Assembly (NCBI GenBank): GCA_027324255.1 | Contig: DAHVTI010000130.1 | Location: forward strand, 1 to 42,415 | DNA from: Bryobacterales bacterium | GTDB taxonomy: Bacteria > Acidobacteriota > Terriglobia > Bryobacterales > Bryobacteraceae | Direction: 5' to 3' | DNA length: 42,415 bases | Part shown: positions 1 to 42,415 of the stretch, in pieces | How the letters are laid out: each line of letters begins with the position of its first letter | Numbering within the stretch: the stretch's first letter is position 1 | Translations under genes and position numbers: made by a program | Notes under the pieces: generated by a model | What the model saw: the letters and a program-made list of their open reading frames with translations, nothing else | What the model was told of the DNA's origin: nothing | Databases searched by the model: none

Positions 1-467
1 GGCACGGCGATTTCGAAGAGCGCCTCGAGCGTGGGGCGGTCGATCAAAAAGGCGGCCAAATCGGTGGGTGGGGCGATCGGGGCGAAATAGGGTGGATTGG
101 CGGCGGGGCGGGGGAGAAATTCGCTGGAAACTTTTGCGCGCTGTTCTCGTCTTACCGGATGAAGAGAGTCGATGAGCCATTCGGAGGCCGCGAATCGAAG
201 CGGCGCTTCGAAGTCTCTCTCAGTGTCTGGGCGGATGCGATTACTCCTCCGGCGTCCGCCCTTTTTTTGCGGGCAGACGGCGCCAGTGGGAACCGGGCGG
301 GAGAGCGGCTCATCCAATTCAGTAGGAGGGCCAGCCGGGGAAGCGGGGCCGGCGTCACTCGGCGGCGCCCGCGCGGCCGCGCTCTCCGGGGGCGGACATC
401 CCTCCTCCGGTGTCCGCCCATTTGTGCCCGCCGCGCCGCGCCGGCGATACACTGAAGCCGGTTTCCC

Positions 468-1814
468 ATGCGCACCATCATCGAACCCTTCCGCATCAAG
501 TCCGTGGAGCCGCTGCACCACACCACGCCGGCGCAGAGGCAGGAGATTCTGGAGCGGGCCGGCTACAACCTGTTCCTCATCGACGCGGCGAACACCCTGA
601 TCGACCTGCTGACGGATTCGGGAACCTCGGCGATGTCCACGGAGCAGTGGGCGGCGCTGATGAGGGGCGACGAGTCCTATGCGGGGAGCGAATCGTACTA
701 CCGGCTGAAGCGGGCCGTGGAGGATCTGACAGGCTTCCGGCACGTGATTCCGACGCACCAGGGGCGGGCGGCGGAGAGGATCCTGTTCACGTGCCTGTGC
801 CGGCGCGGCCACGTGGTGCCGAACAACACGCATTTCGACACGACGCGGGCCAACATCGAGTTCACGGGCGCGGAGGCGCTGGACCTGCCGCTGGAGGAGG
901 CGCGGGACACGCAGTCGCGGCTGCCGTTCAAGGGCGGGATGGACGCGGCGGCGCTGGAGCGGGTGATTGCCGAACACGGCCGCGAACGGATCCCGCTGGT
1001 GATGCTGACGGTGACGAACAACTCCGGCGGCGGCCAGCCGGTGTCGCTGGCCAACATCGAAGCGGTGAGCGGCGTGGCGCGCCGGCACGGCATTCCGTTT
1101 TACCTGGATGCGTGCCGGTTTGCGGAGAACGCGTGGTTCATTCATCAGAAGGAAGCGGGCTACCAGGAGTGGCCGCCGCTGGAAATCGCGAAAAAGATGT
1201 TCTCGCTGGCCGACGGGTGCACGTTTTCAGCCAAGAAAGACGCATTCGCCAACATCGGCGGGCTGCTGTGCACGAACGACGATTCGCTGGCGCGGCAGGA
1301 GAAAGACCTGCTGATTCTCACCGAGGGGTTCCCGACTTACGGCGGTCTGGCCGGGCGGGACCTGGAAGCCATTGCGGTGGGGTTGCAGGAAGTGCTGCAT
1401 CCCGACTACCTGGAGTACCGCATCGCGTCCACGGGCTATCTGGGGCGGCACATCGCGGACCACGGCGTGCCGATTGTGGAGCCGCCGGGCGGGCATGCGA
1501 TCTACATCGACGCGGGGCGGATGCTGCCGCACATTCCGAAGGAGCAGTTCCCGGCGCAGTCGCTGGCGGTGGAGCTGTACCGGCACGCGGGCGTGCGCAG
1601 CGTGGAGATCGGTTCGGTGATGTTCGGCAGCCACGCGCGCAACGAGCTGCTGCGGCTGGCGATTCCGCGGCGGGTGTACACGCAGAGCCACATCGACTAC
1701 GTGGTGGAGGCGATACTCGAGATCAACGCCCGCAAGCAGGAGCTGCGCGGCTACGAAATCACGGCGCAGCCGGAGTTTCTGAGGCACTTTTCCTGCCAAT
1801 TCCGCGCGCTTTAG
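468..1814 (+). CDS. tnaA: Tryptophanase (PLP-dependent beta-eliminating lyase)
   Basis: EPFRIKSVEP N-terminus, IDLLTDSGTSAMS, PTHQGRAAE, FSAKKDAFANIGG PLP-lysine region. Residues that differ between tyrosine phenol-lyase and tryptophanase look tryptophanase-like (HFDTT, VEIGS, LRHF). Confidence 0.88.
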   Translation: MRTIIEPFRIKSVEPLHHTTPAQRQEILERAGYNLFLIDAANTLIDLLTDSGTSAMSTEQWAALMRGDESYAGSESYYRLKRAVEDLTGFRHVIPTHQGRAAERILFTCLCRRGHVVPNNTHFDTTRANIEFTGAEALDLPLEEARDTQSRLPFKGGMDAAALERVIAEHGRERIPLVMLTVTNNSGGGQPVSLANIEAVSGVARRHGIPFYLDACRFAENAWFIHQKEAGYQEWPPLEIAKKMFSLADGCTFSAKKDAFANIGGLLCTNDDSLARQEKDLLILTEGFPTYGGLAGRDLEAIAVGLQEVLHPDYLEYRIASTGYLGRHIADHGVPIVEPPGGHAIYIDAGRMLPHIPKEQFPAQSLAVELYRHAGVRSVEIGSVMFGSHARNELLRLAIPRRVYTQSHIDYVVEAILEINARKQELRGYEITAQPEFLRHFSCQFRAL

Positions 1815-1863
1815 CTCCTGTACGCGCTCCGAAAAATGAGATAGACTCAGGCACGGGTATCTT

Positions 1864-3243
1864 ATGCGCGCATTGGGGGTGTTTGCCGTCACGGGATTAT
1901 TGGTGTGCCAGGTGGTGGAGGCGGGCTCCGGCAACGGGGAAATCCGGGCGGGGAGCTGGCGGGGATTGCCGGTGCAGTACCGGACGCTGGACGGCTGGGC
2001 GCTGGTGGAGGGCGACATTCTGCTGGCGCCGGTGAGCGAGATGGAAGGATCTCCGCGCAAGAATGCGGGGGGGCGCGCGGCCTCGGCGACTTCTTCGCAG
2101 TACCTGCTGTGGGCAGGCGGGGTGATCCCGTATGTCATCGATCCGGATCTGCCTGATTCCCAGAGAGTGACGGACGCCCTCCAGCACTGGCAGGACCGGA
2201 CCTCGATCCGCTTCGTGGAGCACACGACGGAGGGCGGCTACGTCACATTCCAGCCAGGCTGGAGCGGCTGCTCCGCCACGGTGGGCAACCGCGGGCCGGT
2301 GTCCGTGGTGAACCTTTCGATGTCGTGCGACACGGTCTCGACCATTCACGAGATCGGGCACGTGATCGGGCTGTTTCATACGCAGTCGCGGCAGGACCGC
2401 GACCTGGCTATCCGGGTTCGTTACGACAATATCGACCGTCTGGAATGGGCTCAATACGACCAGCACATTACCGACGGGCGCGACATCGGGCCGTACGATT
2501 TCGGCTCCATGATGCACTACCCGGCGACCGGGTTCACCAAGAACGGCGAGCGCACCATGCAGACGGTGCCGGCGGGAATTCCCATCGGCGAGGCGCAGGC
2601 CGTGAACGCCCTGGACCGGCAGGCCGTGCAGATTCTCTACGGCAATGCGCTGGGAAAGACGATCATTTCCTCGACGCCGCCGGGATTGCAGGTGCTGGTG
2701 GACGGAGAGCCGTACACGACTCCGGCCGAATTCGATTGGGTGGCGGGAGAGACGCACACGATTGCCGCCCCGGAGTATCAGGGCGGCGCGGCGGATGCCG
2801 GCTTCCGTTATGAGTTCGCCAACTGGACCGACGGCGGCGGCGCCGAGCACAAGGTGACCGTGCAGGAGTCGCCGGCCGTTTTCGACGCCCGGTTCCGGCG
2901 GCTGGTTCGAGTTGCCGCAGCGGTTGAGGCAGGGCCCGAATCGGCGGCCCGCGTGGAGTTCGAGCCTGCGTCCGAGGACGGGTTCTACCTGGAAGGGACG
3001 CGGGTGCGGCTTCGGCCGGTGCCGGGAGAGGGCGAGGCGTTCTTCGAATGGAGGCTGATGAATGGGGAGAAGAGGTGCTCTGCATCGTGCCGGACTCCGT
3101 GCACGAGTCGCCGCTGGCGACAATCGCGATCATCAACGGGCGCATGGGGACCAACTGGGTGGACACGGCGGTGCTCTCACGCAGCCCGGGCGTCTACACG
3201 CTGGATGGTTCGGGCCGGGGACCGGTGCTGGAGCGGGCGGTGA
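1864..3243 (+). pseudogene. Astacin-like (M12A) zinc metalloprotease, apparently frameshifted near 3065-3075
   Basis: HEIGHVIGLFHTQSRQDRD zinc site and downstream Met-turn-like FGSMMHYP. The C-terminus becomes low-complexity out-of-frame sequence after FFEWRLMNGE, while the natural continuation is in the frame of ORF 3048-3485. Confidence 0.75.
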
Positions 3244-3485
3244 TGCCGGGCGAGAGCGTGGAGATCTCCGCGACGGGGCTGGACCCCGAGGGGGAGACGG
3301 TGGTGAGCGTGGATGAGACCGACGTCCGCGCCGATTCCGTGGAGGCCGACGCGGAGCGTCCGGGCATCTTCCGGGTGACGTTCACCGTGCCGGCCGGGAT
3401 TCGCGCCGGGACGGTGCCGCTGTTCCTGCTGTCGGGCGGACGGGCCTCGCAGCCGGATGTGCGGTTGGAGGTGGCGGCGCAATGA
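3048..3485 (+). pseudogene. C-terminal part of the astacin-like protein in another frame; Solibacter-type C-terminal domain-like
   Basis: EEVLCIVPDSVHESPLATIAIINGRMG... continues the upstream protein after a -1 shift. VMPGESVEISATGLDPEGE...RPGIFRVTFTVPAGIRAGTVPLFLLSGGRAS resembles the Solibacter uncharacterised C-terminal domain pattern. Confidence 0.6.
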
Positions 3486-3500
3486 ACCGCCGCGGCGGAG

Positions 3501-5273
3501 TCAGGCGGGGTGGGTGCGGGCGGCGGCGTCGCGGCGGATGAGGCGCGGCAACAGGACCAGCGCGCTGCCGTAGAACAGCAGCGAAAGGACGATGGCGAAA
3601 GTGCGCGCCTGCTGGAAGTCCTGGATGAGCAGCTTGTAGGAGGCGCCGCCGATCATCAGCCAGGCGAACCATTTCAACTCGGGGCGCTGGCTCTTCTGGA
3701 AGAGCAGCGCGGCGGTCATGGCGACGGCGATGAGGACGGCGGTGAGGAGCGTGGGGCAGTAGTCCTGGGTCTCCGGGCCGCCGCCGATGGCGTGGCAGAC
3801 GGGGGCGACGGCGATGGCGCCGACGCCGGCGAGATTCCAGAGGGCGCTGCCGGCGATGAGGACGGCGGCGGAGCGGTAGACGAGGGCGCCGGATTCAGAC
3901 AGGGACGCCGGAGCGGGGGCGCGCAGCAGCAGCACGTAGGCGGCGATGGAAGCGGCGGCGACGATCCAGACGGAGAGGCCGGCAGGCAGAGCCGTGGGGT
4001 GCGCGCCGGAGGTGAAAAAGCGCGTGTTGGCCATGAGAGCCAGGCCGGAGGCGAAGGTGGCCAGGACGAGATAGGCGCCGGCGTGGAGCTTGAGGGTCAT
4101 GCGTCCGGACTCGCGGCCCACCAGGACGAAGAAGATGGCGAGCAGCGACCACAGGGCGACCGCCATCGAGCCGTGCAGGAGCAGCCAGGAGCCGGCCAGC
4201 GCGAGCGCCAGGCCGAAAGTGGCGTAAGTGTGGAAGTTGCGGTCCCTGCCGGCGTGGCGGCCGAGGAAGAAGAACGACACGCCGTAGCAGGCGGCGCCGC
4301 ACAGCACCCAGAAGACGCCGACCGAGAAGACGGCCGCGGGATGGCCCTGCGCCACGGCCAGCGCACCGGCGGAGGAGAGCACGGCGGTGACGGCGCACTG
4401 CGCCACCTCAAAGGCGGCGATGTTGAAGCCACGGCCGAGCGTGCGGACGAAGGTGCTGGCCAGGTAGATGAGGACGAGGGCGATCTGGAGGCCGATGACG
4501 GCATCGCGATTGAGCGCCGGGTAACTGTCTATGCTGCCCGGCGGGCGCGTGGCGACGAAGGTCAGCAGGAGCACGGCGAGATCGGCGAGCGCCGCCACCA
4601 CCCAGCGCTCGCCCAGGTAGTGCTCCAGGCAGGCAGAGGTCTCGACGGCCAGGGCGAGGACGAGCAGGGTGGTGGTGTAGGGCAGCAGGTCGTGCGTCTT
4701 GAGCAGCAGCGCGCCGCCGAGGAACAGGCCGGCGAGAGAACTGATGAGGGCGACGGCGGTAAGGTTCTTGCGCCAGGAGATGCCGAGGCCGAAGACGGCG
4801 AACAGCACCAGGATACCGGCGGTCTGCCAGGAGGTGACAGTGCCGAAGCGCAGGTTTGCTTCCCACAACAGGGGCCCCATGATGAGGACGGAGGTGAGGG
4901 CGCGCAGGCCGACGGTGAGGGTCTCGGAGGCCGGAGTGCGGGCGGCCCAGATGAGCCAGCCGAGGGCGTAGACCAGCCCCAGCCCGACACCGGCGGCGAC
5001 GGGCAGGGAGCCGTTTTCCGTGAACGCGCGCAGCAGGTAGGCGAGCGCGAGGCCGAGCAGCGACTTGCCGATGAGGCCCGTGAGGGCGGCGGTGTCGCCG
5101 AAAGCCGTGGGCTCCAGCGGCGACGGCAACTGCACGGCGGGCGCGGCGGCGGCAGGGCGCGCGGCATCCAGGCCGAGATGGTTTTCGATGGACTCCAAGC
5201 GTTGCTCGAGGCTGCGCACCCGACGGCGCAACTCCTCAACGAGACTGTCGGCAGAGAACGGCGACGGTGTCAT
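3501..5273 (-). CDS. DUF2339-like multi-spanning membrane protein
   Basis: Short N-terminal coiled coil (VEELRRRVRSLEQRLESIENHLG) followed by many hydrophobic helices; resembles the DUF2339 layout. Confidence 0.7.
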   Translation of the reverse strand: MTPSPFSADSLVEELRRRVRSLEQRLESIENHLGLDAARPAAAAPAVQLPSPLEPTAFGDTAALTGLIGKSLLGLALAYLLRAFTENGSLPVAAGVGLGLVYALGWLIWAARTPASETLTVGLRALTSVLIMGPLLWEANLRFGTVTSWQTAGILVLFAVFGLGISWRKNLTAVALISSLAGLFLGGALLLKTHDLLPYTTTLLVLALAVETSACLEHYLGERWVVAALADLAVLLLTFVATRPPGSIDSYPALNRDAVIGLQIALVLIYLASTFVRTLGRGFNIAAFEVAQCAVTAVLSSAGALAVAQGHPAAVFSVGVFWVLCGAACYGVSFFFLGRHAGRDRNFHTYATFGLALALAGSWLLLHGSMAVALWSLLAIFFVLVGRESGRMTLKLHAGAYLVLATFASGLALMANTRFFTSGAHPTALPAGLSVWIVAAASIAAYVLLLRAPAPASLSESGALVYRSAAVLIAGSALWNLAGVGAIAVAPVCHAIGGGPETQDYCPTLLTAVLIAVAMTAALLFQKSQRPELKWFAWLMIGGASYKLLIQDFQQARTFAIVLSLLFYGSALVLLPRLIRRDAAARTHPA

Positions 5274-5283
5274 CCCATGCTCC

Positions 5284-6453
5284 TCACATCGCTTGCCGCT
5301 CCTCCCACGGGGGCAGCAGCTTGACCAGGACCCACAAGATACCGAGCGGCAGAAGCATCAGCCCAATGCTGGACAGCAGCCCCTCGCGCGCGGCGAATTC
5401 CAGCTTGTACGTGGTGTAGCCGAGATAGCTCTTGGAGAAGAGCTGCCCGCCGATGACCACATTCCAGCGCATGGCGAAGATTCCGATCATGGTCAGCCAG
5501 CCGGCGGTGACGTAGAGGCGGCGCCGGACTGTGCCGCTGAAGCGGCGCAACTGGATGAGGCCCAGCAGCGCCAGGGGCAGGCAGGTTCCGAGCAGGATCT
5601 GCAGAACGACCTGCGAGGTGAACAGACGGGTCTGGACCATGAAGTCGAGGCTGCGGAAGGATTCGTCGGCCTCGTAGATGCGGTGGATGAGGTCCAGCAT
5701 TTCGAGCGAGAAATCGATGAGGAAGACGTAGAAGAGGTAGCGCGCGATGGTGTCCAGGCAGCGCATGTCCACCAGGCGCTTCTGCAGGCGGCAGGAGGCG
5801 TCGTAGATGAGCATGACGGCGGCGATGCCGGAGACCATGGCCGAGAAGAGGAAGACGATGGGCATGAGCGGCGTGGACCACCAGGCGTTGGCCTTGACGG
5901 AGCCGAAGATGAAGCCGACGTAGCCGTGCAGCAGGAACGCCGACGGGATGCCGATGACGGTGATGATGTAGCCCACGCGGTCGTCCACCCGGCGGGCGGC
6001 GGGGCTGACGTTCATCGAACCGAGGGTGAGCGCCTTGTAGACCCAGCGGAGCGCGCCCTTGGAGGATTGGGCGAGAGCGACGATGTCGGCCCGGTAGTCG
6101 AGCCAGATTTCGGCCAGCAGCACGACCATCAGGTACCAGAGGTAGACGAAGCCGAACATGGCCATAGCAGAGGAGCGGTGCGGGGTGAGGTACATCTCGA
6201 AGGACCGCTCCGGGTGACCGAGGTGGAGCTGCAGCGGGAGGGGCGCCACCAGCAGGAAGGCGAGCGCGGTGAGCAGGGCGAGGCGGTAAGTAGGCTTGAC
6301 GGCGGAGACCTGGAAGACGCGCTCGAGCGAGGCCAGGATGAAGGCGCCGGCCACGAGTCCGGTGATGTAGGGGTAGAGAACGATGAGGATGCTCCACTGG
6401 AGTTCCACCTCGTTCGGGTACATGAAGCCTTCGACGCCGGGTATGGTGTGCAT
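5284..6453 (-). CDS. nrfD: NrfD/PsrC-type polysulfide reductase-like membrane subunit
   Basis: Start MHTIPGVEGFMYPNEVELQWSILIVLYPYITGLVAGAFILASLERVF; multiple TM helices; adjacent to a 4Fe-4S subunit and a multiheme cytochrome. Confidence 0.82.
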   Translation of the reverse strand: MHTIPGVEGFMYPNEVELQWSILIVLYPYITGLVAGAFILASLERVFQVSAVKPTYRLALLTALAFLLVAPLPLQLHLGHPERSFEMYLTPHRSSAMAMFGFVYLWYLMVVLLAEIWLDYRADIVALAQSSKGALRWVYKALTLGSMNVSPAARRVDDRVGYIITVIGIPSAFLLHGYVGFIFGSVKANAWWSTPLMPIVFLFSAMVSGIAAVMLIYDASCRLQKRLVDMRCLDTIARYLFYVFLIDFSLEMLDLIHRIYEADESFRSLDFMVQTRLFTSQVVLQILLGTCLPLALLGLIQLRRFSGTVRRRLYVTAGWLTMIGIFAMRWNVVIGGQLFSKSYLGYTTYKLEFAAREGLLSSIGLMLLPLGILWVLVKLLPPWEERQAM

Positions 6454-6469
6454 GGTCAGTTGTCTCCTC

Positions 6470-7219
6470 TCAGCGCACGGCCCCATCGAGTTCCCGATAG
6501 AAGACCTTGGAACGCGTGGCCATGTGCGGCTTCAGCACCTGCACCTTGTTCTTGCGCAGGAATTCGTGCACCGGATCCTGGGGGTTCTTGAGGTCGGCCA
6601 GGGTGCGGGCCTGCGTGGGGCAGGCCTCGCAGCAGGCGGTGGTGAGGCCCTGCGTGATGCGGTGGTAGCAGAGCGAGCACTTGTCCACGGTCTGCCTTTC
6701 GGGATGGATGTAGCGGCAGCCGTAGGGGCAGGCCTGGACGCAATAGCGGCAGCCGAGGCAGTAGGTGGAGTCGACCAGCACGACGCCGTCGGGCGAATCG
6801 AAGGTGGCGCCGACGGGGCAGACCTGGACGCAGGGCGAGTCCAGGCAGTGGTTGCAGAGCTTGGGCACGAAGAACTGCTTGGCGGAGGCGTCCGCGGAGG
6901 GGGGAAAGCCGTTCTTGCCGCCGTCGGGCGAAATGACCTTGGGGTGTTCCTGGCCGGCGCCTTCGATGCCGTAGCGCTCCACCCAGGTGCGGAAGAAGCC
7001 CTCGGGGACGCTGTTTTCGCGCTCGCAGGCGCGCACGCAGTTGCCGCAGCCGATGCACTTGTCGATGTCGATGGTCATGCCCCAGAGGTGCTTGAACGGG
7101 TCATAGCCGGGGGTGGGGGCGGCGGTGGGCGCGGCGGCAGTTTCCGCGGCGGCGGCGGCGGAGCCGAGGATCAGAAACTTTCCGGCGCCTTTCAGGAGTT
7201 CGCGGCGGGATGGGTCCAT
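6470..7219 (-). CDS. 4Fe-4S dicluster ferredoxin-type subunit (NrfC/DsrO/HybA-like) with signal-type N-terminus
   Basis: CIGCGNCVRACE, CNHCLDSPCVQVCP, CLGCRYCVQACPYGCRY, CSLCYHR...CCEACP cluster motifs; N-terminal MDPSRRELLKGAGKFLILGSAAA. Confidence 0.9.
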   Translation of the reverse strand: MDPSRRELLKGAGKFLILGSAAAAAETAAAPTAAPTPGYDPFKHLWGMTIDIDKCIGCGNCVRACERENSVPEGFFRTWVERYGIEGAGQEHPKVISPDGGKNGFPPSADASAKQFFVPKLCNHCLDSPCVQVCPVGATFDSPDGVVLVDSTYCLGCRYCVQACPYGCRYIHPERQTVDKCSLCYHRITQGLTTACCEACPTQARTLADLKNPQDPVHEFLRKNKVQVLKPHMATRSKVFYRELDGAVR

Positions 7220-7235
7220 GGCAGAACCGTCCTTT

Positions 7236-7694
7236 CTAGAGCTTGGGGCTGTGCGGCTGATGGCAGGACTCGCAGGAGTTGCCCGGGTAGTGCTGGCGCG
7301 TGGCCACCTGCTTGAACCAGGCGGGCTTGGCGGTGCTGGCCTCATGGCAGCGGGTGCACAGCGCGGCGATCTGCGGCTTGGGGGGCTTGGCCTTGTCGGG
7401 GTCTTCGGCGTGATTGGCGGCGGGCCCGTGGCAGGCTTCGCAGGACACGGTGCGGTGGCTGCCGGCGTTGCGCGCGGCGACTTCGCCGGTGTGGCAGTCG
7501 GCGCACACGGCCTGCCCGGCATAACGAACCGGCTTCATGCGGTTCTCATCGAGGGCGCCGGCGCGGTAGTGGCCATACAGGCCGAAGCCCGGGGGCACGA
7601 CGGTGCCGCGCAGGATGGCGAAGAGGACCAGCCCCAGGATAAAGACGGCCGCCGGCCGGATGAGATGCGCGGCGTCTTTCCATCGAGTGCCCAA
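7236..7694 (-). CDS. Tetraheme c-type cytochrome, membrane anchored
   Basis: Four CxxCH motifs (CADCH, CEACH, CTRCH, CESCH) after one N-terminal hydrophobic segment. Confidence 0.88.
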   Translation of the reverse strand: MGTRWKDAAHLIRPAAVFILGLVLFAILRGTVVPPGFGLYGHYRAGALDENRMKPVRYAGQAVCADCHTGEVAARNAGSHRTVSCEACHGPAANHAEDPDKAKPPKPQIAALCTRCHEASTAKPAWFKQVATRQHYPGNSCESCHQPHSPKL

Positions 7695-7915
7695 GTCAGC
7701 CTCACTTCTGCCGTAACGGGGACGGCGCGATTCTATGGGTCGGCGGACAATCGTGTGCCGTCAACGCCAGGGCTGCCGGATTGCCCTTCCTGGCCGCCGT
7801 GCTACCAGTGGCAGCAGCAAGAAGAGGCTTGATCTGAAGTCAAACGTCTGGTAAAGGATATTAGGGTTTTATGGGCTGCTTGTCAAGCATTCCATAAATT
7901 CCTATGCTGTTTTTA

Positions 7916-7948
7916 ACCGTCAACCAGGGCGGGGCACCGTCAACCAGG
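7916..7948. repeat. Two direct copies of ACCGTCAACCAGG with 20-bp period in the divergent intergenic region
   Basis: Identical 13-mers at 7916-7928 and 7936-7948. Confidence 0.85.
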
Positions 7949-8002
7949 CTTGAAACCGAGAAAACCCATAACCCTGAGGTTTCCGGGCGTTCAGGAGCAT
8001 CT

Positions 8003-8740
8003 ATGTTCAGCGATGGATCCAGATATCTGACGACGGGCGAAGCCGCCCGCCTGCTGGCGGTGACTCCAGACACGGTGCTGAAGTGGATTCACCGGGGACG
8101 CATCCCGGCCGTGCAGACGGCGGGCGGCCATCACCGCATCGAGAAGCGCGAGATCGACCGGCTGATGTCTGAACGCAGACCGCCCCCGGCGAATGCGCCT
8201 GCCGGCGCGGCCCGGTGCTGGGAATACTTCGGCGAGGAGGGTAGCGTTCGACCCGCCTGCCTGCAGTGCCCGGTCTACCGGTTCCGGGCGGCGCGCTGTT
8301 TCGAGGTGCAGGAGACCCCCGGGTTTGCGTGCGGCGAAAGCAGGATGTGCGCCGGAGCGTGTGCGGCCTGTCCGTACTACCTGCGCACGCACAGGCTGCC
8401 GCAGCGGATCCTGGTGGTGAGCCGGGACGAGGATTGGATGGCCGGCTTGCGGGGACAGGAGGGGGGCGAAGTGGAACTGGCCTTCGCCGGCGGTGCATAC
8501 GAGGCCGCGGCCGTGGTGGGAGAATTCCTACCGGGGAGCGTGGTGCTGGACGGGGAACTGCCGGAGGCGGAAGTGGAGGCGCTGCGCGGCGGGCTGAAGC
8601 GCGACCGGAGGATTCCGTGGGTGCGGGTCTTTCTGGCGGGCGGGCCGGCGGGAGAGGAAGGGTTCATCGCGCGGCAGTTGAGAGTGGAGGATCTCGTGCC
8701 GCTGGTGATCGGCGTTCCGGTGGAGGAGGTGGAGGACTGA
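8003..8740 (+). CDS. MerR/excisionase-type HTH regulator with Cys-rich middle domain and receiver-like C-terminus
   Basis: YLTTGEAARLLAVTPDTVLKWIHRGRIPAVQTAGGHHRI is a clear HTH. Eight Cys within about 60 aa (CWEYFGEEG...CLQC...CAGACAAC). RILVVSRDEDW...VVLDGELP is receiver-like. Confidence 0.85.
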   Translation: MFSDGSRYLTTGEAARLLAVTPDTVLKWIHRGRIPAVQTAGGHHRIEKREIDRLMSERRPPPANAPAGAARCWEYFGEEGSVRPACLQCPVYRFRAARCFEVQETPGFACGESRMCAGACAACPYYLRTHRLPQRILVVSRDEDWMAGLRGQEGGEVELAFAGGAYEAAAVVGEFLPGSVVLDGELPEAEVEALRGGLKRDRRIPWVRVFLAGGPAGEEGFIARQLRVEDLVPLVIGVPVEEVED

Positions 8741-8742
8741 GG

Positions 8743-9060
8743 CGCGCCAGCGGGCGGCGGCGGCCGAAGCCGCAAAATGATGGCTGCGACGAGCATCAGC
8801 AGGGCACCTTCGGTGCGGCCGGGCTCGAGAGCGGACTCCTGGGGCCGGGCGGGGTTGAAGTAGACGTCGCGCGGCGCGCCGGCGGGATAGGCGGCCAGGA
8901 CGGCCTGGGCCTGGTGCAACCGCCAGCAACCGCGGCGGACCAACCGCGATCCGGTTGCCCCGGTAGTGCTGGTTCCCGGCGTGGTATTGGCACGACACGG
9001 CGGGAAAGAAAGAACAGGTGTCGGGATTGTCCTGGCTGCACCGCGAGAGTTCGCTCGCGA
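8743..9060 (-). pseudogene. Decayed DUF3592-like gene remnant with frameshift
   Basis: Minus strand reads SFFPAVSCQYHAGNQHYRGNRIAVG, then in another frame GCWRLHQAQAVLAAYPAGAPRDVYFNPARPQESALEPGRTEGALLMLVAAIIL, resembling the DUF3592 core (Y.y.v.g..Y.G.ri ... YP.G..v.VyYnP..P..s.LepG). Confidence 0.5.
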
Positions 9061-9206
9061 AGGAGGATTCGAGTAAGTTGTTCTGGCTGGAAGTTGTTGA
9101 TATGTAGTTGCTTATGTTTGATATGATAATGGTACGCTAAGATTATTGAATATAGGTTTGCTCATGTGTGCTACACTGGTCTTGCGATCGGAATCGGAGT
9201 CGCTCC

Positions 9207-11756
9207 ATGGACCTCAACCGCTTCACTGAAAAGGCTCAGGACGCCCTGCGCGGCGCGCAGACCCTGGCCGCCCGGCTCTCGCACCAGCAGGTGGACAACG
9301 AGCACCTGTTCCTCACCCTCCTGGAGCAGGAAGAGGGCGTCGTCCCGAACGTGCTGCTGAAGGCCGGCGTGGACCTCGAGCGAATTCACCGCCGGCTGCT
9401 GGCGGAGCTGGAAAAGCTGCCCAAGGTAACGGTTTCGACCGGCTCGTCGGGCATGTACCTGACGCAGCGGCTGGCGGCCGTCATCGGCAATGCCGAGCAG
9501 GAGGCCAAGAAGCTGAAGGACGACTTCATCTCCGTCGAGCACCTCCTTCTGGCGCTGCAGCAGGGCAACGGGCTGACCGGCCAGGTGTTCAAAGAGAACG
9601 GGCTGACGCGCGAAAGGCTGCTGCAGGCGATCGCGGACGTGCGCGGCCACCAGCGGGTGACGACGCAGAACCCGGAAACCACCTATCAGGCGCTGGAAAA
9701 CTACGGCCGCGACCTGACCGCCATGGCGGCGCAGGGCAAGCTGGATCCGGTGATCGGGCGCGACGATGAGATCCGGCGGGTGATCCAGGTGCTGTCGCGG
9801 CGCACGAAGAACAACCCGGTGCTGATCGGCGAGCCGGGGGTGGGCAAGACGGCGATTGCCGAGGGGCTGGCGCAGCGGATCGTGCGCGGCGACGTGCCCG
9901 AGGGGCTCAAGTCGAAGAAAGTCGTCGCGCTGGACATGGGCGCGCTGATCGCCGGGGCGAAGTTCCGCGGCGAGTTCGAGGAGCGGCTGAAGGCGGTGCT
10001 CAAGGAAGTGGCCGCCTCCGAGGGCCAGATCATTCTGTTCATCGACGAGCTGCACACGGTGGTGGGCGCGGGCAAGGCGGAAGGCGCGATGGACGCGGGC
10101 AACCTGCTGAAACCCATGCTGGCGCGCGGCGAGCTGCACTGCGTCGGCGCGACGACGCTGGACGATTACCGCAAGTACGTGGAGAAGGACGCCGCGCTCG
10201 AGCGCCGCTTCCAGCCGGTGGTGGTGGACCAGCCCTCGGTGGAGGACACCATCTCGATCCTGCGCGGCCTGCGGGAGCGCTACGAGGTGCATCACGGCGT
10301 GCGCATCAAGGACACGGCGCTGGTGGCCGCCGCGGTGCTGTCGAACCGCTACATCACGGAGCGCTTCCTGCCGGACAAGGCCATCGACCTCGTCGATGAA
10401 GCGGCCGCGCGGCTGCGCACGGAGATCGACTCCATGCCGGCCGAGCTCGACGAAAAGCTGCGGCGCAAGCTGCAGCTCGAAATCGAGCGCGAAGCCCTGC
10501 GCAAAGAGACCGACGACGCTTCGCGCGAACGGCTGTCGAAGCTGGAGGAAGAGCTGTACGTGCTGAACCGCGACGCCTCCGAGCTGCAGGGGCGCTGGCA
10601 GGCGGAGAAGGACTCGGTGCAGAAGCTGCGCTCGCTACGCGAGAAGATCGAGGCCACCAGACACTCGATCGAGCTGGCCGAGCGCGCCTACGACCTGAAC
10701 AAGGTGGCCGAACTCAAGTTCGGCACGCTGATCTCGCTGGAGCGGGAGCTGTTCGAGGAAGAGCGGCGGCTGGCCGCCGAGGAATCGCAGAAGCGGCTCC
10801 TCAAGGAAGAAGTGGACGAAGAAGACATCGCCGAAGTGGTGGCGCGCTGGACCTCGATTCCGGTGACGAAGCTGCTGGAGGGTGAGCTGCAGAAGCTGCT
10901 GCACCTGGCGGCGCAGATGCATCGCCGCGTCGTCGGCCATGACGAGGCGGTGAAGGTGGTTTCGGAGGCCGTGCAGCGGGCGCGCGCCGGGCTGAGCGAC
11001 CCGCACCGGCCCATCGGCAGCTTCCTGTTCCTGGGGCCCACGGGCGTGGGCAAGACGGAGGTGGCGCGGGCGCTGGCCGAGACGCTGTTCGACGACGAGA
11101 AGGCCCTGATCCGCGTGGACATGTCGGAGTACCAGGAGAAGCACACGGTGGCGCGGCTGATCGGCGCGCCGCCGGGCTACGTGGGCTTTGAAGAGGGCGG
11201 GCAGCTAACCGAGGCGGTGCGGCGCCGGCCCTACGCCGTGGTGCTGTTCGACGAGATCGAGAAGGCCCACGCCGACGTTTTCAACGTCCTGCTGCAGGTG
11301 CTGGACGACGGGCGGCTGACCGACGGGCAGGGGCGCACGGTGGACTTCCGCAACACGATCCTGATCATGACGTCGAACCTGCCGCCGGCCAACCTGCGCA
11401 CGACGTTCCGGCCGGAGTTTCTGAACCGCATCGACGAAATGGTGGTGTTCCACGCGCTCTCGCACGAGCACCTGCGGCGCATCGTGGACATCCAGTTGGA
11501 GCGGCTGAGGCAACGGTTGGAGGCGCGGCACATTTCCATCGAGCTGACCGACGAAGCCCGCGATCACCTGATCCTGGCCGGCTACGAGCCGGATTACGGC
11601 GCGCGGCCGCTGAAGCGGGCCATCCAGCGGGAGCTGGAGACATTGATCGCGCGGGCGGTGCTGGAAGGGCACGTGCGCGAAGGCCAGAACATTCTGGTAT
11701 CGGCCGCGCGCGGCGTGCTGACGGTGGAAGAGAAGCAGCCGGCCCGCGCCCAATGA
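9207..11756 (+). CDS. clpB: ATP-dependent chaperone ClpB (Hsp100)
   Basis: Two AAA+ modules ([38 protein letters not shown]), middle coiled coil, [22 protein letters not shown]-terminus. Confidence 0.95.
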
Positions 11757-11834
11757 AGCGCGGTGGCCCGGGCCGGCGTCCAATGAATTGAGCAGAACAT
11801 GAAGAACGAGTCCAAACAGCAAGAAAGAGGTCCC

Positions 11835-14198
11835 ATGTCCGATTCGCCCAACATCCTGAAACTGCCCGTGCTGCCGTTGAAGAACGTGGTCCTCTTCCCG
11901 AAGCTGGTGCTGCCGCTGTCGGTGGGCCGGGACGCCTCGCGCTCGGCGGTGGAGGCCGCCATCAAGCAGCACGACGGCGAGCTGATCCTGATCTCGCAGC
12001 GCAGCCCGGAGGTGGACGTTCCCGGCGAAGCCGACCTCTATTCGTTCGGCACGCACGCCCGCATCCGCAAAGTGCTGCGCACGTCGCAGAACCTGGTGGA
12101 GATCGTGGTGTCGGGCCTGGAGCGGGTGGGCATCCTGTCGGTGGACGCGAGCGGGCCGTACCTGGTGGCACAGGGCCGGCCGATGCCGCTGGTGCACGAC
12201 CATTCCACCGAGGAGAAGGCGGTGCAGGCCGCGCTGTTCGAGCTGGCCGCCAGGGCCATCGAGAAGGTGAACCCGCAGGCCGCCGAGCAGATCTCGGCGC
12301 TGCTGGCCACGGCCGACGATCCGCAGCAGGTGATGTGGCTGCTGGCCACGGCTTTCAGCCTGGAGATGGAGCAGTTGCAGAGCCTGCTGAGCGCGCCCAC
12401 GCTGAAGGACGCCTTCCAGTTGGCCGTGAAGTACCTGACGGAGGAGGCGCGCGTCCTGGAGGTGCGGCAGAAGATCGTTTCCGAGGCGCAGGAGGAGATG
12501 TCGAAGGAGCAGCGCGAATACGTGCTGCGCCGGCAGATGAAGGCCATTCAGCAGGAGCTGGGCGAAGACGACCCGGCCAAGGCGGAGACCGATGAGCTGC
12601 GCAGGCGGCTGGATGAAGCCGTGCTGCCGGACGAGGCCCGCAAGGAGTCCGAGCGGGAGTTCAAGCGCTTCGAGCGGCTGCCGGATCAGTCGCCCGAGCG
12701 GCACGTGATCCGAGCCTGGCTGGACCTGGTGCTGGAGCTGCCGTGGAGCAAGACCACGGAAGACAACCTGGACATCGCCCGGGCGCGGCAGGTGCTCAAC
12801 GAAGACCACTACGGGCTGGACGACGTGAAGGAGCGCATCCTGGAGCACCTTGGCGTGCTGCAGCGCAACCCGGGGGCGAAGGCGCCCATCCTGTGCTTCG
12901 TCGGGCCTCCGGGCGTCGGCAAGACGTCGTTGGGGCAGTCCATCGCGCGGGCGCTGGGCCGCAAGTTCGAGCGCATGAGCCTGGGCGGGCTGCACGACGA
13001 GAGCGAGCTGCGCGGCCACCGGCGCACCTACATCGGGGCGATGGCCGGACGGCTGATCCAGGCCATGCGCCGCGCCGGCGCCCAGAACCCTGTCATGATG
13101 ATGGACGAGGTGGACAAGCTGGGGCGCGACTTCCGCGGCGATCCGGCCTCGGCCCTGCTCGAGGTACTGGACCCGGCGCAGAACTCGACCTTCCGCGACA
13201 ACTACCTGGACCTGCCCTTCGACCTCTCGAAGGTGATGTTCATCACCACGGCCAACAGCCTGGACACGCTGCCGCAGCCGCTGCTGGACCGCATGGAGGT
13301 GATCCGGCTGTCGGGCTACAGCGAGGAAGAAAAGATCGCCATCGCCAACCGCTACCTGATCCCGCGGCAGTTGAAGGAGACCGGGCTGACGGCGGAGATC
13401 GTGCGCTTCCTGGACGAAGGGCTGCGGAAGCTGATCGGCTCCTACACGCGCGAAGCGGGGCTGCGCAACCTGGAGCGCAACATCGCGAGCCTGTGCCGCA
13501 AGTCGGCGCTGAAGTTCGCCGAAGGGCGCGAGGAGCCGATCGACCTGGCGCCGGAGATGATCGTGGAGCTGCTGGGGCCGGAGATCTTCCTGCCGGAGTC
13601 GGCGCGCGAAAACCTGCCGGCGGGCGTCTCGACGGGCCTGGCGTGGACGCCTTCGGGCGGCGACGTGCTCTACATCGAAGCAATGCTGCTGCCGAAGGGC
13701 AAGGGGCTGACGCTCACCGGGCAACTGGGAGACGTGATGCAGGAGTCGGCCAAGGCGGCGCAGAGCTTCCTGTGGGCGCACGCGGCGGACTACGGCATCA
13801 ACCCCGAGCTGTTCACCGAATTCGGCGTGCACATCCACGTGCCGTCGGGCGCGATTCCGAAAGACGGCCCCTCGGCCGGTATCACGCTGGCGGTGGCGCT
13901 GGCGTCGCTCTATTCGAAGAAAGTGGCGCGGCACGACACGGCAATGACGGGTGAGATCACGCTCACCGGGCGCGTGCTGCCCATCGGCGGCGTGAAGGAG
14001 AAGGTGCTGGCGGCGCGGCGCGCCGGGCTGAAGCGGGTGATTCTGCCGCAGACCAACGCGAAAGACCTGCGCGACCTGCCGAAGAACGTGCAGGAGGAGA
14101 TGGAGTTCCACTTCGCCGACCGCATCGACGAAGTCTTCCGGCAGGCGATTCCGGGCCTGGTTCCGGAACTGGCGCCGGAGCCGGCGCCCGCCGTTTAG
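11835..14198 (+). CDS. lon: ATP-dependent protease Lon (alternative start at 11799)
   Basis: LPVLPLKNVVLFP N-terminal domain, GPPGVGKTSLGQSIARALGRKF Walker A, KDGPSAGITLAVAL catalytic Ser region; GAGG SD upstream of 11835. Confidence 0.95.
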   Translation: MSDSPNILKLPVLPLKNVVLFPKLVLPLSVGRDASRSAVEAAIKQHDGELILISQRSPEVDVPGEADLYSFGTHARIRKVLRTSQNLVEIVVSGLERVGILSVDASGPYLVAQGRPMPLVHDHSTEEKAVQAALFELAARAIEKVNPQAAEQISALLATADDPQQVMWLLATAFSLEMEQLQSLLSAPTLKDAFQLAVKYLTEEARVLEVRQKIVSEAQEEMSKEQREYVLRRQMKAIQQELGEDDPAKAETDELRRRLDEAVLPDEARKESEREFKRFERLPDQSPERHVIRAWLDLVLELPWSKTTEDNLDIARARQVLNEDHYGLDDVKERILEHLGVLQRNPGAKAPILCFVGPPGVGKTSLGQSIARALGRKFERMSLGGLHDESELRGHRRTYIGAMAGRLIQAMRRAGAQNPVMMMDEVDKLGRDFRGDPASALLEVLDPAQNSTFRDNYLDLPFDLSKVMFITTANSLDTLPQPLLDRMEVIRLSGYSEEEKIAIANRYLIPRQLKETGLTAEIVRFLDEGLRKLIGSYTREAGLRNLERNIASLCRKSALKFAEGREEPIDLAPEMIVELLGPEIFLPESARENLPAGVSTGLAWTPSGGDVLYIEAMLLPKGKGLTLTGQLGDVMQESAKAAQSFLWAHAADYGINPELFTEFGVHIHVPSGAIPKDGPSAGITLAVALASLYSKKVARHDTAMTGEITLTGRVLPIGGVKEKVLAARRAGLKRVILPQTNAKDLRDLPKNVQEEMEFHFADRIDEVFRQAIPGLVPELAPEPAPAV

Positions 14199-16345
14199 CG
14201 CACGCGGAACAGCGCCAGGTTTCCGTCGCGAACGACGAGATCGACGCCCCAGGCCTCCCGCAGGGAGGCCAGGGACTCGCCGGTGAACCCGTGCCCTTCG
14301 CCGCCGAGGCGGGCGGCGATCCAGCGGAAGCCCTGCTGCCGGACAAAGCGCATGGCGCCGCGCTTGTAGAACACGCGCCAAGGCACGCCGACCCCGGCGT
14401 CGCCGGAGACCTTGCGCCACTGGCGGTCGAGGTCCTGCACGTAAACGGCGCCCAGCGAGCGCCGCGGGAAGTTGGGCAGGATGGCGGTGGCGGCGTCGAT
14501 GGGCGTGGGGCGGTCGAAGTTGAGCTGCCAGTACATGCCGGGCCGGGCGTCTTCCCAGGTGGTCCAGCGTGTGGCGCGGTTGCGGTCGATGGCCAGCCAG
14601 GCGTCGCCGGGATCGGGCCAGGAGGAAAGCAGCCAGTGGCGGGAGATGGGCAGTTCGGCGCCGCGCCGGTAGAGCCGCACCTCGGCGATGGACCAGGGGC
14701 CGGAGTAGGGCTCCTCCAGACGGAAGCGGATGGCGCGCGTGAACTGGAGCGGGAAGCGGCACTCGTAGGGGTAGAGCCGCTCGGGGGCGAGGCCGTAGGC
14801 GAGGTTGATGGTCTGGACGATGTTGTCGAAGCGGGCGGAGGACAGCGGCCCGGTGGGCACGGTGTTGAGGTAGGCGAAGGGCAGGGCGTGGAGGTCGAGC
14901 AGGGGTTCGTTATCCTGCAGGCGCCGGGCCGCGAGGCGGGTGAAGCGGTATTCGGCGAGGTGCTGCTCCAGGTAATTCTCTTCGGGAGTGATGCGCAGCG
15001 CGGCTTCCCAGGGCAGGCCGTGGAGGCGCCAGGCGGCGGGGTTCGAGTAGAGGTCGAGGACGGCCGGCCAGGAGAGCGCGGCGTGCAGGCAGAGCAGCGC
15101 GGGCGCGGCGCGGCGCGGCAGCGCCATGCAGAGAGCCACGGCCAGCAGGGCGAAGGAGGGCAGGAAGAAGCGGGCGCCGATGTTGCGGGTCCAGGGCAGC
15201 AGCAGGACGAGCGCGGCGGCCAACACGGCGCGGCCGGCGGGCTTGCGCAGCGCGAGCAGGCTCAAGGGCAGCAGGAAGACGATGGGGCCGACGAGGCCTT
15301 GCAGCGCAGCGCCGTCGAGGCCGAGGGCGTAGGGGATGCGGGACCAGGAGAGGCCGCCGTAGTCGCTGAGGTAGCGGGCCAGGAACTCCTCGTTGAAGGC
15401 GTGGAAGGCATCGTTGGGGAACAGCCGGTTGCCGAGCGGCGCGATGGGATTGCCGGTGAGCAGGAGGTTGCGCAGCATCCAGGGGGCGACGGAGAGTAGC
15501 GCAGCGGCCGAAGCCAGGCCGGCGCTCTTCCAGCGCCGCTTCCACAGCAGCCAGGCGAGGAGACCGAAGGCGGCCAGGATGCCGGTGACCTTGATGGCGT
15601 AGCAGAAGCCCGCGGCCAGCCCGGCGTGGAGCATGAGTTCGTCGCCGGGTTGGGCTGCATCCTCGAGCAGCAGGGCGAAAACCGCCAGGCTGAAAAAGAC
15701 GAGCGCGGCGTCGTTGTAGGCGGCGGTGCCGGCGATGCCGGCGACCGGGGTCAGGGCGTAGAGGCCCGCGGCGGCGAGCGCTGCGCCGCGGTCGAGGCCC
15801 AACCGCGCGCCGATGCGCGTGAGGAGTGGCACGGTGGCGCAGAGGAAGGCGAAGTGGACGAGCTTGGCGGCGCTGAAACCGCCGGCCAGCACGGCGGGGA
15901 AGAAGAGCGTCTCGGCGCCGAGGGGGAGAAGGTCGTAGAAGCCGATGCGCGAGGCGATGGCGCCGCGGCGCACCCATTCGGCCACCAGGCCCAGATGGTA
16001 GGTGGCGGCGTCGGGCTGGATTTCGGGGGCCAGCGCGTTGGCCAGGTAAAGGGCCAGGAAGGGCAGGAAGGCCAGCGCGCTCCAGTGGGGCCAGGCGGGG
16101 CGCGCCGGCGCCGGACGCTTCACCAGCAGGAGCGCGGCGGCCAGGCCGCAAAGGCCCAGCACCAGCCACGGCGCGGCGCGGCCGGCGGCCAGCAGGGCGA
16201 ACAGGATCAGGCTGAGCAGCGGCGCGCCGGAGGCCAGGGCGTAGGTCCACTGGGGAGGGCGGAAGCGCCACGCAAGGCGCCCCAGGGAGAGCGCGGCCGC
16301 CAGGGTGAGCAGCGCGCCGCCGGCGATGCCGATCAACGGGTGCAA
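14195..16345 (-). CDS. Polytopic glycosyltransferase-like (GT-C/ArnT-PMT type) protein with C-terminal discoidin-like segment
   Basis: Many TM helices; LYLANALAPEIQPDAATYHLGLVAEWVRRG loop; C-terminal DRNRATRWTTWEDARPGMYWQLNFDRPTPIDAATAILP resembles an F5/8C domain. Confidence 0.6.
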   Translation of the reverse strand: MHPLIGIAGGALLTLAAALSLGRLAWRFRPPQWTYALASGAPLLSLILFALLAAGRAAPWLVLGLCGLAAALLLVKRPAPARPAWPHWSALAFLPFLALYLANALAPEIQPDAATYHLGLVAEWVRRGAIASRIGFYDLLPLGAETLFFPAVLAGGFSAAKLVHFAFLCATVPLLTRIGARLGLDRGAALAAAGLYALTPVAGIAGTAAYNDAALVFFSLAVFALLLEDAAQPGDELMLHAGLAAGFCYAIKVTGILAAFGLLAWLLWKRRWKSAGLASAAALLSVAPWMLRNLLLTGNPIAPLGNRLFPNDAFHAFNEEFLARYLSDYGGLSWSRIPYALGLDGAALQGLVGPIVFLLPLSLLALRKPAGRAVLAAALVLLLPWTRNIGARFFLPSFALLAVALCMALPRRAAPALLCLHAALSWPAVLDLYSNPAAWRLHGLPWEAALRITPEENYLEQHLAEYRFTRLAARRLQDNEPLLDLHALPFAYLNTVPTGPLSSARFDNIVQTINLAYGLAPERLYPYECRFPLQFTRAIRFRLEEPYSGPWSIAEVRLYRRGAELPISRHWLLSSWPDPGDAWLAIDRNRATRWTTWEDARPGMYWQLNFDRPTPIDAATAILPNFPRRSLGAVYVQDLDRQWRKVSGDAGVGVPWRVFYKRGAMRFVRQQGFRWIAARLGGEGHGFTGESLASLREAWGVDLVVRDGNLALFRVR

Positions 16346-16376
16346 GCCCCTATTGTAAGTTGGCGGAGGGAGTAGG

Positions 16377-16883
16377 CTAGTAGGCGGTGAAGCAGAAGAC
16401 CTGGTTGGAGCCGTCGGGCGAGAGGCAGTATTCGCCGTCCTGGATCACCTCGTTGACCTCTACGCGGAACAGGCCCGGAGCCAGCGGGGAGACCAGCACG
16501 AAGATGGGTTGCGCGCTGTCCTTCTTGCGCTTGCCGGCGGCGGGCAGCAGCAGTGTGCGCTGACCTCCGCGGGATTCCATGCGGAACAGCGTCAGCTTGT
16601 CGGGGTTGATCTTGTCGGCCTGGAAGAGAAAGATGGGCTCCGGCACGGGGGTGCGGGCCGGGGAGGTGGCGCCGGCCACGGTGTAGAGGGTGCCGTCCTT
16701 GGCCTGGGATTCCGCGGCGGTTCCGGTCTCCGCTTCCAGCAGCTTGCCGGCATGGAGCAGGAAGGGGACGTCGGGCTTGGGCGGGCGCGGGCCCTCGTAC
16801 TTGCGCTGGCTCTGCGGCCAGGCGGCGGGCAGGAGGAGGAGGCCGGCGAGCAATCGAAAGACCAGGTTCCGCATATTTCGCAT
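16377..16883 (-). CDS. Secreted hypothetical protein
   Basis: MRNMRNLVFRLLAGLLLLPAAWPQSQRKYEGPRPPKPDVPFLLHAG signal-peptide start; ends ...NQVFCFTAY. Confidence 0.6.
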   Translation of the reverse strand: MRNMRNLVFRLLAGLLLLPAAWPQSQRKYEGPRPPKPDVPFLLHAGKLLEAETGTAAESQAKDGTLYTVAGATSPARTPVPEPIFLFQADKINPDKLTLFRMESRGGQRTLLLPAAGKRKKDSAQPIFVLVSPLAPGLFRVEVNEVIQDGEYCLSPDGSNQVFCFTAY

Positions 16884-16912
16884 TGTCCCAATTCCAGAGA
16901 TGACGCGGGCGG

Positions 16913-18406
16913 TCAGGCGGTTTCGGCGAGTTCGGAGAGGACGCTGTCGAGTTCGGTTTCGTCGAGGGGCACGCGCAGGGAGGCGATGCCGGGCGGCGCA
17001 AGTTCGGAGGGGCCGCAGAGGAGGCCGATGAGGCCGGCATTGGCCTGGGCGCGGGCGGCGAGGGCGGGCCAATCGAGGTCGGCCAGAGAGCGGCTGGCGA
17101 AGAGGGCGTCGAAACGCAGGCGGGAGGAGAGGTCGAGGGCCTGGCCCGCGGTTCCGGCCGGGACGGCGCGGTGGCCGCGCTCGCCGAGGGCGGTGATGAG
17201 GGTGCGGAGGTTGTCGGGCTCGGGGTGGGCGAGGAGGAGGGTGAGGGTTTTCGAGGGGCCCCGGCGCGGCGTCAGGTCGGAGGCCGAATCGAGCGAACCG
17301 CTCAGAGGAAGCGAGATTTCGAAGCGGGCCTGCCCTTCGCGCAGCTCCTGCTCCCAGCCGCCGCCGTGGCTTTCGATGAGTCCGCGGACGGCGGAGAGGC
17401 TGGAGACCGGGCCGGTATCGAGGGGCGCCGGGGCGGGGAAGGAGAGGGCGAGGATGGCGCGGCCGTCGCGGTGCTGCGTGGCGATATCGATGCGGCGGGA
17501 GGCGGAGTCCTCCTGGCTTTGCTCGGCGAGGACGACGAGGTTGAGCAGGGCCTGCTCGATCTGGCCGCGGGCGCCGAGCACGGGCAGGCAGCCGGGGGTC
17601 AGGTCGATGCTGGTGGCGATCATTCGCAGCCGCCAGGCGCGGCTGCGGAACTCGGCCAATTGGCTGACGGCGCGGTTGAGGTCGAAGGGCTGGACGCGGG
17701 CCTGCTCGGGGCGGCCGATGGAGATGATGCGGTCGAGGGTTTCCAGCGCTCCGGCGGCTTCGGAGGCGGCGGCGGCCAGGTGGTGCTCGTTGGCGAGCGC
17801 GATGATGCGGGCCAGCGGGGGCCGCAGCTCGGAGGCGATGTTGGAGACCAGGACGCCGGCGGCGCCCAACTGTTCGCTGCGCAGGAGCTGATCGCGCAGT
17901 TGGCGCTGGCCGAGCAGGCGGATGGCGATGGCCGCCTGGTTGGCCATGTGTCGCAGGGCGGCGCGCTCGTCGGCCTGCAGGTCCCGGGCCTCCAGGGAGC
18001 GCAGCTCCAGCACGCCGGAGGCCTGGCCCTGGGCGAACATAGGCAGGTAGAGCGCTTCGCTGGTCATGCCGGGCCGGCCATTTTGCTGGCACTGCACCGC
18101 CGCGGGTGGGACGGTTTTGGCGCCGGCCGTGGCCTCGAGCGCCCCGGTGGAGGCGTCGTGCGAGTAGATGGCCGTGCGGCAGGGGCCCAGGATCCCGCTC
18201 AGGCGCCGGTCGAGGAGTTCGACGATGCGGGCGGCCGAGTCCACGTCCAGGATCTGCTCCGAGAGAGAGTGCAGCCGGGCGACGCGCTCGCGCAGGCGGG
18301 CCAGGCGGACGAAGCGCCGCCACCACACCAGCGAGGCCAGCACGATGGAGACGAACGCCGTGGTGAGCGTGGTGACGTTCAGCGAGGAGTCAAGCTGGAG
18401 AGCCAT
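16913..18406 (-). CDS. Hybrid sensor-like protein: TM, GAF, degenerate HisKA/HATPase, degenerate receiver
   Basis: TM helix then GAF-like region (YLPMFAQGQASGVLELRSLEARDLQADERAALRHMANQAAIAIRL). H-box reads NIASELRPPLARI, lacking His; N and G boxes eroded. Confidence 0.7.
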   Translation of the reverse strand: MALQLDSSLNVTTLTTAFVSIVLASLVWWRRFVRLARLRERVARLHSLSEQILDVDSAARIVELLDRRLSGILGPCRTAIYSHDASTGALEATAGAKTVPPAAVQCQQNGRPGMTSEALYLPMFAQGQASGVLELRSLEARDLQADERAALRHMANQAAIAIRLLGQRQLRDQLLRSEQLGAAGVLVSNIASELRPPLARIIALANEHHLAAAASEAAGALETLDRIISIGRPEQARVQPFDLNRAVSQLAEFRSRAWRLRMIATSIDLTPGCLPVLGARGQIEQALLNLVVLAEQSQEDSASRRIDIATQHRDGRAILALSFPAPAPLDTGPVSSLSAVRGLIESHGGGWEQELREGQARFEISLPLSGSLDSASDLTPRRGPSKTLTLLLAHPEPDNLRTLITALGERGHRAVPAGTAGQALDLSSRLRFDALFASRSLADLDWPALAARAQANAGLIGLLCGPSELAPPGIASLRVPLDETELDSVLSELAETA

Positions 18407-19074
18407 GGCAGCAGGCGCGGATCGCGGAAATCCCGGATGGCGATGTCGGCCAGCGGGGCTTCTGAGAGCGTGGTGAGTACGGCGGCGACGCGCGCGCCGG
18501 AGGCGCGGGCCGCGGACAGCCCGCCGGGCGAATCCTCGAAGATGACGCAATTGCGCGTCTCGACGCGGAGCCGGGCGGCGGCCTTCAGGAACACCTCGGG
18601 GTCGGGTTTGGGGCGTTCCACCTGGTGGCCGTCGACGATGGCCAGCAGGTGCGGGCGTACGCCGGCGCGGTCCAGGACGAAATCGACATTTTTCGGCTCG
18701 GCGTTGGTGGCCAGGGCGCAGGGCGCGCCGGCGCGGCGCGCGGCGGCCAGGAACTCGCGCACTCCGCCCACGACGTGCTGCTCGAAGACCGGCTCCATCA
18801 TGTCGCGGTAGAGCTGCTCCTTGGCGGCGCCGTGGCGCACCACCTCTGCTTCGCCGAGCCCGTCGCCCCACAGGTGGCGGACAATCTGGTCGTTGCGCTT
18901 CCCAAGCATCCTGGCCATCATGCCGTCGGGGTCGATGCCGTGCCGGGTGAGGTAGATCTCCCAGGCCCGGGTATGGATGGCGGTGGACTCCACGATGACG
19001 CCGTCCATGTCGAAGATGAGGGCAATTCCGGAGGGGATATGAAGGTTCTCGAACACTCGCCGGAATGATAGCAT
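18379..19074 (-). CDS. HAD-superfamily phosphatase / beta-phosphoglucomutase-like
   Basis: IFDMDGVIVEST, ATNAEPKNV, ERPKPDPEVFLKAA, CVIFEDSPGGLSAARASG motifs. Confidence 0.88.
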   Translation of the reverse strand: MLSFRRVFENLHIPSGIALIFDMDGVIVESTAIHTRAWEIYLTRHGIDPDGMMARMLGKRNDQIVRHLWGDGLGEAEVVRHGAAKEQLYRDMMEPVFEQHVVGGVREFLAAARRAGAPCALATNAEPKNVDFVLDRAGVRPHLLAIVDGHQVERPKPDPEVFLKAAARLRVETRNCVIFEDSPGGLSAARASGARVAAVLTTLSEAPLADIAIRDFRDPRLLPWLSSLTPR

Positions 19075-19108
19075 ATTGCCCGGATCGGCCTGGCCGGGAA
19101 GGAGTGCG

Positions 19109-20314
19109 ATGGCGAACAGGTGGTTGATGATCATGGCGCCCGCCCTGCTGCTCACCGCGCAGGAGGGCCCGTGGGTGGCCTCCGGCTGGCGGGCGGTGGA
19201 GCTGGAGCCGCCCAACGCGGGCACCGAGCAGACTTCGGCCACGGTGTTCGACATCGACGGGGACGGCGTGAACGACTTCGTCATCACCGAGCGCACCACC
19301 GCGCCTTCCGTCGCCGGATACCTGCGGCGCAAGGACGGCTGGACGCGTTTCGTGATCGAAGCCGAGCTGGTGCGCATCGAAGCCGGCTCGTCCTACGAGG
19401 ACGTGGACTCCGACGGGGACCTCGATTTCGTGGCTGGCGGCGAGTCGCGCAGCGCGGAGGTGTGGTGGTGGGAGAACCCCGGAGGGAGCCGCGCGGCGCA
19501 GCAGGCGTGGAAGCGCCGGGCCATCAAGTCCAGCGGCGCGCGGAAGCACCACGACACGCTGTGGATCGACGTGGACGGCGACGGGCAGCGGGAACTCGCG
19601 TTCTGGAACCAGGGCGGGCGGCAACTGCTGCTGGCGAAGCGGCCGGCCGATGTTCGCGCCGCGGCGGAGTGGCCGCGCAGCGTGATCTACGAGTATTCGG
19701 GCGACAGCGAGATGCTGCAGCGCGGCACGCCGCCGCGCTTCAAGGGGGTGAACGAGCACGAAGGGCTGTGGGCGGGCGACATCAACGGCGACGGCGCGCC
19801 GGACATCGTGGGTGGCGGCTACTGGTTCCAGCGCCGGCCCGACGGCAGCTTCGCGGCGCACCCGGTGGACGCCTCCTATCACTACTCGCGCGCGGCGGCG
19901 GGGCAACTGGCGGAGGGCGGCCGGCCGGAGGTGGTGCTCTCCGCCGGCGACGGGCTCGGGCCGCTGCTCTGGTACGAGTGGGTGAAAGGCACGTGGCGCC
20001 CACACTGGCTGGCGGACCTCGATAACGGCCACAGCATGGCTGTCTTCGACTTCAACGGCGACGGCCACGCCGACATCTTCGTGGCGGAGATGCGGCTGGG
20101 CGGCGGCAATCCGGGCTCGAAGACGATGGTGTTTGTTGGCGACGGGCACGGCCATTTCACGCTGCGGGAGCTGGCGCGCGGCTTCGACAACCACGAGTCG
20201 AAAGTGGCCGACCTGGACGGGGACGGCGACCTGGACATCCTCATGAAGCCTTACAACCACAAGACTCCGGCGCTGCGCGTTCTGCTGCAGGAGCCGGGCC
20301 GGAAGCTACAATAG
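19109..20314 (+). CDS. Secreted FG-GAP/VCBS repeat protein
   Basis: Repeated FDIDGDGVNDFV, DVDSDGDLDFVAGG, DINGDGAPDIVGGG, DFNGDGHADIFVAE, DLDGDGDLDILMK motifs; signal-like start MANRWLMIMAPALLLTA. Confidence 0.88.
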   Translation: MANRWLMIMAPALLLTAQEGPWVASGWRAVELEPPNAGTEQTSATVFDIDGDGVNDFVITERTTAPSVAGYLRRKDGWTRFVIEAELVRIEAGSSYEDVDSDGDLDFVAGGESRSAEVWWWENPGGSRAAQQAWKRRAIKSSGARKHHDTLWIDVDGDGQRELAFWNQGGRQLLLAKRPADVRAAAEWPRSVIYEYSGDSEMLQRGTPPRFKGVNEHEGLWAGDINGDGAPDIVGGGYWFQRRPDGSFAAHPVDASYHYSRAAAGQLAEGGRPEVVLSAGDGLGPLLWYEWVKGTWRPHWLADLDNGHSMAVFDFNGDGHADIFVAEMRLGGGNPGSKTMVFVGDGHGHFTLRELARGFDNHESKVADLDGDGDLDILMKPYNHKTPALRVLLQEPGRKLQ

Positions 20315-20319
20315 AAGGG

Positions 20320-21156
20320 ATGGACGTTTTCGAGGAATTGGTGCGTCTTCGCCGCGCGGGCCGCAAGTGCGCGCTGGCCACCATCGTCCAGGCCAACGGC
20401 TCCATTCCCAGCTTCACCAGCGCCAAGCTGCTGGTGCGCGACGACGGCTCGCTGGCCGGCACCATCGGCGGCGGGTGCGTGGAGGCCGAGGTGTGGACCG
20501 CCGCCCGCGAGGCGATGGAAACCGGCAAGCCGCGCCGCCTGAACTTCTCTCTGGGCCAGGATGCGGCTTACGACAATGGCCTGATCTGCGGCGGCCAGTT
20601 GGAGGTGTTTATCGAACCCATCGACCCGCAACCCCACGCCATCATCTTCGGCGCCGGCCACATCTCGAAGAGCCTCTGCCAGGTGGCCGGGCTGATCGGC
20701 TTCGCCACGACGGTGGTGGACGACCGCGAGAGCTTCGCCAACCGTGAGCGCTTTCCCGACGCCGGCGAGGTGATCGCCGGGGCTTATGAAGAGGTCTTCC
20801 CGGCGCTGGAGGTGAACAGCTCCTCGTACCTGATCATCGTCACGCGCGGCCACCGCGACGACATGCGGGTGCTGAAGTGGGCGGTGACGACGCCGGCGCG
20901 CTACATCGCCATGATCGGCAGCAAGCGCAAGGTGATCGGCGTGGTCCGCGAACTGGAAAAAGAAGGTATCCCGGCGGAGAGCTTCGCGCGCGTGTCGGCG
21001 CCGATGGGCCTGGACGTGGGCGCGCTGACGCCGGAAGAGATCGCGGTCAGTGTGGCTTCCGAGATGATCGCCGTGCGGCGCAACCCGGACTCCAACTGGC
21101 GCGCGCTGTCCAAGTCCATTTTTGCGCACGACGAACTGCGAGCCCTGCCGAAGTGA
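20320..21156 (+). CDS. xdhC: XdhC/CoxI family molybdoenzyme maturation protein
   Basis: CALATIVQANGSIPSFTSAKLLVRDDGSLAGTIGGGCVEAEV; HAIIFGAGHIS; YIAMIGSKRK. Confidence 0.88.
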   Translation: MDVFEELVRLRRAGRKCALATIVQANGSIPSFTSAKLLVRDDGSLAGTIGGGCVEAEVWTAAREAMETGKPRRLNFSLGQDAAYDNGLICGGQLEVFIEPIDPQPHAIIFGAGHISKSLCQVAGLIGFATTVVDDRESFANRERFPDAGEVIAGAYEEVFPALEVNSSSYLIIVTRGHRDDMRVLKWAVTTPARYIAMIGSKRKVIGVVRELEKEGIPAESFARVSAPMGLDVGALTPEEIAVSVASEMIAVRRNPDSNWRALSKSIFAHDELRALPK

Positions 21157-21761
21157 GCACGCCCCGGACCATCGCCGCCGTCCTGCTGGCAGCCGGTGCG
21201 TCGAGCCGGATGGGCAGCCCCAAGGCTCTGCTCGAATTCCAGGGCGAGACGCTGCTGGACCGCCAGATCGGGCTCTACGCGGAGCGCTGCCGGCCGGTGG
21301 TATGCGTACTGGGGTTCGACGCGGGCCGCGTGGCGGCCGGCCTGCGGCGGGCCGGCGACGCGGTGCTGGTGCTGAATCCGCGTCCCGAGCGCGGCCAGCT
21401 TTCCTCCCTGCAGTGCGGACTGCGCGCCCTGCCGCCGTGCGACGCGCTGTTCTTTCTGCCGGCGGATTCGCCGGGCGTCCGTCCGGACACGCTCGAAAGA
21501 CTGCTGGCGGCCTGGAGCGAAGCCGCGGAGGCGCCCGCCTTCGTCATTCCGCAGTGCCGCGGGCGGCACGGCCACCCGGTGCTGATGAGCGGCGCGCAGA
21601 TCCCCGCCATGCTGGCGCTGCCGGAAGGCGCGCCGGCGCGGGACTTGGTGCACGCCCGGAAGGCCGAGACGCTGTATGTGGAGGTGGACGACGCGCGCAT
21701 CCGCATCGACCTGGACACACCGGCGGATTTCGAGGCCCTGTTGAAAGAGGTCCAGCCGTGA
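21153..21761 (+). CDS. mocA: MobA-like NTP transferase (molybdenum cofactor cytidylyltransferase type)
   Basis: AAVLLAAGASSRMGSPKALLEFQGETLLDRQI; LPADSPGV; GRHGHPVL. GTG start overlaps the xdhC stop (GTGA). Confidence 0.85.
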   Translation: MSTPRTIAAVLLAAGASSRMGSPKALLEFQGETLLDRQIGLYAERCRPVVCVLGFDAGRVAAGLRRAGDAVLVLNPRPERGQLSSLQCGLRALPPCDALFFLPADSPGVRPDTLERLLAAWSEAAEAPAFVIPQCRGRHGHPVLMSGAQIPAMLALPEGAPARDLVHARKAETLYVEVDDARIRIDLDTPADFEALLKEVQP

Positions 21762-24142
21762 AGTGGAACGGAAAGACCCTGATGTTGTCCGTCCTGGCGC
21801 TGGTGATCCTGATCGGGCTGGCGGGCATCATCGTGCCGGAGATCGACGCCGGCCGGATGCGTCAACCGCTGGCCGGCGCGCTGGAACAGACGCTCGGCCG
21901 CCGCGTCGAATTCGGCGAAGTGCGCTACCAGGTGTTTCCCACGCCCGGCCTGTCGGCCCGGGACCTGGTCATACCGGAAGACCCCGCCTTCGGGCTGGAG
22001 CCGGTGGCCTACGTCGGCGAGTTTCAGGCGGGCGTGAGCTTCGCCAGCCTGCTCACCGGGCGGCTGAACATCTCATCCGTGCGGCTGGTGGATGCCAGCG
22101 TGAACCTGGCGCGGAAGGACGAAGTGGGCTGGAACTTCGGCTCGCTGCTCGAAAGGATTTTCGCCGGCGTGCGGCAGTCCGGCTCCGGCCCGCGCGTCGA
22201 GATGCGCCAGAGCCGCATCAACTTCCGGACCGGCACGCTGAAGTCCGCGCTGTTTCTCAACGCCGTGGACCTCGACCTGGAGCCGCCGGCCTCGCCGGGC
22301 GGAGACTTGCTCTGGCGCTACGAAGCCTCGCCGGCGCGCACGGACCGCGCCGAGCAGGGCTTCGGCCGGTTCACGGGCAGCGGGCGCTGGATGCCCGGTG
22401 CGGGCGGCGGGCGCCTGGCCGTGGACCTCGAACTGGAGCGCAGCGCCTTTTCCGAGTTGCTGACGCTGGTGACGGGCAACGACCTGGGCGTGCAGGGCCG
22501 CTTCACCTCCCGCGCCACGCTGGACGGTCCGCTGAACCGACTCAGCATCCGCGGCTCGCTTGAGCTGGAGGATGTGGACCGCCCGGGCTTCTTCGGCCTG
22601 CGCGCGCGCGAATACTCGATGCCCTACGAGGGCAGCCTGGACCTGGCCGGCCAGATCCTGGATCTGTCGTCCACCAAGCCGGAGGGCGCCAAGGCCGCCC
22701 TGCCGTTCAGTGTCGGGCTGATCTGCCGGCGCATGCTGGTGGAGCCGCAGTGGGAGGCCTCCCTGGCGTTCGACGGGATTCCGGCACCCGCTCTGTTGGA
22801 CGTCGCCCGCCGGCTGGGGGCGCGCATGCCGGAAGGTCTCGCCGTGGAGGGAGAGCTGGTCGGCTTGCTGAAGTATTCGCAGGTCCGGCCATCGGAAGGC
22901 ACCGTGACGTTGATGAACGGCAGCGTGTCGGCGGGCGGCTCCGCGCCCCTGTCGCTGCCGGAGGCGCAGCTCGCGCTGGCGGGCACGCAGATGACGCTGG
23001 CCGCGGCGGAAGCCGCCACGCCGGAAGGGTTGAAGGCGCGCGTCTCCGGACGGTGGGACGTGCAGTCGGAGGCGTTGGATTTCGAGATGCAGTCCGAGCG
23101 CATCCCGCTCAACGACCTGCTGGCGGCGGCCGGACGGCTGCATGTGGAGCCGCCGCCGCCGCTGGACCGCGACTGCCGCGACGGCGAAGTGGGCGGCACG
23201 CTGGCCTTCCACCGCGCCCCTTCCGACCAGGATGGAGAGACGGAGGGCCGGGACAGTTGGACCGGCGAATTGCAGGTGCGCCGCGCCGTCTGCGTGCTGG
23301 AAGGCGCCGCGCAGCCCGTCCGGCTGCAGGCCGCGGTGCTCTCGTTGAAAAAGACGGGTTGGGCGCTCCGCCACGCCAGAGCCGCTTACGGCGCCTGGAC
23401 GCTTTCCGGAGAACTCGCGCACGCGCCCGGACCTGGCCGGCCCTACCGCTTCTCGCTGGTGCTCGAGCAGGCCTCCGGCGCCGAGCTGCACAATTTTCTG
23501 AAAGCCGCGCTGCTACCGCGGCGCGGTTTCCTGGATCGTACGCTGCGGCGGAAGTCCGCGCCTCCGTCCTGGCTGCGCGCCCGCCACGCGGAGGGCGAGC
23601 TGCGCATCCAGCACCTGGAACTGGGGGGCAAAGCCTACGCCCCGGTGGTGGCGCGCATCTATTGGGACGGCGCCCACCTGGAGATGCCGGACGTCGCCGC
23701 GCGCGGGGAAGACAGCCAGTTTTCGGGCCGCGCGGCCGTACTGCTGGGTGGGGAGCAGCCGCGCTACCGCCTGCTGGGCAAGCTCGACGGCTACGCCTCC
23801 GCGGTGGGCTCCTTTGACGCCGAGATCGACGTCACGACGCCGTCGCTGGCCAGCCCGCTGGCCGGTGTGCTGGCCGGCACGGCCCAGATCGCCGGCCGGA
23901 ACATCGACCTCGGCGACGAGAAGGCGCGCCTGTTGAACGCGTGCCTGGATTACGACGGAGCGCGCGGCGCGCAGCGGCTGAAGATCGGCTGCCTGGAGGC
24001 GCAGGTCAACGGCGACTGGCTGCCGGGGCAGGTGTCGCCGGCGCCGGATGGCCGATTCGCCATCGAGTTTCCCGCTGCCCGCCACGCGCACCGCCTGGTG
24101 CTCAGCCTGTCGCCGCCGGAAATCGCTCCCGCGGCGCGGTGA
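21758..24142 (+). CDS. AsmA-family protein
   Basis: N-terminal TM then VPEIDAGRMRQPLAGALEQTLGRRVEFGEVRYQVFPTPGLSARDLVI, typical AsmA start. GTG start overlaps the mocA stop. Confidence 0.78.
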   Translation: MKWNGKTLMLSVLALVILIGLAGIIVPEIDAGRMRQPLAGALEQTLGRRVEFGEVRYQVFPTPGLSARDLVIPEDPAFGLEPVAYVGEFQAGVSFASLLTGRLNISSVRLVDASVNLARKDEVGWNFGSLLERIFAGVRQSGSGPRVEMRQSRINFRTGTLKSALFLNAVDLDLEPPASPGGDLLWRYEASPARTDRAEQGFGRFTGSGRWMPGAGGGRLAVDLELERSAFSELLTLVTGNDLGVQGRFTSRATLDGPLNRLSIRGSLELEDVDRPGFFGLRAREYSMPYEGSLDLAGQILDLSSTKPEGAKAALPFSVGLICRRMLVEPQWEASLAFDGIPAPALLDVARRLGARMPEGLAVEGELVGLLKYSQVRPSEGTVTLMNGSVSAGGSAPLSLPEAQLALAGTQMTLAAAEAATPEGLKARVSGRWDVQSEALDFEMQSERIPLNDLLAAAGRLHVEPPPPLDRDCRDGEVGGTLAFHRAPSDQDGETEGRDSWTGELQVRRAVCVLEGAAQPVRLQAAVLSLKKTGWALRHARAAYGAWTLSGELAHAPGPGRPYRFSLVLEQASGAELHNFLKAALLPRRGFLDRTLRRKSAPPSWLRARHAEGELRIQHLELGGKAYAPVVARIYWDGAHLEMPDVAARGEDSQFSGRAAVLLGGEQPRYRLLGKLDGYASAVGSFDAEIDVTTPSLASPLAGVLAGTAQIAGRNIDLGDEKARLLNACLDYDGARGAQRLKIGCLEAQVNGDWLPGQVSPAPDGRFAIEFPAARHAHRLVLSLSPPEIAPAAR

Positions 24143-24185
24143 GGCCGCGCTAAACTGCATGTCAGTAGAGGGATACCCTAAAGCA

Positions 24186-25337
24186 ATGGAATCGGATCTG
24201 GCGCCACAGGCCCCGCAAGGATTGTTCGACGCCGAGCGCCGCATGGCGCAGGAGCAGATTGCCGCCGCCTGGCAGTTGCACATCGAGGCGCTGCAGGAGC
24301 AGTTGGACCGCGGCTGGCGCGACCATATCCGCGCCGCCCTCGACGAACGCTTCGCGTCGCTCGAAGCCAGCTTCGAGGAGGAGGTGGAGCGCCGCGTGGC
24401 CGAGAGGCTGGCGGAAGAGAGCGCGCGCTCCATCGCCTCCGCCATGCGCCAGTTGAGCGAGCGGCTCAACCAGACGGCGCGGCGCCTGGAACAGGCCGAA
24501 TCCGGCGACGCCTGGGCAGCGGCCCTGCTCGACGGGGCCTTCGCCTTCGCGCCGTGCGTGGTGCTGTTCAGCGTCATCGGCGGGGAGCTGCAGTACGAAG
24601 ACCACCGCTCGCTGGGCGAGTTGCGATTGTCGGCGCTGGGCGACGTGCGCATTCCGGCCGCCTCGGCCGCCGCGTTCTCCGGCGTCATCGAGTCGCTCGA
24701 CACCGTGATCTCCATGGCCACGCCGGGGGAGTTGTCGCCGCCGGTGGCGGAGCTGCTGGGCGGAGCCGAGGACAAGCGCGTGTGCCTGCTGCCGGTGATC
24801 GCCGGGCAGAGCGAAGGCAGGCGCCGCGTGGCGGCCATCGTCTACGCCGAGGGCGGAGGCGAGGTGGTGGACATCAACCTGCTGGAGGTGGTGACGGCGC
24901 TGGCCGGATCGACGCTGGACTGCCGCCAGGCCGCGCAGCGCGCCGTCACGTCCGCGCCGGCGGGCTCCATGCTCAGCATCGCGCCGGTGCTGACGATGCC
25001 CGGCGGGCCGGTGGCAGCGCCGGCCGGCGTGGAGCCGCCCGCGTGGGGCGAGCTGTCGCGCGAGGAACAGGAACTGCACGCCAAGGCGCAGCGCTTCGCC
25101 CGCGTCCGGGTGGCCGAGATGCGGCTCTACCAGGCGCACGCCGTGCGCAAGGGCAGGGAGCAGGCGTGCCTCTACGGCGCGCTGCGCGGCGAGATGGACC
25201 GTGGCCGCGCGCAGTTCAAGCACGAGTTCATGCGCATCCCGTCGATGATCGATTATTTCCATCAGGAGGTGGTACGGACGCTGGCCAATGACGAGCCTAC
25301 GCTTCTCGGAGAGGACTATCCTGGGCCGCTCGTCTAA
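24186..25337 (+). CDS. Coiled-coil hypothetical protein with conserved-looking C-terminal module
   Basis: N-terminal coiled coil (EEEVERRVAERLAEE), C-terminal RFARVRVAEMRLYQAHAVRKGREQ...IDYFHQEVVRTLANDEPTLLGEDYPGPLV. Confidence 0.7.
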   Translation: MESDLAPQAPQGLFDAERRMAQEQIAAAWQLHIEALQEQLDRGWRDHIRAALDERFASLEASFEEEVERRVAERLAEESARSIASAMRQLSERLNQTARRLEQAESGDAWAAALLDGAFAFAPCVVLFSVIGGELQYEDHRSLGELRLSALGDVRIPAASAAAFSGVIESLDTVISMATPGELSPPVAELLGGAEDKRVCLLPVIAGQSEGRRRVAAIVYAEGGGEVVDINLLEVVTALAGSTLDCRQAAQRAVTSAPAGSMLSIAPVLTMPGGPVAAPAGVEPPAWGELSREEQELHAKAQRFARVRVAEMRLYQAHAVRKGREQACLYGALRGEMDRGRAQFKHEFMRIPSMIDYFHQEVVRTLANDEPTLLGEDYPGPLV

Positions 25338-27591
25338 GTTGGCTCTGCTGCTGCTGGCGGCGGTGCTGGCGGGAGCACAGCCCCAGCAGGAGGCGCTCGC
25401 CCGCCTGAAGGCCGGCGCCGCGGCGCTCGACAAGGGCGACAGCGCCGGCGCGGCCCGGCTGCTGGCGCCGCTCGCGGAGCAGCTTCCGCCCATCGCCGAT
25501 TACGTCTCCTTCTTCTTCGCGCAGGCGGAGGCGCAGAACAAGCGCTACGCCGCTGTGGCGCCGGCGCTGGAGCCGGTGTGGCGGGTCTCCCCCGTCTCCC
25601 CGCTGGCCGGCCGGGCCGCGGTGCTGGCCGCGCGCTCGCTGCTGGAAATTGGAGAGGCCCAGAAGGCACTGCTGGCACTGGCCCGCGCGCCCGCCGCGCG
25701 GTTGCCTCAGCCGCAGGCGGGCCTGCTGGAGGCCCGGGCGCAGGAGGCCGCCGGCGATCCCATCGCAGCCGCCGCCCGTTACCAGTTCGTCTACTTCGGA
25801 TATCCGACGGCGGACGAGGCCAAGGAGGCCGGCAGCGGACTGGGCCGTTTGGAGCGCGAACTCGGCGAACGCTTTCCGCCGGTGCTGCCGCAGGCGCGGC
25901 TGGAGCGGGCGCGACTGCTCATGGAAGGCGGCCGCGGCGCAGCCGCCCGCGCCGAACTGGAGGCGATGCTGCCGATGCTGGCCGGGCTGGAACGCCAGCA
26001 GGCGCGCGTCCGTATCGGCGCTGCCTGGTATTACCAGCGCAAGGCCGACGCGGCGGCGGAATGGTTGAGCGGCCTGGATCTTCCGGAAGCGGAAGCCGAC
26101 GCCGAGCGCCTCTACTACCTCGCCGCCAGCCACCGCCGCCGGGACAACGACGAGGCCATGTTGGCGGCCACTCAGGAGTTGGGCCGGCGCTACCCCAGTT
26201 CGCCCTGGCGTCTGGAGGCCCTGGTGATGTCCGGCAATGAGTTTCTGGTTCAGAACCAGCCGGCGCGCTTCGTTCCGCTCTACCAGGCCTGCGCGGATCT
26301 CTTCCCGGAATCCTCCGACGCGCCGTACTGCCATTGGAAGGAGGTGTGGCGCGCCTACCTTGAGCACCAACCGGCCGCCGCGGCTCTGCTGCGCGAGCAT
26401 CTCAGCCGGTATCCTTTGTCTGAGAAGGCCGGCGCGGCCCTTTACTTCCTCGGCCGGCTGGCCGAGGAGCAGGGCGATGCGGCCTACGCCCGGAGGATGT
26501 TCACGGAAATCCGGGACCGCTTCCCGAACTACTATTACGCGATCCAGGCGGCGGAGCGCCTGGCCCGGCCGGTGTTCCAGCGCGCCGGCAGTTCGGTTAC
26601 CGCCGAGCAGTTTCTGGCCTCCATCCGCTGGCCGGAGCGCACCCGCCAGGCCGACTTCACTGTGGACGCCGATACGCAGCGGCACCTGGATCGCGGCCGG
26701 CTGCTGGCCGCCGCCGGGTTGGAAAGGTGGGCGGAGATCGAGCTGCGCGACGGCGCCCGCAACGGAGGCAAGAAGTTTCCGCTGGCCGTGGAGCTGGCCG
26801 AAACGGCCGTACGGCGCGGCGCGCCCGACGTCGGACTGCGCTATGTGAAGGCCACCGTCCCCGAGTACCTGTGGATTCCGCGCGACACCGCCCCGCGCAG
26901 CTTCTGGAAGCTGGCGTTCCCGTTCCCGTTCCGCGCCGCCATTGAAAAGTATGCCCGGCAGCGCGACCTGGACCCGTTTCTGGTGGCCGCACTCATCCGC
27001 CAGGAGTCGGAGTTCGATCCGCGGGCCGTCTCCGTATCCAACGCCATCGGCCTGATGCAAGTGATGCCCGCCACCGGGCGGGAACTGGGCCGGCGCGTGG
27101 GTGTGCGCCGCGTCTACGTCAGCTCGCTCAAGAATCCGAATCTCAATCTGAACCTCGGCACCTACTACCTGCGGCGGCAGTTGGATGCCCGCAACGGGAG
27201 CATCGAGGAGACGCTGGCCGGCTATAACGCCGGTCCGAGCCGTATCCCCGTCTGGAAGGGCTGGGCCGACTTCCGGGAGCCGGCCGAGTTTGTTGAGACG
27301 ATCCCCTTCGGCCAGACGCGCGACTACGTCCAGATCATCCTGCGCAACGCCGATGTGTACCGCTGGCTCTATGCCGGCGAGCCGGCTCCGGCCGAAGCCG
27401 CCCAGGCCGCGCCGCGAGAAGCTGCAAAGAAAGCCACGACGAAGAAGGCCGCCGTGAAGAAGCCCGCCGCGAAGAGGTCCGTGGCCAAGAAGTCCACCGG
27501 GAGGAAGCCCACGGCGAAGAGGTCCACGGCAAAGAAGCCCGTGGCGAAACGCACCCCCAAAGGCAAGACCCTTGCAACCCGAAAGAAGTGA
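25288..27591 (+). CDS. slt: Soluble lytic murein transglycosylase (Slt70-like) with Lys/Ala-rich C-terminal tail
   Basis: DPFLVAALIRQESEFDPRAVSVSNAIGLMQVMPATGRELGRR and LAGYNAGPSRIPVWKG GEWL-type catalytic motifs; TPR-like N-terminal half; AAKKATTKKAAVKKPAAKRSVAKKSTGRK tail. Confidence 0.88.
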   Translation: MTSLRFSERTILGRSSKLALLLLAAVLAGAQPQQEALARLKAGAAALDKGDSAGAARLLAPLAEQLPPIADYVSFFFAQAEAQNKRYAAVAPALEPVWRVSPVSPLAGRAAVLAARSLLEIGEAQKALLALARAPAARLPQPQAGLLEARAQEAAGDPIAAAARYQFVYFGYPTADEAKEAGSGLGRLERELGERFPPVLPQARLERARLLMEGGRGAAARAELEAMLPMLAGLERQQARVRIGAAWYYQRKADAAAEWLSGLDLPEAEADAERLYYLAASHRRRDNDEAMLAATQELGRRYPSSPWRLEALVMSGNEFLVQNQPARFVPLYQACADLFPESSDAPYCHWKEVWRAYLEHQPAAAALLREHLSRYPLSEKAGAALYFLGRLAEEQGDAAYARRMFTEIRDRFPNYYYAIQAAERLARPVFQRAGSSVTAEQFLASIRWPERTRQADFTVDADTQRHLDRGRLLAAAGLERWAEIELRDGARNGGKKFPLAVELAETAVRRGAPDVGLRYVKATVPEYLWIPRDTAPRSFWKLAFPFPFRAAIEKYARQRDLDPFLVAALIRQESEFDPRAVSVSNAIGLMQVMPATGRELGRRVGVRRVYVSSLKNPNLNLNLGTYYLRRQLDARNGSIEETLAGYNAGPSRIPVWKGWADFREPAEFVETIPFGQTRDYVQIILRNADVYRWLYAGEPAPAEAAQAAPREAAKKATTKKAAVKKPAAKRSVAKKSTGRKPTAKRSTAKKPVAKRTPKGKTLATRKK

Positions 27592-28762
27592 ACGCTTCCG
27601 CGCCGCCCGTACCGCGCACTTCACCGAAAGCGTCATCCGCGAAACGACCCGCCTGGCCCTCCGCCACGGCGCCGTGAACCTGGCCCAGGGCTTCCCCGAC
27701 TTTCCCGCCCCGCAGGCGCTCAAGGACGCCGCCGCCCGCGCCATCGCCGACGACTTCAACCAGTACGCCATCACCTGGGGCGCCAAGCCGCTGCGCGACG
27801 CCATTGCCGCTAAGTACTTGCGCCATTATGGCCTGGAACTCGATCCTGAGCGCGAAATCACCGTCGTCTGCGGCTCCACCGAGGGCATGATCGCCTCCCT
27901 GCTGGCCACCACCAACCCCGACGACGAGGTGGTGATGTTCGAGCCCTTCTACGAAAACTACGGGCCCGACGCCGACCTCTGCTCCGCCCCCCGGCGCTAC
28001 GTCACCCTGCACCCGCCGGACTGGTCCTTCGACCCTGCCGAGCTGCGCGCCGCTTTTTCGCCGCGCACCAAGGCCATCGTCGTGAACTCGCCGCACAATC
28101 CCACCGGCAAGGTGTTCAGCCGCGAGGAGTTGGTTCAGATCGCCGCGTTGTGCCAGGAATTCGACGCGCTGTGCCTGACCGACGAGATCTACGAGCACAT
28201 CCTCTACGACGGCGCCGTGCACGTCCCCATGATGACCCTGCCGGGGATGCGGGACCGCACGGTGCTGGTGAACTCCATGTCGAAGACGTACTCTGTGACG
28301 GGCTGGCGCGTGGGTTGGGTACTGGCGGCTCCCGAGATCAGCTCCTCCGTCCGCAAGGTGCACGATTTCCTCACCGTCGGCGCCGCCGCGCCGCTGCAAC
28401 AGGCCGGAGTCGCCGCTCTTTCCCTGCCGGACGCCTACTACCAGGAACTGGCCGGCCACTACCAGCGCCGCCGGGGCCTGTTGACGGCCGCGCTCGAACG
28501 CTGCGGCTTCTCCCTAAACCGCCCTCGCGGCGCCTATTATGTCATGGCGAGTGCAGATTCTTTGGGGTATTCGGATGATCTTCTCTTGTCTAGTCATCTG
28601 ATTGAAAAAATTGGAGTTGCGGCTGTGCCAGGGAGCAGTTTCTTCCATCGAAAGAACCTCGGCCGCCGCTTTATTCGCTTCTGTTTCTGCAAAAAATATG
28701 AGACGCTAGAGCAAGCAGGACGACTTCTTAATGAAGCGTTTGGAGATGCCCGCAACGCCTGA
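27572..28762 (+). CDS. PLP-dependent aminotransferase class I/II (TTG start assumed)
   Basis: NLAQGFPDFPAP, VNSPHNPTGKV, DEIYEHILYD, SMSKTYSVTGWRVGW motifs. Confidence 0.9.
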   Translation: MQPERSERFRAARTAHFTESVIRETTRLALRHGAVNLAQGFPDFPAPQALKDAAARAIADDFNQYAITWGAKPLRDAIAAKYLRHYGLELDPEREITVVCGSTEGMIASLLATTNPDDEVVMFEPFYENYGPDADLCSAPRRYVTLHPPDWSFDPAELRAAFSPRTKAIVVNSPHNPTGKVFSREELVQIAALCQEFDALCLTDEIYEHILYDGAVHVPMMTLPGMRDRTVLVNSMSKTYSVTGWRVGWVLAAPEISSSVRKVHDFLTVGAAAPLQQAGVAALSLPDAYYQELAGHYQRRRGLLTAALERCGFSLNRPRGAYYVMASADSLGYSDDLLLSSHLIEKIGVAAVPGSSFFHRKNLGRRFIRFCFCKKYETLEQAGRLLNEAFGDARNA

Positions 28763-28839
28763 TGTTCGCGCGCTGTGGATGATCGTTCCACCTGCAGTTC
28801 GAGGGAGCCCGACTGAAGGGGAGCCCCGAAAAGGGAGCC

Positions 28840-29226
28840 ATGATGCTGCCGAATTTCCTTTTGCCTGAACAAGAGATCCGGCAAAACGGTGCCGGGCCTG
28901 CTGTCGACATCCAGGACGCCGCCGGAGGGTTGTTCACCGTAACCTTGGGAATCCATCGCATTCTGGAACAGGAGAGCCTGGATCTTTGTATCAAAGGCTC
29001 GAGCGATGGAGACACCTGGGGCGACAAGCCCGTTGCCGCCTTCCCCCAGAAGTTTTATTGCGGTGTCTATTCTCTGGTGCTCGACCTCAGCGAGTGCCCC
29101 GACGTCCGTTACTTGCGTGCCGAATGGAAAGTGAACCGCTGGGGACGCGGCGAACCCACGCCCCTGTTTGGCATCTACGTCTTTGCTGAACCGGTCAAGG
29201 ACGCCATGCTCAAAGCCGCCGTCTAA
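28840..29226 (+). CDS. Conserved-looking hypothetical protein
   Basis: 128-aa ORF following the AAGGGAGCC region; plausible composition; no recognised domain. Confidence 0.55.
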   Translation: MMLPNFLLPEQEIRQNGAGPAVDIQDAAGGLFTVTLGIHRILEQESLDLCIKGSSDGDTWGDKPVAAFPQKFYCGVYSLVLDLSECPDVRYLRAEWKVNRWGRGEPTPLFGIYVFAEPVKDAMLKAAV

Positions 29227-29232
29227 GGTTCG

Positions 29233-29275
29233 CAGCCTGTTGATCAGGCAGGACCTTACAGCCTGTTGATCAGGC
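29233..29275. repeat. Tandem 17-bp hairpin-forming repeat CAGCCTGTTGATCAGGC between convergent genes
   Basis: Identical copies at 29233-29249 and 29259-29275; each contains the inverted repeat GCCTG-TTGAT-CAGGC. Confidence 0.85.
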
Positions 29276-30002
29276 TGGCCACGTACCCCCCGCCAAACCC
29301 GTTATCGATATTCACCACGCTGACGTTGCTCGCGCAACTGTTCAGCATGCCCAGCAGGGCCGCCAGGCCGTGGAAGCTCGCGCCGTAGCCCACGCTGGTC
29401 GGCACCGCGATCACCGGGCAGCTTACCAGCCCGCCCACCGCGCTAGGCAGCGCGCCTTCCATCCCCGCGCACACCACGATCACCCGGGCTTCCTTCAGCC
29501 GGTCGAAGTTGCCGAACAGGCGGTGGATGCCGGCCACGCCGACGTCGTGCACCTGTACCACCTCATTACCCATGATCTCGGCCGTGACCACGGCCTCCTC
29601 CGCCACCGGCAAGTCCGTGGTGCCGGCGCTCACGACGGCCAGCTTGCCTTTGCCCCGGGGGGAACGGTCGCGCCAGACGCGTAGCGCGCCGGAGAGGGGA
29701 AAGTACTCGGCTTCCGGGAAGCTGGCCCGCACCAACTCATAAACCTCCGGGGTGGTCCGCGTCGCCAGCACGTTGGCGGCCCGCTCCAGCAGCCGCGAGG
29801 CGATGCCCGCCACCTGCTCCTTTGTCTTGCCCTGGCCGAAGATGACCTCCGGCAAGCCCGTGCGGATCGCCCGGTGGTGATCCACAGTGGCGTAGCCCAG
29901 GTTCTCAAACGGCATGTGGCGCAGGCGCTCGATGGCGTCGTCCACGGCCATGTCACCGCCCCGCACCTGCTCCAGCAGGAGCTTCAACTGTTCCTGATCC
30001 AT
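29256..30002 (-). CDS. larB: LarB (nickel-pincer cofactor biosynthesis carboxylase; PurE-like)
   Basis: [40 protein letters not shown] and [64 protein letters not shown]. Confidence 0.92.
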
Positions 30003-30019
30003 GTCGAGTCCCTCCCCCC

Positions 30020-30487
30020 TTAGAAATCCAATAACATCCCGGGCTTCAGCCCGTTGGCGGCGGCGGTGCCGGCCGGAACCTCCAGCACGAACGACGCCGG
30101 GAACGCTCCGCCGTAGCTCGGACACTGCTGCCTGGGGCCGGGGCACGGCGGCGCCTTGTGTACGATCTGCACGATTTTCTTGCCCTTGTCCAGCCAGATC
30201 AGGTCCAGCGGCACCTTCACCTGGTACATCCAGTATCCGTAGTAGCCCTCTTTGCCGTGATAAAAAAGCATGCCCCGATTCTCCGGCAGCGCTTCCCGGA
30301 ACATCATGCCGTTCAGCATGTCCTGCCGGTTGATCATCTGCTCGGCCCGGATCTCCTTGCCGTTGGGCAGCTTCACCGGCACCGTCCGGTAATCCTCGGC
30401 CCGGATCGCCTTCGGTTCCTGGCTGCACCCGCCCAGGGCCAGAACAGCCGCGGCCACGAGCGCCATCCGCAGGTTGTCGAATCGCAT
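30020..30487 (-). CDS. DUF192-family lipoprotein
   Basis: Lipobox-like [36 protein letters not shown]...[11 protein letters not shown]192 pattern. Confidence 0.85.
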
Positions 30488-30495
30488 CGATTAAA

Positions 30496-31440
<945 letters not shown>

Positions 31441-31444
31441 ACCA

Positions 31445-32578
31445 ATGATGCCCGACCTGTCTCAACCCGTCATCGACGATCCCCGCCTGCTGCCCGTGCT
31501 CGAGAAAGTCCGGCGCCGGGAGCGGCTCTCCTACGACGACGGGCTGGCTCTCTACCGCTCGCCCGACCTGCTCGCCGTCGGCTACATGGCCAACCTCGTC
31601 CGCGAGCGCCTGCACGGCAACGTCACATTCTTCAACGTCAACCGCCACATCAACCCCACCGACGTCTGCGTGGCCTCCTGCAAGCTCTGCGCGTTCGGCA
31701 AGAAGGTGCGCGACCCCAAGGCCTACACCATGTCGCTCGAGGACGTCTGGGCCCGCGCCGCCCAGGGCGTCAGCGAGGCCGTGACGGAGTTCCACATCGT
31801 CGGCGGCCTGCATCCCGAGCTCACCGTGGACTGGTACTGCGAGATGCTGCGCGGCCTGAAGCAGCGCTTCCCGCAGGTGCACCTGAAGGCCTTCACCATG
31901 GTGGAGATCGCCTACTTCGCCAAGCGCTTCAAGCTGTCCGCCGAAGAGGTGCTGCGCCGCCTGCGCGACGCCGGCATGGACTCCATGCCCGGCGGCGGCG
32001 CCGAGATCTTTTCAGAGCGCGTGCGCCGCATCATCTGCGACCACAAGATCGACGGCGGCGAGTGGCTCGAAATCGCCGCCATGGCGCACAGGATGGGCAT
32101 CAAGTCCAACTGCACCATGCTCTACGGCCACATCGAGAACGAGGAGGACCGCGCCGATCACCTCGTCAGGCTCCGCGCCGTGCAGGATGAAACCGGCGGC
32201 TTCGTCACTTACATCCCGCTCGCCTTCCACCCCGACAACACGCCGCTCGAACACGTCCCCAAGACCACCGGCTTCGCCGATCTCAAGAACATCGCCGTCG
32301 CCCGCCTGCTGCTCGACAACATCCCGCACATCAAGGCCTACTGGGTGATGATGACGCCCAAGATCGCGCAGGTGGCGCAGCGCTTCGGCGCCGACGATAT
32401 CGACGGCACCGTGGTGGAAGAAAAGATCTATCACGACGCGGGAGCCGAGACTTCGCAGGGCCTGCGCCGCGGAGAGCTCCTGCGCCTGATCCGCGCCGCC
32501 GGCCGCGAACCGGTGGAGCGAGACACGGCCTACAACCGCGTCGAGCGATCCGAGTCCACGTTCGAAATCCTGGTTTGA
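31445..32578 (+). CDS. mqnE: Aminodeoxyfutalosine synthase (radical SAM)
   Basis: CVASCKLCAF radical SAM motif; HIVGGLHPELTVDWYCEMLRGLK; DSMPGGGAEIFSERVR; AGGAG-type SD. Confidence 0.93.
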   Translation: MMPDLSQPVIDDPRLLPVLEKVRRRERLSYDDGLALYRSPDLLAVGYMANLVRERLHGNVTFFNVNRHINPTDVCVASCKLCAFGKKVRDPKAYTMSLEDVWARAAQGVSEAVTEFHIVGGLHPELTVDWYCEMLRGLKQRFPQVHLKAFTMVEIAYFAKRFKLSAEEVLRRLRDAGMDSMPGGGAEIFSERVRRIICDHKIDGGEWLEIAAMAHRMGIKSNCTMLYGHIENEEDRADHLVRLRAVQDETGGFVTYIPLAFHPDNTPLEHVPKTTGFADLKNIAVARLLLDNIPHIKAYWVMMTPKIAQVAQRFGADDIDGTVVEEKIYHDAGAETSQGLRRGELLRLIRAAGREPVERDTAYNRVERSESTFEILV

Positions 32579-32582
32579 CCCC

Positions 32583-32996
32583 TCAGCCCCGAGCCCGGCC
32601 CAGCGTGAACAGGTAATAGCGCGCCGGCGTCTGGCCCACGTTGCGGAAGCCGTGCTCCTCGTTGGTTCCGATGTAGGCCACCGAGCCCGGCCCGATGCGC
32701 GACTTGCGCCCTTCGATGTCCGCCTCCAGCGTCCCTTCCAGCACGAACAGCAGCTCTTCGTGCACGTGGCGGTGCGAGCCGTGCGGCATCTCGCCCGCCG
32801 GGATCTCCGTCATGTGCAACTCAATGCCGAGCCCGCGGCTGGTGGCGCCGTTGAACACGGCGCGCGTCCGGCTGGTCTTGCCCTGCTTCACCGGCAGGTC
32901 TTCGAACCGGTAGGTCTTCGACTGCAGCGTGCCCTGGTCCTGCGCCTGCGCCAGAGCGGGCAGCAGGCTGGCCAGCGTGCGGCGTGAGATCTTCAT
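32583..32996 (-). CDS. Secreted cupin-domain protein
   Basis: HRHVHEELLFVLEGTLEADIEG...GPGSVAYIGTNEEHGFRN cupin motifs; signal-like N-terminus. Confidence 0.85.
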   Translation of the reverse strand: MKISRRTLASLLPALAQAQDQGTLQSKTYRFEDLPVKQGKTSRTRAVFNGATSRGLGIELHMTEIPAGEMPHGSHRHVHEELLFVLEGTLEADIEGRKSRIGPGSVAYIGTNEEHGFRNVGQTPARYYLFTLGRARG

Positions 32997-33007
32997 GTCC
33001 GGCTCCT

Positions 33008-33976
33008 CTACGGCACCAGAAGCAGCTTGCCCGTGGTGCGGCGCGACGCCAGCGCGGTCTGCGCCTCGCCAGCGCCGGCCAGCTTGTACACCTTGTCGAT
33101 GTGCAGCTTGAACCGGCCCGACTCCAGCCAGTGGAACACGTCTCTCGCGCGCCCCTCCAGTTCCTCGCGGTTGGCGCAGTAATGCGCCAGCGTGGGCCGC
33201 GTCAGAAAGAGGGAGCCCTTCTGGTTCAGCGTCAGCGGAGGAAACGGCGGCACTGCGCCGCTGGCGTTGCCGAAGGTCACCATCATGCCGCGCGGGCGCA
33301 GCGAGTTCAGGCTCTTGTCCCAGGTGGCGGCGCCGACCGAGTCGTAGACCACGTCCACGCCCCTGCCCCCGGTGAGCTTCTTCGTCTGGTATTCGAAATC
33401 GTCCTCGGTGTAGAGGATTACTTCGTCGCAGCCGGCCTTGCGCGCCGCCTCGGCCTTCTCCCGCGTGGAGGTGGTGCCGATGACGCGCGCGCCGCGCAGC
33501 TTCGCCGCGGCCACAATCCACTGGCCCGCGCCGCCGGCGGCGGCGTGCACCAGGCAGGTCTCGCCCGGCTTCAGCGGGTAGGTGGAGTGCGTCAGGTAGT
33601 GCGCCGTCATGCCCTGCAGCATCGACGCGGCGCCCGTCTCGAAGTCGATGGCATCGGGCAGCTTCACCAGTTGCCAGGCTGGCACGGCGGCGTATTCGGC
33701 GTAGGAGCCGCGCGCCATGGCGTAGGCGACGCGGTCGCCCGGCTTCACTGTGGTGACGCCGGCCGCCACGCTCTCCACCACGCCCGCCGCTTCCATGCCC
33801 AGTACCACCGGGGGCGGGGCGGGGTAGAGGCCGGTGCGGAAGTAGATGTCGATGAAGTTGACACCGGAAGCCTTGATCCGCACCAGCGCCTGCCCGTCGC
33901 CCGGCGCGGGCTTCGGCAGGTCTTCGTAGCGCAGTTTCTCCACGCCGCCGAACTCAGTGACAAAGACAGCTTTCAT
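33008..33976 (-). CDS. NADPH:quinone reductase-like zinc-independent MDR oxidoreductase
   Basis: GVNFIDIYFRTGLYPAPPPVVLGMEAAGVVE; HAAAGGAGQWIVAAAKLRGARVIGTTS. Confidence 0.92.
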   Translation of the reverse strand: MKAVFVTEFGGVEKLRYEDLPKPAPGDGQALVRIKASGVNFIDIYFRTGLYPAPPPVVLGMEAAGVVESVAAGVTTVKPGDRVAYAMARGSYAEYAAVPAWQLVKLPDAIDFETGAASMLQGMTAHYLTHSTYPLKPGETCLVHAAAGGAGQWIVAAAKLRGARVIGTTSTREKAEAARKAGCDEVILYTEDDFEYQTKKLTGGRGVDVVYDSVGAATWDKSLNSLRPRGMMVTFGNASGAVPPFPPLTLNQKGSLFLTRPTLAHYCANREELEGRARDVFHWLESGRFKLHIDKVYKLAGAGEAQTALASRRTTGKLLLVP

Positions 33977-34521
33977 GTTCGAATCGCCCTCCGGAGATGC
34001 ACGTATGCCGCGAATAGCAGCAGGTAGGTGAACGTCAGCGGGAACAGGGCCAGGCGCGCCAGAGTGGCCACCCCTTCGGCGCCCGAAAGCCCCGCCCGAA
34101 ACAGGACAAAATGCCGGATCGTCTTCCACTGGCCGCGGTCCAGCCAGAAGTAGTCGCCGTTTTCGTTGAGGATAAAGACCTTCGACGGAGCGTTGAGCGC
34201 CAGCGCCCACTTCCACTTGGTCATGATCGGCTCGCCCGAGCAGACCATGCCCAGGATGTCGTAGCGCATCTCGCTCAGGCGCGCGTACAGCCGCTTGCGC
34301 CCGGCCCGCCCCTGGTAGTCCGTGGTCCGGAACACCGTGCCGCGCGACTCGTCGAAGCCCGCGGGCAGGCCCGGGAAGCACGTGATCAGGTCCACGCGCT
34401 CGTTCGCCGGATGGCTCGAATAGAGGCCGGGCAACAGGTGCTCGATGAGATACCGCGACCCGCTCTCCACCAGCACCACCCGCCGGAACGCCGGGATGTG
34501 CTCTGAGATGTAATACCGCAA
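33973..34521 (-). CDS. Hypothetical membrane-anchored protein
   Basis: 182-aa ORF with C-terminal TM (LFPLTFTYLLLFAAYVHL); ATGA overlap with the downstream oxidoreductase gene. Confidence 0.7.
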   Translation of the reverse strand: MRYYISEHIPAFRRVVLVESGSRYLIEHLLPGLYSSHPANERVDLITCFPGLPAGFDESRGTVFRTTDYQGRAGRKRLYARLSEMRYDILGMVCSGEPIMTKWKWALALNAPSKVFILNENGDYFWLDRGQWKTIRHFVLFRAGLSGAEGVATLARLALFPLTFTYLLLFAAYVHLRRAIRT

Positions 34522-34572
34522 GCTACGATTTTACCGCCTGGCTCCCTTTGCTACCGGCCCCTGTGGGCCGCC

Positions 34573-36105
34573 TTACGGCTTCAGCGCGGAGCCCTTGCGC
34601 TCCACCGCCTTCGGGCCGAAGGCGCCCGGCGCCCAGAAGTCCTGCCACGTGAGCTTGCACTCGGCCACCATCCGCCGGCCGTAGTCGCAGCGCCGCAGGT
34701 CGTCCGGGCCGGTGTTGTTGGTGCCGAAGGTGAACTTCACGCCCAGTTCCTTGCCCATTTTGATAAACGCCGCCGAAGGCAGCTTGTAGCGGTCGTTGAT
34801 CTCCATCGCCACGCCGTTGCGCGCCAGCGCCGCCAGCACCTTCTTCATGCGCTCCTCGGTCCACAGCTTGTCGTAGTCCCTGACGATCTGGTCGGGGATG
34901 AAGGTGGGGTTGACGTAGATGTCGATGGGCTCATTGTCGATGATGCCGGTGGCGCGCTCCACCAGCGTGTCCATGAACTCCTGCGCGTCGGTGATGGTGC
35001 CCACTTCGTTCGGCATCCAGGTCCGCATGCGGCGGCCGCGGTTGTCGGTCCACGTCATCGAGTCAGTGAAGACGTAATCGAACATCGCGGCCGCGCGGCG
35101 CGAAAACATCTGCGTCCACTCGCGCCCCTCGGCCTGCATGGCGACGAAGCAGGGCTGGCCCTTCATCGTCTCGAAGAACTGGATAGTGGAGGCGTCGTCC
35201 TGCACCGGGAAGCCCTTGCCGCAATTGACGGCCAGGCCGTAGAAGATGCCATCGCGCCGCGAGCGCTTCAGCGCCTGCTCGAGCGTCAGCCCGTTTTTCA
35301 GGTGCACGTGGTAGTCCACCATCGGGTAGTTGCGCGCGCCCAGCGTCAGGATGTCACGGTAGGCCTCGTCCACCACCGGCGCGTCGGCGTCGGCCGGCGT
35401 CGGCGTCTCATCCGGCAGCGGACGCACGCGGACGCTGCGGTAGCGCGCCTTCGAGCCCGCGTCGTGGCACTGCAGCGCGAACGTGCCCTGGTCGATGTAG
35501 CGGCCGCGCTCGCTGCCCGCGGCCAGCACCGGCGCCGGGCTTTCAGTGAAGTCCACCACCAGCATGCCGTTCAGCCGCACCTGCACGTTCTTGCCGCGCA
35601 CCGCCACGTTCAGCTTGAACCACTGGTTGTCGGACACGAACTGCTTGTAGACGTTGCGCACGCCGTAGAGCGAGCCGGTTTTCTTGCGTTCGCGGTACGT
35701 GCCTTCGCCCGTGGCCGTGTTGTTGACCTGGATCTCGAAGCCCTTCTGCGGGAAGCCCTTCTCCTGGAAGGCGGTGTGGAAGTAGATGCCCGAGTTGGCC
35801 TCGGGCATGGCCATGGCCTCCACTTCCAGCTCGAAGTTCCTGAACATGGCGCCGCGCACCGGTCCGTTGTAGAACAGGTGCGAGCGCGGCCCGTCGGCGG
35901 CCAGCGCGCCGTCGATCACCTTCCACGAGCCCGTGCTCTCGCTCGGCTTCCACCCCGCCAGGCTGCGGCCGTCGAACAGGCTCACCCAATCGCCCTGCTG
36001 CGCGTTCAGGAGCGGCGCGGCGAACGAGGCGGCGAGAGCCGTGTGGAAGCCGCGGCGCGTGATTTCCTGCCGTCGGACCGTTTCTCGGACTGGATGCGAA
36101 GACAT
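34573..36105 (-). CDS. Tat-type secreted DUF1080 (3-keto-disaccharide hydrolase-like) domain fused to a PHP-like domain
   Basis: TRRGFHTALAASFAAPLLNA; WVSLFDGRSLAGWKP...SGIYFHTAF...GFEIQVNNT (DUF1080). C-terminal MVDYHVHLKNGLTLEQALKRSRRDG...VNCGKGFP...VAMEINDRYKLPSAAFIKMGKELGVKFTFGTN is PHP-like. Confidence 0.82.
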   Translation of the reverse strand: MSSHPVRETVRRQEITRRGFHTALAASFAAPLLNAQQGDWVSLFDGRSLAGWKPSESTGSWKVIDGALAADGPRSHLFYNGPVRGAMFRNFELEVEAMAMPEANSGIYFHTAFQEKGFPQKGFEIQVNNTATGEGTYRERKKTGSLYGVRNVYKQFVSDNQWFKLNVAVRGKNVQVRLNGMLVVDFTESPAPVLAAGSERGRYIDQGTFALQCHDAGSKARYRSVRVRPLPDETPTPADADAPVVDEAYRDILTLGARNYPMVDYHVHLKNGLTLEQALKRSRRDGIFYGLAVNCGKGFPVQDDASTIQFFETMKGQPCFVAMQAEGREWTQMFSRRAAAMFDYVFTDSMTWTDNRGRRMRTWMPNEVGTITDAQEFMDTLVERATGIIDNEPIDIYVNPTFIPDQIVRDYDKLWTEERMKKVLAALARNGVAMEINDRYKLPSAAFIKMGKELGVKFTFGTNNTGPDDLRRCDYGRRMVAECKLTWQDFWAPGAFGPKAVERKGSALKP

Positions 36106-36458
36106 ACGAGTTCCTCCGAGGACAGTATATGCTTCGCCGCCACGCGCCTGCCGTGAAACGCGACGCCTTCCATCTCCAGGCGCGTGCGCTGCTCCAGCGC
36201 CGAGCCCATCCGCAGCTTGATTTCGCCCCCGACGCCCGTCACGCGCTGCCAGGGCAGGGCCTCGCCGCGCTGCCGCAGCAGCCGCGCTACAAGGCGGTGA
36301 TAGAGCGGATAGCCGGCCGCCGCCGCCACGGCGGAATAGGCGGCGGTCTTGCCTTTGGGGATTAGCCGGATGATGCGCAGGATGGCAGCGTCACGCTCCT
36401 CGTCGGGCCGCTGGGCTTCGCGGATCAGCGCCCTTTCGAGCTTGTGCCGCGGCAGCAC
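36006..36458 (-). CDS. Alkyltransferase-like (ATL/MGMT DNA-binding domain) protein
   Basis: IIRLIPKGKTAAYSAVAAAAGYP...ALPWQRVTGVGGEIKL; PWQRV where MGMT has PCHRV. Confidence 0.8.
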   Translation of the reverse strand: MLPRHKLERALIREAQRPDEERDAAILRIIRLIPKGKTAAYSAVAAAAGYPLYHRLVARLLRQRGEALPWQRVTGVGGEIKLRMGSALEQRTRLEMEGVAFHGRRVAAKHILSSEELVCLRIQSEKRSDGRKSRAAASTRLSPPRSPRRS

Positions 36459-38069
36459 TTATACGCCCCAGCAGTAGTCTTCCACCGCTTTCTCGATCGA
36501 CTCGTCCTTATCGGAGATGCGCATCAGCTCCAGCCGGATGGCGTCCACCAGCGCGTTCCAGGACGCTTCCAGCACGTTCTCGCTGACGCCCACCGTGGCC
36601 CAGCTCCGGCGGTGGTCGGACCACTCCACCAGCACGCGCACCTTCGACGCCGTGCCGCGCTCCGTGCTGATCACGCGCACCTTGTAGTCGGTGAGCCGCA
36701 CTTCCGCAATGGCCGGGTAGACCGTCGCCAGGCACTGCCGCAGGCAGAGATCCAGCGCGTTCATCGGGCCCTCGCCCGTCGCCGTGGCGGAATGGATCGC
36801 TTCGTTCACGCGCAGAATGACGGTGGCCGAGGTCACCGAGTCGCGCGTGCCGATCTTGCGCGTCTCCACCTCGAAGCTCACCACTTCGAAGAAGTGCAGC
36901 CCGGGCTGCAGCGCCTCGCGCACCAGCAGTTCGAAGGTGCCCTCGGCGGCTTCCAGTTCGTAGCCGAGGTACTCCATCGTCTTGATGCGGTCCAGCAGTT
37001 CGCGCTTGGCCTCTTCCGTCATACGGTCGCCCAGGCCGAACTGCTGCAGCTTGTACAGCACGTTGCCGCGGCCGCTCATGTCGCTGAGCAGCACGCGCTG
37101 CCGGTTGCCGACGATGGACGGCTTGATGTGCTCGTAGGTGATGGAATCCTTCAACACCGCGGAGACGTGCACGCCGCCCTTGTGCGCGAACGCGCTGCGG
37201 CCGACGAAGGGCTGGTTCGGCAGCAGCGGCAGGTTGGCCAGCTCGGCGATGTAGTGCGTCACCGAGGTCAGCGAGGCGAGCTTCTCGGGGCCGATGGTGG
37301 AGTGGCCCAGCTTGGCTTCGAGATTGGCGATGACGCTACCCAGGTTGGCGTTGCCGCAGCGCTCGCCGTAGCCGTTCATGCAGCCCTGCACGTGCGTCGC
37401 GCCCTGATCCACGGCGGCCAGGGTGTTGGCCACGGCCAGGTCGCAGTCGTTGTGGCAGTGGATGCCCAGCACGCCGTCGAAGCGCTTCCGCACCTCGGCC
37501 ACCACTTCGGCGATGCGCGCGGTCAGCGTGCCGCCGTTGGTGTCGCACAGGCACAGCACGTCGGCGCCGGCGTTCTTGGCAGCTTCCAGCGTGCGCAGCG
37601 CGTAGTCCGGGTTGGCCGCGTAGCCGTCGAAGAAGTGCTCGGCATCGTAAACCACCTCGCGGCCGTGCTCCTTCAGGAAGCGCGCGGTGTCGGCGATGAG
37701 CGCCACGTTGTCGTCCAGCGAGATGCCCAGCACGCGCGTGGCGTGGATGTCCCAGGACTTTCCGAAGATCGACACCACCGGCGTATCGGCGCCCAGCAGC
37801 GCCAGCACGTTGGCGTCTTTCTCCACCGGGTTTCTGGCGAAGCGCGTGGAGCCGAAGGCCGTCAGCCGGGCGTGCCGCAGCTTCACTCCGCGCGCCAGTT
37901 CGAAGAACTCCTTGTCCTTCGGGTTGGACATCGGCCAGCCGCCCTCGATGTAGTCAATGCCAAGGTCGTCCAGCTTCTGCATGATCAGAAGCTTGTCCTC
38001 CACGGAGAAAGAGACGGCCTCGCCCTGCGTACCGTCCCGCAGGGTGGTGTCGAATGTCCAGATCCGCAT
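36459..38069 (-). CDS. cimA: Citramalate synthase
   Basis: FDTTLRDGTQGEAVSFSVEDKL; DYIEGGWPMSNPKD; GIHCHNDCDLAVANTLAAVDQGATHVQGCMNGYGERCGNANL; C-terminal LeuA dimer-type regulatory region. Confidence 0.92.
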   Translation of the reverse strand: MRIWTFDTTLRDGTQGEAVSFSVEDKLLIMQKLDDLGIDYIEGGWPMSNPKDKEFFELARGVKLRHARLTAFGSTRFARNPVEKDANVLALLGADTPVVSIFGKSWDIHATRVLGISLDDNVALIADTARFLKEHGREVVYDAEHFFDGYAANPDYALRTLEAAKNAGADVLCLCDTNGGTLTARIAEVVAEVRKRFDGVLGIHCHNDCDLAVANTLAAVDQGATHVQGCMNGYGERCGNANLGSVIANLEAKLGHSTIGPEKLASLTSVTHYIAELANLPLLPNQPFVGRSAFAHKGGVHVSAVLKDSITYEHIKPSIVGNRQRVLLSDMSGRGNVLYKLQQFGLGDRMTEEAKRELLDRIKTMEYLGYELEAAEGTFELLVREALQPGLHFFEVVSFEVETRKIGTRDSVTSATVILRVNEAIHSATATGEGPMNALDLCLRQCLATVYPAIAEVRLTDYKVRVISTERGTASKVRVLVEWSDHRRSWATVGVSENVLEASWNALVDAIRLELMRISDKDESIEKAVEDYCWGV

Positions 38070-38082
38070 AACGCTCCTATTG

Positions 38083-38128
38083 AAAAGACGGTGCGCCCGG
38101 CTCCCGAACCCCGGGCCGGCGCACCGTC
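38083..38128 (-). terminator. Intrinsic-terminator-like hairpin between ilvC and cimA
   Basis: Perfect 11-bp arms GACGGTGCGCC (38087-38097) and GGCGCACCGTC (38118-38128), followed on the minus strand by TTTT. Confidence 0.78.
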
Positions 38129-38138
38129 CGCAACCAGC

Positions 38139-39146
38139 CTAGTCTTCGACCTTCTTCTTCTTGAGGAAGGTCATCATCTCGCGCAGTTCGGCGCCGACCG
38201 TTTCGATCTTCTGCTTGCGGGCCGCCTCGCGCATGCCCAGGAAGCCCGCCCGGCCGCTCTGGTTCTCCGCCATCCAGGTGCGCGCGAACTCGCCCGACTG
38301 GATCTCGGCCAGGATCTTCTTCATCTCCTCGCGGGTCTGCTCAGTGATGATGCGCGGGCCGCGCGTGTAGTCGCCGTACTCGGCCGTGTCGGACACCGAG
38401 TAGCGCATGTAGCTCAGGCCGCCCTCGTAGATCAGGTCCACGATCAGCTTCAGCTCGTGCAGGCACTCGAAGTAGGCGATCTCGGGCGCGTAGCCGGCGT
38501 TCACCAGCGTTTCAAAGCCCGCGCGGATCAGTTCGGAGGCGCCGCCGCACAGCACGGCCTGCTCGCCGAACAGGTCGCTCTCGGTCTCTTCCTTGAAGGT
38601 GGTCTCGATGACGCCGGCCTTCAGCGAGCCGAGCGCCAGAGCATAGGCCAGCGCGTTCTGCAGCGCCTGGCCCGAGGCGTCCTGCGCCACGGCCACCAGC
38701 GCCGGGACGCCCTGCCCTTCCGTGAAGACCTCGCGCACGCGGTGGCCGGGGGCCTTGGGCGCCACCATCGAAACGTCCACTCCCGCCGGCGGGGCGATGA
38801 AGCCGAAGTGGATGTTGAAGCCGTGGGCGAACATCAGAGTCTTGCCGGGCCTCATGGACGGAGCGATGTCGCTCTCGTAGAGCTTGGCCTGGATGTGGTC
38901 CGGCACCAGGATCATGATGAAGTCGGCCTGGGCGGCGGCTTCGGCGGGCGGCAGCACGGTGAGTCCCGCGCCCTCGGCTTTGGCCTTCGACTTGGAGCTC
39001 TCCGGCAGTCCTACCACCACCGACACGCCCGAATCCCTCAGGTTCAGTGCGTGGGCGTGGCCCTGCGAGCCGTAGCCGATGATCGCCACAGTCTTGCCCG
39101 CGAGCGGGGCTAGCGATCCGTCCTGTTCGTAATAGCGTTTTGCCAT
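38139..39146 (-). CDS. ilvC: Ketol-acid reductoisomerase
   Basis: [42 protein letters not shown]; GTHxVF-type C-terminal region [14 protein letters not shown]. Confidence 0.95.
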
Positions 39147-39198
39147 GTGGGTGATGCTTCCTTAGTTTCAGTAGATCAGATCTCTCCCGCCGCTCCGC

Positions 39199-39735
39199 TC
39201 AGCGCGGCACGGCAGGCTCGCCGTGCGCCTTCGGAATCGGCGGCGCCAGGCGCAATTTCTTGGCCTCCAGCGACACCGCCACCATGCCGGAGCGGGTCAC
39301 TTCAATCTCGCCGTAGGTCTCCATCACGGCGATGAACTCTTCCAGTTTCTCGGAGTCGCCCGTCGCCTCCAGCGCGAAGCCCTCCACCGAGGAATCCACC
39401 ACGCGGGCGCCGAAGATCTCGGCTTCCTTGAGGATCGCCGTGCGGTTCTCCATCGTCGCCCGCACGCGCAGCAGCACCATCTCGCGCAGCACCGCCGGCG
39501 CGTCGGTCAGGTCCGTGGCCTGCAGCACGTTCACCGGCTTGTTCATCTGCTTGATCACCTGCGCGCGCTGCTTGGCGTCGACGTCCACGGTGATGGTCAT
39601 GCGCGACAGCGTCGGGTCCAGCGTGCGCGCCACCGTCAGGCTTTCGATGTTGTAGCCGCGCTGCGACAGCAGCCCGGTCACCCGCATCAGCGCTCCCGGC
39701 TTGTTCTCCATCAGAAGGGATATGGTCATGAGCAT
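39199..39735 (-). CDS. ilvN: Acetolactate synthase small (regulatory) subunit
   Basis: ACT domain ISLLMENKPGALMRVTGLLSQRGYNIESLTVARTLDPTLSRMTITV. Confidence 0.94.
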   Translation of the reverse strand: MLMTISLLMENKPGALMRVTGLLSQRGYNIESLTVARTLDPTLSRMTITVDVDAKQRAQVIKQMNKPVNVLQATDLTDAPAVLREMVLLRVRATMENRTAILKEAEIFGARVVDSSVEGFALEATGDSEKLEEFIAVMETYGEIEVTRSGMVAVSLEAKKLRLAPPIPKAHGEPAVPR

Positions 39736-39747
39736 CGCGGTTCCTCC

Positions 39748-41481
39748 TTACTTGGCGGGCACGGGCACGGGCTTCGGCGGAGCCAGCACCATCTCGTTGA
39801 TGGCCGCTCCGGCGGGCACCATCGGGTAGACGTTCTCGAACGGCGTCACGTGGACGTCCAGCAGGAACGGCCCCGGCGTCTCCATCGCTTCCTTCAGCGC
39901 CCCGGCCAGCTCCGACGGCTTGTCCACAATCCGGCCCCGGATGCCGTAAGCGGCGGCTAGCAGCTCGATGTTCGGAAAGGCCTCGATCTGCACCGCCGAC
40001 AACCGGCTCTGGTAGAACAGGTCCTGCCACTGCCGCACCATGCCCAGGTAACCGTTGTTCATGATGATGACCTTCACGGGCAGCCCCTGGTTGGCGAGAG
40101 TCGCCACTTCCGGCAGCGCCATCTGGAACCCGCCGTCGCCCACGACGCAGAACACAGTCTTGTCCGGGTGCGCCATCTGCGCCCCGACGGCCGCCGGCAG
40201 CCCGAAGCCCATCGAGCCCAGCCCGCCCGAGCTCAGCCACAGCCGCGGCTCGTCGAAGCGGATGAACTGCGCCGCCCACATCTGGTGCTGCCCCACGTCC
40301 GTGGACACGATCGCCTTGCCGTCCGAAATCCGGTTGATCTCGTGCATCAGGTGCTGCGGCTTGATCTCGTCGGGCGAGAAGACCGGCTCCAGCGGATGTT
40401 CCTCCTGCCACCCCCGCACCTGCCTCCACCACGCCCTGCGATCCTCCGCGTGCGCGCCGGCCATCTCCGGCTCCAGCTCGCGCAGCACCCGCACCATCTT
40501 AGAAAGCACTTTCTTCGCATCGCCCACGATGGGCAGGTCCGCCGTCCGGTTCTTCCCGATCTCGGCCGGGTCGATATCGACGTGGACGACCTTGGCGTGC
40601 GGCGCGAAAGAGGCCAGCCGGCCCGTCACGCGGTCGTCGAACCGCACGCCGAGCGCGATCAGGAGGTCGCAGTCGGACATGCCCATGTTCGACGCGTACG
40701 AGCCGTGCATGCCCGGCATCGAAATGAAGTTCGGATGAGAGCCCGGCAGCGCGCCCAGGCCCATCAGCGTGCAGACGGTGGGCGCGTCCAATGTTTCCAC
40801 CAGCTCGCGCAGCTCCTGGTGCGCGCCCGCGGCGATGATGCCGCCGCCCGCGTACACATACGGACGCCGCGCTTCCCACATCATCTGCGCCGCCCGGCGG
40901 ATCTGCCCGGCGTGGCCGTCGGTCACCACCTTGTAGCCCGGCAGGTGGATCTCATGGATCGGCGTGTAGTGCACCTGCCCCTGCAGCACGTCTTTGGTGA
41001 TGTCGATCAGCACCGGGCCCGGCCGCCCGGAAGAGGCAATGTGAAACGCCTCGTGCACCGTGTCGGCCAGTTCCTTGATGTCCCGCACCAGGTAGTTGTG
41101 CTTCGTCGCCGAACGCGTGATGCCGAACGTGTCGGCTTCCTGGAAGGCGTCGCTGCCGATCAGCTTCGAGGACACCTGGCCCGTCAGTGCCACGATCGGA
41201 ATCGAGTCCATCATGCAGTCCACCAGGCCTGTGGTCAGGTTCGTCGCGCCGGGACCCGACGTGGCGCACGCCACGCCGACCTTGCCGGTTGCCCGCGCAT
41301 AACCCGACGCGGCGAAGCACGCGTTCTCCTCATGCCGCACCAGCACATGACGGATCGGGTGGTCGTACATCACGTCGTACAGCGGCAGGGTCACCCCGCC
41401 GGGATACCCGAAGATCACATCCACGCCTTCGCGCCCCAGGCACTCCAGCAGGATGCGAGCGCCATTCATCGTGTTCGACAT
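39748..41481 (-). CDS. ilvB: Acetolactate synthase large subunit (start taken at MSNTMNG)
   Basis: GYPGGVTLPLYDVMYD, RHEENACFAASGYARATGKVGVACATSGPGATNL, GDGGFQMALPEVATLANQGLPVKVIIMNNGYLGMVRQWQ. Confidence 0.95.
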   Translation of the reverse strand: MSNTMNGARILLECLGREGVDVIFGYPGGVTLPLYDVMYDHPIRHVLVRHEENACFAASGYARATGKVGVACATSGPGATNLTTGLVDCMMDSIPIVALTGQVSSKLIGSDAFQEADTFGITRSATKHNYLVRDIKELADTVHEAFHIASSGRPGPVLIDITKDVLQGQVHYTPIHEIHLPGYKVVTDGHAGQIRRAAQMMWEARRPYVYAGGGIIAAGAHQELRELVETLDAPTVCTLMGLGALPGSHPNFISMPGMHGSYASNMGMSDCDLLIALGVRFDDRVTGRLASFAPHAKVVHVDIDPAEIGKNRTADLPIVGDAKKVLSKMVRVLRELEPEMAGAHAEDRRAWWRQVRGWQEEHPLEPVFSPDEIKPQHLMHEINRISDGKAIVSTDVGQHQMWAAQFIRFDEPRLWLSSGGLGSMGFGLPAAVGAQMAHPDKTVFCVVGDGGFQMALPEVATLANQGLPVKVIIMNNGYLGMVRQWQDLFYQSRLSAVQIEAFPNIELLAAAYGIRGRIVDKPSELAGALKEAMETPGPFLLDVHVTPFENVYPMVPAGAAINEMVLAPPKPVPVPAK

Positions 41482-41569
41482 CGGTTCAATTCGATCCTCT
41501 CGTTGTTTTTCGGCCCCGGTCCGGGGCCTGGGCATTCGCATGTGGGCTTGTGCCGGCGGGTACCTAACG

Positions 41570-41607
41570 AAAAGGGCCACCGCCGGGGTTTGCCCGCCTG
41601 GTGGCCC
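41570..41607 (-). terminator. Attenuator terminator in the ilvB leader
   Basis: Minus strand GGGCCACC-AGGCGGGCAAACCCCGGC-GGTGGCCC-TTTTCGTT; perfect 8-bp arms plus GC-rich inner pairing and a U-tract. Confidence 0.82.
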
Positions 41608-41632
41608 TGGTTTCTGGTCGAGTAAGGCTCAC

Positions 41633-41746
41633 TCAGGCGGAGGCCGGTACGGCTACTCCGATCCGAATGAGCCCTACAGTGACAAAAATGGAGACGAGGT
41701 TGGCCTTCAGGAGCTGCTGGTAACAGACTGAGGAGCCAAACGCCAT
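41633..41746 (-). CDS. ilvL: ilv leader peptide (37 aa), MAFGSSVCYQQLLKANLVSIFVTVGLIRIGVAVPASA
   Basis: AAGGAG SD 4 nt before ATG; residues 17-33 contain 10 Leu/Val/Ile of 17; stop lies 25 nt before the terminator hairpin. Confidence 0.82.
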   Translation of the reverse strand: MAFGSSVCYQQLLKANLVSIFVTVGLIRIGVAVPASA

Positions 41747-42016
41747 CACTCCTTCAGGGTAGGGCGTAAGCGGCAAAAATGCAAGACGATAGGACTATAA
41801 AAAGTAATTATTATCACATCGCAGCGCGCAGTCCCTATGGCGCTGTCTAATAGTGGTTGCGCCGGCGTCGGGGCGACCCGGGATTCGGGGCGGTGCGCGC
41901 CTCATCACTCCCGGAGGCCCACGCCCGCTGGCTCCCTAGCTTGGCTCTTCCCACACCGCCTCTTGTGGCAGAATTCCGCATGCCCCAAAATCTCGTAGCT
42001 CACTCTCACTTTGCTG

Positions 42017-42045
42017 TTGACAATCCACCATTCGTCCATTATGAT
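42017..42045 (+). promoter_or_regulatory. Sigma70-type promoter TTGACA-N17-TATGAT
   Basis: -35 TTGACA at 42017-42022, -10 TATGAT at 42040-42045, 17-bp spacer. Confidence 0.85.
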
Positions 42046-42082
42046 CGGGCCATCACTGAAGAAAGGAGGTGGTCCAGCAAAC

Positions 42083-42127
42083 ATGACTTCTGGTAGTTAT
42101 TGCCCGCGTGAGGTGGTCGACTGCTGA
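42083..42127 (+). CDS. Possible 14-aa mini-ORF MTSGSYCPREVVDC
   Basis: ATG downstream of an extended SD, in-frame TGA at 42125-42127; too short for coding statistics. Confidence 0.35.
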   Translation: MTSGSYCPREVVDC

Positions 42128-42237
42128 AGCTCATTCTGGTCACGCTCTGGCCCGTCTTCAGTGCAGAGGGCCAAAGTTCAAAGTGATCGGCCACTGAGCG
42201 TGTTCTTCAGGCCGCAGGTCTGAAAACCAGGCTACCG

Positions 42238-42272
42238 CAAACCCCGCCGCCGGAGTCCGGCTGCGGGGTTTG
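42238..42272. terminator. Strong GC-rich hairpin, likely intrinsic terminator (possibly bidirectional)
   Basis: CAAACCCCGC-c-GCCGGA-g-TCCGGC-t-GCGGGGTTTG, near-perfect inverted repeat with 16 paired positions and one internal mismatch. Confidence 0.8.
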
Positions 42273-42299
42273 TTCGGGTGCACGACGTAGAAGTGGAGA

Positions 42300-42415
42300 T
42301 CAAGCCGCCCGGCGGGTCTCCCAGTAGTCTTCGAAGCGGCCGTTGAATTGGCAGCATCGCAAGGCCAGGATAGCGTTGGCGCCGCGCACGGTCCAGAACA
42401 TGCCCGATTGTTTGC
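42300..42415 (-). mobile_element. C-terminal end of an ISKra4-like transposase, running off the window
   Basis: Minus-strand translation KQSGMFWTVRGANAILALRCCQFNGRFEDYWETRRAA*, resembling the C-terminal end of ISKra4-type transposases. Confidence 0.72.

Follow-up and report, generated by a model that had tools for sequence, protein, structure and literature searches.

The attenuators of Escherichia coli ilvB, ilvGMEDA and leu combine control codons with mutually exclusive 1:2, 2:3 and 3:4 pairings, features that recur at the locus described here. In contrast to this locus, the proteobacterial ilv and leu leaders are preceded by Shine-Dalgarno sequences, and there is no sequence relation between the two. 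A closer parallel is the ilvBNC attenuator of Corynebacterium glutamicum, or ilvB-II motif, in which a Val/Ile/Leu-rich leader peptide is encoded upstream of ilvBNC together with a terminator and an antiterminator, and transcription starts one nucleotide from the leader start codon, much as is predicted here (PMC11857589, PMC10272879). However, the C. glutamicum leader has 15–17 residues, another RNA sequence and structure, and belongs to another phylum, whereas the leaders of this study mostly have 25–51 residues and an antiterminator lying across the leader stop codon. In Mycobacterium tuberculosis ilvB1NC, stalling at branched-chain amino acid codons, including GUA, exposes the antiterminator, which is covered again by a ribosome that has reached the stop codon, allowing the terminator to form (PMC13236596); the same events are inferred for the Bryobacterales element, which differs in leader sequence and phylum. 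A leaderless leader peptide in a ribosome-dependent attenuator, again predicted here, has been described for Sinorhizobium meliloti trpL (PMC7298713), which carries Trp codons and controls the trpE operon.

The locus of this study lies in a 42,415-nucleotide stretch of DNA from a Bryobacterales bacterium (contig DAHVTI010000130.1), referred to below as the window. Transcription of the ilvB-ilvN-ilvC-cimA operon is very probably controlled there by a ribosome-mediated attenuator that senses Val, Ile and Leu through a leader predicted to be leaderless. The mechanism is of a known kind; what is new is its occurrence in this clade, how deeply it is conserved, and a conserved dyad further upstream. 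The portions of the literature consulted yielded no earlier report of such an attenuator in this order of soil bacteria; older work, for example Lopatovskaya 2010, as cited in PMC4833913, may include a related prediction. With its natural variants, the order lends itself to testing how such elements adjust the position of the stall, the rarity of their codons and the strength of the antiterminator, and to studying attenuators with leaderless initiation beyond Actinobacteria and Alphaproteobacteria.

The ilvB upstream region of the window

The operon genes, the leader with its RNA segments, the promoter-like motif and the dyad all lie on the minus strand. The putatively controlled operon begins with ilvB, the acetolactate synthase large subunit (41481–39748; TIGR00118, 780.8 bits), and continues with ilvN, the small subunit (39735–39199; TIGR00119, 162.4 bits), ilvC, ketol-acid reductoisomerase (39146–38139; NF004017, 546.1 bits), and cimA, citramalate synthase (38069–36459; TIGR00977, 684.7 bits). 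The amino acids presumed to be sensed are thus the products of the operon. Upstream of ilvB, a leader peptide gene (41749–41633) runs from GTG (41749–41747, the predicted +1) or ATG (41746–41744) to TGA (41635–41633), giving 38 or 37 codons, respectively; the ATG frame (41746–41633) translates as MAFGSSVCYQQLLKANLVSIFVTVGLIRIGVAVPASA. The stop codon is followed, after a gap of 25 nt, by an intrinsic terminator (region 3:4, 41607–41570) comprising the hairpin GGGCCACC..GGTGGCCC (41607–41574; −27 kcal/mol, z −3.2) and TTTT (41573–41570), which provides a UUUU tail. Leader, hairpin, TTTT and gap were all found where the original prediction had placed them. The U-tract is short (UUUUCGUU), which counts against attenuation, and the hairpin is not listed by a simple terminator scan, probably because its stem is interrupted. 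A further strong GC hairpin (GGCCCCGGACCGGGGCC, 41510–41533) lies between the terminator and the ilvB start; it has no U-tract and is not evidently conserved.

The antiterminator segment UCCGCCUG spans the leader stop codon. Its 5′ half (region 2, TCCGCCTG, 41641–41634) is complementary to region 3 (CAGGCGGG, 41600–41593), the 3′ half, which lies inside the 5′ arm of the terminator. The exact complementarity of CCGCCTG (41640–41634) to CAGGCGG (41600–41594), noted in the original prediction, was confirmed, and is backed by the cognate pairing tests described below; together, these indicate that antiterminator and terminator exclude one another. A feature missed by the original prediction emerged on folding the stretch 41700–41563 (−69 kcal/mol, z −5.6): an alternative leader hairpin (region 1:2, 41677–41622). 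In this genome, the modelled fold suggests that this hairpin can hide the antiterminator segment when the leader is not translated, or when the ribosome stalls too early.

On its own, the V/I/L content of the window leader is unremarkable (13/37 codons, P=0.07); a chosen 18-codon stretch has 10/18 (P=0.003, uncorrected). As this content is weak in isolation, the case for attenuation rests on relatives.

Conservation and covariation in relatives

The window IlvB was located in 60 related genomes, its closest match among named records being in Bryobacterales MAGs (71% identity). DNA upstream of ilvB was compared at 50 loci, and 48 relatives form the comparative case. Leader stops were curated, partly by eye; an automatic stop search missed approximately one-third of the loci. 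All 34 family loci examined, one locus in family f2 and most of those in family f3 have the same layout: a short V/I/L-rich frame whose stop lies within a segment resembling CCCCGCC-TGA, followed by a terminator and by ilvB. Pro-Ala or Pro-Gly are the last two residues of most of these frames, which vary in length from 18 to 51 codons. By sequence, nearly all genomes of the family and most of the two sister families of the order share this layout, which the comparative data place far beyond chance.

The terminator stem covaries: 97.7% of cells are paired, 27 cells carry double changes, none of 500 shuffles scores as high, and sliding the partner breaks the pairing. As MAFFT places region 3 one base off between subgroups, covariation of the antiterminator was assessed by comparing cognate segments with segments exchanged between species. 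Run length is 7.54 for cognate against 6.18 for non-cognate pairs (35 loci, strict anchor) and duplex energy −17.6 against −15.7 kcal/mol (all 48 loci), neither difference being matched in 20,000 permutations, although kinship inflates both tests and part of the covariation is shared ancestry. A smaller effect persists when the test is restricted to the family (5/20,000). The signal is strongest at the stop-spanning segment, with neighbouring segments weaker. A double change within the same genus converts CCGCCTG/CAGGCGG to CCGTCTG/CAGACGG, and further compensating pairs among relatives are TTCGCCTG/CAGGCGAA, GCCTGCT/AGCAGGC and CCCCGGT/ACCGGGG. Pairing is weak in L019, L023 and L026.

Putative control codons and modelled ribosome position

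The original prediction had proposed aligning ilvB upstream regions in search of a conserved V/I/L-rich leader and covarying stems, and had made its case depend on conservation of the leader codons. In addition to the covarying terminator stem, the alignment reveals such conservation: V/I/L account for 59% of leader codons −20 to −5 (counted from the stop) in the family, and for 46% in f2/f3, whereas the operon has 23%. Only the leader's own reading frame is enriched, with a fraction of 0.55 in frame 0 and of 0.21 and 0.05 in the two alternatives. Across codons −16 to −5, the V/I/L fraction among relatives is 0.41–0.91 per position, with a mean of about two-thirds; in the window, this putative control zone (41683–41648) reads GTC ACT GTA GGG CTC ATT CGG ATC GGA GTA GCC GTA. 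Leaders also favour codons that the operon seldom uses. GTA makes up 54% of Val codons in leaders against 1% in the operon, ATT 60% against 12% of Ile codons, and CTT 51% against 3% of Leu codons. GTA occurs 82 times in frame against once and not at all in the other two frames, and each of the eight close relatives compared has GTA at positions −5 and −14. Rare control codons are expected to sharpen the sensitivity of attenuation to tRNA shortage. A codon usage derived from greedily chosen open reading frames of the window was discarded, as antisense frames may have been included.

The structural consequences of ribosome position were modelled with a ribosome covering 12 nt from the first base of the A-site codon, the free RNA being folded before the last terminator arm is made; the model is one of simple minimum energy, not kinetics. 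Modelled stalls at codons −6 to −16 give the antiterminator in 41–44 of 44 loci, and a stall at codon −5 in 32/44. From codon −4 to the stop, the antiterminator forms in none of the 44 loci, and upstream of −16 it is less frequent. In the window RNA, a leader hairpin of 20–23 pairs wins for modelled stalls at codon −17 or earlier. The V/I/L-rich zone from −5 to −16, derived independently, coincides with the zone in which stalling gives the antiterminator. The folding model thus agrees with selection of the structure by ribosome position.

Promoter-like motif, leader start and upstream dyad

Upstream of the leader, a predicted −35 element, TTGCAT (41784–41779), is separated by a 17-bp spacer from a predicted −10 element, TACCCT (41761–41756; consensus TANNCT). 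The family promoter reads TTGCAT-N17-TANNNT, with the 17-bp spacer in 31/34 relatives; TTG is invariant and CAT 97–100% conserved in 31 aligned family members, values to be read with the search pattern, which required TTG[CT][AG]T plus the A and last T of the −10 element. In 24 of the 34 relatives a start codon lies 6–9 nt past the −10 element, where approximately two would be expected by chance (34 × 4/3 × 3/64). From the conserved promoter and this distance, transcription is predicted to begin no more than 3 nt from the leader start codon, and translation is probably that of a leaderless mRNA. Three Acidobacteria genomes have 13% of genes predicted to be leaderless (PMC3160421). Leaderless initiation is not universal, however, as in 10/34 relatives the leader start lies at least 12 nt after the −10 element.

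The AAGGAG that the original prediction read as a Shine-Dalgarno sequence is present (41754–41749), but its proposed role in ribosome binding is probably wrong: only 2 nt before the ATG, it is too close, it lies at or upstream of the predicted +1, and it is not conserved, being absent from relatives such as L004 (TAAATTGTG) and L018 (GTTTTCGTG). L022 and L025, which have longer distances, carry AAGGAG or AAGGA at a more normal spacing from the start.

Further upstream is a dyad of the T-N11-A type, ATAA-N7-TTAT (41811–41797), centred approximately −55 from the predicted transcription start. In the family it takes the form AT.A-N7-T.AT, 13–27 nt before the −35 element, with conservation of up to 1.8 bits per column in 31 relatives. 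The combination of dyad and promoter is found at a single place in the whole genome, and the dyad is also found at L054 and L152, where the attenuator is missing. It is possibly an activator or repressor operator, and the T-N11-A spacing suggests a LysR-type or similar regulator. It is tempting to speculate, although we consider this less likely than not, that the order uses a combined switch in which a regulator bound at about −55 drives transcription from a promoter with the leader start as the first codon to be transcribed, uniting initiation control and leaderless attenuation in one compact module.

Proposed mechanism and alternative explanations

From these sequence features, we infer that transcription would start at the leader start codon, or no more than about 3 nt away, and that the leader would be translated without an untranslated leader sequence. 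With charged Val, Ile and Leu tRNAs plentiful, the ribosome would reach the stop codon and cover region 2, region 3 would pair with region 4, and RNA polymerase would terminate. When one of these tRNAs is short, the ribosome would stall approximately 6–16 codons short of the stop, on triplets that the operon seldom uses (GUA, AUU). Region 2, left free, would then pair with region 3 while region 4 has yet to be synthesized, and transcription would continue into the operon. In the case of no translation or a very early stall, the leader hairpin could hide region 2 in this genome, restoring termination. The ilv/leu logic of the original prediction, stalling at V/I/L codons set against masking at the stop codon, is thereby supported by conservation, covariation, codon bias and stall geometry.

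It might be argued that leader and terminator are real but that control is not codon-specific, the short gene marking a constitutive partial terminator or a switch that depends on Rho or RNA polymerase; ilvB of Streptomyces has been the subject of such a debate. In S. coelicolor ilvB, mutating the candidate control codons was without effect, as cited in PMC1262725, and several f3 relatives have no clear U-tract. Such an arrangement would, however, leave unexplained the strong in-frame V/I/L enrichment and the operon-rare codons, placed where stalling would matter, as well as the conserved stop-spanning complementarity, and we regard it as improbable. Even less probable is that the leader specifies a small hydrophobic peptide with a function in the membrane or in trans, its gene being terminated by the hairpin. 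The peptide is indeed hydrophobic and conserved, and the Sinorhizobium attenuator leader peptide peTrpL acts in trans (PMC7298713), but its sequence shifts without evident restriction between V, I and L and its length varies as freely, whereas the choice of codons is under constraint and the antiterminator incorporates the stop codon.

Among Firmicutes, T-boxes are regulators of ilv genes. In the same phylum ppGpp riboswitches also control them (PMC10272879), raising the question of whether the element is a ligand-binding RNA of either type. Its conserved part is a coding frame plus a terminator, and Rfam searches gave no family at gathering score and only chance-level matches at E up to 10, making this the most remote of the explanations considered here. 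Codon-dependent attenuation by the translating ribosome accounts best for the features of the locus, and is the reading followed below.

Distribution and variation

In the genome of the window, a covariance model detects a single full element, at ilvB (88 bits); the second-best site matches in the terminator alone (27 bits). Among 200 genomes of the class, 41 of the same family match, including that of the window. Four matches above 34 bits fall outside the order, all upstream of ilvB. Matches below 31 bits were rejected as ordinary terminators or as not near ilvB. In L139 and L140, both outside the order, the stop-spanning segment and the terminator arm are replaced by unrelated sequence; judged by eye, the new segments are again complementary, for example GGATGATG with CATCATCC in L140. 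A scan of genome contigs yielded few relatives, and the model matched none of them. The layout is absent from both loci compared from other families of the class (L050, L051). Among 20 further loci, all from other families of the class, the DNA upstream of ilvB has a terminator close to the gene in only two (L152, L162); the element is therefore not class-wide.

Within f3, the U-tract is poor or missing in L043–L046 and L048, which retain a leader-like frame and complementary segments; in L043, the leader stop codon is missing at this place. These loci have possibly switched to another mode of termination, or are decaying. L054, from a named Bryobacterales MAG, keeps promoter and dyad upstream of ilvB (at about 1800–1990), followed by a short frame with neither a V/I/L run nor a terminator, and by its sequence has apparently lost the attenuator. 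Upstream of ilvB, L162 (G096) has a short frame unlike those described above, containing four consecutive Val codons (..RKIVVVVRP..), and a strong terminator. Together these probably form an independent attenuator of ilvB, in a further family of the class.

Follow-up and report, generated by a model that had tools for sequence, protein, structure and literature searches.

Ms_IGR-5 (RF02471) is filed in Rfam as an sRNA gene under the description "Actinobacteria sRNA," with no function assigned. Its mycobacterial relative is known to be expressed, ribosome footprints have been recorded on homologs in Mycobacterium abscessus and Mycobacterium smegmatis (PMC4974804), and in Streptomyces the RNA is its own transcription unit (PMC8079986, PMC8780764). 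The papers that we found mention it briefly, and in none of them did we find described either an open reading frame (ORF) within the RNA or a GAGGUG motif set nine bases before a stop codon. Here we analyzed a 42,415-nt stretch of DNA from a Bryobacterales bacterium (contig DAHVTI010000130.1; hereafter, the window), the last few hundred bases of which encode an RNA that we treat, from sequence comparison, as a divergent branch of the Ms_IGR-5 lineage and not as a formal member. We put at roughly 55% the probability that it is such a branch acting by being translated, with the ribosome held at the stop codon and its occupancy setting the fold of the RNA.

The original prediction recognized no matching RNA family, which holds for the window copy but not for its homologs. 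An Rfam search of the window gave no match at the gathering score, which is 45 bits for RF02471, nor at E values up to 10; the window copy thus falls below any reporting limit, and it does not align to the RF02471 consensus structure, the Bryobacteraceae helix P2 lying closer to the start of the ORF than the helix of the Rfam model. Acidobacterial homologs, however, reach RF02471 (L195, L207, and L208, with 49.5, 50.3, and 50.6 bits), and R1, a covariance model built from 40 Bryobacteraceae sequences, matches at the same coordinates as RF02471 in such homologs from other families. For a Nocardia copy (L239), RF02471 gives 142.7 bits, and R1 finds it reciprocally, if weakly (20.1 bits, E = 6.6e-5), with a start within 1 nt. 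It is because homologs reach RF02471 at the places of the R1 matches, and because R1 finds the Nocardia copy, that we favor a divergent branch. The two groups share the same start (ACAC...), a long Shine–Dalgarno sequence (AAGGAGGUGGUCC in Ms_IGR-5), GUGAGGUG near the ORF end, an in-frame stop 9 nt after the motif (the Nocardia ORF reads MDSSRTREVAVR and then stops), a helix at the ORF end, an AAUNCC...CACC module, and a terminal hairpin, whereas the Bryobacteraceae have their own P2 position, P3 hairpin, and 5′-end/loop pairing. An RNA filed as a noncoding actinobacterial sRNA thus belongs to a lineage that spans at least two phyla, has a homolog in mycobacteria and Streptomyces, and is almost certainly translated.

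Other described RNAs resemble the window RNA in part. Like 6S RNA and Ms1, it is a free-standing, housekeeping-like RNA of ∼200 nt, but it lacks the open rod and targets ribosome signals, not RNA polymerase; a 6S-like identity, which the original prediction had left open, was rejected, as the window has no RF00013 match and the 6S match of this genome lies on contig C376. A tmRNA identity was likewise rejected (no RF00023 match in the window; the tmRNA of the genome is on contig C302): both are structured RNAs in which ribosomes read a short ORF, but the window RNA has a Shine–Dalgarno-led start and no tRNA-like part was seen in it. The bS21-binding OLE RNA is a large-RNA element that mimics a Shine–Dalgarno/anti–Shine–Dalgarno (SD/anti-SD) duplex (PMC12054373), but OLE carries an anti-SD mimic whereas the SDs of the window RNA are directed at the real anti-SD and are accompanied by an ORF, and the sequences are unrelated. 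Finally, in leader-peptide attenuators and regulatory upstream ORFs a ribosome on a short ORF also decides the downstream RNA fold, but the window RNA has its own terminator and neither a fixed downstream gene nor a conserved peptide.

A free-standing promoter–RNA–terminator unit, as originally claimed, is present at 42017 to 42275 on the forward strand, supported by a promoter match, the R1 match, and folding. The σ70-type promoter (42017 to 42045; TTGACA at 42017 to 42022, a 17-nt spacer, and TATGAT at 42040 to 42045) was found with 11 of 12 consensus matches, compared with 0.2 such sites per region in shuffled sequence, and TTGAC precedes 147 of 166 elements (6% expected) with a spacer of 17 to 18 nt. 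From the predicted start at A42052, the RNA would run ∼224 nt to the terminator (42052 to 42275). R1 aligns to 42052 to 42205 with 92.9 bits (E = 1.3e-27), and the RNA has a folding z of −4.4, better than 200 shuffles. The strong terminal hairpin (42238 to 42272) folds as had been described, with a poor T-tract (GTTTGTTC); a simple terminator scan did not call this hairpin. It is preceded by a 3′ module, AGGCCGCAGG...AGGCTACCG (42209 to 42238), which is similar in relatives as judged by eye and which, in a homolog, aligned to the Rfam consensus GCgAAUuCC..AGuCACC.

The 17-nt complement of the 16S rRNA 3′ tail on which the original prediction centered, AAAGGAGGTGGTCCAGC at 42062 to 42078, was confirmed and proved to be longer. 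With its flanks (AGAAAGGAGGUGGUCCAGC, 42060 to 42078, forward strand; hereafter, SD1), this ultra-long Shine–Dalgarno sequence is complementary to the whole tail, forming 19 contiguous pairs, 18 Watson–Crick and one G–U, with GCTGGATCACCTCCTTTCT; the 16S 3′ end of the source genome is absent from its assembly, and the comparison is with the 16S of relatives (GCGGCTGGATCACCTCCTTTCTAAG). The pairing energy of the 19 contiguous pairs is −37.4 kcal/mol, against −10.1 kcal/mol for AAGGAGG alone. In its own genome the SD1 motif (up to two mismatches) occurs here and at one weaker place, and among 1.8 Mb of related loci, counted on both strands, complements of at least 15 nt occur in 121 elements and once elsewhere. 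Complementarity among elements reaches 19 to 21 nt. The core AAGGAGG(N)TGRTCC is common to Acidobacteriota, with one further mismatch in the Nocardia copy, and one family preserves the outer part despite a base insertion (AAGGAGGATGATCCAGCC). By this comparison, conservation of SD1 reaches far beyond need. SD1 is not simply maximized, because the wobble G is retained where an A would pair better. Sequestration of SD1 by downstream RNA was considered but not adopted: its mean z (−1.1) is weaker than that of ORF-end pairing (−2.4), and the partner varies. The minimum-energy fold of the window copy does pair SD1.

Downstream of SD1 lies a 14-codon mini-ORF, MTSGSYCPREVVDC (42083 to 42127, forward strand, stop TGA at 42125 to 42127). 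An in-frame ORF of 11 to 22 codons, starting with ATG or GTG, is found in 168 of 169 distinct elements; its length varies, its frame is constant, and its stop is TGA in 66, TAG in 56, and TAA in 46. Glutamate (or lysine) and valine (or glycine) stand at codons −5 and −4 in the 168 in-frame elements. In the window these two codons, GAG GUG, form a second Shine–Dalgarno-like motif (SD2, 42110 to 42115), exactly 9 nt before the stop codon. The GAGGUG–9-nt–stop pattern holds in at least ten families and in Nocardia, in all true elements listed from the phylum-wide set, and in human-gut actinobacterial-like copies. We consider translation of the mini-ORF to be strongly supported by these comparisons. 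AGT accounts for 248 of 439 serine codons in the mini-ORFs and for none of 83 in four window genes, a richness that may slow the ribosome or just avoid structure. Reinitiation near the stop is unlikely, no start codon being conserved within −4 to +15 nt. In one family (L209, L212, and L246 to L250) the GAGGTG motif appears twice in the ORF (SEV...TREV), and the 9-nt distance to the stop applies to the second alone. The sole element with its ORF out of frame to GAGGTG is L009, where a stop follows the motif by 8 nt.

SD2 was overlooked in the original prediction, as were two conserved pairings. Helix P2 joins the last ORF codons, SD2 included (5′ strand, 42105 to 42119), to RNA ∼80 nt downstream (3′ strand, 42188 to 42202); the window copy forms 13 of its 15 pairs. 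Hairpin P3 (42148 to 42173) has the loop UCAGUG, and CACUGA at the 5′ end (42054 to 42059) pairs with this inner hairpin loop (42158 to 42163) as a pseudoknot or alternative helix, with 94% of cells paired and two pairs changed on both sides. Taken together, P2, P3, and the 5′ pairing have 91.7% of cells paired and 13 pairs changed on both sides, compared with 28 to 48% in slid controls. Thus, at the level of alignment covariation, P2 and P3 are shown. The minimum-energy fold of the window RNA differs from this conserved fold. P2 as drawn is lineage specific: as judged by eye, other families likewise pair the end of the ORF with downstream RNA, but at a shifted position.

The original prediction called for conservation in related genomes, which blastn demonstrated, with a match in 51 of 61 sampled genomes of the family, at one place per genome except for one genome with two partial matches inside one unit. 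A 23-nt pattern was found on at least 120 contigs, nearly all labeled Bryobacterales or Acidobacteria. Class-wide, R1 matched 104 of 250 genomes, with one copy in nearly every same-family genome among the matches listed (the exception seen was G232); outside this family it matched a second family of the order and, less strongly, f11, a further large family of the class. A stringent pattern matched 64 of 396 genomes of the phylum, and the inspected matches were genuine except for two chance matches with no ORF (L241 and L242). By these searches, the unit is single copy and near-universal in the Bryobacteraceae and recurs across the Acidobacteriota.

These features suggest how the RNA might work. 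Made from its own promoter, it would capture a 30S subunit through pairing of SD1 with the entire 16S 3′ tail, and the ribosome would read 11 to 22 codons, many of them rare and AU-rich, up to the stop codon. At termination the last sense codon occupies the P site, and the usual distance from an SD to the P-site codon is known from initiation. The GAGG of SD2 is separated from the last sense codon downstream by 8 nt, which falls within that usual distance. Because the two distances correspond, a second anti-SD pairing would be possible at SD2, by which a terminating 70S ribosome or recycled 30S subunit may be held. A ribosome at the stop would have to open P2, the helix into which SD2 and the ORF end are paired; when the ribosome is absent, P2 and the 5′-end/loop pairing would form. 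The two folds, ribosome-free and ribosome-held, could report or buffer free 30S capacity. We infer the holding at the stop by SD2, the two-state behavior, and the physiological output from sequence, and sensing or buffering of free 30S subunits is our leading guess for that output. Holding at the stop is an argument from spacing; moreover, L009 breaks the in-frame rule with its 8-nt spacing, and in the Bryobacteraceae GAGGUG is part of the P2 5′ strand, a role that would be enough to conserve it in that family, although elsewhere the helix is placed differently and the GAGGUG–stop spacing is still the same. The strict rule of GAGGUG, nine bases, and stop makes the mechanism testable, and, if correct, the RNA would join a small set of bacterial ribosome-sensing or ribosome-storing devices. 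More tentatively, Ms_IGR-5 and its acidobacterial relatives may possibly form one ancient, near-universal class that captures and parks (or counts) ribosomes; an RNA device of this kind, for ribosome sensing or hibernation, would be previously undescribed.

The mini-ORF could instead encode a functional peptide, with the RNA as its strongly translated mRNA; the conserved frame and the invariant REV near the C terminus are what this would predict. The remainder of the peptide, however, has a pN/pS of 0.84 in its middle and varies from 11 to 22 residues, and the E and the V are each confined to one codon. Codon −5 is GAG in 167 of 168 elements (70% GAG expected from four window genes) and codon −4 is GTG in 155, GTT in 7, GGT in 4, GTA in 2, and never GTC (79% GTG and 18% GTC in the same four genes), counts that include related sequences, so that probabilities computed from them overstate the case. 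This restriction to one codon each means that selection acts on the nucleotides GAGGUG. The amino acids are not visibly selected, indicating from substitution patterns that translation matters and not its product, and we regard a functional peptide as very improbable. The original prediction had itself offered two readings, a very strong ribosome-capturing leader for the 14-residue ORF and an RNA titrating the anti-SD. The former gains from the nearly constant frame; a passive decoy, titrating the anti-SD but not itself translated, would account for the length of the complementarity, but the start codon, the frame, and the position of the stop are all conserved, which leaves a plain untranslated titrator unsupported and makes it the reading to which we give least credence.

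A role in cis, as an attenuator or leader of the downstream gene, would fit the Bryobacteraceae, where that gene is often rpmE, encoding bL31, itself a ribosomal protein: of the 154 elements with sufficient sequence, 76 have rpmE downstream and in the same orientation, with a median of 279 nt from the RNA start to the rpmE ATG. Yet rpmE is preceded by its own −10-like box in 70 of these 76, other families have thiG or tsaD downstream, and in the source genome rpmE is on another contig, apparently beyond an insertion sequence (IS) that looks to have inserted between the RNA and rpmE. Since rpmE has its own −10-like box, the downstream genes vary, and an IS seems to separate rpmE from the RNA here, the neighbors are unlikely to be the target, and we judge a cis role to be quite unlikely. 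A dual-function base-pairing sRNA, whose 3′ part regulates mRNAs in trans while mini-ORF translation only gates folding or stability, would fit a free-standing, terminator-ended RNA of ∼220 nt with a similar 3′ module across families and in the Rfam consensus, and other Ms_IGR-type RNAs are annotated as sRNAs. Its most conserved parts are nonetheless ribosome signals and not a seed region, and we hold this reading to be unlikely.

Several traces suggest such an IS. On the reverse strand of the window (42302 to 42415), and also in L271, is the end of a transposase-like ORF (KQSGMFWTVRGANAILALRCCQFNGRFEDYWETRRAA before its stop), putatively ISKra4-like. A second occurrence of GTTTGTTC (42268 to 42275 in the window) adjoins rpmE on contig C209, with ends reading GGGTGC/GCACCC. 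As for carriage by phages, a search of IMG/VR for the composite pattern gave no exact match. A complete Ms_IGR-5 of 76.9 bits, either phage-borne or from bacterial contamination, is present on an unverified scaffold of a human-gut bacteriophage (L240; MT835602.1, 15373 to 15435). One contig labeled Bordetella parapertussis (L090) bears a Bryobacteraceae element and is a mislabeled genome record.
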